From Pseudomonas sp. KU26590 (GTDB lineage Bacteria; Pseudomonadota; Gammaproteobacteria; Pseudomonadales; Pseudomonadaceae): a stretch of DNA of 64,000 nucleotides. A model generated the notes under the pieces. That model saw only the letters and a program-made list of their open reading frames with translations, was not told where the DNA came from and ran no database searches. A program made the position numbers and the translations under genes. This document shows, one piece after another, positions 1-64,000 of this stretch. The stretch is taken from positions 2,261,501-2,325,500 of the forward strand of contig NZ_CP110644.1 of the NCBI RefSeq assembly GCF_026153515.1, given 5' to 3'. Position 1 is the stretch's first letter, and every line of letters starts with the position of its first letter.

Positions 1-194
1 AAATAACGAATGGGGAACGGGCTTTCCGGGGTCAGTTGATCCACCAGCGCACGAATGCCGCCGTCACGGCAGTCGTCGCAGATCACGATCTCCAGCTGAT
101 CGTAGTCCTGTGCAAATGCGCTGCGCAGCGCCAACTCGAAGTAGGTGGGTTTGTAGGCGGGAATGACGATGCTGACCAGGCGTGAAGCGCTCAT
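1..194 (-). CDS. Glycosyltransferase family 2, 5' end only (partial)
   Basis: Reading the minus strand from the ATG at 194 gives MSASRLVSIVIPAYKPTY, then a stretch ending in a CDDC motif, and the frame runs off the left edge. This is the first strand and nucleotide-binding loop of a GT-A family 2 glycosyltransferase. The start closely resembles the N-terminus of the large glycosyltransferase at 36307 (both read VS-V/I-VIPAY). It lies 77 bp downstream of the vioA-like gene on the same strand. A role as transferase of the 4-amino-4,6-dideoxyglucose (viosamine) unit is therefore plausible, but that is inference from position. Only about 64 residues are visible, so substrate and full domain layout cannot be judged. 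Confidence 0.75.
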   Translation of the reverse strand, partial: MSASRLVSIVIPAYKPTYFELALRSAFAQDYDQLEIVICDDCRDGGIRALVDQLTPESPFPIRY

Positions 195-271
195 CGGGTT
201 ACCTTGCGGCTGATTACGGGCGCCGGTCTGCGCTCATGGGCGCGGACCGGCGATTTGAAGGTGGGCGCTGC

Positions 272-1390
272 TCAGCGGTGTTCGGCCAGCGCCGTCTGCA
301 TGATGGCGATGACCCTGGCGAATTCCTCCGGGGTGAGGCTATCGAAGATCGGCAGGCACAGAACCCGATTCGACACGTCGCTCGCTACTTGCAGGCGGCC
401 CGGTCTGGCGGATTCCAGGCTGCGGTACATCGGGAACGACGAAATCAACGGGTAGAAATAGCGCCGGACCAGAATGTCCTGCTCGCGAAAACGCTCGAAC
501 AAGGCGTCGCGGCTGATCGGGAACGCATCGCCCACCAGCACCGGGAAATAGGAATAGTTGTGGTGCTCGCCGGGGCTCCAGAGCAAATCGATCCCGGGTA
601 TTTGCGTCAGGGCTTCACGGTACATCGTGTCGATCTGCTTGCGTCGGTCCAGTGCACCGTCGATGTAGTTGAGTTGCAGCAGACCGAACGCGGCGTTGAT
701 CTCACTCATCTTGCCGTTGATGCCGGGGGCGACGACGGTCACTTCATCGGCGAAACCGAAGTTCTTCAGGTAATCGATGCGTTTTTTGGTCTTCGCGTCC
801 GGGCAGACGATCGCGCCGCCTTCAAAGGTGTTGAAGACTTTGGTGGCGTGGAAGCTGAGCACCGACAGATCGCCATTGCGCAGCAGGCTTTGCCCCTGAT
901 GCTGCACACCGAAGGCGTGGGCGGCGTCGTAAATCACTTTCAGGCCATAACGGTCGGCGATTTGCTGGATGCGGTCGACGTCACACGGCATGCCATAGCA
1001 ATGCACCGGCATGATCGCGGTGGTCGCCGGGGTGATGGCCTCTTCGATGCGGTCGGGGTCGAGGTTGAAGGTGCCCGGCGCGATGTCGACGAACACCGGT
1101 TTCAGCCCATTCCACAGCAACGAATGGGCGGTGGCGACGAACGAGTAGGGGGTGGTGATGACTTCGCCGGTCACACGCAACGCCTGCAACGCCGTGAGCA
1201 GCGCCAGCGTGCCGTTGGAAAACAGGCACAAGTGCTCGACGCCCAGGTACTCGGCCAGGTCTTTCTCCAGCTTTTCATGGAAAGGCCCGGCGTTGGTCAG
1301 GCGCTTGCTGTCCCATATCTGCTGCAGATAAGGCATGAACTCTTCCAGCGGAGGCAGCAGAGGCTGGGTGACCGGGATCGTTTTACTCAT
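272..1390 (-). CDS. vioA: VioA-type dTDP-4-amino-4,6-dideoxyglucose transaminase (DegT/DnrJ/EryC1 family)
   Basis: The 372-residue protein has the layout of a sugar PLP aminotransferase. The aspartate that pairs with the pyridine ring sits in YDAAHA (D155), and the Schiff-base lysine is K184 in SFHATK, followed by a glycine pair. The N-terminus (VTQP, LPPLEEF, LTN-GPFH) is that of VioA, which converts dTDP-4-keto-6-deoxyglucose to dTDP-viosamine. Viosamine derivatives decorate flagellin in Pseudomonas syringae, where vioA sits with a glycosyltransferase, as it does here. The gene is followed on the same strand by a family 2 glycosyltransferase. FdtB-like or WecE-like specificity is the alternative. 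Family is secure; exact sugar is inferred. Confidence 0.8.
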   Translation of the reverse strand: MSKTIPVTQPLLPPLEEFMPYLQQIWDSKRLTNAGPFHEKLEKDLAEYLGVEHLCLFSNGTLALLTALQALRVTGEVITTPYSFVATAHSLLWNGLKPVFVDIAPGTFNLDPDRIEEAITPATTAIMPVHCYGMPCDVDRIQQIADRYGLKVIYDAAHAFGVQHQGQSLLRNGDLSVLSFHATKVFNTFEGGAIVCPDAKTKKRIDYLKNFGFADEVTVVAPGINGKMSEINAAFGLLQLNYIDGALDRRKQIDTMYREALTQIPGIDLLWSPGEHHNYSYFPVLVGDAFPISRDALFERFREQDILVRRYFYPLISSFPMYRSLESARPGRLQVASDVSNRVLCLPIFDSLTPEEFARVIAIMQTALAEHR

Positions 1391-1643
1391 AAGCTTCCTG
1401 TGCTCTCTTACGCGCTGCGGGCTGTGCGCGTTGACGCACGGCGGAACGCCCGCGCTGTAATGGCTGGCGTAGTCGAACGCTCGACGTCATCGAAATGGCG
1501 TTTGCGGCGCTATGGCACCGAAAAAAGCAAGAAGCCGGCCAACCCGCGTTGCGGCAAAGATGCGCTTGATATTCCGAACGCCTGATGCTTATTTTGTACG
1601 CCTTGCCGCACGGCGGCCTGCCCAACGAAAAAGGATTTGAGTC

Positions 1644-2987
1644 ATGAGTAGCGATGACCACCAATCACTCGCGCAGCGACTGATGGGCATTGATGAAATT
1701 GAATGCGTCACGCCGGATCTGAATGGCGTGCCACGAGGGAAGGTGATGACCGGCGAGGGCTTTTTGGAGGGCCGTCGGTTGCAACTGGCGCGGGGCGTGC
1801 TGCTGCAATGCATCATGGGCGGCTACCCGCCGTCGAAATTCTACGGCAGCGACGATGGCGACCTGGCCCTGATCGCCGATCCGCAGCAAACCCACATTCT
1901 GCCGTGGAGCGAGGAGCCCCGCGCTCTGGCGATCTGCGACGCCGACGAGCTCGACGGCCAGCCGTCGCCGCTGTCCACCCGCGGCCAGCTCAAGTCCGTA
2001 ATTGCCCGCTATGCCCGGCATGGCTGGTCACCGGTGGTGGCCACCGAGCTTGAGTTCTTTGTCTTCGCGGCCAACCCCGATCCGAGCCAGCCCTTCCAGC
2101 CGCCGGTCGGTCTGGACGGTCGGCGCGAAGACGGCCAGTCGGCGTTCAGCATCAGTTCCAACAACGGCCTGCGACCGTTCTTCAAAGAAGTCTACGCCTG
2201 TATGGCAGCGCTGGGCCTGCCCCGCGACACCGTCATGCACGAGATGGGCGTCAGCCAGTTCGAGATCAACCTGCTGCACGGCGATCCGCTGCTGCTGGCC
2301 GACCAGACCTTTCTGTTCAAACACATGCTCAAGGAAGTCGCGCTCAAGCACGGCCTGATCGTGGTGTGCATGGCCAAACCGCTGGCCCACACGCCCGGCA
2401 GCTCGATGCACATTCATCAGAGCGTGGTCGACACCGTCACCGGCGCAAATATCTTCAGCGATGACGAAGGCGAGGCCACGGACCTGTTCCAGCACTTCAT
2501 CGGCGGGCAGCAGGCGGCGATGGCCGACTTCACCGCGTTGTTCGCGCCTAACGTCAATTCCTACCAGCGCCTGTGCCATCCGTTTGCTTCGCCGAACAAC
2601 GCCTGCTGGTCCCACGACAACCGCGCGGCGGGCCTGCGCATTCCGGCCAGCGCACCGGTCGCCCGTCGGGTCGAGAACCGTCTGCCTGGCGCCGACGCCA
2701 ACCCGTATCTGGCCATTGCGGCCAGTCTGGCTGCGGGGCTCTATGGCATCGAGCACAGGCTGGAACCGTCGCCGCCGATCCAGGGCGAGTTCGTTGTGCC
2801 CGATAATCTGTCGTTGCCATGTACCCTGCACGCTGCTCTGGAACGTCTGACTCGCAGCACGTTGGCCAAGGAACTGTTTGGTGCCGAATTCATCGAAGGC
2901 TACGTCGCGTCGAAGACCCTGGAACTGACCAGCTTCTTCAACGAAATCACCCCCTGGGAGCGCCGCGTTCTGGCCGCTCAGGCTTAA
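1644..2987 (+). CDS. Glutamine synthetase family protein, probable gamma-glutamylpolyamine synthetase
   Basis: The 447-residue protein is a type I/III glutamine-synthetase-fold ligase. It has the N-terminal beta-grasp part (residues 1-110) and a catalytic part with the metal-binding ELEFF motif near residue 135, a GSSMHIHQS histidine motif and an NRAAGLRIP motif. It lacks the extra features of GlnA and resembles the PauA/PuuA group, which adds glutamate to putrescine or other polyamines for catabolism in the cytosol. In P. aeruginosa a pauA gene (PA3356) sits next to an MFS transporter and the flgZ-flgN-flgM-flgA block; the same neighbours occur here. A Shine-Dalgarno AAAGGA lies before the ATG. 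Substrate is inferred from family and synteny. Confidence 0.85.
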   Translation: MSSDDHQSLAQRLMGIDEIECVTPDLNGVPRGKVMTGEGFLEGRRLQLARGVLLQCIMGGYPPSKFYGSDDGDLALIADPQQTHILPWSEEPRALAICDADELDGQPSPLSTRGQLKSVIARYARHGWSPVVATELEFFVFAANPDPSQPFQPPVGLDGRREDGQSAFSISSNNGLRPFFKEVYACMAALGLPRDTVMHEMGVSQFEINLLHGDPLLLADQTFLFKHMLKEVALKHGLIVVCMAKPLAHTPGSSMHIHQSVVDTVTGANIFSDDEGEATDLFQHFIGGQQAAMADFTALFAPNVNSYQRLCHPFASPNNACWSHDNRAAGLRIPASAPVARRVENRLPGADANPYLAIAASLAAGLYGIEHRLEPSPPIQGEFVVPDNLSLPCTLHAALERLTRSTLAKELFGAEFIEGYVASKTLELTSFFNEITPWERRVLAAQA

Positions 2988-2999
2988 GAATCGCTGTTC

Positions 3000-3033
3000 G
3001 GAAATCCTCTGAAACCGAGGGTTTCCGTCTTTT
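3000..3033 (+). terminator. Terminator-like hairpin between the GS-family gene and the MFS gene
   Basis: The arms GGAAATCCTC (3000-3009) and GAGGGTTTCC (3017-3026) pair with one mismatch, leaving a 7-base loop, followed by GTCTTTT. It lies 13 bases after the upstream stop codon and ends 9 bases before the MFS start, so it may be an attenuating rather than a full terminator. Confidence 0.55.
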
Positions 3034-3041
3034 GGAACGTT

Positions 3042-4514
3042 ATGCGCCAAATCTGGAAGTCCTTTCGAGCGCTGTATTTTGCCTCGCTGATGATGTTGAT
3101 CGGCTCGGGCCTGCTCAGCACCTACCTTGCCTTGCGTCTGGCCGCCGATCAGGTCGATGGCCTGTGGGTCGGTGCGTTGATGGCGGCGAACTACGTCGGT
3201 CTGGCCCTGGGCGGCAAGATCGGCCACCGGTTGATCGGCCGGATCGGGCACATCCGTGCGTATGCAACCTGCGCCGGTATCGTCGGCGCCGCGGTGCTGG
3301 GCCACGGGCTGTTCGACTACCTGCCGGCGTGGATCTTCCTGCGGATGATTGTCGGCCTGGGCATGATGTGCCAGTACATGGTCATCGAGAGCTGGCTCAA
3401 CGAGCAGGCCTCGCCCAAGCAGCGCGGCACGGTGTTCAGCCTCTATATGATCGCGTCGTACCTGGGGCTGGTGCTCGGCCAGCTGATTCTGGTCATCCAC
3501 CCGCAGCTCGGCCCTGAACTGCTGATGCTCGTGGCGATGTGCTTCGCGCTCTGCCTTGTGCCTGTCGCCATGACCCGCAGCATTCACCCGGCGCCGATGC
3601 ACCCGGCCCCGCTGGAGCCGCTGTTCTTCATGCGCCGGGTGCCGCAATCCCTGACCACGGTGTTGAGCGCCGGCATGATCATCGGCTCTTTCTACGGTCT
3701 GGCGCCGCTCTATGCCGCGCAACAGGGGCTGTCCACCGAGCACGTCGGTCTGTTCATGGCCAGCTGCATCGGCGCGGGCCTTATCGTCCAAGGCCCGCTG
3801 GGCAAACTGTCGGACCGCTACGACCGCGCCTGGCTGATCCGCGGTGTAGCGGTGTTGCTGGTGCTGGCTTCGCTGCCGCTGGCGATTCTCCCCAACGTGC
3901 CCATGGAGCTGCTGCTGGCGGTGGGCTTCCTGGCCTCTCTGCTGCAGTTCTCGCTGTATCCGCTGGCCGTGGCATTCTCCAACGACCACGTCGAAGGCGA
4001 ACGCCGCGTCTCCCTGACGGCCATGCTGCTGATGACCTACGGCGTCGGCGCGAGTATCGGACCGTTGGTGTCCGGCGTGCTGATGAAGATGTTCGGCAGC
4101 AACATGCTTTATGCCTTCGTCTGCTTCGTGGCGCTGGTCCTGGTGCTGCGTATTCGTCCGAAAGCCGTCACCAACCTGCACCAGGTAGAAGACGCCCCGC
4201 TGCACCACATCGCCATGCCCGACAGCATGTCCAGCTCGCCGCTGGTGGTCGCCCTTGACCCTCGGGTTGATGAGCAGGTGGTGCAGGATCAGATGCAGGA
4301 CGTTGAGCCTGAGGTTTCGTTTGATGTCGCGCCGGATGTGGCGGCTGAGACTGACGTGCAGCCGGAGACGGTGGAGCGGGTTGTGGCGTCAGGCGAAGGC
4401 GTTGTGCGGCCGGTGGCGATAATGGATGAGGAAGTGGCTGCTGAACCTGATGCGGCTGGGTCGGAGGAAGCGGTTGAGGTGCGTCGGGATGTTGGGGTGG
4501 ATCGGCCTTTGTGA
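3042..4514 (+). CDS. MFS transporter (YcaD-like) with a long acidic C-terminal tail
   Basis: The 490-residue protein has about twelve hydrophobic segments over residues 10-380 and an MFS loop signature (GKLSDRYDRAW) between helices 8 and 9. This is typical of YcaD/UMF-type major facilitator proteins of the inner membrane. After residue about 385 comes a hydrophilic, strongly acidic tail of some 105 residues rich in D, E, V and P, predicted cytoplasmic and disordered. The substrate is unknown. The position after a GS-family gene and near flgZ matches PA3355 in P. aeruginosa. Polyamine or drug transport would fit the neighbour but is not shown. Confidence 0.8.
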   Translation: MRQIWKSFRALYFASLMMLIGSGLLSTYLALRLAADQVDGLWVGALMAANYVGLALGGKIGHRLIGRIGHIRAYATCAGIVGAAVLGHGLFDYLPAWIFLRMIVGLGMMCQYMVIESWLNEQASPKQRGTVFSLYMIASYLGLVLGQLILVIHPQLGPELLMLVAMCFALCLVPVAMTRSIHPAPMHPAPLEPLFFMRRVPQSLTTVLSAGMIIGSFYGLAPLYAAQQGLSTEHVGLFMASCIGAGLIVQGPLGKLSDRYDRAWLIRGVAVLLVLASLPLAILPNVPMELLLAVGFLASLLQFSLYPLAVAFSNDHVEGERRVSLTAMLLMTYGVGASIGPLVSGVLMKMFGSNMLYAFVCFVALVLVLRIRPKAVTNLHQVEDAPLHHIAMPDSMSSSPLVVALDPRVDEQVVQDQMQDVEPEVSFDVAPDVAAETDVQPETVERVVASGEGVVRPVAIMDEEVAAEPDAAGSEEAVEVRRDVGVDRPL

Positions 4515-4583
4515 TCGCGGCTTGGCTGTCCGGGCTCCCACAGGTGGGTTGTCTCACGCAGACAGCCCGAGCACCGCGAAATC

Positions 4584-4804
4584 CTGTAGGAGCGCGCTTG
4601 CCCGCGAAGGCGGTGTGTCTGTGAAATGGATGTCGGCTGGCCCACCGCGATCGCGGGCAAGCTGCCTCCCACAGATTCAGTGCCTGACTCCGAAATTTTT
4701 GCTGAGGCAAAACCTGTAGGAGCGCGCTTGCCCGCGAAGGCGGTGCGTCTGTGAAATGGATTTCGGCTGACTCACCGTATTCGCGGGCAAGCGCGCTCCT
4801 ACAG
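4584..4804 (+). repeat. Two REP doublets (REPINs) between the MFS gene and the T6SS island
   Basis: Two elements, 4584-4674 and 4713-4804, each consist of GTAGGAGCGCGCTTGCCCGC and its inverted partner around a spacer of about 45 bases (GGCGGTG.. to ..CACCG). This is the typical two-armed Pseudomonas REP arrangement. The gap from 4515 to 4892 holds nothing else recognisable. The downstream and upstream genes converge here, so a transcript-end role is possible. Confidence 0.85.
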
Positions 4805-4892
4805 TTGATCTCCATTCAACCGCCGATCTGCCGCGCGCCGCTGAAACTGCGGTGAGCTTGCTGGCGAATGGGGTGTTTCATCCGGCAAAACT

Positions 4893-5687
4893 CTACGGGG
4901 TAGATCCAGCCTCCAGCAGCCACTGCAGGAAAGAGTCCCAAGGGCTATCCTCGTATTCCCCGAATGTTTGCCTGTTACGTTCAGCACAGTCACGCAGCGT
5001 TTTGGCAAACTGCGGCTCGCCTTCACGCGTCAGCAGGTCTGCCATTTTCGATAAAGCATCTGGATCGCCACTGAGAGCGGCCCGCCATCTGAGTGAAGTT
5101 CCAAGACCCGCCGGATCAAACTCCGGTCCCTCAGAATGCGTGACTAAAATATCCGCCAGTAGGTTGTGTCCCGCTGGAACCTTGTTTTGTAGGAGCCAGG
5201 CCACCAGCGGGACTGCGTAGAGAGGGTAGCCTTCGTCAAGATTCAAAGTCACCAAGCGCGCAGCGGCTCGCCAATAACCTTCTCGAGCCGCCTCAACATA
5301 GTAGAATTTGGCCGTAGGCCCGGAATCGGGTTTATCCGCTTCGTTGAACGCGGCCAGTGCGAATTTGCTTGGTTTCTTCAGGCTGATAGGGGTACAGGAG
5401 AAGTATTTATCGTCAACCGTGGCGTCAGGTGTACTCATCCAGATTTCTTGATCCCGGATGGCGTCCCTAATCACGTCCGACACCGCTTGCTCGCTGATAG
5501 ATTCGAAAACCCACTCCGCGCTTGCATAGTCTAGATCGAGACGCGGATCCCAGTTAAAGACGTAAGAAGGAGCGCTGGGTGATTTACTAATAAATGGGTG
5601 GTTACCGAATTGGCTTATCGCAAGAAAGCTAATCACTAAGATTGACGCAAGCACGCAGCCCACGAGTTTGTTCGATCGTCTATTCAT
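4893..5687 (-). CDS. Membrane-anchored Sel1-like protein, putative third T6SS immunity protein
   Basis: The 264-residue protein has an N-terminal hydrophobic segment (about residues 8-27) preceded by basic residues. This could be an uncleaved signal anchor exposing the rest to the periplasm. The C-terminal part (about residues 125-250) has helical pairs of the Sel1/TPR type (YVEAAREGYWRAAARLV, LRWRAALSGDPDALSKMADLL). Its start lies 5 bases after the stop of the upstream lipoprotein gene with no clear Shine-Dalgarno, suggesting translational coupling. It is the last gene of the VgrG-effector operon. P. aeruginosa pldB is likewise followed by three tandem Sel1-type immunity genes (PA5088-PA5086). 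It is much diverged from its two upstream neighbours, so the immunity role is inference. Confidence 0.6.
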   Translation of the reverse strand: MNRRSNKLVGCVLASILVISFLAISQFGNHPFISKSPSAPSYVFNWDPRLDLDYASAEWVFESISEQAVSDVIRDAIRDQEIWMSTPDATVDDKYFSCTPISLKKPSKFALAAFNEADKPDSGPTAKFYYVEAAREGYWRAAARLVTLNLDEGYPLYAVPLVAWLLQNKVPAGHNLLADILVTHSEGPEFDPAGLGTSLRWRAALSGDPDALSKMADLLTREGEPQFAKTLRDCAERNRQTFGEYEDSPWDSFLQWLLEAGSTP

Positions 5688-5692
5688 AAATT

Positions 5693-6781
5693 TTAATCCC
5701 AGCTACGCCATTGCAATTTCTTTCTGATCGCCTTGAGCTTTAGTCTCAACGGGCTCAACCGCAATCCGGTTGTTGGATTGAGATCTTTTCGTCTGCTCAT
5801 TTCATTAACCGTCAACTTACTTGGTGCTAACGGCGTAGTGGCTGCATCGCGAGCACGTTTCCATTGAAACGTCTCGTCCCAGACGGGAAGTTTTGTCGGT
5901 GGAAGGGGAACGATTTCGTCGATGTCCAGCACCTGAGGATCAAGATTTTTGTACCTGGTTAGAAAACGTGCAATCAGTTTGTATCGGCGATCTCCCTCAA
6001 TACGTTCGTCCGGATTAAACATCCTGGAATCCCTCTCAAGTGCGCTGCCATAATCAGTGCTCGCCAAAGCAGATGCGCTTTCGACGTCTCCAAATTTAGT
6101 AGCGGTACGAAGGGCAAGCAGCGCTTGTTCATGGTTATCTTTGTGTGCGCTGATTTCAAAGTAAAGATTTGCGGCGTCAACGCTGCCCTGTCCCATAGCG
6201 CAGCGCAGCATAGACAATGCAATAAAGCTGTTTTTAGACGATTGAAGTAGTGATTTTGCTATCAGGAATTGCGCTTCCGGATTGCCCAAGTCAGCCGCGC
6301 GTCTGATGTAGTAGCGCGCAGCAGAGGTGTCCTTTTGCACTCCATAACCGGACTCAAGATAAAGCCCCATATCGTAATACCCCCTGGGATTGCCATGGGC
6401 TAATAGGTGTTTCACCAGACCTATAGCTTCTTCGGCTGGCCTCTCGGTAGTGGTTTTGTCCTGTATTAGCAAAGCTTGCAAGCTCCTCGCTGCACGATAA
6501 TCACCATAGGCAGCGGCAATTCGGTAGTAACGTGCAATTTGATCGAAATCCTTCGGACCTCTCACTTGGGAGAGGTGCCGTCCATATTTATAAAAGGCAT
6601 CCTCGTGTGGACTGATATTTTGTAGCCTGTCCGGCTCCTGCACGCACTCAAACTTCGGGTTTCTGGACACGGCATTGTAATCGGTGAATTCAGGGACGAA
6701 GCTTTTTGGTTCTTCAACTTTGGTGTCGCAGCCGCTCAGAAATAGCGCTATTAGCAACCCTGCTGATCCGAGGTAGTTCAT
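5693..6781 (-). CDS. Sel1-repeat lipoprotein, probable immunity protein to the phospholipase D effector
   Basis: The 362-residue protein starts with a lipoprotein signal (LFLSGC, lipidated Cys18). It has Sel1-type repeats over about residues 75-240, for example the helices FDQIARYYRIAAAYGDYRAA and DTSAARYYIRRAADLGNPEA, and a basic C-terminus. Periplasm-facing Sel1 lipoproteins directly downstream of a Tle5 phospholipase D are the known immunity type (Tli5), which bind the effector and block membrane attack. It is clearly paralogous to the gene split by the IS element just upstream. With that copy broken, this is the best intact candidate for immunity. The interaction is inferred from family and order. 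Confidence 0.75.
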   Translation of the reverse strand: MNYLGSAGLLIALFLSGCDTKVEEPKSFVPEFTDYNAVSRNPKFECVQEPDRLQNISPHEDAFYKYGRHLSQVRGPKDFDQIARYYRIAAAYGDYRAARSLQALLIQDKTTTERPAEEAIGLVKHLLAHGNPRGYYDMGLYLESGYGVQKDTSAARYYIRRAADLGNPEAQFLIAKSLLQSSKNSFIALSMLRCAMGQGSVDAANLYFEISAHKDNHEQALLALRTATKFGDVESASALASTDYGSALERDSRMFNPDERIEGDRRYKLIARFLTRYKNLDPQVLDIDEIVPLPPTKLPVWDETFQWKRARDAATTPLAPSKLTVNEMSRRKDLNPTTGLRLSPLRLKLKAIRKKLQWRSWD

Positions 6782-7653
6782 ATCAGTCCTTGTGTTTACT
6801 ATTTGCTTTGATTGCTCATGCAGCGAGGTGTATTACCTCAACCCGCTCAACGGCCAGCCTGTGGCTGGATCGAGTTGCTTCTCCTCACACATCCGCGCGA
6901 TCAACTCTTCGCTGGGGGGAGAAGGAGGCACGGCGGCGTCGCGCTTGCGCTTCCATTCGAATGTTTCGTCCCACTCGGGGAGTTTGGCGGGGGGGAGGGG
7001 GACGATTTGGTCGATGTCGGGGACTTTGGCGCCGAGGTGTTCGTATCTCTGCAGGAAATCTTCAATGAGTCCATAGCGCCGAGATCTTTCCTTATCCTCG
7101 TCTAGCCCCAAATTGTCGAGCAAACCTTTCTTGCTCGAACTCAAGAAAGAAAGTCTCAGGCCCATAGCGGCCGACGAGTCTCCGGCTCTTACTGCTGCTT
7201 GAAAGCCTCGAACTGCTTCGCCAAAATCACGTTGAACTTGTCTGTCATTAGCGTAGCGAATTGCGGCTGCTTTATGCCCTTGTTCCATAGCGCAACGAAT
7301 CATTAAAAATGCGATTCCACCAGCGCCCTTGATCGGTGCTAATAATTCGCCGACGTAATACAATCCTTCCGGATTGCCGAGGTCTGCGGCACGTCGGAAA
7401 TAATACCTAGCAGCCTCAACGTCTTGCCGCACCCCATATCCCAATTCCAGATAGTGGCCCATGTCGTAAAATGCGCCCGGGATATTTCTGGCCATAAGAT
7501 CCTCTACAAGATTGATTGTTTCCCTTGCCGGTCGTGGCGAACTTGTCAGTCCTTGAGATAGAAGGCCTTGCAGTCTTGCCCCCGGTGTCAGGATAGTTGT
7601 CGCCTCTCCGGTTTTTCCTAAAAAAGTATATCGGGGGCGGAAAGAGACTGGTC

Positions 7654-8157
7654 GTGCCGTACTATTCACCTGAACGCAGAGCCGCATTACTCAAAATGCT
7701 GCTTCCCCCGCTGAACCTGTCGATGGCCGAGGTTTCCCGGCGCGAAGGGGTCAGCGAAATGTCTTTGTCCAACTGGCGCAAACAGCTCAGTTCTGAAGGA
7801 AGTGCAGTGTCCGAAAACAAGCCGCTGACCGAGAACTGGTCAGCCGAAACCAAGTTTGCTGTCGTGCTTGAAGCCGCCGGTTTGTCCGAGATCGACCTGG
7901 GTGAATACTGCCGCCGCAAAGGCCTTTACCCCGAGCAAATCACGGCCTGGCGACAAGCCTTCATCACCGGCCAGAAATCGGAAAAGGCCCTGCAAAAAGA
8001 AGAACGAGACCAGGCGCGCAAAGACAAGAAACGCATCCAGGAACTTGAGCGCGAACTGCGCCGCAAAGACAAGGCGCTCGCTGAAACAGCCGCGTTATTG
8101 GTGCTGCGAAAAAAGCTCAACGACTACTGGGGAACGACCGACGACGAGGCCAACTAA
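7654..8157 (+). CDS. IS3-family transposase OrfA (helix-turn-helix protein)
   Basis: From the GTG at 7654 (preceded by GGAAAGAG) the frame encodes 167 residues. Two helix-turn-helix-like segments are visible: AEVSRREGVSEMSLSNW near the N-terminus and IDLGEYCRRKGLYPEQITAW in the middle. A highly charged coiled coil (about residues 108-155, rich in K, E and R) follows and probably serves dimerisation. Such two-part OrfA proteins bind the element ends. The frame contains a slippery A6G stretch near its end, allowing fusion to OrfB. An upstream in-frame TTG at 7597 is less likely because it has no ribosome site. Confidence 0.8.
   Translation: MPYYSPERRAALLKMLLPPLNLSMAEVSRREGVSEMSLSNWRKQLSSEGSAVSENKPLTENWSAETKFAVVLEAAGLSEIDLGEYCRRKGLYPEQITAWRQAFITGQKSEKALQKEERDQARKDKKRIQELERELRRKDKALAETAALLVLRKKLNDYWGTTDDEAN
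8109..8115 (+). other. Slippery heptamer for programmed -1 frameshift (A AAA AAG)
   Basis: In the OrfA frame the codons read CGA AAA AAG, giving A-AAA-AAG at 8109-8115, the classic IS3-family slip site. After a -1 slip the frame stays open through 8184 and on to the stop at 9207-9209, joining OrfA to OrfB. Confidence 0.8.
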
Positions 8158-8183
8158 CGTCTCTGCCAGAGCGGCAGTTACTC

Positions 8184-9209
8184 GTGGCCTGGCTGGGCGA
8201 AGCGGTCGCGGCGGGAGCCAGAAAAATCAGGGCCTGTCGGGAAGTTGGTCTGTCGCTGCGCACCTTGCAACGGTGGACTCAAACAGACGCTATCCAGACC
8301 GACGCCCGTACGACGGTCACACGGCCAACGCCACGAAATGCGCTGACCGAGGCAGAGCGACAGGCCATTGTGACGCTGTGTAACAGCCCGCAGTATGCCC
8401 ACTTGCCGCCAAGCCAGATCGTGCCGCGCCTGGCCGATCAAGGGCGCTATCTGGCGTCGGAGGCGACGATCTATCGTGTCTTGCGAGCGACGGGGCAACA
8501 GCAACATCGAGGCCGTAGTCAGCGCCCCAGACGGTACGCCGCACCAACGACGCATGCGGCCAAAGCGCCGAACCAAGTGTGGTCGTGGGACATCACGTAC
8601 CTGCCGTCGCCGATACGCGGCCAGTTTTATTACCTCTATCTGATCGAGGATATTTACAGCCGCAAGGCCGTGGGCTGGGAAGTCTATGAGGCGGAAAGTG
8701 GCGAGAAAGCCGCTGCGCTGCTGCAACGCAGCGTGATCGGTGAGCAGTGTTTACAAGACCCGCTGGTGCTGCACTCGGATAACGGCGCGCCGATGAAATC
8801 GGTGACACTGCTGAGCAAAATGTACGACCTGGGTATCACCCCGTCACGTGGCCGACCGCGTGTCAGCAACGACAATCCGTACTCGGAGTCGTTGTTTAGA
8901 ACACTGAAATACTGCCCGCAATGGCCGCAGGATGGTTTTGCCAGTTTGGACGCCGCACGCAGCTGGGTGAGGGACTTCATACGGTGGTACAACAACGAGC
9001 ACCGACATAGCCGTATCCGGTTCGTCACACCGGCTGAGCGGCATCGAGGACTGGATCATAAAGTCTTGGCCCAGCGACATGAGCTGTACGAACGAGCCAA
9101 GGAAAAAAGACCGGAACGGTGGTCAGGCCGGACGCGTAACTGGGAACCGATCGGCACCGTGCTGCTGAATCCGGATCGAGAGCAACAGGTCGAGAAAAGA
9201 GCAGCATAG
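8184..9209 (+). CDS. IS3-family transposase OrfB (DDE integrase core)
   Basis: The frame, in -1 phase to OrfA, encodes an N-terminal helix-turn-helix (LSLRTLQRW) and an rve-type integrase core. The catalytic triad is complete: D136 in WDITYL, D199 in LHSDNGAP and E235 in NPYSES, with 35 residues between the second D and E as expected for IS3 transposases. The frame is open upstream to the slip site at 8109, so the active enzyme is probably an OrfAB fusion of about 518 residues. The GTG at 8184 is only the first start-like codon and may not be used. The element appears intact. Confidence 0.88.
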   Translation: MAWLGEAVAAGARKIRACREVGLSLRTLQRWTQTDAIQTDARTTVTRPTPRNALTEAERQAIVTLCNSPQYAHLPPSQIVPRLADQGRYLASEATIYRVLRATGQQQHRGRSQRPRRYAAPTTHAAKAPNQVWSWDITYLPSPIRGQFYYLYLIEDIYSRKAVGWEVYEAESGEKAAALLQRSVIGEQCLQDPLVLHSDNGAPMKSVTLLSKMYDLGITPSRGRPRVSNDNPYSESLFRTLKYCPQWPQDGFASLDAARSWVRDFIRWYNNEHRHSRIRFVTPAERHRGLDHKVLAQRHELYERAKEKRPERWSGRTRNWEPIGTVLLNPDREQQVEKRAA

Positions 9210-9546
9210 TTAGACGGTGACGCGACAACTACCTTGAAAAACGCCGCTTGTCGCTGCTCGGTAATGACCGAATGCGGCCGCTATTCGATAGTGTCTTGCG
9301 ACCTGATCGAATTGTTTTGGTCCTTTTTTCTGGTTTAGATACACCCCATAATCGTATAAGGTTTGCGCATCGCTATTCAGTTGCGGAAGTTTATCGATTT
9401 CGTGTATGCACTCAAATTCCAATCTTTTAAATGCTGCATCGTAATCCGCTTTTTCAGGAATAAAGTTGGTCAAAGGCTTCTCTCCGGAATCACATCCTGC
9501 AATCAATATGGTTAGTATTAAGATAGTGTTTGTGCTTTTCATAATG

Positions 9547-11511
9547 TTAGTCGAAATCTTTGCGGCTTGGACTCATTCGTAGGAATTCGACAAGAGAGCA
9601 TATGGGTCTCTCTACGGGCTTATTATGCAGTGCAACTCGCCGTGCATTATTAGCATTCAATAGCCTACGCCATCCGTTGAAAGCCTTCGAAATACTTTCC
9701 GTACATTCCTCCCCTGTATGCAACCCCCACAACTGCCTCCTCAACGGCTTTGCCACCGCCGGATCCTCCACACATATATTCAACTCACTATCAGAACTCA
9801 TACTCCGCTCATTAATATTCGCCGAGCCCAACGTGGTAAACACGTCGTCAATGATCATTAACTTGCTATGAATATAAACTTCCAACCAGTTATCGGGCGG
9901 AGAGTCCGGTGCAACAAGTGTGCAGATGTGGACTTTTAAACCAGGCACATCAATCGGGGTGATGGGGGCGCTTTTCTCGCTCTTGAGCTGCCTTTTTAGT
10001 TCTGCGTACTGTCTGGCCAGTTCATCGCGTTCGATTTCCAACCGTTCGATGGGTCCATCAAGCCTGCCCATCGCGTCTACACGGTTGTAGTAGGCGGCCA
10101 GTTTGACTTGCGCGGCAATGTACTCCTCGCGCAGCGCATCGAGCTTCGCCTGCCAGTAATCATCGTGTTCGAGACGCGCCACAGAGGGCATGACTTCACT
10201 GCGACCCAGTTGCCGAAGCATGCGGAAGGTGCCAAGTGCGCCATCAGCCATGCCTTCGTCGGAGGAGTTGGTGACGACGAACAAATGCAGGTAGCCGTGT
10301 TCGCCGGGGTCGCGGCCGCCTTCGGCATGGCGCCGCGCGATGTCGACAACGGCGTCGGCGAACGGCTTCCAACGGAAATACTGGTTCTCGATGTAGATGA
10401 ACTGGGTCGCGTTCTTGACCGCTTGCAGGTACATCGTCCGGATGTCGCGTTTCCCAGCCTCGGTCTGGGTGCGCAGCACTTGCGCCATCATCGGCGGCCC
10501 GAAGCCTTTGCGCGGTTTCAGGTGGGCGGCGAGGGGCTCGCGGGCGGTCTGCAGGTCAATGCCGGTCGCCTTCAGCCAGGCCTGGGTGAAGTTGGCATTC
10601 AGGTCCTGGAGCACCGGGCCGGTGACGCGGCTGGATATGTCCTGCCTCGGCGTAAAACCGTTGCGCCCGTACACGTCATCGGCACGAGCATGGGCGTGGT
10701 CGTCGCGGTCCCAATAGGGGTCAAGCATGTTGTGGCCCATGACGAAGCCGACTGCCCGGTCAGCGTGTTCGTAGTCCACCAGCACCATTTTCTGGTGATG
10801 AGTGGGGATCACCGACATCGCCGCCGCCTTGCCGGCGGCCTCAAGTTCTGCCGCGCCTTGCTCCCGGGAGCGCGTCCATATTTGATAGGCAATCTCGGCT
10901 CGGTCGGCCAGCCCCGGGTCGCGGACCGCAAACTCGATGTTTTCGAATGGCCGCGCGCCCGCCTTGAACAGTTCTTGTGCCTGCAACGTGATCCATCGGA
11001 AGCCCTTCAGTCCGGGGAACACCCTCTCCACCAGCGAACTGGCGCCGGTGTCAGGGGTTGAGGCGCGGCGGTACCATTCCCAGTCATACGCTTGCTGCCA
11101 AGTGGAGCGCCAGTCTTTGGCGTGCGATACGTAAGAGGCCACATTGCGGCCCGGTGTCATGTTCTCCGCGAACATCGCAGTGAGGTGCGCGCTGTCGGAC
11201 CAGCACAGCACGCGCACCTTCACGCCAAGGGAGGCTTTATTGACCAGCAATTCGCCGATGCACTGCGCCTGACCACCGCCGCGCTTGAAATGCATCGAAG
11301 GCTGAAACCCCCAGCAGATGATCTCGACCGAATGTTTTGCGGCCATGATCGCGTCGTGAACCGCGCCAAACGCGCGCTCGCCATTGACCAGCGGCTCGAA
11401 GGTCGCAGGCTTGGGCGAATACTCGCTGCACTGGACCATCCAGCGCTGGTTCATCACGGCCGATGAGGTCTGGCGGGTGGCGATGGGACAGGTGATGCTG
11501 GGTGTGTTCAT
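9547..11511 (-). CDS. pldB: T6SS phospholipase D effector (Tle5/PldB type)
   Basis: The 654-residue protein has two HKD phospholipase D motifs: H239-x-K241-x4-D246 (HHQKMVLVD) and H548-x-K550-x4-D555 (HSKLMIID), the latter followed by GSANINERS. Both are complete. There is no signal peptide, as expected for delivery on VgrG. Between the motifs a charged coiled coil (about residues 450-515) separates the two catalytic halves. The gene starts 2 bases after the vgrG stop and is followed by Sel1-type immunity genes, the arrangement of P. aeruginosa PldB (Tle5b), which hydrolyses membrane phospholipids in target cells. Family and context agree well; phospholipid specificity is inferred. Confidence 0.88.
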   Translation of the reverse strand: MNTPSITCPIATRQTSSAVMNQRWMVQCSEYSPKPATFEPLVNGERAFGAVHDAIMAAKHSVEIICWGFQPSMHFKRGGGQAQCIGELLVNKASLGVKVRVLCWSDSAHLTAMFAENMTPGRNVASYVSHAKDWRSTWQQAYDWEWYRRASTPDTGASSLVERVFPGLKGFRWITLQAQELFKAGARPFENIEFAVRDPGLADRAEIAYQIWTRSREQGAAELEAAGKAAAMSVIPTHHQKMVLVDYEHADRAVGFVMGHNMLDPYWDRDDHAHARADDVYGRNGFTPRQDISSRVTGPVLQDLNANFTQAWLKATGIDLQTAREPLAAHLKPRKGFGPPMMAQVLRTQTEAGKRDIRTMYLQAVKNATQFIYIENQYFRWKPFADAVVDIARRHAEGGRDPGEHGYLHLFVVTNSSDEGMADGALGTFRMLRQLGRSEVMPSVARLEHDDYWQAKLDALREEYIAAQVKLAAYYNRVDAMGRLDGPIERLEIERDELARQYAELKRQLKSEKSAPITPIDVPGLKVHICTLVAPDSPPDNWLEVYIHSKLMIIDDVFTTLGSANINERSMSSDSELNICVEDPAVAKPLRRQLWGLHTGEECTESISKAFNGWRRLLNANNARRVALHNKPVERPICSLVEFLRMSPSRKDFD

Positions 11512-11513
11512 CT

Positions 11514-14300
11514 TCAGGCTTCCGTGTCTGGATCGTTGAGGCGGTCGTAGTCTTCGCGGTACTGACTGGGTGCTTCGCCCGAACCGGGCGTCAGGCTGTG
11601 TTGATGGCGGTGCAGGCCACGGTTGGCGCGTGCGCCGTTGTCCTGATCGCCGAGGTAGTCGCCGCTGACCGGGATGTCGTAGCTGGCGCCGTTGGCCAGT
11701 TCGACGCGGTAGCGCGAGCGCGATACGCGGTGCTCGACGCTGATTTTCCCGTCGCTCGACATCACACCCTTTTCAATCTCAACCCCGTCGGCGAACACCG
11801 TGTAAGGCATGCCGGTCCAGGGCTGATGACTGGCGGCGCTGCTTTGTCCGGCCAGCAGGGTCAGCGTCTGGCCGGCCGTGCTTTGCGGCCACGGCGTCTG
11901 TTTGCGGTCCATCCGGCTGGCGCCGCCGATGTTTTTCTTCGCCGCCTTGATGTCGATGGTGCCGGGCGCGTGAATCTGGATATCGCCGCTCTTTAGGCGG
12001 ATGTAGGCGCCGCCGCAGGTCAGCAGAATTTCTTCCTGTGCAGCGATCTCGATGGTTCGCGCGGTGGAAGTGATGCGTACGCTGTCTTTGGCGGTCAGCT
12101 CGATGGCGTCGTCCTGGGCCTGAATCTCCACCTTGCCCTTCGCGGCGAACAGCTTCGCCCCGGCGTCGCGGGCAAACAGGCTGATGCTGCGACCCACACT
12201 GACCAGCAGCGAGCGTGCACTGGCGAGGTTGATGTCTTCACCGCTGGAGAGGCTGGTGTGGCGGCCGCTGTGCAACTGGATGTTCTCCGGCGTGACAGCG
12301 ACGATGTCGGCGGGGGCCGAGGCGACGATCAGCGGTGCGTCATAGCCCTGCGACGTCGCATTGCCCTGGCGGTGGGAATGCGTGGCGACCTGATGCAGGC
12401 GGTTCAGGTTGTCGACCCCTTCCTCCAGCGACAGGGCATTGTGCTGACCGGCCTGATCGGACAGCGCCGTCATGCGCTGCAAGGCGTCGCTCAACTGCTG
12501 GCCGGCTTCGCTGCTGTCCAGATGCCCGCTTTGTGCCTTGGTCCGGCGCCACGTGCTGAGGTAAAGGCCCTGTGGTGCGCGAATGGCGCCGGAGGCTTCG
12601 GTGCGCAGTTCAAAACCGTCACCGCGCCACGCGCCGCGGTCATTGCCCTGTTGATCCACCAAACAGCCGAGGTTCAGTTGGCTGTGGCCGTGGCTGCTGT
12701 GGATTTGCGTGCGCAATTGCGCCGTGGTGTCGTCCATGACCCACTGGTTGTAACCGAGCCCGTCGATTTCCTGGCTTTTGTAGCCGCTCATCCGGCCTGT
12801 GGAGTGCCACGCCGGTTTGTCGCCGCCGTAGACCTGGCCGAGGATCAGCGGGCGGTCGATGTCGTTGTCGAGAAAGGTGACCACCACTTCTTCGCCCGCG
12901 CGTGGCACGTAGACACTGCCCCAACCGGCGCCGCTGCTGTTTTGCAGCATGCGCAGCCAGCAACTGGGCGCTTTTTCCGGCGATCTGAGGCGGTCCCAGT
13001 GAAAGCGCACGCACACCCGATTCAGCGCGTCGGTCTGCACAGGCCCGCCGTTGGGCGCCACGACCACGGCGGTCTGCGGCCCGGGATTGGCAGGCTTTTG
13101 GTGTTCGAAGGCGCTGCGGTAAGGGACTTCCTGCCGTTGAGCCTCGAACGAGTTGCAATAGAAGCCTTCGCCTTCCTCGGACGGTTTGTCGGCGCCGAGA
13201 CCTTTGAGCTGCGATTGCAGGCTGCCGGGCCGCTCGCGACGGGTGAGTGCAACGGGCAGGTTGCTTTGCGCAAAGAACTCGACAGCGATCAGCATGAACG
13301 CCCGGCGGTCGCGCGGGCCATCGTCGTACAACGGATGCCCGCGCAGCTCGAATGTGTGGCCCGGCAGCATATGCCGGACGCCGCCATGGCCGGTGATGCG
13401 CCGCGCTGCGGACTCCACCTGCTCGATCTGCACCCGTGTCTGCCAGTTGCCGTCGTCCTCGCTGTGCCACGCGTATTGGCCTCGGTATTCGTAGCGTTCC
13501 AGCGTCTTCGCCGCCCCAGGTGGATTAAGGCCCATGGAGCGGACAGACAGCGGCTGGCGGTGAGCCCGGTAATTGTTGCTGCTCCACAGAACGTGGCCAT
13601 TGAGCAGCGTGTCGGCCTGACTCCACTCCACGATGCTGTCGTGATCCAGCGCGGCCGTCTGGGTGTGAAAAGGCAGCGCTTGCGGCTCCAGCGCCGGTAG
13701 GTCAAGGACGCTGTCGACGAAGACGATCCTGTGCTGGTCAGCCTCATGAACGACGTACCAATAAATGCCCGCGTGCTCGCACCAGCGCTGCACGAAGTGG
13801 GCGTCGCTCTCGTTGAACTGGGTGACGTAGGACAGCGGCGCATCCGCGCGGCGCAAATTGAATTCGTAACGGCCCTGCGCCTGGGGATGCCCCCGGAATA
13901 CCTCGCTGAAGATGTCGATCAACGTCATGTCTTGCCAGATGCGGCAGTCCTGACGGTATTCCAGCAGGCTGAACCACGGCGCGAATTCAAGCTGCCAGTC
14001 CTGCAGACTGCCGTCGCTGCCGAGGTAGCGCGCGCTGCTCACCAGACCGTGCTTGTAGCTGCGGCTGCCGTCGGCCCGCTTGATGGCGAGGCGAACCGGC
14101 TCGCCGATCAATTGTTGGGGATCGATGCGTGTCGACTCGCTGACGACATCCACGCAGTAACGCGGGATTCGGCCGAGCCGTTCGACGCCATGGACGCGCA
14201 CGGCCAGCAGCGGCTCGGTCAGTGGCGTCTTGAGTTCGAGCACGCGTCCTTCCTGGCGGATACCGGCGAAGTTGAAGGGGGAGGGGGAGGCAAAGGTCAT
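11514..14300 (-). CDS. vgrG: Type VI secretion spike protein VgrG
   Basis: The 928-residue protein has the gp27-like base, the gp5 OB-fold/needle part (PFHTQTAALDHDSIVEW region, then RVCVRFHWDRL and AGWGSVYVPRAGEEVVVTF), and a DUF2345-type beta-helix tail (IELTAKDSVRITS). A C-terminal extension of about 120 residues, ending in an acidic stretch, probably carries the phospholipase D effector encoded immediately downstream. I place the start at 14300 (MTFASPSPFNF) because of the AGGAAG ribosome site; it overlaps the upstream gene by 4 bases (ATGA). VgrG trimers form the puncturing tip with the PAAR protein at 15289. No other T6SS core genes are in the window. Confidence 0.92.
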   Translation of the reverse strand: MTFASPSPFNFAGIRQEGRVLELKTPLTEPLLAVRVHGVERLGRIPRYCVDVVSESTRIDPQQLIGEPVRLAIKRADGSRSYKHGLVSSARYLGSDGSLQDWQLEFAPWFSLLEYRQDCRIWQDMTLIDIFSEVFRGHPQAQGRYEFNLRRADAPLSYVTQFNESDAHFVQRWCEHAGIYWYVVHEADQHRIVFVDSVLDLPALEPQALPFHTQTAALDHDSIVEWSQADTLLNGHVLWSSNNYRAHRQPLSVRSMGLNPPGAAKTLERYEYRGQYAWHSEDDGNWQTRVQIEQVESAARRITGHGGVRHMLPGHTFELRGHPLYDDGPRDRRAFMLIAVEFFAQSNLPVALTRRERPGSLQSQLKGLGADKPSEEGEGFYCNSFEAQRQEVPYRSAFEHQKPANPGPQTAVVVAPNGGPVQTDALNRVCVRFHWDRLRSPEKAPSCWLRMLQNSSGAGWGSVYVPRAGEEVVVTFLDNDIDRPLILGQVYGGDKPAWHSTGRMSGYKSQEIDGLGYNQWVMDDTTAQLRTQIHSSHGHSQLNLGCLVDQQGNDRGAWRGDGFELRTEASGAIRAPQGLYLSTWRRTKAQSGHLDSSEAGQQLSDALQRMTALSDQAGQHNALSLEEGVDNLNRLHQVATHSHRQGNATSQGYDAPLIVASAPADIVAVTPENIQLHSGRHTSLSSGEDINLASARSLLVSVGRSISLFARDAGAKLFAAKGKVEIQAQDDAIELTAKDSVRITSTARTIEIAAQEEILLTCGGAYIRLKSGDIQIHAPGTIDIKAAKKNIGGASRMDRKQTPWPQSTAGQTLTLLAGQSSAASHQPWTGMPYTVFADGVEIEKGVMSSDGKISVEHRVSRSRYRVELANGASYDIPVSGDYLGDQDNGARANRGLHRHQHSLTPGSGEAPSQYREDYDRLNDPDTEA

Positions 14301-15280
14301 GTCGGACTTCCTGTCGGGGCAGTGGGCACGGTGTGGGGGGCAGCGATGATCGATCCGCTGCTTGAGCCGCTGTCGGTGAGTTCCAGCACCCATCGGGCGT
14401 GGCCGGAGGCGGCGCGGGCCGCCAGGCAGCCGAGGGCTATCCGCGTCCATTCGGCAGCAACGGTCCCGACCTGGCCGCACAGCGACGGGGCCTGAACCTG
14501 CTGATTGAGGGGCTGCTCGGGGGCGGTATTCGGGGTATCGGTTCGCGCGTCCCGCTTGAGTGAAACGAGGGATGCCACCTCACCCAAGGGCGCCGGATCC
14601 GCAGCGTGTGCGTTGGCCGGCAGAGTGGCCCAGCTGTCGATGCTCAGGCACAGATGGTCGGGCATGCTCAGGTTGCTGGACAGCAATTCGGCAAGCCACG
14701 GCCCCGGTGCCTGGCCGGCGATACGGAAACCGCCGCCGGGCAGCCACGCCTGGGGCCACACACTCACCACGGTCTCGAACCAGACCAGCGGATCGACATG
14801 GGACGGCGGGAACAGATGCACTTCAACCTGCGTCCAGTCCGCGACTCGGTCGAGCAGCGGGCACTGGGTCAGCGTCGCCCGCAGCAGTTCGATGGCGCGG
14901 GTGAGTGGCTCGATCGATGGCAGGGGGATCGCGTCGATCTCGATCCGCCGCAACAGTCGGCGCGAGCCATCGGCTGCCATCAGCCTTGAATCGTGGCTCA
15001 GCGCGTTTGCGTGCCTGAGGATGTCCTGGACAGGTAACCGCTGATCCAGGGAATGCCCGGGCAATCGGAGCCAGACGTCCTCGACGCTGACGCTTTGCGG
15101 GCAGAAATTACCTCGGGGTTTGGCCCGGTCCAGCAGGCGCTGGGCGGCTTCTTGTGCCAGGCGCTTTTCTGAAATCCGGTCGTACATGCAACGCGGTGGC
15201 GCCACGTACTGCTGCGGGACGGCAGGGGGTGGCAGCTGCGCAGGTTTGCCGAGCAGCCGGTTCAAAAATGAATTGTTCAT
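14297..15280 (-). CDS. Protein of unknown function between PAAR and VgrG, possible T6SS adaptor
   Basis: I do not recognise a family in this 327-residue protein. It has no signal peptide or membrane segment. It begins with a proline-rich stretch (residues 12-30) and has a mixed alpha/beta middle with several tryptophans. It ends in a Ser/Thr/Pro-rich low-complexity tail. It lies 8 bases after the PAAR gene and overlaps vgrG by 4 bases (ATGA), so the three are almost certainly co-translated. That position is where effector-loading adaptors (DUF4123, DUF1795 and similar) are encoded in other VgrG loci, but I see no diagnostic motif of those families. An adaptor role is therefore a guess from position. 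Confidence 0.6.
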   Translation of the reverse strand: MNNSFLNRLLGKPAQLPPPAVPQQYVAPPRCMYDRISEKRLAQEAAQRLLDRAKPRGNFCPQSVSVEDVWLRLPGHSLDQRLPVQDILRHANALSHDSRLMAADGSRRLLRRIEIDAIPLPSIEPLTRAIELLRATLTQCPLLDRVADWTQVEVHLFPPSHVDPLVWFETVVSVWPQAWLPGGGFRIAGQAPGPWLAELLSSNLSMPDHLCLSIDSWATLPANAHAADPAPLGEVASLVSLKRDARTDTPNTAPEQPLNQQVQAPSLCGQVGTVAAEWTRIALGCLAARAASGHARWVLELTDSGSSSGSIIAAPHTVPTAPTGSPT

Positions 15281-15288
15281 GACGACCC

Positions 15289-15543
15289 CTACAGAATGCA
15301 GCAGTCATCGTGGGTCGCCACCAGGGTGTCGCCGCACAGAAGGCGGTCCCCCTCGCGGGCAATGGGCCGGTCATCGACGAGGCAGGTTTCATCCCCTTCG
15401 GCGATGGCACAGGGGCCGTGAAAGCAGAGCACGCCGTCGCCGTGGCGGGCGACTTCGAGACCGTGCAGGAACGTGGAGGGCGAGCCTTGGATGACTCGAC
15501 CGCCTTTGAGGGTGGGGTCGTTGAGAACGATGATGGGGCGCAT
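15289..15543 (-). CDS. PAAR-domain T6SS tip protein
   Basis: From the ATG at 15543 (ribosome site GGGAAG) the frame gives 84 residues starting MRPIIVLNDPT. It has the short beta-strand and glycine/histidine pattern of PAAR proteins (GSPSTFLHGLEVARHGD, then GDRLLCGDTLVATHDDC). PAAR proteins cap the VgrG trimer and bind a metal with His and Cys residues; several are available here (CFHGPC, HDDCC). An in-frame upstream start at 15615 lacks a ribosome site. It is the first gene of the T6SS operon. Confidence 0.85.
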   Translation of the reverse strand: MRPIIVLNDPTLKGGRVIQGSPSTFLHGLEVARHGDGVLCFHGPCAIAEGDETCLVDDRPIAREGDRLLCGDTLVATHDDCCIL

Positions 15544-15877
15544 GACGAAACTTCCCTGAGGTGTGGCCGCGGTGAGCGTCCATGCTCCGGTGCGTTTGAG
15601 CGGCGAAATTAACACAGGGTCAGGGGCTTGAAAGTGGCACAGGTTATTTCAAGACGCGTCCCACGCTAGCGCGGTGAAGAGTCCTACACGCGAACGTGAT
15701 GAGGCGCACATTTTGATCGAATAAGCGTAATTTGGAGGGGGTTGGAGCGGGGCGGGAGGCGTTGTGGGACTGGATCAGGGCGCGCTATTTGACGTGCGTA
15801 CTCTGGGGAGCGATAGCAGCTGATTTCGACAACCAGCCAGCGCGCCATAAAACGCGCCAGCCAGTCACCACCAACAA
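15544..15877. other. Intergenic stretch upstream of the PAAR gene, no gene seen
   Basis: The 334 bases between the PAAR start and the flgZ stop hold no convincing frame on either strand. It should contain the promoter of the minus-strand T6SS operon, but I find no good sigma-54 or sigma-70 motif. Short arms GCGCG and CGCGC around CCATAAAA near 15840-15860 could fold at the 3' end of the flgZ transcript, without a T-run. Confidence 0.5.
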
Positions 15878-16618
15878 TCAGAAATCGTCGTCTTTGTCGA
15901 AGCGTCGCGCTTCGCGCTGCAGCTGATACACGAAACGCTCGACCTGGCGCTGCACCAGTCCACTCATGTTGTGGAAGCGCACACCGGCGAACGTGGTGTT
16001 GATCCTTTCTTCGAAGTGCAGATAGCGCAGTTCCACCGGCGTAGTCATGTTGCCGAAGGGCAGGGAGGCGATGAAGCGCTCATAGACCTGACCCAGCTGC
16101 ATGCGCTCGGAGATATCACCTTCGAAGCGTAGCTTGCAACCGGTCGCGGAGACGTCCAGCAGTTTGCCGCGCAACGGAAATTTGAGCCTGTCGCCACCGA
16201 TTTCGACATCAATCAGCGAAGCCAGCTTCAGGGCCGCGCGAAACGCGTTGCGGCGCTGGTGATAGACGACTTCTTCAGGCAGCGGGCCGCGATAGCTGCG
16301 CGGCTCTTCGATCACCGTCAGCTGGGCTTTGCTTTCCCAGGCGATGCGCACGCCGTCGTGAAAGCCTTCGACCCGGAAGGGTTCACCGCTGGCAAGAAAA
16401 CGCTCGCCGTCGCGGGGAATCATCTCGTCGAAGATGACCTCGTTGGTGTCGCGGTTGACGTCGATCACGTAGCTCTGAAAACGCTGGGTGCGTTCGTGAA
16501 ACGTGATGATCAGCGGGTCATGACTTTCCATCAGCAGCCGCAGATTGGCGGCGATTTCCAACGGGGTAGTCAGTACCATCGGGGGCTGCGGAACATCATC
16601 CGCGCTTGAGGCATTCAC
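15878..16618 (-). CDS. flgZ: FlgZ/YcgR flagellar brake, c-di-GMP-binding PilZ protein
   Basis: The 246-residue protein has an N-terminal YcgR domain (residues about 15-115) and a C-terminal PilZ domain. The c-di-GMP contacts are present: R123-x3-R127 in RRNAFR and the D155-x-S157-x2-G160 motif (DVSATG). FlgZ/YcgR binds the motor when c-di-GMP is high and slows swimming. Its place next to flgN and flgM on the same strand matches P. aeruginosa PA3353. All binding residues are present, so it should be functional. Confidence 0.9.
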
Positions 16619-16700
16619 GGTCTATCCATCTCCAGGCAAATAACGGCAGCGTTCAGCGTGCGGCATATTGCCACCACGGTGCGCGCCTTGATACAAGAAC

Positions 16701-17168
16701 TTACGCCTGGCTGAGCGGACGCGGCCTGGCCTTGCCCGACGTCGAACCGCGGCTGTCATACAGCGTGGGGGTGTCGCCGCCGTTGAGAATCCTCAACTGC
16801 TGTGCCGTGGTGAGTTGCTGGAGCTGGATAAGGCTGCCGTTCTGTTCATTGGCCGCCTGGCATTCACTCATCAGTGCGCTGAGTTCATCGCCTGCGGTCA
16901 ACAAGGCTTCACCCACTGACGAATGTTTCGCCACTTCTTCGAGTCCCGCACGATTGGCGGGCAGACCCAGGCTGGTCATCAGCTGGGTACGTCGGCGTCC
17001 ATGCTGCTCGAGCACGATCACCAGCGCCTGTTTCTGCGCCAGGATGTGTTCCATCTCGACCATATTGCGCCCGTGAAGCGCCACTGACTCGGCCTTCAGG
17101 ATGTCCAGCAAATGCCGGGTCGGCGCAATGTCGTCCGTGATCAGTTGAAGCAATGTAGTGTCTTGCAT
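16701..17168 (-). CDS. flgN: FlgN, export chaperone for hook-associated proteins
   Basis: The 155-residue protein is mostly helical and acidic-to-neutral over residues 1-125, with a disordered basic end. FlgN proteins bind the C-termini of FlgK and FlgL and keep them ready for export. The identification rests on the helical pattern (LLDILKAESVALHGRNMVEMEHILAQKQ) and its place directly after flgM and before flgZ, as in P. aeruginosa PA3352. It follows flgM by 49 bases and probably shares its sigma-28 promoter. Confidence 0.85.
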   Translation of the reverse strand: MQDTTLLQLITDDIAPTRHLLDILKAESVALHGRNMVEMEHILAQKQALVIVLEQHGRRRTQLMTSLGLPANRAGLEEVAKHSSVGEALLTAGDELSALMSECQAANEQNGSLIQLQQLTTAQQLRILNGGDTPTLYDSRGSTSGKARPRPLSQA

Positions 17169-17217
17169 CGCATGCCCTGGTGTTTAAGCGTCCAGAAGCC
17201 CCTGCGCAGACCGGGGG

Positions 17218-17535
17218 CTAGCGCTGGGCTTCGAAGTTAAGCAGTTTGCTAGCAACACGATTGCTGTCGACCTTATAGCTGCCGTCGGCGACCGCCTGCT
17301 TCAACTCAGCCACACGGGCGCTGTTGACGACAGGCTGATCACGCAACGAATCACTGATCTTCTGCAACTGTTGAGCTTCGCTGCTCAAATGTACTGCCTC
17401 ACCACTACCGGGCACGCTCGAGGCGCCGCTGACCGCTGCCGTAGCTTCGGTTTTGCTGGCTTCCTTGGTGCTGGCGGTACGTGTTGTACCGCCAACGGGA
17501 GTGGAGCTGTTCAAACGATTGAAGTCGATGACCAT
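17218..17535 (-). CDS. flgM: FlgM, anti-sigma-28 factor
   Basis: I choose the ATG at 17535 (MVIDFNRLN), preceded by AGAGGT, giving 105 residues, the usual length. The N-terminus is Ser/Thr/Ala-rich and probably disordered. The C-terminal half holds the FliA-binding helices ([46 protein letters not shown]). FlgM holds FliA inactive until the hook is complete and FlgM is exported. A FliA-type promoter lies just upstream, making a feedback loop. Confidence 0.92.
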
Positions 17536-17572
17536 GATTGAAAAACCTCTGGGTTCTAGGACGCTTGCCTTG

Positions 17573-17599
17573 GTTTCGGCCATACCCGGAATAACTTTA
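17573..17599 (-). promoter_or_regulatory. Sigma-28 (FliA) promoter of flgM-flgN
   Basis: On the minus strand the sequence reads TAAAGTTA-N11-GCCGAAAC, against the consensus TAAAGTTT-N11-GCCGATAA (7 of 8 and 6 of 8). It ends 37 bases before the flgM start. Confidence 0.85.
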
Positions 17600-17705
17600 G
17601 GGCTCGTGCGAAAACAGTCTCGAATGGACGTCGCACGGAGCTCTGAGGTTCCGAGTGTAGGAAAAGCGCAAGCGCAGCGCCAGAGGTCTTACCTTCACAT
17701 TTCAG

Positions 17706-18467
17706 TTACATAGCGACCTCAACTTGACCGGGCGCCACAATGTTGGCCTTGATCACTCGTTGGGAATTGAGGTTCTTGACCCGTATTTGCTCATTGAAAC
17801 CGCCGTCGGACAGGGCTTCGCCCGGCATCCGTACGCTCATCGAACCGCTGCGCGCGCTGATTACCACCTGATCGCCCTTGTGGACCATTTGCGGCTGATC
17901 GAGGTGGACCGGAGTCAGGATCTGGTCGATGACCGTTGGTCGGACAACTTTCTGCCCGACTGCCTGATCCAACGAATCCAGGAAGCCTTGCCCCAGCAGG
18001 CTCACGTCACGTTCGCGCAGTGCGACATCGTTTTCAGTCACGATTGCGTCGCGCTTCATTGGCCGCACGGCCGTGACCACATTGCGGTAAAGGTGTACTT
18101 GGGCCGGCACGAACACCGTCCACGGGGAGGTGCCTTCGCAGCGCACCTTCACCGTGACACGGCCGATGGGCTGGGCCGGGCTTTCCAGTGAGGCTGTCAA
18201 ATCCTTGTCGCACAGCGGCATGCGCAGACGCGGGTCCAGCTGCTTGACTTCGATTTCGTAGCGGCCGGCGGTTTGGTTGGTCGCCATGTAGTCTTCAACT
18301 GTGAATTCAAGAAAGCCCTGGGTCACGCCGATAAGTGTTTCAGGCAGGGTCATGTTGTCTGCGCGGCTCAGGCTGGCGGCACACAATAGACACAGCGCGA
18401 CCAGCACGCAGAGAAAGCTGCGGGTTGCGGGGGCCAGGCGTCGGGATACTGTCGTTTGTGTGTTCAT
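17706..18467 (-). CDS. flgA: FlgA, periplasmic chaperone for P-ring assembly
   Basis: The 253-residue protein has an N-terminal signal peptide (hydrophobic about residues 18-33, cleavage near SRA-DN) and a C-terminal SAF/ChapFlgA domain (from about residue 125: RDAIVTENDVALRERDV, then GDQVVISARSG). FlgA guides FlgI into the P ring. The ATG at 18467 is the only sensible start in front of the signal peptide, though it has no clear Shine-Dalgarno. A sigma-54 motif lies only 12 bases further upstream, so the leader must be extremely short. The gene is divergent from cheV. Confidence 0.9.
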   Translation of the reverse strand: MNTQTTVSRRLAPATRSFLCVLVALCLLCAASLSRADNMTLPETLIGVTQGFLEFTVEDYMATNQTAGRYEIEVKQLDPRLRMPLCDKDLTASLESPAQPIGRVTVKVRCEGTSPWTVFVPAQVHLYRNVVTAVRPMKRDAIVTENDVALRERDVSLLGQGFLDSLDQAVGQKVVRPTVIDQILTPVHLDQPQMVHKGDQVVISARSGSMSVRMPGEALSDGGFNEQIRVKNLNSQRVIKANIVAPGQVEVAM

Positions 18468-18478
18468 GATGAGTAAAT

Positions 18479-18494
18479 AGCAAGGCCCGTGCCG
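18479..18494 (-). promoter_or_regulatory. Sigma-54 promoter motif upstream of flgA
   Basis: The minus strand reads CGGCACGGGCCTTGCT, with GG and GC separated by 10 bases and near-perfect match to TGGCACG-N4-TTGCW. The predicted transcript start falls at about 18468, right next to the flgA ATG. Confidence 0.75.
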
Positions 18495-18540
18495 CTTACC
18501 GTTCCGGTAGCGCAATTGGTCGTTTTGGGAGGAGTGGTGC

Positions 18541-19473
18541 ATGGCTGGTGTGATGGATTCAGTAAACCAGCGCACTCAACTGGTAGGGCAGAACCGCCTT
18601 GAACTGTTGTTGTTCCGGTTGGACGGCAAGCAGTTATATGGGATCAACGTGTTCAAGGTAAAAGAGGTGCTTCAGTGCCCGAAACTTACCCACATGCCCA
18701 AATCCAGTCCGATTGTGCGCGGCGTGGCAAGTATTCGTGGCGGGACCATCCCGATCCTCGATCTGGCATTGGCGACCGGCGGCAAGCCGTTGGCTGACAT
18801 TGCCAATTCCTTCGTGATTATCACGGAGTACAACACCAAGATTCAGGGCTTCCTGGTGCATGCGGTGGAACGCATCGTCAACATGAACTGGGAAGACATT
18901 CATCCGCCACCCAAGGGCACCGGTCGCGACCACTACCTCACGGCAGTGACGCGTCTGGACAACCAGCTGGTGGAAATCATCGACGTCGAGAAGATCCTCG
19001 CCGAAGTGGCGCCGGTCTCCGAGAACATCTCGGTCGGTGTGGTGACGGCGGAGGTCCAGCACAAGGCGCTCTCGTTGCGCGTGTTGACGGTCGATGATTC
19101 CTCAGTGGCGCGCAAACAGGTGACGCGCTGCCTGCAAACCGTCGGCGTGGAAGTCACGGCGTTGAATGACGGTCGTCAGGCACTCGAATTCCTGCGCAAA
19201 CTGGTGGAAGAAGGCAAGAAGCCGGAAGAAGAATTCCTGATGATGATTTCCGACATTGAAATGCCGGAGATGGATGGCTATACCCTCACTGCGGAGATTC
19301 GCAGCGACCCGCGCATGCAGAAGTTGCACATCGTGTTGCACACGTCGTTGTCCGGCGTGTTCAACCAGGCGATGGTCAAGAAGGTCGGCGCTGATGATTT
19401 CCTGGCCAAGTTCCGGCCGGACGATCTGGCGGCGAGGGTAGTCGATCGCATCAAGGCGGCAGATATCAGCTGA
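18541..19473 (+). CDS. cheV: CheV, chemotaxis coupling protein with receiver domain
   Basis: The 310-residue protein has a CheW-like domain (about residues 12-160, with VRGVASIRGGTIPILDL) and a receiver domain (about 180-305) with acidic pocket VDDS (D185, D186) and phospho-acceptor D238 in ISDIEMPEMDG. It couples chemoreceptors to CheA and can be phosphorylated to adapt signalling. A strong GGGAGGAG ribosome site precedes the ATG. It is followed by cheR, as in P. aeruginosa PA3349-PA3348. Confidence 0.93.
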   Translation: MAGVMDSVNQRTQLVGQNRLELLLFRLDGKQLYGINVFKVKEVLQCPKLTHMPKSSPIVRGVASIRGGTIPILDLALATGGKPLADIANSFVIITEYNTKIQGFLVHAVERIVNMNWEDIHPPPKGTGRDHYLTAVTRLDNQLVEIIDVEKILAEVAPVSENISVGVVTAEVQHKALSLRVLTVDDSSVARKQVTRCLQTVGVEVTALNDGRQALEFLRKLVEEGKKPEEEFLMMISDIEMPEMDGYTLTAEIRSDPRMQKLHIVLHTSLSGVFNQAMVKKVGADDFLAKFRPDDLAARVVDRIKAADIS

Positions 19474-19517
19474 GGAGGGGTTTTCCTCCTTGCTGTTCAC
19501 ATGATTTGAGGGGCGGC

Positions 19518-20345
19518 ATGTCTACAGGTAATTTGGATTTTGATCAGTTCCGGGTGTTCCTGGAAAAAGCCTGTGGCATTTTGCTGGGTGAAAATAAACA
19601 GTACCTGGTCTCCAGCCGTCTCAACAAGTTGATGGAGCAGCAGTCCATCAAGTCGTTGAGTGAGCTGATCCAGCGTATCCAGACCCAGCCGCGCAGTGGT
19701 TTGCGCGAGCAGGTGGTCGATGCGATGACCACCAACGAGACGTTGTGGTTTCGCGATACGTACCCCTTCGAGGTGCTGAAGAACAAGGTGTTGCCGGAGG
19801 CGATCAAGGCCAGCCCTAACCAGCGTCTGCGCATCTGGTCGGCAGCGTGTTCGTCGGGGCAGGAACCGTATTCGCTGTCGATGTCGATTGATGAGTTCGA
19901 GCGCAGTAACGCGGGGCAGTTGAAGTCGGGCGTGCAGATTGTGGCGACGGATTTGTCGGGTTTGATGTTGAACAATTGCAAGACGGGTGAGTACGACAGT
20001 CTGGCCATTGGCCGGGGTTTGTCGCCAGACCGTCTGCAGCGTTTCTTCGATCAGAAGACGCCGGGGCGCTGGACGGTGAAGATGCCGATCAAGAGCCGTG
20101 TGGAGTTTCGTTCGTTCAATCTGTTGGACAGTTATGCGGCGTTGGGCAAGTTCGATATCGTGTTCTGTCGCAACGTGCTGATTTATTTCTCGGCGGAGGT
20201 GAAGAAGGATATTTTGTTGCGTATTCATTCGACGTTGAAGCCGGGGGGGTATTTGTTCCTTGGGGCGTCGGAGGCGCTGAACGGGTTGCCCGATCATTAT
20301 CAGATGGTGCAGTGCAGTCCCGGGATTATTTATCAGGCCAAGTGA
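19518..20345 (+). CDS. cheR: CheR, chemoreceptor glutamate methyltransferase
   Basis: From the ATG at 19518 (ribosome site TTGAGGGG) the protein has 275 residues. The N-terminal helical domain (residues 1-75) is followed by a SAM-dependent methyltransferase domain with RIWSAACSSGQEPYS as the SAM-binding loop and FDIVFCRNVLIYF as motif IV. CheR methylates receptor glutamates for adaptation. The cheV-cheR pair is closed by a good terminator. Confidence 0.94.
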   Translation: MSTGNLDFDQFRVFLEKACGILLGENKQYLVSSRLNKLMEQQSIKSLSELIQRIQTQPRSGLREQVVDAMTTNETLWFRDTYPFEVLKNKVLPEAIKASPNQRLRIWSAACSSGQEPYSLSMSIDEFERSNAGQLKSGVQIVATDLSGLMLNNCKTGEYDSLAIGRGLSPDRLQRFFDQKTPGRWTVKMPIKSRVEFRSFNLLDSYAALGKFDIVFCRNVLIYFSAEVKKDILLRIHSTLKPGGYLFLGASEALNGLPDHYQMVQCSPGIIYQAK

Positions 20346-20370
20346 TTGGCTGCGCTTTTGATTTATTAGA

Positions 20371-20391
20371 ACCCGCTTAGGCGGGTTTTTT
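20371..20391 (+). terminator. Rho-independent terminator after cheR
   Basis: Stem ACCCGC / GCGGGT with loop TTAG (20371-20386), followed by a run of Ts to 20391. It lies 26 bases after the cheR stop. Confidence 0.88.
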
Positions 20392-20497
20392 GTTTTGTGC
20401 TGGCGCTGGTAGGGCATCTGCCTAAGGGCAGATTGTTTCGCCTTCGGCGAGTTTGTGAAAATCCCCAGGATCAAGAGCGTCTGCCTAGGGGCAGACG

Positions 20498-21228
20498 TTT
20501 CGCCTTCGGCGAGTTACTTGGAAAAGCATCTCAAGTAACCAAGGGTGCTTGCTCCTGGTTGGGTTCCTCCTCCGTCGGAATACCTTCACTCCGGTCCCGC
20601 TCCGTGGGCCCGCGCCGAACGGACATCCATGTCCTGACGGCGCTCTCGCCGCATCCATGCGGCTCGGCCCACTGCGCGAGACCTCCGTTCAGCCTGCACC
20701 CAGGTCGCGATTGGCGGTGTTTGTGCTTTTTGCGCATGAAGATCAAAAGCACATCTAAAGCACATCTAAAGCAGATCAAGAACAGATCAAGGGCTTCCCG
20801 GCTAAAGCCAGTCCTACAGGTATTCGCGCACGGTCAGTGGGACCGGCTTTAGCCGGAAAGGGGCCCGTTTGGTCACCATAAATTCCGTGGCTTGCGCACT
20901 GACATCTTCCCGGCTAAAGCCGATCCCACTAAAAGCACGCGGTGTCCAGTAGGACCGGCTTGAGCCGGGAAGCTGTTGATCTTGATCTTCATACAAAGCT
21001 AGTTCAGACGACACCTATCGCGACTTGGGTGCAGGCCGAACGCAGACGACGCGGAGTGGGCCGAGCGGCATGGATGCCGCGAGAGCGCCGCTAGGACATG
21101 GATGTCCGTTCGGCGCGGGCCCACGGAGCGTCGTCGGAGTGAGGGAACCCGACGAAGTCGGGCCTAACCAGGAGCAGGCACCCTTGGTTACTTGGGGTGC
21201 TTTTCCAAGTAACTCGCCGAAGGCGAAA
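20498..21228 (+). repeat. Long inverted repeat element with REPs in its centre, between cheR and flgB
   Basis: Arms at about 20498-20712 and 21017-21228 are inverted copies of each other with mismatches and small gaps. Both contain, in opposite orientation, CGCCTTCGGCGAGTTACTTG, AACCAAGGGTGC, CCAGGAGC, a GGGCCCGCGCCGAACGGACA block and a GCATCCATG block. The centre holds short tandem words (AGCACATCTAA, AGATCAAG) at 20735-20790 and two REP doublets at 20792-20864 and 20905-20972. Two small hairpins built on TCGCCTTCGGCGAG stand just left of the element near 20440-20510. No protein-coding frame is convincing. The rest of the gap 20392-21455 is plain sequence up to the flgB promoter. Confidence 0.8.
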
Positions 21229-21455
21229 CCGAGGCCGTTAGGCCGAGCCTAAAACATCAGCGCCGCCGAGTACTGAGGGACGTACACAATGCAGGCGCCG
21301 ACTCCGGCTTCTGAAAGCGGCAGCGTTGGTAACGGCAAAAAAACGGCACCCGTCTTGCCGCTTTCGTCCCATCAAGCGGAAATCCCTTGCCGCTTTTCTG
21401 TCATCCCTCCCCACCAACACCCCTACAGCCCCCGTAAAACTGCACTTTCAGCAAG

Positions 21456-21471
21456 TGGCACGCACCTTGCT
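21456..21471 (+). promoter_or_regulatory. Sigma-54 promoter of flgB
   Basis: TGGCACGCACCTTGCT matches the consensus TGGCACG-N4-TTGCW exactly, with GG-N10-GC spacing. It lies 45 bases before the flgB ATG and presumably drives flgBCDE under FleQ/FleR control. Confidence 0.92.
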
Positions 21472-21515
21472 ATATCTCCTGTACGTACATCTGGTCAGCC
21501 CTCAAAGGTCCCGAC

Positions 21516-21923
21516 ATGAGCATCAGTTTTGAAAACGCCCTCGGCATCCACGAAAAAGCGCTCAACTTCCGCGCCCAGCGTGCCGAAGTGCTGGCCAACA
21601 ACATCACCAACGCCGACACCCCCAACTACAAGGCGCGTGACCTCGACTTCTCGAAAGTCCTGGCCGCCGAAAGCGACAAAAGCAAAAACGGCCAATTCGC
21701 CCTCGACATGACCAACAACCGTCACATTGAAGCCGAAGGCATGAGCGATGGCGAAGCCAGCCTGCTCTACCGCACGCCGTCGCAGCCGTCGCTGGACCAG
21801 AACACTGTCGACTCCCAGGTCGAAAATGCCAACTACGCCGAAAACGCCATCGGTTTTCAGGCCAGCTTCACCTTGCTCAACAGCAAATTCAAAGGGCTGG
21901 TTGCAGCCCTGCGCGGAGAGTAA
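21516..21923 (+). CDS. flgB: FlgB, proximal rod protein
   Basis: The 135-residue protein has the axial-protein N-terminal motif (LANNITNADTPNYKARDLDF) and the matching C-terminal helix (VENANYAENAIGFQASFTLLNSKFKGL). Length is typical. FlgB forms the innermost rod segment next to FliE. It is the first gene of flgBCDE and is followed by flgC after 3 bases. Confidence 0.96.
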   Translation: MSISFENALGIHEKALNFRAQRAEVLANNITNADTPNYKARDLDFSKVLAAESDKSKNGQFALDMTNNRHIEAEGMSDGEASLLYRTPSQPSLDQNTVDSQVENANYAENAIGFQASFTLLNSKFKGLVAALRGE

Positions 21924-21926
21924 TCC

Positions 21927-22370
21927 ATGTCCCTAGCCAGTGTTTTCAGTATTGCCGGTAGCGGTATGAGTGCGCAGAACACCCGCCTCAACACCGTGGC
22001 CAGCAACATCGCCAACGCCGAAACCGTGTCCTCCAGCATGGACAAGACCTACCGCGCCCGCCATCCGGTGTTCGCCACAGTCTTCCAGGGTCAGGAATCC
22101 GGCGGCAGTGCATCGCTGTTCGAAGACCAGGGTCAGGCCGGCACCGGCGTACAGGTTTCCGGCATCGTCGAAGACGCCTCCAACCTGGAAGCACGTTACG
22201 AGCCAAATCACCCGTCAGCCGACAAAAACGGCTACGTGTATTACCCGAACGTCAACGTCGTCAACGAGATGGCCGACATGATCTCGGCCAGCCGTTCGTT
22301 CCAGACCAACGCGGAAATCATGAACACCGCGAAAACAATGATGCAGAAGGTCCTGACCCTCGGTCAGTGA
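21927..22370 (+). CDS. flgC: FlgC, proximal rod protein
   Basis: The 147-residue protein carries NTVASNIANAETVSS near the N-terminus and VNVVNEMADMISASRSFQTN at the C-terminus, the paired coiled-coil ends of axial proteins. FlgC stacks on FlgB in the rod. Length and order are standard. Confidence 0.96.
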   Translation: MSLASVFSIAGSGMSAQNTRLNTVASNIANAETVSSSMDKTYRARHPVFATVFQGQESGGSASLFEDQGQAGTGVQVSGIVEDASNLEARYEPNHPSADKNGYVYYPNVNVVNEMADMISASRSFQTNAEIMNTAKTMMQKVLTLGQ

Positions 22371-22385
22371 TAAAGGGCGAAATCC

Positions 22386-23111
22386 ATGACGGTATCAAGC
22401 ACAGACGCTACCTCGACGTTCCTCAAAGGGCTGCAAAGCACGACCACCGGGACCACAGGCACTAGCACCAAATCCGCCACCGACACCAGCAGCCTCACCG
22501 GCTCCAGTTCGCTGGGCAAGGATTCATTCCTGCAATTGCTCGTGACGCAAATGCAGAACCAGAACCCGCTCGATCCTCAGGACAACAGCGAGTTCGTGGC
22601 GCAGCTGGCTCAGTTCAGCAGCCTGGAAACCATGCAGAACCTGAGCACCTCGGTGGACTCGATCAGCACCATGTATCAGTCGTCGCAGGCGTTGCAGGCC
22701 TCGTCCCTGGTCGGCCGCTCGGTGACCGTGGACGCCGGTTCCACCTACGTCGACACCAGCAAGGCCATGACCGGTTCGGTGGTGCTGCCATCGTCCAGTA
22801 CCGACACCACGGTGAAGATCTACGACAGCACCGGCACCAACGTCGTGCGCACCATCGACCTGGGTACTCAGGCGGCGGGCACCACATCCTTTAGCTGGGA
22901 TGGCACGGATGACAGCGGCGCAGCGGTGGCAGCGGGCAATTACAGCTTCGTCGCCAACGGCAGCCTTAGCGGCACCTCCACTACGTTGAGCACCTACCTG
23001 CCGGCGACAGTGAACAGCGTGACCATGGGCACAACGGGCTCTGACATGACGTTGAACCTGGCCGGCGGTACCCAGGTTGCACTGGCAAAAATCAAGCAAA
23101 TCGGAATTTAG
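22386..23111 (+). CDS. flgD: FlgD, hook cap (scaffold) protein
   Basis: The 241-residue protein has a Ser/Thr-rich start, the conserved FlgD segment KDSFLQLLVTQMQNQNPLDP (about residues 39-58) and a C-terminal part of Ig/FlgD-type strands (TTSFSWDGTDDSGAAV). FlgD caps the growing hook and is replaced by FlgK. It lies between flgC and flgE. Confidence 0.95.
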   Translation: MTVSSTDATSTFLKGLQSTTTGTTGTSTKSATDTSSLTGSSSLGKDSFLQLLVTQMQNQNPLDPQDNSEFVAQLAQFSSLETMQNLSTSVDSISTMYQSSQALQASSLVGRSVTVDAGSTYVDTSKAMTGSVVLPSSSTDTTVKIYDSTGTNVVRTIDLGTQAAGTTSFSWDGTDDSGAAVAAGNYSFVANGSLSGTSTTLSTYLPATVNSVTMGTTGSDMTLNLAGGTQVALAKIKQIGI

Positions 23112-23139
23112 AGCCGACTAGACGGCGCAGGAGTTAATC

Positions 23140-24474
23140 ATGTCTTTCAATGTTGGTCTTAGTGGGCTCTACGCTGCAAACAAAAGTCTCGACGTCACCG
23201 GCAACAACATTGCCAACGTCGCGACCACCGGTTTCAAATCTTCCCGTGCGGAGTTTGCTGACCAGTACGCCCAATCGATTCGCGGCACGTCCGGTAGCAC
23301 CAACACCGGCAGTGGCGTCACCACCGCCGCCGTTTCTCAGCAGTTCACACAGGGCACGCTGAACACCGGCACCGGTCGCAGCCTGGACCTGGCGATCAAC
23401 GGCAACGGCTTCTTCATGATGAGCAACAACGGCGAGAAGCTCTACACCCGCGCCGGTGCATTTCACACCGACTCCGCGGGTTACATCGTCAACGAAGCGG
23501 GCAACAATCTGCAGGGCTACAGCGTTGACGGTCAGGGCAATGTCGCCACGGGCGTGCTGAGCAACCTGCGTGTCGATTCGTCGAACCTGGCGCCGAAAAG
23601 CACCAGTTTGATCACCGTCGCCTCCAACCTGAACTCTTCGTCCACCGTGCCGACGGTGTCGACCTTCTCGCCGTCGGACACCAGCAGCTACACCACGACC
23701 TACAGCACGCCGCTGTACGACAGTCAGGGTAACGAACACACCCTCGACCAGTATTTTTCGAAGACGGGCACCAATACCTGGACGATGTACAGCCTGGTCG
23801 ATGGCCGCAGCATCAGCGATCCAACGTCCACTACCGCTGACGCGACCGCAGTGACCTTCGATTCGTCGGGTGGCTTGATCACCAGCGGCACCGGCTCCCC
23901 TGATACCACCAATTCGCCAAACGTGAGCGTGGGTACGGACGGTATCTTCTCCATCAACAACTGGGTGCCCGCCGCCAAGACTACCGTTGGCAGCACCACT
24001 ACCTGGGCGAGCAACGGCGCGGCCGCGAATGCGGGCGGGATCAAGCTCAACATGCTGGCGACCACCCAGACTAACGCGGTGTCGGGTGCAATCACCAAGA
24101 CCCAGGACGGTTACGCCACCGGCCAGATCACAGCGATGAACATCGACGCCACTGGCAACATGTTCGCGACCTACACCAACGGTCAGTCCAAGGTCATCGG
24201 TCAGGTGTCGCTGACCAACTTCGCCAACGTTCAGGGCCTGTCCCCGGCGGGCGGCACCAACTGGCGTGAATCGGCTTCGTCGGGCATCCCGGTTACGGGC
24301 GCTCCGCAGTCGGGTACGCTGGGTTACTTGACCGGGCAGGCGCTGGAAGAATCCAACGTCGACCTGACCGGCGAGCTGGTCAACCTGATCAAGGCGCAGA
24401 GTAACTACCAGGCGAACGCCAAGACCATTTCGACGCAGAGCACCATCATGCAGACCATCATTCAGATGACCTGA
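23140..24474 (+). CDS. flgE: FlgE, flagellar hook protein
   Basis: The 444-residue protein begins with the axial motif ([21 protein letters not shown]) and ends with [20 protein letters not shown]. In between is one FlgE D2-type variable domain (about residues 175-300, with [14 protein letters not shown] and DPTST). Polymerised FlgE makes the universal joint outside the cell. A terminator follows, so the next hook-like gene is separate. Confidence 0.96.
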
Positions 24475-24500
24475 TCACGGTCGATGGGTACGCTTGATCA

Positions 24501-24526
24501 AGCCCCTCTCGGAGGGGCTTTTTTTT
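24501..24526 (+). terminator. Rho-independent terminator after flgE
   Basis: Perfect 8-bp stem AGCCCCTC / GAGGGGCT with loop TCG, then eight Ts. It ends the flgBCDE transcript. Confidence 0.92.
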
Positions 24527-24730
24527 GCCTTTTTTTCGGGATGAAATATCGAGAGCCGTCCCACTCTACAACTGGAAACTTCCTACTTTCGTCTTTGCGA
24601 GAATCAAGTTCGCTGACAAATAAATGCCATTGAGCGGCGTCGTTCATGACGTCCGTTCGATCGCATTCCTTTGCCCGCGATCTCGATGCATTGACGAGCT
24701 TGTCGTTGAACAACGACTCAGGGAGTGTTC

Positions 24731-26467
24731 ATGTCATTCAACACAGCGGTTTCAGGTTTGCACGCGGCGCACAAGCGCATGGAAGTGGCCGGCAACAACA
24801 TCGCCAACGTCCACACGTCCGGTTTCAAATCCTCTCGCGCCGAGTTCTCGGCGCTCTATTCGTCCTCCATGCTCGGCGGCAGCCGCACGGCCGCAGGTGA
24901 TGGGGTGCAAGTGGCCAACGTCTCGCAGAATTTCGCGCCCGGCGGGGTCATCACCAGCGAGGGCAGGGCGCTCGACATGCGCATTCAGGGCAATGGATTT
25001 TTTGTCATGAGTGACGCCGGTTCCATCAGTTACGGCCGGTCAGGGGCCTTCATCAAAGATGCACAGAATTTCGTCGTCGACGCCCACGGCAGTCGCTTGC
25101 AGGGTTATGGGATTACCGACGACGGGAAAGTGATCAGCGGCGTTCGCACGGATTTGAAGATTGACTCCGCCGGCATGTCGCCCAAAGCCACCGGCAAGAT
25201 GGAGCAGACCCTCAACCTGAATGCGGGGTCGACGTCACTCGGCGCTCTTCCGCGCTTCGACCCTGGCGACCCGACCACCTACACCCGGGTGACGGGGAGG
25301 GTGATTCAGGACGCTGGCACTCCGCCGCAGGATCATGAGCTCAAGCAGTATTTCGTCAAGACCGACGACAATAACTGGACGTCTTACATACTCATCGACG
25401 GTGTGAATCCGTTGGACCCGACCAGCACCGCGCCACTGGAGATCGGCTTGCAGGTGTCTGCTGCCGGCAGGCTTTCGCTCACCGGCTCGGCAGCAGCGGT
25501 GAAGATGATTTCCGACACCGAGTTGGCGTTGCAGAACTGGCGCCCGGCGGTCAAGGTTAACGGCAACTGGACAGCAAGCCCCGTGCCCGCCCCGGGACCG
25601 ATCTCACTGCCGCTGCTGGACGGTGGCCTGCCAGCGCTCGATCCGACCGATCCGCTCTTGCCGCGGCCGGTGCCGACTTTCAATCCGTCGGACCTCACCA
25701 CCTTCACCAAGGCGTCCACCTTTGGGGTGTTCGACAGCCTCGGCATGCGCCACGAGATGACCCAGTACTTCCTCAAGGACGGCAGCAACAGCTGGAAGAT
25801 GCACACGCTGATTGACGGGCGCAACCCGCAGGACCCGACCAGCACGGCGCCGTCGACGGCCAGCATGCTGTTTGACTCCAGCGGCTCGTTGCAATCACTG
25901 ATTGGTAGCCAATGGCTGACCGCCGCCAACAAAACCCTGACCCTGAGCGGCTGGGTGCCCGCCAAACCGCTGGACGGCAACAAACCGGGCGGGCGCTGGG
26001 GTGCGAATGGCGCCGTGGGAAATGCTAACGGCATTGTCATGGACTTTAACAAGATCAGTCAGCACAACGCCGCCACCGGCAGCAGCAACGTTGTCATCGA
26101 CGGGCACGCGGCAGGGCAGGCCACTCAGTTGACCATCGACAAAAGCGGCATGCTGATGATCGGGTTCAGCAATGGCGAGCATCGTAACGTCGGCCAGGTC
26201 ATGCTCGCCAGCTTCGCCAACAATCAAGGGCTGCGGCCGGTCAGCGACACGCGCTGGGTCGAAACCCTGGCCTCGGGCGTCGCCAATTACGACACGCCGG
26301 GTGTCGGCACCTTGGGCAGCGTCATCGGGCACTCGCTGGAGGGCTCCAATGTCAAGCTGACCAATGAACTGGTGGAGCTGATCCAGGCGCAGACGGCCTA
26401 TCAGGCCAACTCTAAAACCTTGTCGACGGAGGCGGAACTGATGCAGACGTTGATACGCGCGACTTGA
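24731..26467 (+). CDS. Second hook-like protein with duplicated FlgE variable domain
   Basis: The 578-residue protein (start at the ATG after AGGGAG; an in-frame GTG lies two codons earlier) has the complete axial ends of a hook protein: [21 protein letters not shown] and LVELIQAQTAYQANSKTLST. Unlike FlgE, it carries two FlgE D2-type domains in tandem. Copy 1 is about residues 176-272 and copy 2 about 317-410, each with the pattern F-P-D-TT-T, then L/M-QYF-K, then W, then LIDG-NP-DPTSTAP. A proline-rich linker of about 35 residues joins them. It sits between the flgE terminator and flgF, where P. aeruginosa has no gene. I see no sigma-54 or sigma-28 promoter directly upstream, so its expression is unclear. 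It could be a minor hook subunit, an alternative hook, or a relict. Confidence 0.85.
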   Translation: MSFNTAVSGLHAAHKRMEVAGNNIANVHTSGFKSSRAEFSALYSSSMLGGSRTAAGDGVQVANVSQNFAPGGVITSEGRALDMRIQGNGFFVMSDAGSISYGRSGAFIKDAQNFVVDAHGSRLQGYGITDDGKVISGVRTDLKIDSAGMSPKATGKMEQTLNLNAGSTSLGALPRFDPGDPTTYTRVTGRVIQDAGTPPQDHELKQYFVKTDDNNWTSYILIDGVNPLDPTSTAPLEIGLQVSAAGRLSLTGSAAAVKMISDTELALQNWRPAVKVNGNWTASPVPAPGPISLPLLDGGLPALDPTDPLLPRPVPTFNPSDLTTFTKASTFGVFDSLGMRHEMTQYFLKDGSNSWKMHTLIDGRNPQDPTSTAPSTASMLFDSSGSLQSLIGSQWLTAANKTLTLSGWVPAKPLDGNKPGGRWGANGAVGNANGIVMDFNKISQHNAATGSSNVVIDGHAAGQATQLTIDKSGMLMIGFSNGEHRNVGQVMLASFANNQGLRPVSDTRWVETLASGVANYDTPGVGTLGSVIGHSLEGSNVKLTNELVELIQAQTAYQANSKTLSTEAELMQTLIRAT

Positions 26468-26490
26468 TGCGCAACTGGCGTGAGCGCCAG

Positions 26491-27186
26491 TGTGGAACCG
26501 GCTTCAGCCGGGAAGGCGGCGTGTCAGGCGACTGTCTCGTCACAGGCACACCGCCTTCGCGGGCAAGCGCGCTCCTACAGTGGGTGGGCGTTGGATCGGG
26601 AAATCGCGGTGGCACACCAATCGGTTTGTGGCGAACGCAAAGGCATAGGCACACGCAAAACCTGTAGGAGCGTGGCTTGTCCCGCGATCGGCTGCGAAGC
26701 AGTCGTTAAACCTCGCGGCGCCGTGCTTGCTGACACACCGCATTCATCGGGTCTACTGCCGCTGCGCGCCAGATCGCGGGACAAGCCACGCTCCTACAGT
26801 GGATCGGCGTGGGCCGGGATCTCACCATCATGCACAGAACCTGTAGGCGTCAGCTTGCTGGCGAAGGCGGCGTGTCAGGCGACTGTCTCGTCACAGGCAC
26901 ACCGCCTTCGCGGGCAAGCGCGCTCCTACAGTGGGTCGGCGTTGGATCGGGAAATCGCGGTGGTACACCAATCGGTATGTGGCGAACGCAAAGGCATAGG
27001 CACACGCAAAATCTGTAGGAGCGTGGCTTGTCCCGCGATCGGCTGCGAAGCAGTCGTTAAACCTCGCGGCGCCGTGCTTGCTGACACACCGCATTCATCG
27101 GGTCTACTGCCGCTGCGCGCCAGATCGCGGGGCAAGCCACGCTCCTACAGTGGATCGGCGTGGGCCGGGATTTCAGGGTGATACAC
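26491..27186 (+). repeat. REP array containing a 351-bp tandem duplication
   Basis: The unit starting at 26513 (GGCGGCGTGTCAGGCGACTG) recurs at 26864, a period of 351 bases, with only scattered differences over about 320 bases. Each unit holds two REP doublets of different type. One has CCTTCGCGGGCAAGCGCGCT; the other has GTAGGAGCGTGGCTTGTCCC and its inverse around a conserved spacer. The array fills the gap between the second hook-like gene and the small minus-strand ORF at 27259. The frames across it are repeat-derived and not counted as genes. Confidence 0.88.
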
Positions 27187-27258
27187 AGAACCTGTGGGAG
27201 TCAGCTTGCTGACGAATGCGGGGTGTCATGCGATCAAGCTACAGCAGATCGAAACAAC

Positions 27259-27438
27259 TTAAATCGAACAATCCGACTTCACATACGCCGCGCTGATCCG
27301 TGTCCAGCCTTTGCCCGGACTGAGCTGGGCGCAGACCGTGCGGTGGGCGCCTTGCCAGAGGAAATAGGGCGCCGGCGCCGCCCATGCGGCAAACGAGCAG
27401 GCAATCAGTGTAAGGAGCAGGGCGGTGCGCAGACCCAT
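27259..27438 (-). CDS. Small putative secreted protein, conserved-hypothetical type
   Basis: From the ATG at 27438 the frame gives 59 residues. These comprise a clear signal peptide (hydrophobic residues 5-18, cleavage after AWA-A or so) and a mature part of about 40 residues with PYFLWQ, TVCAQLSPGKGW and a C-terminal Cys, so two cysteines could form a disulfide. The ribosome site is weak. It lies alone, antisense to its neighbours, between the REP array and the flgF promoter. Small exported proteins of this look are common in Pseudomonas but have no known function. Confidence 0.5.
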   Translation of the reverse strand: MGLRTALLLTLIACSFAAWAAPAPYFLWQGAHRTVCAQLSPGKGWTRISAAYVKSDCSI

Positions 27439-27639
27439 GACAGTTTTCCGTGGCGACTGAAGCGAATTCACAAAACGCTGCAAGTTTCGCACCCCATGGT
27501 GAGTTTTCTGGCGCTCGCTGCCGTCGACTTGCAGGAAACCGGCAGTCTGCTGTCGCGGGGCGACGCAAACCGGACTCACGTCCACGGAAAGCGGCCGGAA
27601 TCATTGAAGAATCAACGCTTTGTATCACCGCTGAAAAAC

Positions 27640-27655
27640 TGGTTCGATTATTGCT
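27640..27655 (+). promoter_or_regulatory. Sigma-54 promoter of flgF
   Basis: TGGTTCGATTATTGCT has GG-N10-GC spacing and a good -12 element (TTGCT). It lies 54 bases before the flgF GTG and probably drives flgF through flgL. Confidence 0.85.
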
Positions 27656-27709
27656 ATGACCTGTTCAGTACAGCTACAGGCGGCAAGCGTCTGTCGGAGG
27701 AGGAAGACT

Positions 27710-28450
27710 GTGGACAAGTTGCTATACGTGGCCATGAGCGGAGCGTCGGAAAACGCCATCGCCCAAAAGGCCCATGCCAACAACCTGGCGAACGTTTCGA
27801 CCAACGGGTTTCAACGCGACCTCGAACAAGCGCGCTCGATGCCGGTGTTCGGCGAGGTTAACCCGTCCCGGGCGTACGCCATGAGCGAACGTCCCGGCAC
27901 TGACTTTAGCCAGGGCGCGATGGTCGACACCGGTCGCGATCTGGACGTCGCCGTCAAAGGCAACGGCTGGATGGCGGTGCAGACCGCCGACGGCGGTGAA
28001 GCCTACACCCGCACCTCCAGCATGAACATCGACGCCCTCGGCGTGTTGCGTGATGGCAATGGTTTGCCGGTCATGGGCAACAGCGGGCCGATTGCCGTGC
28101 CTCCGCAGCAGCAGATCGAGATCGGCGCCGACGGCACCATCAGCGTCCGCTCGCTGGGCGAGAGCCCGCAGGTCATGGCCCAGATCGACCGCATCAAGCT
28201 GGTCAAGGGCGACCAGACGACCATGGAAAAAGGCCCCGACGGTCTGATGCACACCAAAAGCGGCAAGCCGGCCCAGGCCGATGCCGACGTGCAGGTCGAA
28301 TCCGGCTTTCTTCAGGCCAGCAACGTCAACGCCGTCGACGAGATGACGTCGGTGCTGGCGCTGTCCCGCCAATTCGAACTGCACATCAAGATGATGAAGA
28401 CCGCCGAGCAGGATGACGAGTCGATGGCTCGCGTCTTGCAAATGGGCTAA
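27710..28450 (+). CDS. flgF: FlgF, proximal rod protein
   Basis: I choose the GTG at 27710 because it gives (M)DKLLYVAMSGAS, the conserved FlgF N-terminus, and follows GGAGGAGGAAG. The 246-residue protein has the axial motif ([14 protein letters not shown]) and a C-terminal SNVNAVDEMTSVLALSRQFE. FlgF forms part of the rod below FlgG. It opens the flgFGHIJKL operon. Confidence 0.95.
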   Translation: MDKLLYVAMSGASENAIAQKAHANNLANVSTNGFQRDLEQARSMPVFGEVNPSRAYAMSERPGTDFSQGAMVDTGRDLDVAVKGNGWMAVQTADGGEAYTRTSSMNIDALGVLRDGNGLPVMGNSGPIAVPPQQQIEIGADGTISVRSLGESPQVMAQIDRIKLVKGDQTTMEKGPDGLMHTKSGKPAQADADVQVESGFLQASNVNAVDEMTSVLALSRQFELHIKMMKTAEQDDESMARVLQMG

Positions 28451-28497
28451 TGACTGACAGCTTGCGCCGATAAACAGGCGCTCGAGGAGATTCAAAC

Positions 28498-29286
28498 ATG
28501 CTTCCGGCACTCTATGTTGCTAAAACCGGTCTGGCCGCCCAGGACACCAACCTGACGACCATTTCCAACAACCTGGCCAACGTTTCGACCACCGGTTTCA
28601 AAAGCGACCGTGCGGAATTCCAGGATTTGCTCTACCAGATCAAGCGTCAGCCAGGCGCCCAGTCCACTCAGGACAGCCAGCTGCCATCCGGCCTGCAACT
28701 GGGTACCGGTGTGCGCATCGTCGGCACCCAGAAAAACTTCACCGCCGGCAGCCTGCAGACCACCAACCAGCCGCTGGACATGGCGGTCAACGGCCGCGGT
28801 TTCTTCCAGATCCGTCAGCCTGACGGCACCGTGGCCTACACCCGCGACGGCACGTTTCACCTGGACAGCAACGGCCAGATCGTGACCGCCAACGGCTACG
28901 CGCTGGAGCCTGCGATCGTCGTTCCGCAGGATTCGCAGACCTTCACCGTCGGCGAAGACGGCACCGTGTCGATCACCACGTCGGCAAACGCCGCGACGCC
29001 ACAGGTCATCGGGAATATCCAGACCGCCGATTTCATCAACCCGGCCGGCCTGCAATCCCAGGGCGGCAACCTGTACCTGGAAACCGCTTCCAGCGGCGCG
29101 CCGCAAGTGGGTACTCCGGGCCTGACGGGGCTGGGCGTGGTCAAGCAGAACACCCTGGAAAACTCCAACGTCAGCACCGTTGAAGAGTTGGTGAACATGA
29201 TCACCACCCAGCGCGCCTACGAGATGAACTCCAAAGTGATCTCGACCGCTGACTCGATGCTCCAGTACGTCACCCAGAACCTGTAA
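28498..29286 (+). CDS. flgG: FlgG, distal rod protein
   Basis: The 262-residue protein starts [15 protein letters not shown], has [22 protein letters not shown] and ends with [23 protein letters not shown]. Length is the family standard. FlgG builds the distal rod through the peptidoglycan and LPS rings. Confidence 0.97.
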
Positions 29287-29383
29287 ACCGGTCTTGAAAT
29301 ACCTGATGTCCTGCTGTGAAACACCTGATCAATTACAAGGGGCGCCTGAAAAACGCCTGCTACACCGCGAGGTTTTAAGTGTC

Positions 29384-30097
29384 ATGAAACGGCTCTCTGT
29401 ATTGCGGCTTTCCCTGTTGGCAGCACCGTTGTGCGGTATCGCGCTGCTGACCGGCTGCGTTGCGCCTGCGGCCAAACCCAATGACCCTTATTACGCGCCG
29501 GTGTTGCCGCGCACGCCGCTGCCTTCAGCGGCCAGCAACGGTTCGATCTATCAGGCCGGTTTCGAGCAAAACCTGTACGGCGACCGCAAGGCCTACCGGG
29601 TTGGCGACATCATCACCATTACGCTCTCCGAGAAGATGGCCGCCAGCAAAGCCGCCAGCTCCGGGATCAGCAAGACCAGCAAAACCAGCCTCGGCCTGAC
29701 CTCGCTGTTTGGCGCTGGCGTCAGCACCAACAACCCGGTCGGTGGCGGCAACCTCAGCCTGGATGCGGGTTACACCGGCGACCGCGCCACCAAGGGCGAC
29801 GGCAAGGCGGCACAGAGCAACAGCCTGACCGGCTCGATCACCGTGACCGTCGCTGACGTGATGCCCAACGGCATTCTGCTGGTGCGCGGCGAGAAGTGGA
29901 TGACCCTGAACACCGGTGACGAACTGGTGCGCATCGCCGGCCTGATCCGCGCCGATGACATCGCCACTGACAACACCGTGTCGTCGACTCGCATCGCCGA
30001 TGCACGCATTACTTATTCCGGTACAGGCGCGTTTGCCGATTCCAGTCAGCCAGGCTGGTTCGACCGATTCTTCCTCAGCCCGTTGTTCCCTTTCTGA
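29384..30097 (+). CDS. flgH: FlgH, L-ring lipoprotein
   Basis: The ATG at 29384 gives a 237-residue protein with a lipoprotein signal and lipobox LLTGC (Cys25). The FlgH core follows ([19 protein letters not shown], then [23 protein letters not shown]). FlgH forms the outer-membrane bushing around the rod. It lies between flgG and flgI. Confidence 0.96.
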
Positions 30098-30110
30098 TAG
30101 CGGGATAGCC

Positions 30111-31220
30111 ATGATCACGTTCAAGCAACTGATAGCGGCAGCGCTGCTGTTCACCACCGCACTCGGCGCCCACGCCGAGCGCCTGAAGGACATCGCCAGC
30201 ATTTCCGGCGTACGGACCAACCAGTTGATCGGTTACGGTCTGGTGGTGGGGCTCAACGGCACGGGTGACCAGACCACCCAGACGCCGTTCACCCTGCAGA
30301 CCTTTAACAACATGCTCTCGCAGTTCGGCATCAAGGTCCCGTCGGGTTCCGGCACCGTGCAGTTGAAAAACGTCGCGGCCGTGGCCGTGTACGCCGACCT
30401 GCCGCCGTTCGCCAAACCGGGTCAGCAGATCGACATCACCGTGTCGTCCATCGGCAACTCGAAAAGCCTGCGCGGCGGTGCCCTGTTGATGACCCCGATG
30501 AAGGGTATCGACGGCAATGTCTACGCCGTGGGCCAGGGTAACCTCGTGGTTGGCGGCTTCGACGCCGAGGGCCGCGACGGCTCGAAGATCACCGTCAACG
30601 TTCCGTCTTCCGGGCGTATCCCGGGTGGCGCATCGGTTGAACGGGCCGTGCCGAGTGGCTTCAACCAGGGCAACTCGCTGACCCTTAACCTCAATCGCAA
30701 CGATTTCACCACCGCCAAGCGCATCGTCGACAAGATCAACGACATGCTCGGCCCTGGCGTCGCTCAGGCGCTGGACGGCGGCTCTGTGCGGGTCACTGCG
30801 CCGCTGGACCCCAACCAGCGTGTTGATTACCTGTCGGTGCTGGAAAACCTGGAGATCGATCCGGGCCAGACGTCCGCCAAAGTCATCATCAACTCGCGGA
30901 CCGGCACCATTGTCATCGGCCAGAACGTCAAGGTTTCGCCGGCAGCGGTCACCCACGGCAGCCTGACCGTGACCATCACCGAAGACCCGATCGTCAGCCA
31001 GCCTGGCGCGTTCTCCAACGGCCAGACCGCTGTGGTCCCGCGTTCGAAGATCAACGCGCAGCAGGAAATGCACCCGATGTTCAAGTTCGGTCCGGGCACC
31101 ACGCTGGATGAAATTGTCCGCGCGGTTAACCAGGTGGGCGCAGCGCCAGGCGACTTGATGGCGATTCTCGAAGCACTGAAACAGGCTGGCGCGTTGCAAG
31201 CCGACCTGATCGTGATTTAA
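30111..31220 (+). CDS. flgI: FlgI, P-ring protein
   Basis: The ATG at 30111 gives 369 residues with a cleavable signal peptide (ending AHA-E). The conserved start of the mature protein follows ([20 protein letters not shown]). FlgI forms the periplasmic ring at the peptidoglycan, assembled with help from FlgA. An in-frame upstream extension is open but overlaps flgH and lacks a ribosome site. Confidence 0.97.
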
Positions 31221-31231
31221 GAGGCAGACTC

Positions 31232-32530
31232 ATGAGCATTCCAAGCGGCGGCGTATCATCGGGCGATTCAGGGGCGTACACCGACCTCAATCGTCTGACG
31301 GCCATGAAGACCGGTGATCGCGACAGCGAGGGCAACCTCAAGAAAGTCGCGCAGGAATTCGAGTCGCTGTTCGTCAGCCAGATGCTCAAGGCCATGCGTT
31401 CGGCCAACGAAGTGCTGGCCAAGGACAACCCGATGAACACCGCGGCGACGCGGCAGTATCAGGACATGTATGACCAGCAATTGTCGGTGAGCATGTCCCG
31501 CGAAGGCGGCGGTATTGGTCTGCAGGACGTGCTCATGCGTCAGCTGTCGAAAAACAAGGGCACTGAAGTCGCGCCGGCCAGCACCGGGCTTGTGTCCGGC
31601 GGCAAAGCGGATCTCAAGACCGACGCCAAGGCGGATGCCCCCGCGCAGACCGGCCTGGCCACGCGCATCGCTCAGCGTCCGCTGTGGGCCACCCGTTCGG
31701 TGACTGCGCCCGCCGCAACCGACGGCACGCCACACAACGACGTCGCCGCGCTGAATTCCCGTCGCCTGTCGCTGCCGAGCAAGCTCAGCGACCGCATCCT
31801 GGCCGGCATCGTGCCGAACACTGCCACAACCCCCGCTGCAGGCCAGGACGCGAGCGCCAGCGCAACCACACTGAAGAACCGCATTGCCGTCTCCAGTGCC
31901 GTGGCCGCCGCGAAAAGCGCCGGTCAGCAGGACAATGGCGACTGGACCGTCGGGCCGCAGTACGCCGCCGACGCCGACGCTTATGTGCGCAGCCGCGTGC
32001 AGACGCCGCTGGCGCCGGGCAAGAGCGCATTCGCCAACCGTGACGATTTTGTCGCCACGATGATGCCACTGGCCAAGGATGCTGCCGCGCGCATTGGCGT
32101 CGACCCCAGCGTGCTCGTCGCACAGGCCGCGCTGGAAACTGGCTGGGGCAAATCGATCATGCGTCAGTCCGATGGCGGCAGCAGCCACAACCTGTTCGGC
32201 ATCAAGGCCCAGGGTGGCTGGAAAGGGCCGGAAGCCCGCGCCATCACCAGCGAGTTCCGCGACGGCAAGATGGTCAAGGAAACCGCGGATTTCCGTGCCT
32301 ACGACTCGTACGCCAGCAGCTTCCACGACTTGGTGAGCTTCCTGCAGAACAACAATCGCTATCAAGAAACCCTGAAATCCGCCGATAACCCGGAACAGTT
32401 TGTGAAAGAGCTGCAGAAGGCCGGATACGCAACTGACCCGTCCTATGCCAGCAAGATTTCTCAGATAGCGAAACAGATGAAGAGTTACCAGACCTACGCA
32501 TCCGCCTCGGGCTCTTCCACGACTTTATAA
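31232..32530 (+). CDS. flgJ: FlgJ, rod cap with peptidoglycan hydrolase domain
   Basis: The 432-residue protein is bipartite. The N-terminal rod-cap domain (about residues 15-105, with FESLFVSQMLKAMR and YQDMYDQQLS) is followed by a long Ala/Thr-rich linker. A C-terminal glucosaminidase domain (about 270-420) follows, with the catalytic glutamate E302 in ALETGWGKS. It opens a hole in the peptidoglycan for the rod. Both domains appear intact. Confidence 0.96.
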   Translation: MSIPSGGVSSGDSGAYTDLNRLTAMKTGDRDSEGNLKKVAQEFESLFVSQMLKAMRSANEVLAKDNPMNTAATRQYQDMYDQQLSVSMSREGGGIGLQDVLMRQLSKNKGTEVAPASTGLVSGGKADLKTDAKADAPAQTGLATRIAQRPLWATRSVTAPAATDGTPHNDVAALNSRRLSLPSKLSDRILAGIVPNTATTPAAGQDASASATTLKNRIAVSSAVAAAKSAGQQDNGDWTVGPQYAADADAYVRSRVQTPLAPGKSAFANRDDFVATMMPLAKDAAARIGVDPSVLVAQAALETGWGKSIMRQSDGGSSHNLFGIKAQGGWKGPEARAITSEFRDGKMVKETADFRAYDSYASSFHDLVSFLQNNNRYQETLKSADNPEQFVKELQKAGYATDPSYASKISQIAKQMKSYQTYASASGSSTTL

Positions 32531-32540
32531 GGTTTGAACC

Positions 32541-34583
32541 ATGTCACTGATCTCAATCGGGCTTTCGGGACTCACCGCCAGCAGCGCAGCATTGACGACG
32601 ATCGGCAACAACACTGCCAACGTCGACACGCAGGGCTACTCGCGTCAGCAAGTGATGACCACCGCCGGGGCTCAGCAGAACATCGGTGTCGGTTTCATCG
32701 GCACCGGTACGACGTTGTCCGACGTGCGCCGCATCTACAACGGCTACCTCGATAACCAATTGCAGACCAGCACATCGCTCAACGCCGACGCCACCGCGTA
32801 CCTGAGCCAGGCCAGCAAGCTCGACTCGATGCTGTCTGACAGCTCGACCGGCGTGAGCACTGTGCTGGCGAAGTTTTTCACTGACCTGAGCGCCCTGGCC
32901 GCCGGGCCGACCGACACGGCTGCCCGTACGACGTTTCTGACCAGTGCATCGGCGCTGGCCGGTCAGTTCAATACCATCTCGGCGCAGATGAAGGACCAGA
33001 ACGCCAGCATCAATACCCAGCTGACCACGGCAGCAGGGCAGGTGAATGCACTGGCGTCGTCCATTGCCACCCTCAACAAGCAGATCACCGAGGCGCAGTC
33101 TTCCGGCGGTCAGCCCAATACGCTGCTCGATTCGCGCACCGAGGCGGTACGCCAGCTCAACGAACTGGTCGGCGCCAAGGTCGTTGAAACCAACGGCAGC
33201 TATGACGTCTATATCGGTACCGGCCAGCCGCTGGTCACCGGCACCACCGCCAACACACTGAGCGCAGCGCCCAGTGACAGCGACCCCAGCGTGTATGCGC
33301 TGAAACTGAAATATCAGAACAGCGTCGTCGATGTTTCAAGCGTGGTGACCGGCGGCTCGCTGGGCGGGCTGCTGCGTTATCGCAGCGACGTGCTGCAGCC
33401 AGCCGCCAGCGAACTGGGCCGTCTGGCGGTGGTCGCTTCCGATCAGATCAACACTCAGCTCAACCAGGGCGTGGACGCCAACGGCGACTTCGGCACCAAC
33501 CTGTTCACCAGCGTCAATGACCCGAGCCTGACCAGCCAGCGCAGCCTTGCCAACACGACCAACGATCAGTCTTCGGGCAACTTCGCGGTGTCCATTGCCA
33601 ACAGCGGCGCGCTGCAGACCAACGACTATCAGGTGACCTTCACCGATGCCAGCGGCCAGTACAGCGTCAAGCGTCTGCCGGACGGCAAGGACATGGGTTC
33701 GTACAACACCAGCGCCACCACCGCGCCGGTCATCGACGGGTTCTCGCTGAAATTCAACGGCACCTCCACCGAGGGTGACAGCTTCAAGATCAGCCCGACC
33801 AAGACCGGTGCCGACGGCATCAAGGTCGTGATGACCGACCCGAAAGACATCGCCTCGGCCAGTCCGCTGACCGGCAGCGCTCTCGTAAGTAAAGGCTCGG
33901 GGACGTTCACCCAGCCCGTGTTGTCGACCCAGGCCGACATCTACAACCCGACCGCGACGGCCGATCTGCGTAACGCGCTCACGGCTTCGACGCCGATGCG
34001 TTTGCTCATGGGCGATGTCACCAATGGTGCTCAGGCCTATTCGCTGGTCGATGCACAGGGCGCGGAGGTCAAAGACAAATCCGGTAATGCGATCAAGGGT
34101 TCAATTGTTCAAGGCCAGTCCAACGACATCAGTCTGGAAGTGGGTTACACCGATTCTTCGGGTGCTGCGCAGTCGTTCAAGTTCGGCATGACCCTCGCCG
34201 GAAAGGCCAACAGCGGCGATACCTACAGCATTGCCATGACCGGCGCCGGGTCCCTGGACAACCGCAACGCGACCTCGGTCGGTACCCTGCAGACCAAACA
34301 GACCCTCGACAGCGCAGCCGGCAATGGCACGGGCATGAGCCTGAGCGGTGCCAACGCCAACATGATCACCACGGTCGGCAGCAAGGCGGCCCAGGCCAAG
34401 AATGACACCACGGCGACCAGCGCCGTGCTGACCCAGGCGAAGAGCGCGCGCGACAGCGTTTCCGGTGTGTCGCTGGACGAAGAAGCCGCTAACCTGGTCA
34501 AGTATCAGCAGTACTACACCGCTTCTTCGCAGATCATCAAAGCGGCTCAAGCCATCTTCAGCACGCTGATCAACAGCCTGTAA
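32541..34583 (+). CDS. flgK: FlgK, hook-associated protein 1
   Basis: The 680-residue protein starts with the axial motif (TIGNNTANVDTQGYSRQQ) and ends with LDEEAANLVKYQQYYTASSQIIKAAQAIFSTLI (helical end). A long variable middle lies between. FlgK forms the first junction layer between hook and filament. Length is in the normal range for the genus. Confidence 0.96.
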   Translation: MSLISIGLSGLTASSAALTTIGNNTANVDTQGYSRQQVMTTAGAQQNIGVGFIGTGTTLSDVRRIYNGYLDNQLQTSTSLNADATAYLSQASKLDSMLSDSSTGVSTVLAKFFTDLSALAAGPTDTAARTTFLTSASALAGQFNTISAQMKDQNASINTQLTTAAGQVNALASSIATLNKQITEAQSSGGQPNTLLDSRTEAVRQLNELVGAKVVETNGSYDVYIGTGQPLVTGTTANTLSAAPSDSDPSVYALKLKYQNSVVDVSSVVTGGSLGGLLRYRSDVLQPAASELGRLAVVASDQINTQLNQGVDANGDFGTNLFTSVNDPSLTSQRSLANTTNDQSSGNFAVSIANSGALQTNDYQVTFTDASGQYSVKRLPDGKDMGSYNTSATTAPVIDGFSLKFNGTSTEGDSFKISPTKTGADGIKVVMTDPKDIASASPLTGSALVSKGSGTFTQPVLSTQADIYNPTATADLRNALTASTPMRLLMGDVTNGAQAYSLVDAQGAEVKDKSGNAIKGSIVQGQSNDISLEVGYTDSSGAAQSFKFGMTLAGKANSGDTYSIAMTGAGSLDNRNATSVGTLQTKQTLDSAAGNGTGMSLSGANANMITTVGSKAAQAKNDTTATSAVLTQAKSARDSVSGVSLDEEAANLVKYQQYYTASSQIIKAAQAIFSTLINSL

Positions 34584-34596
34584 GGAATCGTAATCC

Positions 34597-36186
34597 ATGC
34601 GCATCTCAACGACCCAGTTTTACGAAACCAGCGCCTCGAACTACTCGCGCAGCTACGCCAACGTCACCAAGACCGGTGATGAAGTGGCCAGCCAGGTCAA
34701 GCTCAACACCGCCGGCGACGACCCGGTCGGCGCTGGCCGCGTGCTGCAGTTGCAGCAGCAAGGCACGATGCTCAATCAGTTCAAATCCAACATCGATACG
34801 ATCAATACCGGCGTCGTGCAGACCGAGACCGCCTTGACCTCCATCACCTCGGCAATTCAGCGCGCCCAGGAATTGGTACTGGGGGCGGCGAACACCTCGT
34901 TCACCGACAAGGACCGCCAGGCCAACGCCTCCGAGCTCAAGGAGTTGCAGGGGCAAATTCTCGGACTGATGAACAGCCAGGACGCCGACGGCACCTATCT
35001 GTTCTCCGGGTCCAAGGGCACCACCGCGCCATACGCTGTCAGTTCCGACGGCACCTACAGCTACCAGGGCGACCAGACGCGCAACCTGCTGGCCGTCAGC
35101 AGCGGCATTTCCATGGCCAGCAACACCACCGGCTGGGATGCGTTCGAAACAGCGACCAACACCACGCGCACCTCGACGACCCTGGTCGCGGGCGCTGATG
35201 ACGGCGTGATTTCGTTGTCCGGCGGCAGCGTCAGCAATGCCGCCACCTACGACACCAGTTTCACCGCCGGCCAGCCGTACAAGATCTCCTTCACCAGCAG
35301 CACGGCGTACACGATCCTCGACAAGAACAACCAGGATGTGACGGGCGAGGCGACGTCTACCGGCAAGTTTGCGTCCACCAGCTCGGCGAACCAGCCCATC
35401 ACCTTCCGTGGTCTGGAACTGAACCTGAACATCAACCTGACCAAGGATCAGTACGCAGACGCCACGGCTGCAGACGCGGCAGTGAAGGGCCACACCTTCG
35501 AACTGGGCGTCTCCCCGAGTACCGTGAGCACCTCGCGGCTGCCGGCCAACACCTCGACCGACGTGATCACCAGCTCGGTGGTCACCGACCAGGCCGCGTT
35601 CGACAAAACCTTCCCGTCGGGCGGCGCTGTCGTGCGCTTTACCGATGCCACCACCTTCAATCTGTACGCGGCGCCTTATGACGCAGCGACCAGCAAGCCG
35701 GTGTCCACCGGCACGCTGAGCGGCAACACGGCGACGGCCTCCGGCGTGACGTTCACGTTCAGCGGCTCGCCACCGGCAATGGCGGCAGGTGATCAGTTCA
35801 CCGCGCAGTCTTCGACCCAGCAAAGCCAGAACGTGCTGAACACCTTGTCCAAGGTCATCACCGCGCTCAATGGCAAGGTCGATGGCGACCCGGTTGCCCA
35901 GCAGAAACTGCAGGCCACCATGACGTCCACCATCGGTAACCTGAAAAGTGCGGCGGAGCAGATCATCGGTGCAACCAGCGAAGGCGGTGCACGGGCCAAG
36001 ACGGCGACCGAACAGGGCGTGACCAACCAGACCATGATCGACAACGGCACCACCGAATCGGGCACGATTACCGCGTCCGACCCGGTCGATGCCATCGCCC
36101 GTCTGACCCTGCAGAAAACCATGCTGCAAGCCTCGCAGCTGGTGTTCACCCAGCTGTCCGCGCTGAACCTCTTCAGCAAGTTGTAA
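34597..36186 (+). CDS. flgL: FlgL, hook-associated protein 3
   Basis: The 529-residue protein has a flagellin-like N-terminus (KLNTAGDDPVGAGRVLQLQQ) and C-terminal helix (LQKTMLQASQLVFTQLSALNLF). The enlarged variable middle makes it longer than many FlgL proteins (about 300-440). FlgL links FlgK to the filament. It is the last gene of the flgF-flgL operon; no clear terminator follows. Confidence 0.95.
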   Translation: MRISTTQFYETSASNYSRSYANVTKTGDEVASQVKLNTAGDDPVGAGRVLQLQQQGTMLNQFKSNIDTINTGVVQTETALTSITSAIQRAQELVLGAANTSFTDKDRQANASELKELQGQILGLMNSQDADGTYLFSGSKGTTAPYAVSSDGTYSYQGDQTRNLLAVSSGISMASNTTGWDAFETATNTTRTSTTLVAGADDGVISLSGGSVSNAATYDTSFTAGQPYKISFTSSTAYTILDKNNQDVTGEATSTGKFASTSSANQPITFRGLELNLNINLTKDQYADATAADAAVKGHTFELGVSPSTVSTSRLPANTSTDVITSSVVTDQAAFDKTFPSGGAVVRFTDATTFNLYAAPYDAATSKPVSTGTLSGNTATASGVTFTFSGSPPAMAAGDQFTAQSSTQQSQNVLNTLSKVITALNGKVDGDPVAQQKLQATMTSTIGNLKSAAEQIIGATSEGGARAKTATEQGVTNQTMIDNGTTESGTITASDPVDAIARLTLQKTMLQASQLVFTQLSALNLFSKL

Positions 36187-36306
36187 TCGGCCCAGCGGAG
36201 GGCGGCGCCTGACCAGCAGGTGTCGCCACCGTTGAGCGTCAACCGTATTGTCAGCGGTTATGCCGATCCTTTCCCAGGGGACCGGCGCCGCTCGTGAGTC
36301 CCGCCC

Positions 36307-39300
36307 GTGAATTCAGCTCCCCTCGTCAGCCTCGTCATTCCCGCCTACAACCCGCGCTTTTTCCAGCGAGCCCTGCTGGACGCACTGGCCCAGACCTATC
36401 GGCCCCTTGAAGTGGTGGTCTGCGACGACAGCCAGACCGACGAAATCCAGCGCATCGTCGAAACATACCTCGACTCAAGCGCGGTTACCCTGCGTTACGT
36501 GCGCAACCCCAAGCGTCAGGGATTCGTCGGCAACCTGCTGGTGTGCCTGGACGAGGCGCAGGGCGAATACATCAAGTTTTTCTGCGATGACGATCGCCTG
36601 TTTCCGGCGGCCGTCGCGCGTCAGGCCAGCGTGCTCATCGAACATGAAGACGTCAGCCTGGTGCTGGCGCAGCGTTATTTCTGCGATCCCCAGGACATTC
36701 AGTTGCCGGTGCGCATCGAGAATGCGCCGCTGGCTGAATCCAGCTCGGTGTTCTACGGCGCGGACCTGCTCTCGGTATTCGATATTTCACCGACCAACTT
36801 TCTCGGCGGGCTCAGCAGCTCATTGATGCGTCGCAGCGACGTGCAGGTGATTCTGCCGGCGCTCCGCGAAGTCGGCGACGGCTTCACCGCGCTGATGGAT
36901 TTCGTGCTCTACGTTTGCCTGCTCAAGCGCGGCAACATGGTCATGCTCAACGACGTGCTCAGCGCCGAGCGCCTGCACCCGGACCGCTTGAGCCGCCAGC
37001 AGTGGGTCAAGGACCTGATCACCGACGAGCGTCAATGGCTGGGCAAGATGCTCAAGGCGCGGACCGGCGAAAACGCTCCCGAATACGGCTGGGTTCGCTT
37101 CGTGCCGCTGACCGAGGCGCTGGAGCAGCCTCGCGTCTGGCAAGAGCTGCCGCTCAGCCGGATGCTCGGTGATCGTCAAGCCTCATTGCCGTGGCGGGTC
37201 GGCACCGACAGCGAAAGCTTTGCCGAGCTGTACCAGCAGTGGTTGAGCTTCCGCACCCTGTTTGGCGCCGATCGGCTGCGCGTAGCGGATAACGTCGCCA
37301 CTTGGCCGTCGCAGCCGAAGATGGTCGCGGTGGTGCTCGACGAACACGCCAGCACCGCCGGGGTGGCGCTGACCCTGGCCAGTCTCGACGCGCAGTTGTA
37401 TGCCGCTGAATTGACCCTGGTGCTGTCCAGTGCCTGCGAAGCGCCCGTGCTGGATGGCCGCGTGTTCACCTTGCCGCTGCAGCCCGACTGGCTGGCGCAA
37501 CTCAATGACCTGTTGCCCCAGCTTGATCGCGGCGATTGGTGCTACCTGCTGCGGGCGGGGGACCGGCTCACCGATTGTGCGTTGCTGATCCTCGCCGAAC
37601 GCGCGGCCCACTCGCCGGACGTGCTGTGCCTTTACGGCGACGAAGGCGCGCTGCATGAAGGCGAATCCGCCGAGCCGGTGTTTCGCCCCGACTTCAACCT
37701 CGACCTGCTGCGCAGTTATCCCTACGTCGGCCGGGTGCTGGCGTTTCAGATCGACGCGCTGGTCAGGGTCGGTGGTTTCGATTCCGCTTACGGCGAACTC
37801 GCGCCCCACGACGCGATCTGGCGCCTGACCGAAACCCACGGCGTGGTGGTTCAGCACGTTTCGGAAATCCTCGTCGAGTCGCAGTTCCCGTTTCAGGCGT
37901 GGCTGGCGCTGCCAGAGGTCATGGCGCAAAACGCCCCGGTGCTCGGCGCGCATCTGCAGCGCATGGGCATCGCTCATCAGCTGCACGAGGTGCAAGGGCA
38001 GTGGCTCAATCACGTGGATTACCTGAGTGACGAGCGTCCGCTGGTGTCGATCATCGTCGTCCATCAGGACCAGTTGGCGGCGTTGCAGCGCTGCGTCGAG
38101 TCGCTGCTGTCTAAAACCACTTACGATCACTTCGAAGTGCTGATCGTCGACTGCGCCAGTCAACATCCGGAAGCTCGGTCCTGGCTGGCGGACATGCAGC
38201 AGATCGGCGGCGACAAGCTGCGCGTGCTGCATTACGAAGGGCAGGGCAACGGCGCCGACGTGCGCAATTTCGCCGCTGCCCACGCGCGGGGCGAGCACCT
38301 GCTGATGCTCAGTATTTATGCAGTTGTTGCCGACTCCACGTGGCTGGGCGAACTGGTCAATCACGCGCGGCGGGACGAAGTGGGCGTGGTCGGCGCGAAG
38401 CTGTTCACCCCCGAAGGCTACATCCTCCAGGCCGGGCTGATTCTCGGTTACCACGGCCCGGCCGGCCCTGCGTTTTTTGGCGAGCCACTGCACGCCTCCG
38501 GTCATCTGTTGCGGTTGCAGGCGGCCCAGGACCTGAGCGCGGTAGGCGGTCACTGCCTGTTGGTGCGCCGCGCCTTGTTCGAGCAGCTCGGCGGCCTGAA
38601 CAGCACCGAGTTCAGCGGCAGCCTGAGCGAAGTGGATTTTTGCCTGCGGGTGAGGGAGTCCGGCCATTTGGTGGTCTGGGCACCGCGTGCCGTGCTGGCA
38701 ATCGGCGCCTCGACACCGGCGGAACAGGTGCGCGATAAACAATCCCAGGTTGACGATCAGCACGCCTTCTACAAACGCTGGCTGCCGATCCTCGCCCGTG
38801 ACCCGGCCTACAACCCCAATCTGCGCCTGACCGGTTCGTTCTACAGCCTGGAACCGGGCCTTAAAAAAGGCTGGAATCCCTATTCATCGCGGCGTCTGCC
38901 GAATGTGCTGGCAATCCCGGTCAACAGCACGGCGGTGGGTCACTACCGCGTGTCCCAGCCGTTTCTGGAGCTGGAGGCCGACGGCCGGATCGGAGGGAGG
39001 ATGAGCTACGACCTGCCATCGATCATTGATCTGGAGCGTCAGTCGCCGGACGTGATTATCGTGCAGTGCCGCTACAGTCAGAATTCCATTGATCAGGTCG
39101 CCAGCCTCAAGGCGTACTCCAACGCCCGGCGCATTTACGAGCTGGACGACTACGTGATCAGCGTGCCGAAAAAGAACGGCCACTTGCGCAGCATGCCGGG
39201 GAACATGGAAGCGATGGTGCGTCTGGGCACCAGCCTGTGTGATCGGGTGGTGGTCTCGACCGTGACGCTGGCCGATGCGCTGTCGGGGATGCACCACGAC

Positions 39301-39882
39301 ATCCGCGTTGTTCCGAACATGCTCGCTTCGCAGCTCTGGACCGGCCTGCGCAGCCAGCGCCGCACCTCGAAAAAGCCTCGGGTTGGTTGGGGCGGCGGGA
39401 CCAGCCATGCCGGCGATCTGGAAATCATCGCTGAGGTGGTGCGCGAACTGGCCGATGAGGTCGAGTGGGTGTTCTTCGGCATGTGCCCTGCGTCGCTGCG
39501 CCCGTACGTGCACGAGTTTCATCCGTCAGTGGGCTTGCTGGCCTATCCGGCCAAACTGGCGGCGTTGAACCTCGACCTCGCGCTGGCGCCGCTGGAGCAC
39601 CACATCTTCAACGACTGCAAAAGCAACCTGCGGCTGCTGGAATACGGGGCCTGCGGCTACCCGGTGATCTGCACCGACACCCGGGCTTACGACGGTTACC
39701 TGCCGTGCACCCGCGTGATGACCAACAGCACCGCCGAATGGCTGGACGCGATCCGCATGCACCTGGCCGACCCGGACGCCAGCTACCGCATGGGCGATGA
39801 GCTGAAAGAAGTGGTCATGCGCGACTACGTCCTGCGCGGCGACAACCTTCAACACTGGGTCAACGGCTGGCTGGCGGATTAA
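36307..39882 (+). CDS. Large multidomain glycosyltransferase, Fgt-like flagellin glycosyltransferase
   Basis: The 1191-residue protein (GTG start, no good ribosome site) has four parts. Residues 5-300 are a GT2 domain with FFCDDDR as the acidic metal/nucleotide motif. Residues about 335-560 are a GT2-like domain with weak motifs (FRPDFNLDLL, VGGFDSAYG). Residues about 575-840 are another GT2 fold (VSIIVVHQDQ, VGVVGAKLF) in which the usual acidic NDDT-type motif is replaced by LSIYAVV. Residues about 860-1191 are a GT4-like GT-B domain (KPRVGWGGGTSHAGD, LEYGACGYPVICTDT). P. aeruginosa FgtA and P. syringae Fgt1/Fgt2 are comparable giants next to fliC. It should act in the cytosol on flagellin or on the growing glycan. 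Acceptor and sugars are not knowable here. Confidence 0.8.
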   Translation: MNSAPLVSLVIPAYNPRFFQRALLDALAQTYRPLEVVVCDDSQTDEIQRIVETYLDSSAVTLRYVRNPKRQGFVGNLLVCLDEAQGEYIKFFCDDDRLFPAAVARQASVLIEHEDVSLVLAQRYFCDPQDIQLPVRIENAPLAESSSVFYGADLLSVFDISPTNFLGGLSSSLMRRSDVQVILPALREVGDGFTALMDFVLYVCLLKRGNMVMLNDVLSAERLHPDRLSRQQWVKDLITDERQWLGKMLKARTGENAPEYGWVRFVPLTEALEQPRVWQELPLSRMLGDRQASLPWRVGTDSESFAELYQQWLSFRTLFGADRLRVADNVATWPSQPKMVAVVLDEHASTAGVALTLASLDAQLYAAELTLVLSSACEAPVLDGRVFTLPLQPDWLAQLNDLLPQLDRGDWCYLLRAGDRLTDCALLILAERAAHSPDVLCLYGDEGALHEGESAEPVFRPDFNLDLLRSYPYVGRVLAFQIDALVRVGGFDSAYGELAPHDAIWRLTETHGVVVQHVSEILVESQFPFQAWLALPEVMAQNAPVLGAHLQRMGIAHQLHEVQGQWLNHVDYLSDERPLVSIIVVHQDQLAALQRCVESLLSKTTYDHFEVLIVDCASQHPEARSWLADMQQIGGDKLRVLHYEGQGNGADVRNFAAAHARGEHLLMLSIYAVVADSTWLGELVNHARRDEVGVVGAKLFTPEGYILQAGLILGYHGPAGPAFFGEPLHASGHLLRLQAAQDLSAVGGHCLLVRRALFEQLGGLNSTEFSGSLSEVDFCLRVRESGHLVVWAPRAVLAIGASTPAEQVRDKQSQVDDQHAFYKRWLPILARDPAYNPNLRLTGSFYSLEPGLKKGWNPYSSRRLPNVLAIPVNSTAVGHYRVSQPFLELEADGRIGGRMSYDLPSIIDLERQSPDVIIVQCRYSQNSIDQVASLKAYSNARRIYELDDYVISVPKKNGHLRSMPGNMEAMVRLGTSLCDRVVVSTVTLADALSGMHHDIRVVPNMLASQLWTGLRSQRRTSKKPRVGWGGGTSHAGDLEIIAEVVRELADEVEWVFFGMCPASLRPYVHEFHPSVGLLAYPAKLAALNLDLALAPLEHHIFNDCKSNLRLLEYGACGYPVICTDTRAYDGYLPCTRVMTNSTAEWLDAIRMHLADPDASYRMGDELKEVVMRDYVLRGDNLQHWVNGWLAD

Positions 39883-39925
39883 GCCTGCGTTTTCCGGCTG
39901 GTGCTTGCGGTGTGACACATGACGC

Positions 39926-41069
39926 CTTCCCGGCTAAAGCCGGTCCTACCTATCGCGCGCGGTGTGACTGTAGGACCGGCTTCAGCCGGGAAGTGGCGAG
40001 TGCGTGCGGGGCAAGCATTCATGATGCGCCGCTGATCGGTGTAGGAGCGCGCTTGCCCGCGAAGAGGCCAGTACATCCGACGCATATTGATCGTCTGTGC
40101 CTACGCCTTCGCGGGCAAGCGCGCTCCTACATTGGGTTTGCAGGGTCTTACTACTCGCGATTGTATGGACGATCCTACAGACCTCATACCCGCCGCCCAT
40201 TCTCCGTGTCTGTTTCCCGGCTAAAGCCGGTCCTACATCCGCGTTCACCCAATATCACTGACTGCACACGCTGCTTTCGTGGGACCGGCTTCAGCCGGGA
40301 AGTGGCGAGTGCGTGCGACGCAAGCATTCATGATGCGGCGCTGATCGGTGTAGGAGCGCGCTTGCCCGCGAAGAGGCCAGTACATCCGACGCATATTGAT
40401 CGTCTGTGCCTACGCCTTCGCGGGCAAGCGCGCTCCTACATTGGGTTTGAAGGGTCTTACTACTCGCGATTGTATGGACGATCCTACAGACCTCATACCC
40501 GCCGCTGATTCCCCTGGCTGCTTCCCGGCTAAAGCCGGTCCTGCATCCGCGTTCACCCAATATCACTGACTGCACACGCTGCTTTCGTGGGACCGGCTTC
40601 AGCCGGGAAGGGGCGAGTGCGTGCGACGCAAGCATTCATGATGCGGCGCTGATCGGTGTAGGAGCGCGCTTGCCCGCGAAGAGGCCAGTACATCCGACGC
40701 ATATTGATCGTCTGTGCCTACGCCTTCGCGGGCAAGCGCGCTCCTACATTGGGTTTGCAGGGTCTTACTACTCGCGATTGTATGGACGATCCGTAGGAGC
40801 CGGCTTGCTGGCGAACGCGGTTGTTCAGTCACTGCCGCGCTGCCTGGTCCAACGCATTCGCCAGCAAGCCGGCTCAGACCTCATACCCGCCGCCCATTCT
40901 CCGTGTCTGCTGCCCGGCTAAAGCCGGTCCTACATCCGCGTTCACCCAATATCACTGACTGCACACGCTGCTTTCGTGGGACTGGCTTTAGCCGGGAAGA
41001 GGCCCGCATGTTCGCCCTCAATTTTGCGGTGTGACGCCTGACGCCTTCCCGGCCAAAGCCAGTCGCACC
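39926..41069 (+). repeat. REP array with three tandem ~308-bp units, the third bearing an inserted REPIN
   Basis: Units begin at about 39971, 40280 and 40588 (period 308-309). Each carries a GTAGGAGCGCGCTTGCCCGC doublet, a unique segment (GGTCTTACTACTCGCGATTG) and an oppositely oriented CCGGCTAAAGCCGG doublet. In the third unit an 82-bp REP doublet of another type (40793-40874, GTAGGAGCCGGCTTGCTGGC and inverse) replaces two bases present in units 1 and 2. The array fills the gap between the two large glycosyltransferase genes. All frames inside it are repeat-derived. Confidence 0.9.
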
Positions 41070-41177
41070 AATCGCGCGGGGTCCCTCAATCCAGAGTTGG
41101 CGTGCTTCCTGCTTCGTCTCCCCGATATCGCCATTGATCATCTTTTTGACGCTTGGCCGCATCACAGGGAAAACGTA

Positions 41178-44102
41178 ATGCACCGTCCTCCATCTACGGG
41201 AAACACCATGCCGCTCGATGCCCAACTGACTCTTGTGGTTCTCACCCATGACCGGCCTGCACGCCTGCGCCGGACATTGCAGTACTACAGTTCGTTGGCG
41301 GCCCACGTGCTGGTGCTGGATGCTTCGCTGCAATCAGCCGCAGACATCGCCGCGCTGTTCCCGCAGGTGGATTACCGCCACGTGCCGCAGTTCGCCGAGA
41401 CCGGGGTTCAGAGCAGGATCGCCCATGGCGTGACCCAGGTGGCCACGCCGTTCATGGCGTTCGTGGGCGACGGAGACTTTCTGATGCATGACGCGCTGGC
41501 CCAGTCGGTGGAGTTCCTCGCCACCCACCCGGACTACGGCCTGTGCCACGGCTATTGCCTGATGTACCAAGCCCACGGCGACAAGGTCGAATACTTCCGT
41601 CGCGACAAAAAGGGCCAGGAAGACTTCGCCGCCGACAACAGCGACGAGCGCGTCCTGAGCTTCATGGACCACTACATTCCGCCGTTCTACGCCGTCACCC
41701 GCACGGCGTTGCTGCAACAGTGGTTTGGCGCACTGCCCCAAGGCATCAGCGGCGAACTGCAGGAGTTCGGTCACGCGTATTTCCTGCTCTCGGCCGCCAA
41801 GGCGCGGATCCTGCCGATCCCCTACGTGGTCCGCGAGCTCAACCACCGGCTCTCCGACCGCCCGACGCACATGCTGAAAAAGCTGAGTGACAGCGATCCG
41901 TCAGCCGTCCTCGAACGCCACGAATTCGCCGGTTTTCTGGCAGATCTGACCACGGCCGCTGGCGACCTGAATGCAGCCGACGGCACTGAGCAGGTCAAAA
42001 GGGCCTATTCCAGCCTTCAAGACTGTCTGGAAGATCAGCGCTCCCTGGGCCTGACCAGCATCGTGCTGTCGCGTTGGAATGACGTGTTCAAACCCGCGGA
42101 CCGCCAGTTCGGTCCCCGGCAGTTCGTGGAAATGCCGTTTTACAACCAGGCCTTTTTCGATGTGCTGACCGAGATCGAGTTTCTGATCCACGCGCTGCCA
42201 GCGGGCAAGCTGCAAATGGAACAGCTCGAGGGCACCTGGGTTCAGCACGAAGTGCTGCTGCGCGCCCACGGCAACGACAACCCCGAAACCATCGCCAACC
42301 GCATGTGGGAAGCGATGGCGCTGAACATTTTCAACCCGCACATCGTCGAGCCCCTCGCCGGTCTGATGGCACGTCAGGGCGATCCCGAAGAGGCCGCGCA
42401 GATGTCGCGCTGGCTGGAGCGCTTGAACTCGGTCCATCGCCAAGACCATCGCGTGACCCTGGCCGACATGCCATCGGGCCAGCTGTTGCAGTGGCTGAAC
42501 GCACGTCAGCCGAGCCCGGGCGATGCACAGGCCGTCCTCAACCGCATCGACAGTCTTGGCGGCGGGCCGCAGTTCGGCATTCTGCTGCTGGACCTTAACG
42601 ATGACATGAACAAACTGCAGGTCACCCTGGACAGCCTGGTCGAAGGCCACTGCAAGACCTTCAAGGTCGTGGTGTTCACCACTGGCGAGCCACCGGCGGC
42701 GACCAGTGCGCAAAACACCCTGCATTTCGTCAAAGTCAGCAAGAGCAACTGGGTTGACAAGGTCAACCAGATCGCCCGCCAATCGACCTGCAACTGGCTG
42801 ATGCTGGCCGAAGTGGGCGATGCCTTCACAGAAGGCGGGCTGTTGCGCGCGTCGCTGGAACTGCAGGCCGCGCCTGAGTGCCGTGCGGTGTTCGCCGATG
42901 AAGTTCAACGGGAGGCCAGTGGTGCGCTGACCCATGTCATGCGCCCGGGCTTCAACCTCGACCTGCTGCTGAGCAACCCGACGCTGATGTCCCGTCACTG
43001 GCTGGTCCGCCGCGACGTGCTGGTCGAGGCCGGCGGTTATTCCGCCGACTTCGCCCAGGCCGCCGAATTCGAACTGCTGCTGCGCATCATCGAGCAGGGC
43101 GGCATGGGCTGGCTGGCCCATCTGGACGAGCCACTGCTGATCACCGACGCGCAACCGCTGGAAGAAAACCCCCAGCAACGTCTGGCCCTGACCCGCCACT
43201 TGAGCAATCGGGGCTTCAAGGCCCAGATCAGTCCGGCGGCACCCGGCGCGTGGCGCATCGACTACCGCCACATCCAGCGCCCGCTGGTGTCGATCCTCGT
43301 GCATGGCGTTGACGACCTGCCGGTGCTGCAGCGTTGCCTGGCCAGTGTCCTGCTGCGCACCCGCTACGCGAACTATGAAGTGCTGATCGCGGACGATCAC
43401 AGCGTGTCGGCAGACCTCAGCGAATGGCTGGGCCGCCAGCACAAAGGCCGCGTGCGCGTGATTGCCATGGATCAACCGTTGAGTCAGTCCGCGCTGATCA
43501 ACGCGCTGCGCGAACAGGCCACCGGCGAATACCTGGCGCTGCTCTCGGCCCACGGCGAAGTCATCAGCCCGAACTGGATCGACGCTTTGCTCAATCAGGC
43601 GATGCGCCCGGAAGTCGGCGTGGTCGGTGCCAAGTTGATTGAGCGCGACGGCACGGTCAGCCAGGCGGGGTTGATTCTCGGCATGAACGGCGGTGTCGGT
43701 TCCGCGTTTGTCGGCGAAGCAAAAGACGCCGCCGGTTACATGAGCCGTTTGCTGCTGGACCAGAATTATTCGGCGGTGTCCGACGCCTGCCTGATGGTCC
43801 GCTCGGCGCTGTTTGACGACGTCGGCGGTATGGATCAAGGGTATTTCTCCGACGCTTTCGCCGATGTGGACCTGTGCCTGAAAGTGGCCCAGGCCGGCTA
43901 CCTGACGGTGTGGACGCCTTACGTGCAGCTGGTGCATCCGGGTTCGTTGCCCGATGCGCCACAGACGCTGGCCGCGCTGCAAAACAAATGGTCCGGGGCG
44001 TTCGCCCAAGACCTGGCGTACAACAAGAATCTGCAACTGAACGGCAAGGGCTTCACCCTCGCTCAGGCCGACGGTTCCAGTTGGGCCGAGCTGCTCGCTT
44101 AA
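41178..44102 (+). CDS. Large glycosyltransferase with TIGR00180-like N-terminal domain
   Basis: I place the start at 41178 (AGGGAAAA ribosome site), giving 974 residues; the ATG at 41208 is also possible. The N-terminal part (LTLVVLTHDRPARLRRTL, DGD motif in FVGDGDF) matches TIGR00180-type glycosyltransferases. Residues about 475-700 and 705-960 form two further GT2-like domains that resemble, in order, domains 2 and 3 of the protein at 36307 (RPGFNLDLL; then RPLVSILVHG, VGVVGAKL). The second of these again lacks the acidic motif (LLSAHGE). It is followed after 25 bases by pseB, so it probably uses activated pseudaminic acid or extends its glycan. That is inference. Confidence 0.78.
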   Translation: MHRPPSTGNTMPLDAQLTLVVLTHDRPARLRRTLQYYSSLAAHVLVLDASLQSAADIAALFPQVDYRHVPQFAETGVQSRIAHGVTQVATPFMAFVGDGDFLMHDALAQSVEFLATHPDYGLCHGYCLMYQAHGDKVEYFRRDKKGQEDFAADNSDERVLSFMDHYIPPFYAVTRTALLQQWFGALPQGISGELQEFGHAYFLLSAAKARILPIPYVVRELNHRLSDRPTHMLKKLSDSDPSAVLERHEFAGFLADLTTAAGDLNAADGTEQVKRAYSSLQDCLEDQRSLGLTSIVLSRWNDVFKPADRQFGPRQFVEMPFYNQAFFDVLTEIEFLIHALPAGKLQMEQLEGTWVQHEVLLRAHGNDNPETIANRMWEAMALNIFNPHIVEPLAGLMARQGDPEEAAQMSRWLERLNSVHRQDHRVTLADMPSGQLLQWLNARQPSPGDAQAVLNRIDSLGGGPQFGILLLDLNDDMNKLQVTLDSLVEGHCKTFKVVVFTTGEPPAATSAQNTLHFVKVSKSNWVDKVNQIARQSTCNWLMLAEVGDAFTEGGLLRASLELQAAPECRAVFADEVQREASGALTHVMRPGFNLDLLLSNPTLMSRHWLVRRDVLVEAGGYSADFAQAAEFELLLRIIEQGGMGWLAHLDEPLLITDAQPLEENPQQRLALTRHLSNRGFKAQISPAAPGAWRIDYRHIQRPLVSILVHGVDDLPVLQRCLASVLLRTRYANYEVLIADDHSVSADLSEWLGRQHKGRVRVIAMDQPLSQSALINALREQATGEYLALLSAHGEVISPNWIDALLNQAMRPEVGVVGAKLIERDGTVSQAGLILGMNGGVGSAFVGEAKDAAGYMSRLLLDQNYSAVSDACLMVRSALFDDVGGMDQGYFSDAFADVDLCLKVAQAGYLTVWTPYVQLVHPGSLPDAPQTLAALQNKWSGAFAQDLAYNKNLQLNGKGFTLAQADGSSWAELLA

Positions 44103-44127
44103 AGCCTCCGGGTTAAAGGACTACGTC

Positions 44128-45129
44128 ATGTTCAACGGCAAATCAGTCTTCATCTCAGGGGCGACCGGCTCGTTCGGTCGCATGTTCATCCGCACGCTGC
44201 TGGCGCGTTATCAGCCCCGGCGCGTGGTGGTGTTTTCCCGCGATGAACTCAAGCAGTACGAAATGCAGCAGGAATTCAACGCCCCGTGCATGCGCTATTT
44301 CCTCGGTGACGTGCGCGATGCCGATCGCTTGCAGCAGGGCATGCGCGGCATCGATTACGTGGTTCACGCAGCGGCGCTCAAGCATGTGCCGGCGGCGGAA
44401 TACAACCCGACCGAGTTCATCCGCACCAACGTCAATGGTGCAGAAAACATCATCTCTGCGGCCATCGCCAACGGCGTGAAGAAGGTCGTGGCGCTGTCGA
44501 CCGACAAGGCCGCCAGCCCGATCAACCTGTACGGCGCCACCAAGCTGCTGTCGGACAAACTGTTCGTCGCCGCCAACAACATCGTCGGTGACGAGCAGAC
44601 GCGGTTTTCAGTGGTGCGCTACGGCAACGTCGCCGGCTCCCGGGGCTCCATCGTGCCGTTTTTCAACAAGCTGCTGGCCGGCGGCGCGGCTGAATTGCCG
44701 ATCACCGATCCGCGCATGACGCGGTTCTGGATCACCCTCGACCATGGCGTGGATTTCGTCATGCAGAGCTTCGAGCGCATGCACGGCGGCGAAGTGTTCG
44801 TGCCGAAGATTCCGTCGGTGCGCATCGTCGATCTGGCCCAGGCCATGGCCCCCGACCTGCCGCACAAGATCGTCGGCATTCGTCCCGGCGAGAAACTGCA
44901 CGAGCTGATGGTCCCTCAGGACGACGCGCGCATGACCCTGGAATTCGACGACCACTACACCATCGTGCCGTCGATCCGCTTCAACAACGTTGACACCGAC
45001 TTTGCCGTTGACGCAACGGGCGCGCAGGGCAAAGCGGTTCACGACGAGTTCGAATACCGCTCCGACACCAACCCGGATTTCCTGTCGATCCGCCAGATCG
45101 GCGAGCTCCACGCTGACGTCCGGCCATGA
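44128..45129 (+). CDS. pseB: PseB, UDP-GlcNAc 4,6-dehydratase (inverting)
   Basis: The 333-residue SDR-type enzyme has the NAD(P) loop GATGSFG (residues 11-17), TDKA and the active-site YGATK (Y135, K139). It makes UDP-2-acetamido-2,6-dideoxy-4-keto-L-hexose from UDP-GlcNAc, the first step to pseudaminic acid. Short length and the start FNGKSVFISGATGSFG fit PseB rather than the larger membrane-bound dehydratases. It overlaps pseC by 4 bases. Confidence 0.95.
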   Translation: MFNGKSVFISGATGSFGRMFIRTLLARYQPRRVVVFSRDELKQYEMQQEFNAPCMRYFLGDVRDADRLQQGMRGIDYVVHAAALKHVPAAEYNPTEFIRTNVNGAENIISAAIANGVKKVVALSTDKAASPINLYGATKLLSDKLFVAANNIVGDEQTRFSVVRYGNVAGSRGSIVPFFNKLLAGGAAELPITDPRMTRFWITLDHGVDFVMQSFERMHGGEVFVPKIPSVRIVDLAQAMAPDLPHKIVGIRPGEKLHELMVPQDDARMTLEFDDHYTIVPSIRFNNVDTDFAVDATGAQGKAVHDEFEYRSDTNPDFLSIRQIGELHADVRP

Positions 45130-46304
45130 TTCCTTACGGCAGGCAGAGCGTTGATCAGGCCGATATCGACGCCGTCGTCGAGGTGCTCAAGTCCGACTGG
45201 CTGACCCAGGGCCCGACCCTGGAGCGCTTCGAAGCTGCCCTGGCCGAGCGCTGCGAAGCGAGTTTCGCTGTGGCGGTGTGCAACGCCACGGCGGCGCTGC
45301 ATATTGCCTGTCTGGCGGCCGGACTGGGGCAGGGCGACTGGCTGTGGACCAGCCCGAATACGTTTCTGGCCTCCGCCAACTGCGGGCGCTATTGCGGCGC
45401 CGATGTGGATTTTGTCGACATCGATCCGCTGACCTGGAACCTCGACACCAACGCCCTGGCGCGAAAACTTGAAGCGGCCGAATCGACCGGTAGGCTGCCC
45501 AAGGTGCTGGTCGCGGTAGCGTTTTCCGGCCAGAGCTGCGACATGCGCGCCATCGGCGAGCTGGCCCGGCGATACGGTTTTGTGGTCATCGAAGATGCCT
45601 CCCACGCGGTCGGTGCGCATTACGCCGGACGCCCGGTGGGGTGTGGCGAATTCGCCGACATGACGGTGTTCAGCTTTCATCCGGTAAAGATCGTGACCAC
45701 CGGCGAGGGCGGCATGGTGCTGACCCATCGGCCTGAACTGGCTGAGCACTTGCGCCGTTTACGCAGCCACGGCATGACCCGTGATCCGGCGCAGATGGAC
45801 GAGCCGAGCCAAGGCCCCTGGTATTACCAGCAAGTCGAACTGGGCTTCAATTACCGCATGACCGACATGCAGGCGGCGCTGGGGCTTTCGCAACTGGGCA
45901 AGCTGGACGGTTTTCTTGAACGGCGGCGCGAGCTGGTGGCGCGCTATCACACGCTGCTGGCCGACCTGCCGTTGACCTTGCCGACAACCCAGGCCGAAGC
46001 CGAGTCGGCGTGGCACTTGTATGTCGTCCGCGTGCAGACCGACCTGCTTGCGGTGAGCCATCTCCAGGTGTTTGAAGGGTTGCGTGCAGCAGGCATTGGC
46101 GTGAACGTGCATTACATCCCGGTGCATCTGCAGCCCTATTACCGCGACCTGGGCTTCAAGCCAGGTGATTTCCCCGAGGCCGAAGCCTATTACGCCCAGG
46201 CCATCAGCCTGCCGATTTACCCGGCAATGACCGATGCGCAGCAGGATTACGTCGTTGAACAGCTTCACCGTTTGCTCGGCGAAACGAGCCCGGCGGCCAT
46301 TTGA
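45126..46304 (+). CDS. pseC: PseC, UDP-4-amino-4,6-dideoxy-N-acetyl-L-altrosamine transaminase
   Basis: The 392-residue DegT-family PLP enzyme starts MIPYGRQSVDQADIDAV. It has D157 in IEDASHAVGA and the Schiff-base lysine K188 in SFHPVKIVTTGEGG. It aminates the PseB product with glutamate as donor. Its ATG overlaps the pseB stop (ATGA), so the two are translationally coupled. It is distinct from the vioA-like enzyme at 272. Confidence 0.95.
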   Translation: MIPYGRQSVDQADIDAVVEVLKSDWLTQGPTLERFEAALAERCEASFAVAVCNATAALHIACLAAGLGQGDWLWTSPNTFLASANCGRYCGADVDFVDIDPLTWNLDTNALARKLEAAESTGRLPKVLVAVAFSGQSCDMRAIGELARRYGFVVIEDASHAVGAHYAGRPVGCGEFADMTVFSFHPVKIVTTGEGGMVLTHRPELAEHLRRLRSHGMTRDPAQMDEPSQGPWYYQQVELGFNYRMTDMQAALGLSQLGKLDGFLERRRELVARYHTLLADLPLTLPTTQAEAESAWHLYVVRVQTDLLAVSHLQVFEGLRAAGIGVNVHYIPVHLQPYYRDLGFKPGDFPEAEAYYAQAISLPIYPAMTDAQQDYVVEQLHRLLGETSPAAI

Positions 46305-46334
46305 TGCGAGCGAACCAATGACAGGCCCACGAGC

Positions 46335-47042
46335 ATGAGCGCCGTCGCCATCATCCCTGCACGGGGCGGTAGTCAGCGCATCCCACGCAAGAACATCAAG
46401 CTGTTCAACGGCGAGCCGATGATCGCCCACTCCATTCGTGCCGCGTTGGCGAGCGGGGTGTTCGATCAGGTTGTCGTCAGCACCGACGATGAAGAAATCG
46501 CCGACGTCGCCCGTGCCCAGGGCGCTGAGGTGCCGTTCATGCGCCCGGCGAATCTGGCTGATGCCTTCACCGGCACGGCGGCGGTGATTCAGCACGCGCT
46601 TGGTGCTCTAGACGCCCTCGACCGATCCTTTGATTACGCCTGCTGCATTTACGCCACTGCGCCGCTGTTGCAGGCGCGTTATCTGCGTCAGGGCCTGGAA
46701 GCACTCGACGCGGCGCCGGAAAAATCCTATGGGTTTTCGGTGTGCAGCTTCGGCTTCCCGGTGCAGCGTGCGCTGTTGATCGACAGCGACGGCAGCCTGA
46801 GCGCCATGCACCCGGAATTTCGCAGCGTGCGTTCCCAGGATCTGCCCGTCGCGTATCAGGACGCCGGCCAGTTCTACTGGGGCCGCAGCGACGCTTGGCG
46901 GCGCGGCGACACGGTGTTTTCCGAACTGAGCTTGCCGGTGATTCTGCCCCGGCATCTGGTGCAGGACATCGACAGCCCGGAAGACTGGCTGCGCGCGGAA
47001 TACCTTTACGCCGCGCTCAAGGCCGGCGGGGAACTGCAATGA
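46335..47042 (+). CDS. pseF: PseF, CMP-pseudaminic acid synthetase
   Basis: The 235-residue protein has the CMP-sialate synthetase-like motif IPARGGSQRIPRKN (residues 6-19) and VSTDDEEIADVA. It activates pseudaminic acid with CTP for transfer to flagellin. It lies 30 bases after pseC and overlaps pseG by 4 bases. Confidence 0.94.
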   Translation: MSAVAIIPARGGSQRIPRKNIKLFNGEPMIAHSIRAALASGVFDQVVVSTDDEEIADVARAQGAEVPFMRPANLADAFTGTAAVIQHALGALDALDRSFDYACCIYATAPLLQARYLRQGLEALDAAPEKSYGFSVCSFGFPVQRALLIDSDGSLSAMHPEFRSVRSQDLPVAYQDAGQFYWGRSDAWRRGDTVFSELSLPVILPRHLVQDIDSPEDWLRAEYLYAALKAGGELQ

Positions 47043-48160
47043 TGCGCGTGCTGATTCGTGCTGACGCGTCCGTGACCATCGGCAGCGGCCACATCGCCCG
47101 CTGCCTGACGCTGGCCAACACGCTGCGCACCGACGGCGCCGATGTGCGCTTTGCCTGCCGCGAACTGCCGGGCCATTTGCTCCAGCGGCTGGCGGATCAG
47201 GGCTACGTCACCTATGCGCTGCCCGCACGCTATGACGCTGATGAAGATCAGGACATCGAAGCGGCGTTGCCGTGGCAGGCGGACCTGTCTGCCTTGGCCG
47301 AAGAGATTGAGGATGAGCCCCAGTTTGACTGGCTGATCGTTGATCATTACGGGCTGGATGCGCGCTGGGAAACGGCGGCGCGCGGTCTCGCTGATCGGGT
47401 GATGGCCATCGACGATCTGGCCAACCGGTCCCATGGGGTCGAGGTGTTGCTGGACCAGAATTACAGCGCCCATGCACTGGACGAGCCTTATGCCGCCTGG
47501 GTCGGGCCTGAGTGCCAGACCTTTCTGGGGCCGCGCTTTGCGCTGCTGCGCGACGAGTTTCAGTGCGAGCCCATCGCGATCAATCCACGTGTCGAGCGGG
47601 TACTGGTCAATTTTGGTGGCTTCGATGCGGCCGGTCAGGTGTACGCCACGATGCTGGCGCTTGAAGGCTTCAATGATCTGCAGGTGGACTTCGTCGCCGG
47701 TCTGCACAACCCCCACTGGCAGGCGATGAGCGATCTCGCCGCCTCTCGACCTGGGTGGCATTTGCACACGCTGACCGGTGATTTTTTCGCGCTGATGCAG
47801 GCGGCCGATCTGTTTATTGGCGCCGGCGGCGGCACCACCTGGGAACGTGCGGCGCTGGGGTTGCCGACGATCTGTATTTCGGTGGCGAACAATCAGCAGC
47901 TCAATGCGCAGTTGCTGGCCGAGGCGGGCGTGCATCTGTACCTCGGGCCACACGTACAACTTGAGCCCGGGCGTTTGCGTGATGCGATCGGGCAGCTCTG
48001 CGGTGATGCGGTTTTACGCCGGTCGTTTGCCGAACACTCGAGGTTGTTGGTGGATGGCCGTGGTGCCCGGCGAATCGCTGATGCCTTGGCGGCGCCGGCC
48101 GACACAGGCAGCCCCGAGACAGACAGCCCCGACAAAGTCGCAACGGGGCAGGGCGCATGA
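47039..48160 (+). CDS. pseG: PseG, UDP-2,4-diacetamido-2,4,6-trideoxy-L-altropyranose hydrolase
   Basis: The 373-residue GT-B-like protein has the PseG start RADASVTIGSGHIARC with the catalytic-type histidine (H18), and AGGGTTWERAALGLP in the C-terminal nucleotide-binding part. It removes UDP from the diacetamido sugar. The ATG at 47039 overlaps the pseF stop. The C-terminus has a short disordered extension (about 25 residues). There is no fused acetyltransferase (PseH) domain, as found in some bacteria. Confidence 0.93.
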   Translation: MMRVLIRADASVTIGSGHIARCLTLANTLRTDGADVRFACRELPGHLLQRLADQGYVTYALPARYDADEDQDIEAALPWQADLSALAEEIEDEPQFDWLIVDHYGLDARWETAARGLADRVMAIDDLANRSHGVEVLLDQNYSAHALDEPYAAWVGPECQTFLGPRFALLRDEFQCEPIAINPRVERVLVNFGGFDAAGQVYATMLALEGFNDLQVDFVAGLHNPHWQAMSDLAASRPGWHLHTLTGDFFALMQAADLFIGAGGGTTWERAALGLPTICISVANNQQLNAQLLAEAGVHLYLGPHVQLEPGRLRDAIGQLCGDAVLRRSFAEHSRLLVDGRGARRIADALAAPADTGSPETDSPDKVATGQGA

Positions 48161-48230
48161 GCCGCTGCCCGTTTCTATTTTTACGGACCGGCCTTGTGCC
48201 GGCCGACGTCAATGCAGCGAGTGAGCAACG

Positions 48231-49283
48231 ATGAATTCTTTCAAGATCGGTTCGCGAACCATCGGCCCCGACGCGCCGCCGTTCATCATTGCCGAGATGA
48301 GCGGCAACCATAATCAGTCGCTGGATCAGGCATTGCGCATCGTCGAGGCCGCGGCCAGGGCCGGCGCCCATGCCCTCAAGCTGCAAACCTACACCGCCGA
48401 CACCATGACCCTGGACATCGCCGAGGGCGAGTTCTTCATCAAAGACCCCAACAGCTTGTGGGCCGGGACTTCGCTGTATGCGTTGTATGAACAGGCGCAT
48501 ACGCCGTGGGAGTGGCACGCGCCGATCTTCGCCCGAGCCAAGGAATTGGGGCTGCTGGCATTTTCGACGCCTTTCGACGAGACCGCCGTGGACTTTCTTG
48601 AAAGCCTCGACGTGCCGGCCTACAAGATTGCCAGCTTTGAAAACACCGACATCCCGCTGATCCGCAAAGTGGCGGCCACCGGCAAACCGATGATTATTTC
48701 CACCGGCATGGCCAGCATCGCCGAGCTGGACGAAAGCGTGCGCGCGGCGCGGGCCGCTGGATGCAAGGACCTGGTGCTGCTGAAATGCACCAGCACCTAC
48801 CCGGCGACACCGGCCAACAGCCACGTGCGCACGATTCCGCACCTGGCCGGGTTGTTCGGCTGCCAGGTGGGCTTGTCCGATCACACCATGGGCGTTGGCG
48901 TGTCGGTGGCAGCGGTGGCCATGGGTGCGACGGTCATCGAAAAGCACTTCACCCTGGACCGCGCCGACGGCGGGGTCGACGCCAGTTTTTCCCTGGAACC
49001 GGCGGAAATGGCCAGCCTGGTGATCGAAACCGAACGCGCCTGGCAAGGCATGGGCCACGTGCAATACGGCGCCACCGAAGCCGAGCAGAAATCGTTGCAA
49101 TACCGCCGATCGTTATACGTGGTGCGGGACATCGCCGAGGGCGAGGCTTTCAGCACCGACAACATCCGCGCCATCCGCCCCGGCCTAGGCCTGGCGCCCA
49201 AACACATCGACGCTGTATTGGGACGCAAGGCCCGCCACGCGCTGAAACGCGGGACTGCGTTGAGTTGGGACGTGGTGGGTTAG
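48231..49283 (+). CDS. pseI: PseI, pseudaminic acid synthase
   Basis: The 350-residue protein has a NeuB-type TIM barrel (FIIAEMSGNHNQSLDQAL at the start, LLKCTSTYPA and GLSDHTMG in the middle) and a C-terminal SAF/antifreeze-like domain (about residues 288-350). It condenses the free diacetamido sugar with phosphoenolpyruvate to pseudaminic acid. NHN and SDHTMG are characteristic of PseI. It lies 70 bases after pseG; a small GC hairpin (48188-48204) sits in the gap. Confidence 0.95.
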   Translation: MNSFKIGSRTIGPDAPPFIIAEMSGNHNQSLDQALRIVEAAARAGAHALKLQTYTADTMTLDIAEGEFFIKDPNSLWAGTSLYALYEQAHTPWEWHAPIFARAKELGLLAFSTPFDETAVDFLESLDVPAYKIASFENTDIPLIRKVAATGKPMIISTGMASIAELDESVRAARAAGCKDLVLLKCTSTYPATPANSHVRTIPHLAGLFGCQVGLSDHTMGVGVSVAAVAMGATVIEKHFTLDRADGGVDASFSLEPAEMASLVIETERAWQGMGHVQYGATEAEQKSLQYRRSLYVVRDIAEGEAFSTDNIRAIRPGLGLAPKHIDAVLGRKARHALKRGTALSWDVVG

Positions 49284-49290
49284 GCAAATA

Positions 49291-49877
49291 CGGGACCGGC
49301 CTTAGCCGCGAATTGGCTGTGAACGCGAATGTGGGACCGGCTTTAGCCGCGAATTGGATGTGAACGCAAATGTGGGACCGGCTTTAGCCGGGAAGACGGC
49401 ATACGCTGCACCGCAAAATTGTCGACGCACACAAGGGCCTCTTTTCCCGGCTGAAGCCGGTCCCACTAAAACAACGCGTGCAGTCAGTGATATTGGATGT
49501 GAACGCGAATGTGGGACCGGCTTTAGCCGGGAAGGCGGCATACGCTGCACCGCAAAATTGTCGTCGCGCACCAGGGCCTCTTCCCGGTGAAGCCGGTCCC
49601 ACTAAAACAACGCGTGCAGTCAGTGATATTGGATGTGAACGCAAATGTGGGACCGGCTTTAGCCGGGAAGACGGCACTCGTCACGCCGCAAAATTGTCGA
49701 CGCACGCAAGGGCCTCTTCCCGGCTGAAGCCGGTCCCACTAAAACAGCGCGTGCAGTCAGTGATATTGGGTGTAAGCGCGAATGTGGGACCGGCTTTAGC
49801 CGGGAAGACGGCATACGCTACACCGCAAAATTGTCGTCGCGCACCAAGGCCTCTTCCCGGCTGAAGCCGGTCCCACT
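49291..49877 (+). repeat. Tandem REP array, four ~137-bp units
   Basis: Copies of GTGGGACCGGCTTTAGCCGG start at 49372, 49511, 49647 and 49784, a period of 136-139. Each has its inverse (CCGGCTGAAGCCGGTCCCAC) and a conserved spacer (TGCACCGCAAAATTGTCG). Shorter 41-bp partial repeats precede them from 49291. Between units stands a segment containing GTGCAGTCAGTGATATTGG, also present inverted in the array at 39.9-41.1 kb. From 49878 to 50195 lies the leader of the next gene, with an imperfect palindrome at 50004 but no gene. Confidence 0.9.
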
Positions 49878-50195
49878 GAAGCCTCGCAGATGTTCAACCA
49901 CCCGCCACAATCCCGTGACATCTTCATGTCAATTGCCTGTCTGACCGGCGATCTGATGTTGCGCAGCACCTGTCGGTCAGCTAAAAGCTTGTAAAACTTT
50001 TGGTGACCTATGGGTCATAACGGGCATCTTCACTGTATCGTGTTGGCGGGCCGTGACGTCGTCGGGCTGATGCCAGAGCGATTCTGGTGTCGCCACAACG
50101 TTCCCGTCGCCCCTTTTTCAGGCGTCAAGCCCCGGATTTTCAACGCCCCGCCTAACCGCGCCGGGTGATGTTCAGCAGTTTTTTATTGGGAAGCC

Positions 50196-51131
50196 ATGAT
50201 GATTGGCATCAAGAGCATAGCGAGTTATGTGCCCACAGCCGGCGTCGACAATTACGCCCAGGGTGCCAAATTCGGAAAGGATGAAGACTTCATCCTTGGC
50301 AAGATCGGTTCTGCGTTTCTGCCGCGCAAAGACGACACTCAGGAAACCTCGGACCTGTGCGTCGAAGCGGTCAACCAGCTGTTCGCCAACAACCCCGGGC
50401 TGTCGCGGGACGCCATCGACGTACTGATCGTCGTCACCCAGAACGGCGACGAAGAAGGCCTGCCGCACACGGCCGCCATCGTCCAGCACAAACTCGGCCT
50501 GCCGACCCACATCGCCGCGTTCGACATTTCCCTTGGCTGCTCGGGCTACGTCTACGGCATCTATGCGCTGAAAGGCTTCATGGAAGCGACCGGCCTGAAA
50601 AACGGCCTGCTGGTCACCGCCGACCCGTATTCCAAGATCGTCAACCCGGAAGACCGCAACACCACCATGCTCTTCGGCGACGCCGCCACCGCCACCTGGA
50701 TGGGCGACGACGCGCCCTGGCAGCTGGGTAAATGCAAATTCGGCACTGATGGTTCGGGCGCAGAGTTTCTCAAGACCACCGACGGCGCGTTCTACATGAA
50801 CGGGCGTCAGGTCTTTAACTTCGCGCTGGTCAAAGTGCCTGCGCACCTCAACGAGTTGCTCGAAGACTCCGGCCTGCAATCCTCCGACGTCGATGCGTTC
50901 TGCATCCACCAAGGCAGCGCGGCTATCGTCGATGCGGTCGCCCGTCGGTTCGAGGACGGCAAGTCGCCGGAGAAATTCCTCAAGGACATGCTCGAGACCG
51001 GCAACACGGTGTCGTCCAGCATTCCGCTGCTGCTGGAAAAACACGTCATGAACGCCACGTGGAAACGCATTGCGGTCAGCGGTTTCGGCGTGGGCTTGTC
51101 GTGGGGCTCGGCGATCCTTTATCGTCCCTGA
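50196..51131 (+). CDS. 3-oxoacyl-ACP synthase III-like enzyme of the flagellin glycosylation island
   Basis: The 311-residue thiolase-fold protein has the full KAS III triad: C115 in SLGCSG, H238 in CIHQGS and N270 in TGNTVSSS. In P. syringae a KAS III gene is the third gene of the flagellin glycosylation island after fgt1 and fgt2. The viosamine-derived flagellin sugar there carries a 3-hydroxybutyryl group. A role in making an acyl group for the glycan is thus reasonable, rather than housekeeping fatty-acid synthesis. The first of two adjacent ATGs is 6 bases after GGGAAG. Substrate is inferred. Confidence 0.82.
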   Translation: MMIGIKSIASYVPTAGVDNYAQGAKFGKDEDFILGKIGSAFLPRKDDTQETSDLCVEAVNQLFANNPGLSRDAIDVLIVVTQNGDEEGLPHTAAIVQHKLGLPTHIAAFDISLGCSGYVYGIYALKGFMEATGLKNGLLVTADPYSKIVNPEDRNTTMLFGDAATATWMGDDAPWQLGKCKFGTDGSGAEFLKTTDGAFYMNGRQVFNFALVKVPAHLNELLEDSGLQSSDVDAFCIHQGSAAIVDAVARRFEDGKSPEKFLKDMLETGNTVSSSIPLLLEKHVMNATWKRIAVSGFGVGLSWGSAILYRP

Positions 51132-51160
51132 CATCGCGTCACCGGGCTGCCCTCAGCCTG

Positions 51161-51197
51161 CACAACGGCGACGCTGATTTTTCAGGTCGCCGTTGTG
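51161..51197 (+). terminator. Strong hairpin between the KAS III gene and maf
   Basis: A perfect 12-bp stem, CACAACGGCGAC (51161-51172) and GTCGCCGTTGTG (51186-51197), with a 13-base loop, is followed by CTTTCT, a poor T-run. It may terminate or attenuate, or protect an RNA end. Confidence 0.55.
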
Positions 51198-51248
51198 CTT
51201 TCTGCACCTCTCACGGGAACGCCGTGCCGAACCGAAAGGACTGCCGTC

Positions 51249-52544
51249 ATGGGCGAGATTCTCCAGCACAACCTCGCCGTGATCGAACAGCGCTGGCCCG
51301 ACGTGGCCCAGCGATTGCGCGCCGAAAACGTTGAAACCATTCCTGCGCAGTTGATCGAAGGACGACAATCAACCCTCAGCATTGGCGGCATCCAGCTCAC
51401 CAGCCGCCATGATCGCCTTGCCGAAGCACAAACCCAGGCACAAAGCCTCCCCGCCAACAGCCCCGTCGTGCATCTTTACGGCACCGCCCTCGGTGATCTG
51501 CAGCGGGTATTGCTGGCCGAACATTCCCTGCAAACGCTGCACGTCCATATCCTCAATGGCGCGCTGTTCGCCCTGGTGCTCCAACTGCTGGAACAGGATG
51601 ACTGGCTGTCCGACCCCCGCGTGAACCTCGCGTACGCCGATGCCCGCAGCGAGATTCAGCTGCCATTCTTTGCGTTGCCGGCCGAACTGGTGCTGGCCGA
51701 CGACAGCAGCGCGCGGATCCGCGATCGGCTGGTCAGCGAAGTGCATGTCGATTTCAACAATCAGGCGTTCGCCGCCGACACTCCCGACAACGCGCGCCTG
51801 CTGGAACAGGGCAGGGCGCTGCTGCAACACGATACCGACGTCGCGTCGCTGTTCGGCACTCAGCAGGGGTGCGACGTGTTCGTCATCGCGACGGGGCCAA
51901 GTCTTCAACAGCATTTGCCGCGCCTCTTGAGCACATCAAACAGCGCCAACCGGCCGCTGATCATCTGCGTCGACACCGCCTACGTGCCCCTGCGCAACCA
52001 GGGCATCACCCCGGATGTGGTGGTGAGCATCGATCACCGCATCACCCCGCGGCATCTACCCACCGAGGGTTCGGCACACATCGCGCTGGTCTATGTGCCG
52101 GGCCAGGACGCCGGGATGCTGGAGGCATGGCAAGGCCCGCGCTACGTCGGCTATTCCACCAGCCCGCTGTATGCCCGGCTGCGGGAGCAGATTCCCAAGG
52201 CCACCCTGCACGTGGGCGGCAGCGTCATTCATCCCGCCGTCGATCTCGCTGTCAAAATGGGCGCCGCGCGGGTCACCCTGTTCGGCGCCGACTTCGCCTT
52301 CCCCGGCGGCAAGACCCACACCGGCTGGCACGATGGCGATCTGGGCCCTGCCCTGAGTATCGCCAAACACTGGGTGCGCGACGGCCGGGGCAACAAGGTC
52401 AAGACGCAGCTCAATTTCCGCAGCTACCTCATCGAACTCGAACGTTTCATCGCCCGCCACCCAGAGGTCACGTTCCTCAACACCAGCCGCGACGGTGCGC
52501 TCATCACCGGCGCCGACTTCGACCCGGACTGGACCGCGCCATGA
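51249..52544 (+). CDS. Maf/DUF115 motility-associated factor, probable pseudaminic acid transferase
   Basis: From the ATG at 51249 (AAGGA ribosome site) the protein has 431 residues. The central DUF115/MAF_flag10 domain (about residues 205-400) has VIATGPSLQQHLP, VVSIDHR and VTLFGADFAFPGGKTH. Maf proteins transfer pseudaminic or legionaminic acid to flagellin Ser/Thr in Aeromonas, Clostridium and others. It sits after the pse genes and before fliC, which fits that job well. It is shorter than many Maf proteins (600 or more residues), lacking extra N- and C-terminal parts. Confidence 0.82.
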   Translation: MGEILQHNLAVIEQRWPDVAQRLRAENVETIPAQLIEGRQSTLSIGGIQLTSRHDRLAEAQTQAQSLPANSPVVHLYGTALGDLQRVLLAEHSLQTLHVHILNGALFALVLQLLEQDDWLSDPRVNLAYADARSEIQLPFFALPAELVLADDSSARIRDRLVSEVHVDFNNQAFAADTPDNARLLEQGRALLQHDTDVASLFGTQQGCDVFVIATGPSLQQHLPRLLSTSNSANRPLIICVDTAYVPLRNQGITPDVVVSIDHRITPRHLPTEGSAHIALVYVPGQDAGMLEAWQGPRYVGYSTSPLYARLREQIPKATLHVGGSVIHPAVDLAVKMGAARVTLFGADFAFPGGKTHTGWHDGDLGPALSIAKHWVRDGRGNKVKTQLNFRSYLIELERFIARHPEVTFLNTSRDGALITGADFDPDWTAP

Positions 52545-52789
52545 CCCTGCCTGAACACGTCGTAGAAGAAGCCCGCGAGTGCGCCAAGCTGTTTCGCCTG
52601 GGCCGCGATATTGAAGGCGCGCTGAAGATGGTCGAGCTGATCGATCGGTCGCTGCCGCTGATGGAAGGGGTGTCTGCCGAGAGACAGGCTGAATGGGGCA
52701 GGGTATTGAGTGCGATTCTGGCGTGCCAGGAGCGGCAGGACTGGTTGGGGGTAGCGGATTGGCTGGAAGTTGAGTTTATTGAAGTCTGA
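52541..52789 (+). CDS. Small helical protein coupled to maf, unknown function
   Basis: The ATG overlaps the maf stop codon (ATGA), giving 82 residues with no signal peptide and no cysteine pairs. Three amphipathic helices are likely (EEARECAKLFRLGRDIEGALKMV, AERQAEWGRVLSAILACQERQD and the C-terminal acidic end). The tight coupling suggests a partner or chaperone for Maf or flagellin. I recognise no family. The calculated pI should be acidic, as with small export chaperones, but that is only a hint. Confidence 0.68.
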   Translation: MTLPEHVVEEARECAKLFRLGRDIEGALKMVELIDRSLPLMEGVSAERQAEWGRVLSAILACQERQDWLGVADWLEVEFIEV

Positions 52790-52855
52790 GACTTTCCTGT
52801 TACGGGAAAGTGAGAGAAATCTCCTACATTAGTTTCAGTTTGATCTGAATCAAGC

Positions 52856-52877
52856 GGCCCGCGTGGGCCTTTTTTTT
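52856..52877 (+). terminator. Rho-independent terminator before fliC1
   Basis: Stem GGCCC / GGGCC with loop GCGT followed by eight Ts. It closes the KAS III-maf transcript upstream of the first flagellin gene. Confidence 0.85.
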
Positions 52878-52970
52878 CGGTTTTTTTAATGTTCAGTCCC
52901 TTTAATAACTTAGCTGTTTTATTACCCTGCAACTGTCGTGGTGGCGCAGCCTGCGTGCGTTGTTTGTTAT

Positions 52971-52997
52971 TAAAGCCACTCTGCAGTTCGTCGATAG
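52971..52997 (+). promoter_or_regulatory. Sigma-28 promoter of fliC1
   Basis: TAAAGCCA-N11-GTCGATAG against the consensus TAAAGTTT-N11-GCCGATAA (5 of 8 and 6 of 8) with exact spacing. It ends 79 bases before the fliC1 ATG. Confidence 0.78.
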
Positions 52998-53076
52998 CTG
53001 GACTGTAGGTTCTCCGGGAGAAAGGGACTTCCCCGAACTTAGAGAGCTCTCCGTTTCTATCAACGAGGAATTCAAA

Positions 53077-54213
53077 ATGGCTTTAACCGTAAATACCAAT
53101 ATCGCATCACTGTCTGTTCAACGGAACTTGAACAGGTCTTCTGATTCTCTGAGCACCGCCATGAGTCGCCTGTCTTCGGGGCTTCGGATCAATACTGCAA
53201 AAGACGATGCTGCGGGTATGCAACTTGCGACGCGTCTGACCACCCAGATTCGCGGTCTTACTGTGGCGACGCGCAATGCCGGGGCGGCGATTTCGATTAT
53301 TCAAACTGCTGAAGGGGCAATGGATAAATCGCTCAATAATCTTCAACGTATGCGAGATCTGGCAGTGCAGGCCGCCAACGGTGATAAAGGCCCTAAAGAA
53401 CGCAGCGCGTTGAATGCTGAATTTCAGCAGCTTACGGCTGAGGTCACGCGTCTAGCCAAGGGCACCACGTTTGGTGCCGAGCTTAATTTGCTGGATGGCA
53501 GCGCGGGGGAATTGAGTTTCCAAATAGGCGCAAATGTTGGCGTCACTGAAAAAATAACGTTGTCGTTGAGCGATGATTTTTCATCTGAGTCAATTCTCTC
53601 AGCATTGGAAAGTCGAGCTGAGGTACTTGCGGATGCGACAACGACGGGTTCCAAGGCTGTACTTAAAGGTGAGTACACCCCTTTGGCCATCGATGGGACT
53701 GGATTCAGAAATCTCGTCAATACCGTGACTACCGCCATGACTGACGCGGTAGATCAAGCTACTACTGACCTTGATGCGGCTCAGCAAAAGTTTGATGGCA
53801 TTCCAGCGCCTTCCGATGCCGACCGGAAAACGCTGGCTGACGCAAAACAGGTACTGGCTGATGCGGAGAAAGTGGTTGCCGACACTCAAGCTAAAGATGA
53901 GCTTAATCCGCTCAATAAGCCCGCACGGATAGAGAACATCGAGGAGACCATCAAGATTCTTGATAAAGCTATCGGTTTGATCAACTCAGGTCGTGCCGAT
54001 CTGGGTGCCAAGCAGAATCGGATGACCAGTGCGATCGAAAACCTCCAGAACATGACCAAGAACGCCACAGCATCCCGAGGTCAGATCGAAGACGTCGACT
54101 TCGCCGCCGAAACCGCCGAGCTCACCAAGCAACAGACCCTCCAGCAAGCTTCCACCGCCATCCTGGCCCAAGCCAACCAACTCCCGGCCGCCGTCCTCAA
54201 GCTGCTGCAATAA
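53077..54213 (+). CDS. fliC: Flagellin FliC1 (378 residues, larger and divergent)
   Basis: The ATG after GAGGAA gives a flagellin with conserved D0/D1 ends: ALTVNTNIASLSVQRNLNR and DFAAETAELTKQQTLQQAS. The central part (about residues 175-330) is longer than in the second flagellin and contains a charged helical insertion (about residues 225-300, rich in D, A, K and E). The middle of the gene is visibly less GC-rich, with many T/A third positions, while the last 150 bases are GC-rich like neighbouring genes. Residues 30-51, the flg22 region, differ from FliC2 at five positions. It has its own sigma-28 promoter and terminator. It is either a second filament protein or a replacement flagellin. 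Confidence 0.93.
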   Translation: MALTVNTNIASLSVQRNLNRSSDSLSTAMSRLSSGLRINTAKDDAAGMQLATRLTTQIRGLTVATRNAGAAISIIQTAEGAMDKSLNNLQRMRDLAVQAANGDKGPKERSALNAEFQQLTAEVTRLAKGTTFGAELNLLDGSAGELSFQIGANVGVTEKITLSLSDDFSSESILSALESRAEVLADATTTGSKAVLKGEYTPLAIDGTGFRNLVNTVTTAMTDAVDQATTDLDAAQQKFDGIPAPSDADRKTLADAKQVLADAEKVVADTQAKDELNPLNKPARIENIEETIKILDKAIGLINSGRADLGAKQNRMTSAIENLQNMTKNATASRGQIEDVDFAAETAELTKQQTLQQASTAILAQANQLPAAVLKLLQ

Positions 54214-54248
54214 CCCTCACGCCTCTTATAGATAGAGGCAACCGCAAC

Positions 54249-54279
54249 CGGGCGCACCGTAGGGGGCGCCCGTCTTTTT
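54249..54279 (+). terminator. Rho-independent terminator after fliC1
   Basis: Stem CGGGCGC (54249-54255) and GCGCCCG (54266-54272), followed by TCTTTTT. Confidence 0.85.
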
Positions 54280-54404
54280 GAGAACTGGTTAACAAATCGC
54301 CGGGTCAGGTTAAAGCTTCCAGGGGTTGCGCCGAAACGTTGTGTATCCCCGGACAACAAACTGCGGGGGTGGCGCTCTGGTGGCAAATAAATTTGAAAAA
54401 GCCC

Positions 54405-54431
54405 TCAAGCTCCTGGCAACCGCGACGATAA
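54405..54431 (+). promoter_or_regulatory. Sigma-28 promoter of fliC2
   Basis: TCAAGCTC-N11-GACGATAA against TAAAGTTT-N11-GCCGATAA (5 of 8 and 7 of 8), ending 81 bases before the fliC2 ATG, nearly the same distance as at fliC1. Confidence 0.78.
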
Positions 54432-54512
54432 ACATTACGTAGGTTCTCTAGGCCACACCCGGCGCTTGCCAGGGCCGGATAGCCGCAGCAAACAACTCAC
54501 GAGGAATTCATC

Positions 54513-55364
54513 ATGGCTTTAGGCGTAAACACCAACGTAGCTTCCCTGGCTGTTCAGAAGAACCTGTCCAAAGCTTCCGATGCACTGTCGACTTCGATGA
54601 CTCGTCTGTCTTCCGGTCTGAAAATCAACAGCGCTAAAGACGACGCAGCCGGCCTGCAGATCGCAACTCGCGAAACTTCGCAAATCCGCGGCCAGACTGT
54701 TGCCATCAAGAACGCCAACGACGGTATCTCGATCGCTCAGACCGCTGAAGGCGCTCTGCAAGAATCGACCAACATTCTGCAGCGTATGCGTGAACTGGCT
54801 GTTCAGTCCCGAAACGACACGAACGGTACTGCTGACCGTACCTCTCTGAACGCCGAATACGGCCAGATGTCAGACGAACTGACCCGTATCGCTGATTCGA
54901 CCAACCTGAACGGCAAGAACCTGCTCGACGGTTCCGCTAGCACCGTGACTCTGCAAGTCGGTTCCAACACCGGTACTTCGAACCACATCGACCTGGTCCT
55001 GACCGGCAGCTTCACTGCTTCGGCCCTGGGCGTTTCGAGCGGTTCGAGTTCGATCAGCGGCGGCGACAACGCCACTGCCCACACCAACGTTGACGCCGCT
55101 ATCTCGGCAATCGACGCTGCACTGGCACAGATCAACAGCACCCGTTCGAGCCTGGGTGCTTCGCAGAACCGTCTGACCAGCACCATCTCCAACCTGCAAA
55201 ACGTTAACGAAAACGCCACTGCTGCACTGGGCCGTATTCAAGATACCGACTTCGCCGCTGAAACCGCTAACCTGACCAAACAACAGACTCTGCAACAGGC
55301 TTCCACCTCTGTTCTGGCCCAGGCTAACCAGCTGCCATCCGCTGTTCTGAAACTGCTTCAGTAA
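54513..55364 (+). CDS. fliC: Flagellin FliC2 (283 residues)
   Basis: Compact flagellin with D0/D1 ends (ALGVNTNVASLAVQKNLSKA; QTLQQASTSVLAQANQLPSA) and a short central part rich in Ser and Thr (about residues 140-200, including SSGSSSISGGDN). Length matches the 282-residue glycosylated flagellin of P. syringae, whose serines in this same region carry glycans. Codon use is highly biased to GC-ending codons typical of strong expression. It follows GAGGAA and a sigma-28 promoter. It is the likely main filament protein. Confidence 0.95.
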   Translation: MALGVNTNVASLAVQKNLSKASDALSTSMTRLSSGLKINSAKDDAAGLQIATRETSQIRGQTVAIKNANDGISIAQTAEGALQESTNILQRMRELAVQSRNDTNGTADRTSLNAEYGQMSDELTRIADSTNLNGKNLLDGSASTVTLQVGSNTGTSNHIDLVLTGSFTASALGVSSGSSSISGGDNATAHTNVDAAISAIDAALAQINSTRSSLGASQNRLTSTISNLQNVNENATAALGRIQDTDFAAETANLTKQQTLQQASTSVLAQANQLPSAVLKLLQ

Positions 55365-55381
55365 TAACGGCTAGAGTTTTG

Positions 55382-55416
55382 GCGGGGGAGTATGCTTGCG
55401 TGCTCTCCCGCTTTTT
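55382..55416 (+). terminator. Rho-independent terminator after fliC2
   Basis: Stem GCGGGGGAG (55382-55390) and CTCTCCCGC (55403-55411) with one G-T mismatch, then TTTTT. Confidence 0.88.
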
Positions 55417-55437
55417 ACTTTCGAGAGGTGAGTGGAC

Positions 55438-55827
55438 ATGGACATAAGTACCAGGCTGAACGTGTCTTATCCAGTGATCCAGTCGTTGCCCGCGGTGCCT
55501 GTGGTTGCTGACAAGCCAGCCGTGGCGCCTCAAGTCGTTTCTGCTCCGGCTGCCTCATCGCAGTCAGGCACATCGACAAGTAAAGACTCAGATCCGGAAA
55601 AGAAAACCGAAGAGCTGCAAGCGGCCGTCAAGCAAATGGAAAAGTTCTTTCAGTCGGTTCATCGCAATCTGGAATTCTCCATCGACGACAAGTCGGGCAA
55701 AGTGGTAGTGAAAGTGATCGCCACGGAAACCGGCGAAGTGGTGCGGCAATTGCCGTCTGCTGAGGCGTTGAAACTCGCCGACAGTCTGAAGAACGCAAAC
55801 AGCCTGTTGTTCGAAGCAAAAGTTTAA
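55438..55827 (+). CDS. flaG: FlaG family protein
   Basis: The ATG at 55438 (GAGGTG ribosome site; an in-frame GTG lies two codons earlier) gives 129 residues. A Pro/Ala/Val/Ser-rich half is followed by the FlaG domain (about residues 60-129), with QSVHRNLEFSIDDKSGKVVVKV and GEVVRQLPS. FlaG influences filament length and lies between fliC and fliD in polar flagellates. Confidence 0.92.
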   Translation: MDISTRLNVSYPVIQSLPAVPVVADKPAVAPQVVSAPAASSQSGTSTSKDSDPEKKTEELQAAVKQMEKFFQSVHRNLEFSIDDKSGKVVVKVIATETGEVVRQLPSAEALKLADSLKNANSLLFEAKV

Positions 55828-55904
55828 ATGGCATGAAACGTGAACGCGGCACTTCGGTGTGGCGTGCTCGTCAAAATGCCGACTACAACTGAAAGGAGAC
55901 TCAC

Positions 55905-57332
55905 ATGGCTAGTCCAATTACCCCCTCCACCGGCCTCGGCTCGGGCCTGGCAATCGGTTCTATCGTCGATGCGCTGGTCAACTCCGACAAGCTGGCCAAA
56001 CAAACCCAGATCACCACCCAGACCAAGCTGGTCACCACCAAGATTTCCGGCATCGGCACGCTGCAGAGCGCGATGACTGCGTTCCAGACCGCGCTGACCA
56101 ATCTCGGCAAAACCGACACGCCTGCCTTTGCCGGCTATGCGGCAAAAGCCTCCGACGCCACCAAGCTGACCGTTACGTCCGATAACTCGGCCGTGCCCGG
56201 TACCTACAGCATTAACGTCCAAAACCTCGCCACTAGTTCCAGTGTCGCCAGCGCTTCATTTTCGGGTGGGTCCACCAGTGCTATTCCGAGTGGCGATTTG
56301 ACCCTCACTCAAAATGGCATTGACACCAAGATCACCATTCCGACTGGTGCCACCCTGGCGTCAGTCGCCAAACAGATCAACGCGCAAAGCGCGACGTCGA
56401 ACATCAGCGCCAACATAATCACCGATGACAATGGCTCGCGCCTGGTGTTCAGCTCAACGGTGACGGGTAAAGGCACGGACATCACGGCCTCCAGCACCAC
56501 GTCCAGTGAATTCAACATCGCTGCCGGCGCCAAACTTGATCCGACCAGCACCACCAGCGCCGGCTACATCGATAAGCAAGCGGTCGACGCGAGTCTGACG
56601 GTCAACGGCCTGAGCATCACCAGTGCCAGCAACACCATCGACAAGAGCGTCGGTGGATTGTCAATGACGCTGCTGGGGACTCTATCGTCTACTGTGACGG
56701 TGTCGGCGAACAACGACGGCCTCAAGGCCTCGCTGCAAACCTTTGTCGATGCTTACAACACCGTCGTCAAAGCCGTGTCCAGCGTCACCAAGGCGACGGT
56801 CAGCGATACCCCTGACAAAACCACCGGCGCAACTGTGACGGCTGCGGCGTTGACTGGCGACGCGATGCCGCGCTCGATTCTTTCGGCGATCCGCGATCAG
56901 TTGGTGACGACCGGTGCACCAGGCGGCCTTTCCGTGCTCTCTCAGCTGGGCATCACCACCGGTCAATCCGACGGTACGCTCAGCCTCGATGCCACCAAGT
57001 TTACCGCCGCGATGAACCAGGGCCTGGCGGGCGACGTGCAGCAGCTATTCAGCGGCACGGACAGCACCAACGGCTTGCTGTCACGGATGAAGGCTGCCAT
57101 CACGCCTTACACCCAGACCGGCGGTATTTTCGACACGCGCACCACCAGCCTCAACAAGCAGCAGACCGATCTGACGGCCCAACAGTCAGCCCTCGACCTG
57201 CGCGTGACCACGCTGACCGCCACGCTCACTGCCAAATACAACGCGATGGACTTGTTGGTAGGGCAGTTGAAAGCCTCTGCGACGAGCATCACGTCGTTCT
57301 TTGACACGCTCAACGCCCAGCAAAGTGGCTGA
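55905..57332 (+). CDS. fliD: FliD, filament cap protein
   Basis: The 475-residue protein has the FliD N-terminus (GLGSGLAIGSIVDALVNSDK), a variable middle and a C-terminal FliD_C part (about residues 230-465), ending in a long helix (YNAMDLLVGQLKASATSITSFFDTLNAQQ). It caps the filament so that flagellin can polymerise. AAAGGAG precedes the ATG. It follows flaG by 77 bases and is closed by a terminator. Confidence 0.95.
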   Translation: MASPITPSTGLGSGLAIGSIVDALVNSDKLAKQTQITTQTKLVTTKISGIGTLQSAMTAFQTALTNLGKTDTPAFAGYAAKASDATKLTVTSDNSAVPGTYSINVQNLATSSSVASASFSGGSTSAIPSGDLTLTQNGIDTKITIPTGATLASVAKQINAQSATSNISANIITDDNGSRLVFSSTVTGKGTDITASSTTSSEFNIAAGAKLDPTSTTSAGYIDKQAVDASLTVNGLSITSASNTIDKSVGGLSMTLLGTLSSTVTVSANNDGLKASLQTFVDAYNTVVKAVSSVTKATVSDTPDKTTGATVTAAALTGDAMPRSILSAIRDQLVTTGAPGGLSVLSQLGITTGQSDGTLSLDATKFTAAMNQGLAGDVQQLFSGTDSTNGLLSRMKAAITPYTQTGGIFDTRTTSLNKQQTDLTAQQSALDLRVTTLTATLTAKYNAMDLLVGQLKASATSITSFFDTLNAQQSG

Positions 57333-57352
57333 CCGTTGACGAGTTGATCAAG

Positions 57353-57377
57353 ACCCGGCCCCCAGTGCCGGGTTTTT
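57353..57377 (+). terminator. Rho-independent terminator after fliD
   Basis: Perfect 7-bp stem ACCCGGC / GCCGGGT, loop of 7, then TTTTT. Confidence 0.88.
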
Positions 57378-57389
57378 GGCATCTGGCCT

Positions 57390-57416
57390 TAAAGTTTTTT
57401 CAGGCCGTGTCGATAC
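57390..57416 (+). promoter_or_regulatory. Sigma-28 promoter of fliS
   Basis: TAAAGTTT-N11-GTCGATAC: the -35 element is a perfect match to the FliA consensus and the -10 matches 6 of 8. It lies just after the fliD terminator and 37 bases before the fliS ATG. Confidence 0.88.
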
Positions 57417-57453
57417 CCTCAATACAGAAACTCGAGTTGTGCGAGGTAAGACA

Positions 57454-57849
57454 ATGAACCGTATGGCAGCCCTTCGGCAGTATCAGAAGGTCAACTCACA
57501 AGCCCAGACCGCCGTGGCCACGCCGCACCGTCTGGTACAGATGCTGATGGAAGCCGGGCTGGACCGTATCGCCCAGGCCAAGGGCGCCATCGGGCGCAAG
57601 GACATCCCCGCCAAGGGGTTGTTGATTGGCAAGGCGATTGAAATCGTCGGTGGCCTGCGCGAAGGTCTGGACATGGAAAAACAGGCGGTAGCCCTGGCCC
57701 ATGTCGACAACCTGTACGTCTACCTGATGAAGCGTCTGGCGGAAGCGAATATTAAATCCGATCCGAAGATCCTCGATGAAGTCAGCGGCCTGCTGACCAC
57801 CGTCAAGGAAGGCTGGGATGCGATCGGCGACCAGCAACCCGTGCTCTGA
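57454..57849 (+). CDS. fliS: FliS, flagellin export chaperone
   Basis: The ATG at 57454 after GAGGTAAG gives a 131-residue helical protein with the FliS pattern (YQKVNSQAQTAVATPHRLVQMLMEAGLDRIAQAKGA; ALAHVDNLYVYLMKRLAEANIKSD, given here as discontinuous landmarks). It binds the C-terminus of flagellin and prevents early polymerisation. An upstream in-frame extension crosses the promoter and is not used. Confidence 0.93.
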   Translation: MNRMAALRQYQKVNSQAQTAVATPHRLVQMLMEAGLDRIAQAKGAIGRKDIPAKGLLIGKAIEIVGGLREGLDMEKQAVALAHVDNLYVYLMKRLAEANIKSDPKILDEVSGLLTTVKEGWDAIGDQQPVL

Positions 57850-57860
57850 AGGAGAACCCC

Positions 57861-58157
57861 ATGAGCGTTGCACTCAAGCGAATCGAAGAAACCCGTGAAG
57901 CCTTGGTCGATGCCCTCGAGCAGCGTGACTGGGAGGCGATCGGCCAGCTCGATATGGCCTGCCGGGCTTGCGTCGATGAAGTCATCAGCCAGGCGAGCAA
58001 CGATGAGCCTGAGTTGCGCAACAATCTGGAAGAGCTGCTAGGCGTCTATCGCAAGCTTATTGACGTAGCTGTAGGCGAACGTCAAGCGATCGTCGACGAA
58101 ATGTCGCAGATCCAGCGAGCGAAAAGCGCGGCAAAGGTTTACCATCTGTTCGGTTGA
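57861..58157 (+). CDS. FliT-like flagellar chaperone
   Basis: The 98-residue all-helical protein (RIEETREALVDALEQRDWEA, LRNNLEELLGVYRKLIDVAV) starts 11 bases after fliS, with AAGGAGA before the ATG. In P. aeruginosa the gene at this place, between fliS and fleQ, is PA1096 (fleP). FliT proteins are chaperones of FliD and can regulate. FliT-like size and place support the call, but sequence evidence is modest. Confidence 0.75.
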   Translation: MSVALKRIEETREALVDALEQRDWEAIGQLDMACRACVDEVISQASNDEPELRNNLEELLGVYRKLIDVAVGERQAIVDEMSQIQRAKSAAKVYHLFG

Positions 58158-58221
58158 CACTTGGTCCATAGCCAAAATATGTACGCCATAAAATTGACTG
58201 TGTACGGTTTTTTGACTTAAC

Positions 58222-58236
58222 TAGTGAAGTTCACTA
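58222..58236. promoter_or_regulatory. Perfect short palindrome upstream of fleQ, possible operator
   Basis: TAGTGAA-G-TTCACTA lies 91 bases before the fleQ ATG. It sits between TTGACT (58213) and TAATTT (58236), a weak sigma-70-like pair with 17-base spacing. It may be a regulator site controlling fleQ; the regulator is unknown. Confidence 0.45.
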
Positions 58237-58326
58237 ATTTCGGTGATTGACACGTCTCAACGGACGAAACGAAAGCCAAGCTTGCCCGTGATCGGGCATC
58301 GAGTTGACTAGGGAAGTTGCTATTGC

Positions 58327-59802
58327 ATGTGGCGTGAAATCAAAATCCTGCTGATCGATGACGATAGCCAGCGCCGCCGTGACATGGCGGTGATTCTGAA
58401 CTTTCTGGGTGATGAGAACCTGTCCTGCTCCAGCACAGACTGGCAGCAAGTCGTGGGTTCGTTGACATCCACCCGAGAAGTGCTCTGCGTGCTGGTCGGC
58501 AGCGTGAACGCCCCGGGCAGCCTTCAAGGCCTGCTCAAAACCGTGGCCGCATGGGACGAGTTTCTCCCGGTCCTGCTGATGGGCGAGAACTCCTCGGCCG
58601 AACTGGCGGACGATCTGCGCCGCCGGGTCCTCTCCACCGTCGAAATGCCGCCCAGCTACAGCAAACTGCTGGATTCCCTGCACCGTGCCCAGGTCTATCG
58701 CGAGATGTACGACCAGGCCCGTGAACGTGGGCGTCAGCGCGAACCCAATCTTTTCCGCAGCCTCGTCGGCACCAGCCGTGCGATTCAGCACGTGCGCCAG
58801 ATGATGCAGCAGGTCGCCGACACCGACGCCAGCGTGCTGATCCTCGGTGAGTCCGGGACCGGCAAGGAAGTCGTCGCACGTAACCTGCATTATCATTCCA
58901 AGCGCCGCGATGCGCCGTTCGTGCCGGTCAACTGCGGTGCGATTCCGGCCGAGCTGCTTGAAAGCGAACTGTTCGGCCACGAGAAGGGTGCTTTCACCGG
59001 CGCCATCACCAGCCGGGCAGGGCGCTTCGAACTGGCCAACGGCGGCACGCTGTTTCTGGATGAAATCGGCGACATGCCGCTGCCGATGCAGGTCAAGCTG
59101 CTGCGCGTCCTGCAGGAGCGCACCTTCGAGCGCGTGGGCAGCAACAAGACCCAGAGCGTCGACGTGCGCATCATTGCCGCGACCCATAAAAATCTTGAAG
59201 ACATGATCGTGATCGGCAGTTTCCGCGAGGATCTCTACTACCGTCTCAACGTGTTCCCGATCGAAATGGCACCGTTGCGTGAGCGAGTGGAAGACATTCC
59301 ACTGCTGATGAACGAGCTGATTTCGCGCATGGAACACGAGAAGCGCGGTTCGATTCGTTTTAATTCCGCCGCCATCATGTCCCTGTGCCGTCACGCCTGG
59401 CCGGGCAACGTTCGCGAACTCGCCAACCTCGTCGAGCGCATGGCAATCATGCACCCGTACGGTGTCATTGGCGTCTCCGAGTTGCCGAAGAAATTCCGTT
59501 ACGTCGACGACGAAGACGAGCAACTGGTCGACAGCCTGCGCAGCGATCTCGAAGAGCGCGTGGCTATCAACGGTCATGCGCCGAACTTCGCCAGCAGTGC
59601 GTTGCTGCCGCCTGAAGGTCTGGACTTGAAGGACTACCTGGGTGGTCTGGAGCAGGGCTTGATTCAGCAGGCGCTGGATGATGCAAATGGGATCGTGGCA
59701 CGCGCCGCCGAACGTCTGCGCATCCGCCGCACCACGCTGGTGGAGAAAATGCGCAAGTACGGCATGAGCCGCCGTGAAGGCGACGAACAGGTCGAAGACT
59801 GA
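58327..59802 (+). CDS. fleQ: FleQ, master activator of flagellar genes
   Basis: The 491-residue protein has a degenerate receiver domain (1-120), an AAA+ sigma-54 activator domain (about 145-380) with Walker A GESGTGKE (174-181) and the sigma-54 contact loop GAFTGA (221-226), and a C-terminal Fis-type helix-turn-helix (about 455-480, [18 protein letters not shown]). FleQ binds c-di-GMP and drives the early flagellar promoters; here those of flgA, flgB, flgF, fleS and fliE are candidates. Sequence is very close to P. aeruginosa FleQ. A terminator follows. Confidence 0.97.
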
Positions 59803-59825
59803 CTGTCGATTGACGCGTCAAAAAT

Positions 59826-59853
59826 AAACCGCTGATTTTTCAGCGGTTTTTTT
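59826..59853 (+). terminator. Rho-independent terminator after fleQ
   Basis: Stem AAACCGCTGA / TCAGCGGTTT with a 4-base T loop, then further Ts to 59853. Confidence 0.92.
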
Positions 59854-59854
59854 T

Positions 59855-59870
59855 CGGCACGAGGATTGCT
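59855..59870 (+). promoter_or_regulatory. Sigma-54 promoter of fleS-fleR
   Basis: CGGCACGAGGATTGCT matches TGGCACG-N4-TTGCW at all but the first base, with GG-N10-GC spacing, 53 bases before the fleS ATG and immediately after the fleQ terminator. Confidence 0.9.
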
Positions 59871-59923
59871 ATGTCTCTTGGAACATACCGTTTACTGACG
59901 GTTCGCTACCCGAGAGATCAACT

Positions 59924-61189
59924 ATGCCCCAGGCCGCTCAGATGTCTTCCGAACCCGTTTCAGCCATTGGTTCGTTAGTGCAGCAGTCCCCGGAAGTGGC
60001 GAGCAGGCAAGGGCTTGAACAGGCTTTCGCGCTGTTCAGCCAGATGTCGACTCAGCTGACCGATTCCTACGGCCTGCTGGAAGCACGGGTCACCGAGCTC
60101 AAGGGCGAGCTGGCCGTGGTCAGCGCCCAGCGCATGCAGGAGCTGGCGGAAAAAGAACGTCTGGCGAACCGCTTGCAGCATCTGCTCGATCTGCTGCCCG
60201 GCGGCGTCATCGTGATCGACGGCACCGGCATGGTCCGTGAGGCCAATCCTGCCGCGCTTGATCTGCTGGGCGAGCCGTTGATCGGCATGCTCTGGCGCCA
60301 CGTCATCGCCCGCTGCTTTGCGCCGCGCGAAGATGACGGCCACGAAATCTCCCTGAAGGACGGGCGCCGGCTGTCCATTGCCACCCGTTCCCTGGACGCC
60401 GAGCCAGGTCAATTGGTGCTGCTCAACGACCTGACTGAGACCCGCCATCTGCAAAGCCAGCTGGCGCGCCATGAGCGCTTGTCGTCCCTGGGCCGCATGG
60501 TCGCGTCACTGGCCCATCAAATACGTACGCCGCTGTCCGCCGCCATGATTTACGCCAGCCACCTGGCCGAACAGGCCTTGAACGTCGAAACCCAACAGCG
60601 CTTCGCCGGACGGCTCAAGGAGCGTTTGCACGAGCTCGAGCATCAGGTCCGCGACATGCTGGTGTTTGCCCGTGGCGAACTGCCGCTGACTGACCGGGTG
60701 ACGCCGGCCGCGCTGGTCGCCGCCCTTGAATCCGCCGCCCAGACCCATGTGCGTGACGTGGCCGTGCGCTGGCAGTGCGACAGCCCGACGGGCGAATTGC
60801 TGTGCAACCGCGACACGCTGGTCGGCGCACTGCTCAACCTCATTGAAAATGCCGTTCAGGCAAGTGCCGGGCAGAGTGACGGGCGGCGCCGCATCAAGAT
60901 TCATGCGTACAACCGCGGCAACACCTTGCGCCTGTGTGTCAGCGACAGTGGCAGCGGCATTGAGCCTGCAGCCCTGGCCCGCATCGGCGAACCCTTCTTC
61001 ACCACCAAGACCACCGGCACCGGCCTCGGTCTGGCCGTTGTGACAGCCGTGGCGCGGGCGCATCAGGGGCGTGTCGAGTTCCGCTCGCGTCCAGGCCGTG
61101 GCACCTGCGCCATCGTGTCGTTGCCGCTGGTTCCTGGCGCCGGGACTGGGCCTTGCGTGTTGGCAATAACGGCAGGTGAGCGCTCATGA
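59924..61189 (+). CDS. fleS: FleS, flagellar two-component sensor kinase
   Basis: The 421-residue cytosolic kinase has no membrane segment. It has a coiled coil (about 50-88), a PAS domain (about 88-175, LLDLLPGGVIVIDGTG), the phospho-accepting H198 in SLAHQIRTPL, and an ATPase domain with NLIENAVQA, DSGSGI and TGTGLGLA. It phosphorylates FleR to turn on middle flagellar genes. The stop overlaps the fleR ATG. Confidence 0.95.
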   Translation: MPQAAQMSSEPVSAIGSLVQQSPEVASRQGLEQAFALFSQMSTQLTDSYGLLEARVTELKGELAVVSAQRMQELAEKERLANRLQHLLDLLPGGVIVIDGTGMVREANPAALDLLGEPLIGMLWRHVIARCFAPREDDGHEISLKDGRRLSIATRSLDAEPGQLVLLNDLTETRHLQSQLARHERLSSLGRMVASLAHQIRTPLSAAMIYASHLAEQALNVETQQRFAGRLKERLHELEHQVRDMLVFARGELPLTDRVTPAALVAALESAAQTHVRDVAVRWQCDSPTGELLCNRDTLVGALLNLIENAVQASAGQSDGRRRIKIHAYNRGNTLRLCVSDSGSGIEPAALARIGEPFFTTKTTGTGLGLAVVTAVARAHQGRVEFRSRPGRGTCAIVSLPLVPGAGTGPCVLAITAGERS

Positions 61190-62592
61190 CCATCAAGGTG
61201 CTGCTGGTCGAGGATGATCCTTCTCTGCGTGAAGCGCTGGGCGAAACCCTGGCGCTGGCCGGCCATGCTTATCAGGCAGTCGGGTCGGCGGAAGAGGCAT
61301 TGATTGCCGCTGCCGACTCGTCGTTCAGCCTGGTGGTCAGCGACGTCAACATGCCCGGCATGGACGGTCACCAGTTGCTCGGCCAGTTGCGCAGCCGCTA
61401 CCCGCAGTTGCCGGTGCTCTTGATGACTGCCCACGGCACGGTCGACCGCGCCGTGGATGCGATGCGTCAGGGCGCGGTCGATTATCTGGTCAAGCCTTTC
61501 GAGCCCAAGGCGTTATTGGCGTTGGTGGCTCGCCATGCACTGGGTCGTCTCGAGCCGGCCGATGGCGAGGGTCCGATTGCGGTCGAGCCCGCCAGCGTGC
61601 AGTTGCTCAGCCTCGCCAGTCGCGTGGCGAAGAGTGATTCGACGGTGTTGATTTCGGGTGAATCGGGCACGGGTAAAGAAGTGCTGGCGCGTTTCATTCA
61701 TGAGCAATCGCCCCGTGCCGGCAAGCCGTTTATCGCGATCAACTGCGCGGCGATCCCGGACAACATGCTCGAAGCCACGCTGTTTGGCCACGAGAAGGGC
61801 TCGTTTACCGGTGCCATTGCTTCCCAGGCGGGCAAGTTCGAGCAGGCCGAAGGCGGCACCATTCTGCTGGACGAGATTTCCGAAATGCCCATGGGCCTGC
61901 AGGCCAAGCTGTTGCGTGTGTTGCAGGAGCGTGAAGTGGAACGGGTCGGCGCGCGCAAGCCCATCGAACTGGACATCCGCGTGCTGGCAACCACCAACCG
62001 CGATCTGGCCGGCGAAGTGGCCGCAGGGCGCTTTCGCGAAGATCTGTTTTATCGTCTTTCGGTGTTCCCGCTCGCGTGGCAATCCTTGCGTCAGCGTCCC
62101 GCCGACATTCTGCCGCTGGCCGAGCGTCTGCTGGCCAAGCACGTCAATAAAATGAAGCATGCCCCGGTGCGGCTGTCGGCCGAGGCGCAGAAGTGTCTGG
62201 TCAGTTACGCCTGGCCGGGCAATGTCCGCGAGCTGGACAACGCCGTACAGCGGGCGCTGATTCTGCAGCAGGGCGGGGTGATTCAGGCCGAGGACTTTTG
62301 TCTTGTCGGGCCGGTCACGTTCGCCGCAGCGCCTGCGCCTCAGGTGTCGGCACCCGCTGTCGGCGCCACGCAAGCGTCACCCGAAACAGGCAGCGGGGAA
62401 GGGGCCGGCGCCCTGGGCGAAGACCTGCGTCGCCGCGAGTTCCAGATGATCATCGACACCCTTCGCGCCGAGCGCGGCCGTCGCAAAGAGGCCGCCGAAC
62501 GCCTCGGTATCAGCCCGCGTACGTTGCGCTACAAGCTGGCGCAGATGCGTGATGCGGGGATGGATGTCGAAGGGTTTCTGTTTGCCTCCTGA
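61186..62592 (+). CDS. fleR: FleR, sigma-54-dependent response regulator
   Basis: The 468-residue protein has a receiver domain with phospho-acceptor D53 (VVSDVNMPGMDG) and K103. An AAA+ domain follows with Walker A GESGTGKE (158-165) and the contact loop GSFTGA (205-210), a serine variant of GAFTGA. The C-terminal helix-turn-helix (RKEAAERLGISPRTLRYK) completes it. It activates sigma-54 promoters of class III flagellar genes such as flgB and flgF. It overlaps fleS by 4 bases. Confidence 0.95.
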   Translation: MTIKVLLVEDDPSLREALGETLALAGHAYQAVGSAEEALIAAADSSFSLVVSDVNMPGMDGHQLLGQLRSRYPQLPVLLMTAHGTVDRAVDAMRQGAVDYLVKPFEPKALLALVARHALGRLEPADGEGPIAVEPASVQLLSLASRVAKSDSTVLISGESGTGKEVLARFIHEQSPRAGKPFIAINCAAIPDNMLEATLFGHEKGSFTGAIASQAGKFEQAEGGTILLDEISEMPMGLQAKLLRVLQEREVERVGARKPIELDIRVLATTNRDLAGEVAAGRFREDLFYRLSVFPLAWQSLRQRPADILPLAERLLAKHVNKMKHAPVRLSAEAQKCLVSYAWPGNVRELDNAVQRALILQQGGVIQAEDFCLVGPVTFAAAPAPQVSAPAVGATQASPETGSGEGAGALGEDLRRREFQMIIDTLRAERGRRKEAAERLGISPRTLRYKLAQMRDAGMDVEGFLFAS

Positions 62593-62610
62593 ACCTTTGT
62601 AAAAGGATCT

Positions 62611-62696
62611 GTGGGAGCCGGCTTGCTGGCGAATGCTGAGGGTCAGACGCATCATTTTTACCTGCCCGTCGCGTTCGCCAGCAAGCCGGCTCCTGC
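62611..62696 (+). repeat. REP doublet between fleR and fliE
   Basis: GTGGGAGCCGGCTTGCTGGC at 62611 and its inverse ending at 62696 enclose about 45 bases. It belongs to the same REP type as the insertion at 40793-40874 and may end the fleSR transcript. Confidence 0.88.
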
Positions 62697-62764
62697 GTCT
62701 ATGTATCCGTCTCAATACCCATCCGAACACTTTCATCAAACGTGGCACATGGCCGCTATTGGTC

Positions 62765-62780
62765 TGGCACCCTTGTTGCT
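62765..62780 (+). promoter_or_regulatory. Sigma-54 promoter of fliE
   Basis: TGGCACCCTTGTTGCT with GG-N10-GC spacing and perfect -24 and -12 cores, 61 bases before the fliE ATG. Confidence 0.92.
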
Positions 62781-62840
62781 AATGCTTAGGTAACCGCTGA
62801 ATCCGTGTCAAAAATTTGCGGCCCTTCTGAGAGAAACGTC

Positions 62841-63170
62841 ATGACCCAAGGTGTTGAATTTAATCGCTTGATGTTGGACATGCGCTCCATGCAAATGGAC
62901 GCCATGGCTCAGCCCAAGGCAATCGCAGCGCCAGAACAGGCCGGTGCGAGCAGTTTCGCTGACATGCTCGGCATGGCAGTGAACAAGGTCAACGACACCC
63001 AGCAGGCGTCGAATCAGCTGTCGACCGCGTTCGAGATGGGCAAGAGCGGCGTGGACCTCACCGACGTGATGATCTCCTCGCAGAAAGCCAGCGTGTCGTT
63101 TCAGGCGCTGACCCAGGTACGCAACAAGCTGGTTCAGGCGTACCAAGACATCATGCAAATGCCGGTTTGA
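62841..63170 (+). CDS. fliE: FliE, MS-ring to rod adaptor
   Basis: The ATG at 62841 after GAGAGAAA gives 109 residues, the usual length; an upstream in-frame extension crosses the promoter leader. The C-terminal conserved part is present ([19 protein letters not shown], then [16 protein letters not shown]). FliE joins the FliF ring to the rod and is exported first. It starts the fliE-fliF operon. Confidence 0.95.
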
Positions 63171-63184
63171 GGACGATTTAAGTC

Positions 63185-64000
63185 ATGGCCGAAGCCGTCG
63201 TCGATAACGTACCCGCCAAAACGGGTGCGCCAGGAAGCAAGCCGCCGATGTTCGGCCTGGCCTTCCTGCAAAATCTCTCCGAGATGACCATGCTGCGTCA
63301 GGTCGGCCTTATGGTCGGTCTGGCTGCCAGCGTGGCGATTGGTTTCGCCGTCGTGCTTTGGTCGCAGCAGCCTGATTACAAGCCGCTCTATGGCAGCCTG
63401 TCAGGTATCGACACCAAGCAGGTGATGGACACGTTGGCCCAGGCTGACATTCCTTTCACCGTCGAGCCCAACTCCGGCGCGCTGCTGGTGAAGTCCGATG
63501 ACCTGTCCCGCGCCCGCATCAAGCTGGCCGGCGCCGGCATTGCGCAGAACGATGGCAATGTCGGTTTTGAAATCCTCGACAAGGATCAGGGTCTGGGCAC
63601 CAGTCAGTTCATGGAGGCCACTCGTTACCGTCGCGGCCTGGAAGGCGAACTGGCGCGGACCATCTCCAGCCTCAATAACGTCAAGGGCGCCCGTGTTCAC
63701 CTGGCGATTCCGAAGAGCTCGGTGTTCGTGCGTGACGATCGCAAGCCCAGCGCTTCCATTCTGGTTGAGCTGTACGCCGGTCGTTCGCTTGAGCCGGGTC
63801 AGGTGCTGGCAATCATGAACCTGGTCGCCACCAGTGTTCCTGAGCTGAACAAGTCGCAGATTTCCGTCGTCGATCAGAAGGGCAACCTGCTGTCCGATCA
63901 GGCCGAGAACTCCGAGCTGTCCATGGCCGGCAAGCAGTTCGACTACACCCGCCGCATGGAAAGCATGCTGACCCAGCGTGTGCAGAACATCCTGCAGCCA
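63185..64000 (+). CDS. fliF: FliF, MS-ring protein, 5' part (runs off the window)
   Basis: The frame opens at the ATG at 63185 (GAGGACG upstream) and stays open to the edge, giving about 272 residues. One membrane segment is seen at about residues 40-58 (VGLMVGLAASVAIGFAVVLW), then the YscJ/FliF secretin-like ring domains (about 60-230, QADIPFTVEPNSGALLV, ARVHLAIPKSSVF, VVDQKGNLLS). FliF forms the inner-membrane MS ring. The C-terminal part with the FliG-binding tail lies outside the window. Confidence 0.95.
   Translation, partial: MAEAVVDNVPAKTGAPGSKPPMFGLAFLQNLSEMTMLRQVGLMVGLAASVAIGFAVVLWSQQPDYKPLYGSLSGIDTKQVMDTLAQADIPFTVEPNSGALLVKSDDLSRARIKLAGAGIAQNDGNVGFEILDKDQGLGTSQFMEATRYRRGLEGELARTISSLNNVKGARVHLAIPKSSVFVRDDRKPSASILVELYAGRSLEPGQVLAIMNLVATSVPELNKSQISVVDQKGNLLSDQAENSELSMAGKQFDYTRRMESMLTQRVQNILQP

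Follow-up and report, generated by a model that had tools for sequence, protein, structure and literature searches.

Textbooks present the flagellar hook as a universal joint, and it is generally depicted as a homopolymer made from a single protein. The window analysed here, a stretch of 64,000 nucleotides from Pseudomonas sp. KU26590, holds a second, longer hook-like gene next to flgE, designated flgE2. The locus raises the question of whether flgE2 encodes a working second hook subunit, an exported protein with some other task, or a relic.

Organisation of the flgE2 locus

The flagellar genes of the window are ordered flgB-C-D-E-flgE2-F-G-H-I, and the features of flgE2 and its surroundings are collected in Table 1. 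The flgE2 frame opens with ATG at 24731, just 3' of a Shine-Dalgarno-like AGGGAG, and its stop codon ends at 26467. Base composition is equal in the two hook-type genes, with GC and GC3 values of 0.619 and 0.807 for flgE2 versus 0.603 and 0.809 for flgE.

Table 1. Coordinates of flgE2, its domains, its leader and the preceding flgE gene in the window.
Feature	Position	Strand	Evidence
flgE, ordinary hook gene, 444 aa, one FlgE_D2 stretch	23140..24474	+	NF004238, 514 bits, cut-off 400
Intrinsic terminator after flgE	24500..24526	+	9-pair stem 24500-24520, then T run
Upstream half-site TCCCAC, 22 bp before matching part of TTCCTAC	24559..24564	+	20 aligned leaders
Conserved leader element RGAAANTTCCTAC-N9-TGYGAGAMT, 31 bp, probable promoter/operator of flgE2	24574..24604	+	20 leaders
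flgE2, second hook-like gene, 578 aa, two D2	24731..26467	+	NCBIfam and Pfam matches
N-terminal D0/D1 half, L-stretch intact (T29, G31, K33, F39)	24731..25180	+	Pfam and alignment
D2 copy 1 (D2a), residues 161-282	25211..25576	+	D2 HMM
Proline-rich linker, residues ~283-312	25577..25666	+	Translation, D2 HMM
D2 copy 2 (D2b), residues 313-451	25667..26083	+	D2 HMM
C-terminal D1/D0 half	26114..26464	+	Flg_bbr_C at residues 535-576

Against the NCBIfam FlgE equivalog NF004238, FlgE2 scored 460.7 bits, above the cut-off of 400, and the Pfam scan returned Flg_bb_rod, D1, FlgE_D2 (twice) and Flg_bbr_C in that order, all above cut-off. The N-terminus is similar to that of FlgE. All four L-stretch residues listed in Table 1 are invariant in an alignment of 54 rows, as is characteristic of a hook protein; the conserved L-stretch residues of Campylobacter jejuni FlgE are given as Thr30, Gly32, Lys34 and Phe40 (PMC5097172). 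An earlier reading of the window from its letters alone (the sequence-only reading) had described a full-length hook paralogue with intact conserved ends, sited after the flgE terminator and before flgF. Its coordinates were right, the matches to Flg_bb_rod, D1 and Flg_bbr_C bear out the intact ends, and the window and the surveyed flgE-flgF intervals agree on the site.

Much of the interval between flgE2 and flgF (26500-27200) is occupied by two near-identical stretches of approximately 300 bp with short REP-like sequences, as recognised by eye. Between the two genes the minus strand also encodes a small protein of 59 amino acids with a signal-peptide-like start (27259-27438). By tblastn this protein is present in 43 of 64 flagellar loci, both where flgE2 occurs and where it does not.

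Duplication of the D2 domain

The D2 copies were placed with an HMM built from single-D2 Pseudomonas FlgE. Pfam FlgE_D2 matched two stretches in FlgE2 and one in the FlgE of the window; scanned singly, both copies exceeded the curated cut-off of 22.7 bits, copy 1 with 39.3 (E 1.1e-9) and copy 2 with 90.7 (E 1.6e-25). Each copy is thus found separately, and the outcome that the sequence-only reading had named as refuting, a single D2 by profile, did not arise. The two align with 43% identity over 102 positions at a local score of 178, versus a mean of 30.6 (sd 5.6) and a maximum of 67 in 1000 shuffles. Among the best 120 protein relatives, 114 have two D2 domains and the other six, of about 740 amino acids, have three. 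The doubled outer domain had been anticipated at about residues 176-272 and 317-410, close to the limits given by the HMM, and the proline-rich linker and the QYF, LIDG and DPTSTAP landmarks described with it are present. The check proposed at the time, by profile and structure prediction, likewise yielded two D2 domains by both Pfam and HMM, both of them modelled.

AlphaFold modelled both copies, of which copy 1 alone best matches the D2 of Pseudomonas aeruginosa FlgE (PDB 9wx3). The full-length model matches 9wx3 over residues 150..461 with 168 residues aligned, so that most of D2a must be skipped in the match. The model, in which the D0/D1 part is of low confidence and the whole-model pTM is only 0.52, suggests that the extra D2 may be inserted after the first D2 strand in the manner of a D3 domain, rather than simply placed beside D2.

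Distribution and integrity of flgE2

A survey of 298 genomes of the genus gave a FlgE-type match in 296 and a long match in 23 (best E <= 2e-116; next best 5e-74). Twenty of these 23 hold the long gene in addition to a normal flgE, while three (G157, G226 and G081) hold the long gene alone. The gene lies between flgE and flgF in 19 of the 20 survey loci; in the exception, G066, flgE is on another contig.

The flgE2 clade was defined as the 23 genomes whose FlgE is at least 67% identical to that of the window. Twenty of them carry flgE2, 18 as one open frame. The gene has an internal stop in G126, its frame is disrupted near residues 48-70 in G191, only remnants are left in G026 and G115, and a search of the clade genomes found no trace of it in G018. 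flgE2 is dispensable, since these five genomes have no intact gene. Decay in relatives had been named beforehand as part of what would refute the sequence-only reading. It is evident in these five genomes; in the remaining 18 the gene is a single open frame, and dN/dS was 0.09-0.20 in eight pairs.

A further set of 36 named loci from GTDB genomes, all Pseudomonas, came from a scan by two peptide patterns and therefore forms no census; 13 of the 36 overlap the survey genomes and are not independent of the survey. The carriers are P. graminis, P. petrae, P. abietaniphila, P. viridiflava, P. avellanae, P. syringae, P. amygdali, P. cerasi, P. tremae, P. caricapapayae, P. folii, P. ovata and P. maioricensis, together with one genome labelled P. 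putida and some species without a name. By name, the carriers fall into the P. syringae/P. graminis group. Two D2 domains in a single full-length flgE2 frame are seen in 34 of the 36 loci, or 35 if the N-terminally short L099 (P. cerasi) is counted; the broken exception is L114.

In L114 (P. graminis PDD-13b-3, 3986-4510) D2 copy 1 and the linker (approximately residues 155-331) are inverted in place, with clean junctions relative to L095, and the reading frame consequently ends after 157 amino acids. Inverted repeats at the segment ends in the intact L095 were no better than at random gene places (197 of 200 controls were as good), none of the other 60 loci scanned was inverted, and a plasmid search for an invertible copy 1 found nothing. 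An invertible copy-1 switch is accordingly not claimed; the inversion in L114 may be a single event or a rare switch.

The leader of flgE2

A terminator-like hairpin precedes flgE2 in 19 of 20 leaders, the exception being the contig-end leader of G066 that lacks flgE. Apart from the 31-bp element of Table 1 the leaders are poorly alignable. The element, RGAAANTTCCTAC-N9-TGYGAGAMT, is present at fixed spacing in 20/20 leaders, with 0-1 mismatch in 17 and three mismatches in G194, G181 and G149, scored on the same leaders from which the consensus was drawn. In the TCCCAC half-site further upstream, the consensus letter of each successive column is shared by 19 (T), 20 (C), 14 (C), 15 (C), 11 (A) and 20 (C) of the 20 leaders. 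The element also occurs in all the named loci but L094, which is truncated by its contig end (35 of 36).

Scanning 12 genomes with up to three mismatches returned a single site in each of six intact carriers and two sites in G026, both with three mismatches and one of them beside the flgE2 remnant. The same scan found none in G018, G115, G258, G288 or G286, and a reversed control gave zero matches. When two genomes were scanned with a looser form, TTCCYAC-N9-TGYGAGAMT with two mismatches, each had fewer matches to it than to the reversed control, and for that reason no regulon is claimed. Further TTCCTAC sites were seen in the carrier G094 (L165, L166), one pair in L165 being spaced 22 bp apart as in the flgE2 leader; the regulator of flgE2 may therefore have a few other targets. 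The element may resemble heptads of the BvgA/EvgA type. A literature search for GGAAATTTCC gave nothing relevant as judged by titles and the beginnings of abstracts.

The flgB leaders have a perfect sigma-54 -24/-12 box in 18 of 19 cases and one mismatch in the other. In the flgE2 leaders the best sigma-54 matches had three mismatches, save for a match with two in G191 that lies inside displaced coding sequence; the best sigma-28 matches had 4 to 7 mismatches of 16 fixed positions, none convincing, and a scan for sigma-70 sites found none. The sequence-only reading was therefore correct in seeing neither a sigma-54 nor a sigma-28 motif here, and had overlooked the conserved 31-bp element. Pseudomonas flgE is assigned to class III (PMC8036289). 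Judged from sequence, by the hairpin in 19/20 leaders and the lack of a box, flgE2 would not be expressed with the sigma-54 hook operon. The terminator after flgE and the dedicated conserved element indicate that flgE2 is its own transcription unit, with the element probably acting as a promoter with an activator site.

Selection on flgE2

By simple Nei-Gojobori counting, in which pairs overlap or share species and several dS values are near or above 1, whole-gene dN/dS was 0.09-0.20 for flgE2 (eight pairs) versus 0.07-0.29 for flgE (seven pairs). Copy 1 of flgE2 gave 0.09-0.23, and all regions, both D2 copies included, gave 0.03-0.24. By these ratios flgE2 is under purifying selection. An alignment of 60 FlgE has 111 columns with at least 95% invariance; in 78 of these, at least 90% of 17 FlgE2 retain the residue. 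Several of the remainder are uniformly replaced in FlgE2, such as residue 41, where D is A in 17/17; uniform replacement of this kind looks like specialisation rather than decay.

Ancestry of the two hook genes

In a tree of the conserved ends, FlgE2 forms one clade (100/100) on a stem branch of 0.49, which joins 21 FlgE of other Pseudomonas (100/100, stem 0.32), including two of the sole doubled ones. The FlgE of flgE2 carriers joins a different set. Recent tandem duplication of flgE, under which FlgE2 should group with the FlgE encoded in the same genomes, was rejected with 60 FlgE and an outgroup (AU p 0.0018) and again with fewer FlgE (AU p 7e-5); these p-values are somewhat optimistic because the test was chosen after the first tree had been seen. 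A position of FlgE2 outside all Pseudomonas FlgE was not rejected (AU p 0.076). In a species-proxy tree of FlgC/F/G/H/I (48 genomes, quick method), carriers and losers of flgE2 fall together and the owners of both FlgE types are mixed elsewhere. Most simply, these trees would reflect two old hook lineages that were lost differentially; transfer of a hook gene between lineages may also have played a part. The evidence that flgE2 represents an old lineage grouping with the hook proteins of other Pseudomonas, and not a recent copy of its neighbour, is good but not final, owing to the long branches (0.49 for the FlgE2 stem).

Pseudomonas FlgE itself falls into two deep lineages (L036-L079, L124-L142), discordant with the tree of the flg genes nearby. 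This pattern points to an old duplication followed by differential loss, or to hook-gene exchange.

The three genomes with the long gene alone, all drafts, have no FlgE match besides the doubled-D2 FlgE. In G226 and G081 its gene is flanked directly by flgD and flgF, and in G157 it comes after flgD near a contig end. The doubled shape thus seems compatible with a working hook, as a matter of feasibility only. In a tree of D2 copies, copy 1 of the three sole hooks groups with FlgE2 copy 1 (100/100). Identity between the two copies of these sole hooks is 62%, and their identity with FlgE2 copy 1 is only 42-49%, which speaks for independent duplication; AU tests rejected neither a single nor an independent origin (p 0.23, 0.24).

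Searches for doubled D2 beyond the genus matched 71/369 genomes of the class (own genome included) and 25/398 of the phylum (own genome and other Pseudomonas included), using a profile that leans to Pseudomonas, so that these counts do not give rarity elsewhere. Seven loci from the class search besides our own (L117-L123) were examined and FlgE frames were recovered from three. One of these, L119 of G413 from another gammaproteobacterial family, encodes a FlgE of 757 amino acids with three D2 domains by HMM (i-E 5.6e-18, 5e-8 and 1.5e-22); as this protein is only a distant relative, D2 copying has probably happened more than once. A FlgE of 531 amino acids from another genus of the family (G459; L143/L117) has a D2 HMM match split into 160-204 and 254-403, as though this D2 had received an insertion at a comparable position, behind its first strand.

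Published data on the flgE-flgF interval

Among the matches listed from open-licence full texts there was no work on flgE2, on another hook protein of Pseudomonas beside FlgE, or on a duplicated D2, nor, in the excerpts of these, any FlgE2 protein, hook preparation or deletion mutant. Hook paralogues and extra hook domains are already known; a hook gene enlarged by its own D2, beside flgE and under its own element, was not among the matches listed.

Locus numbers in published work suggest the presence of flgE2 in P. syringae. In P. syringae B728a flgE is Psyr_3478 and flgF Psyr_3476, with one number between (PMC3329529), and in pv. actinidiae the genes are IYO_RS09875 and IYO_RS09885 (PMC9823363). 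In pv. phaseolicola two genes by numbering, PSPPH_3403 and PSPPH_3404, stand between flgE (PSPPH_3405) and flgF; both were treated as an operon with flgF, RhpR binds within PSPPH_3403, and mRNA of both was higher in a delta-rhpS strain (PMC9600179). From this numbering PSPPH_3404 (or PSPPH_3403), Psyr_3477 and IYO_RS09880 would be flgE2. Insertion mutants in PSPPH_3405 were picked for reduced swarming (PMC4556710), and FlgE2 is thus no simple stand-in for FlgE there, if those strains carry flgE2.

Proposed role of FlgE2

Most likely FlgE2 would serve as a separately controlled subunit of the hook, either a minor one or an alternative to FlgE, and a minor or conditional hook component, as already proposed in the sequence-only reading, remains the leading interpretation. 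The chances seem about even that flgE2 encodes a working second hook subunit with its own promoter, from an old lineage kept beside flgE. The protein combines the D0/D1 core and L-stretch of FlgE with a D2 carrying a second D2 copy, which in the model would stand outside D2 as a D3-like layer. With the leader element serving as a promoter active at some times, FlgE2 would then be exported by the flagellar export apparatus, as is FlgE, and either join the growing hook or form the whole hook in some cells or conditions. A universal joint containing FlgE2 would be thicker and probably stiffer. Going by its conserved ends, FlgE2 belongs with an old hook lineage that provides many other Pseudomonas with their sole hook protein; in the P. 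syringae/P. graminis clade its gene was retained alongside a second one for the hook.

A different task for the exported protein, for instance as a surface-exposed or released protein and no brick of the hook, is unlikely, yet has some precedent: C. jejuni Cj0043 also encodes a hook protein, and the hook there consists only of the Cj1729c product (PMC5069557). The FlgE2-specific replacements in D0 and the C-terminal helix, uniform in 17 FlgE2, and the control of flgE2 apart from the sigma-54 hook operon would fit such a task. A released protein, however, would not need the conserved D0/D1 and L-stretch, and in three genomes no hook gene was found other than one for a doubled-D2 protein.

It is rather improbable that flgE2 is a relic on its way out, a remnant of the old hook lineage that does little or nothing and survives for now in part of the clade. 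The broken or missing genes of five clade genomes, the inverted segment of L114 and the long stem branch of FlgE2 speak for a relic, but dN/dS is low throughout the gene and in each D2 copy, one open frame is kept in 18 of 23 clade genomes, and the 31-bp element is conserved while the rest of the leader is poorly alignable. Chance resemblance or assembly error as the source of the two D2 copies can be dismissed almost entirely, each copy exceeding the Pfam cut-off alone, the best relatives and named loci sharing the architecture across many assemblies and two structure models, and nothing having been found in its favour.

More tentatively than the reading of FlgE2 as a second hook subunit, some Pseudomonas may alter hook mechanics by switching on FlgE2 through the dedicated promoter, the ancient lineage having grown its outer layer by D2 copying (one to three copies) so that hooks or hook segments differ in thickness and stiffness within one species. 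If this is true, hook composition and stiffness would be a regulated trait in a widely studied plant-associated clade. With its second hook gene, the clade may possess a universal joint in reserve or an alternative one for its flagellum, and proteins with one, two and three D2 domains offer a natural series for testing the role of the outer layer. The pair also bears on flgE mutant phenotypes in P. syringae, public records often labelling both genes 'flagellar hook protein FlgE'.

Comparison with known hook and filament proteins

Relative to Pseudomonas FlgE, as represented by the P. aeruginosa D2 of PDB 9wx3, FlgE2 differs by one more D2; flgE belongs to the sigma-54 hook operon, whereas flgE2 is a second gene beside it with its own leader element. 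Extra outer domains are known in C. jejuni FlgE (D3 and D4), where they give a sturdier hook (PMC5097172), and in Caulobacter FlgE (D3), where the hook is wider (PMC5069557). The extra domain there lies within D2 and stands further out, as the model suggests for the second copy in FlgE2. The inserted domains of C. jejuni and Caulobacter are of other folds (PMC5069557), whereas the FlgE2 insert is a copy of D2 itself and not a domain with a non-D2 fold; also unlike those insertions, relatives of FlgE2 have one, two or three D2 copies.

Two hook-type genes per genome are likewise present in C. jejuni (Cj0043 and Cj1729c), with a hook built from only one product (PMC5069557), and Helicobacter pylori also has a second hook-type gene (FlgE2, PDB 5npy). 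In contrast to the Campylobacter and Helicobacter pairs, that of Pseudomonas is adjacent, belongs to another bacterial class, and has a long second gene with a duplicated D2. Giant flagellins, in the description of which the term 'domain duplication' occurs, have enlarged outer domains (PMC6248924) and so offer another case of an enlarged flagellar axial protein; they form the filament and belong to another protein family, whereas FlgE2 is a hook-type protein.
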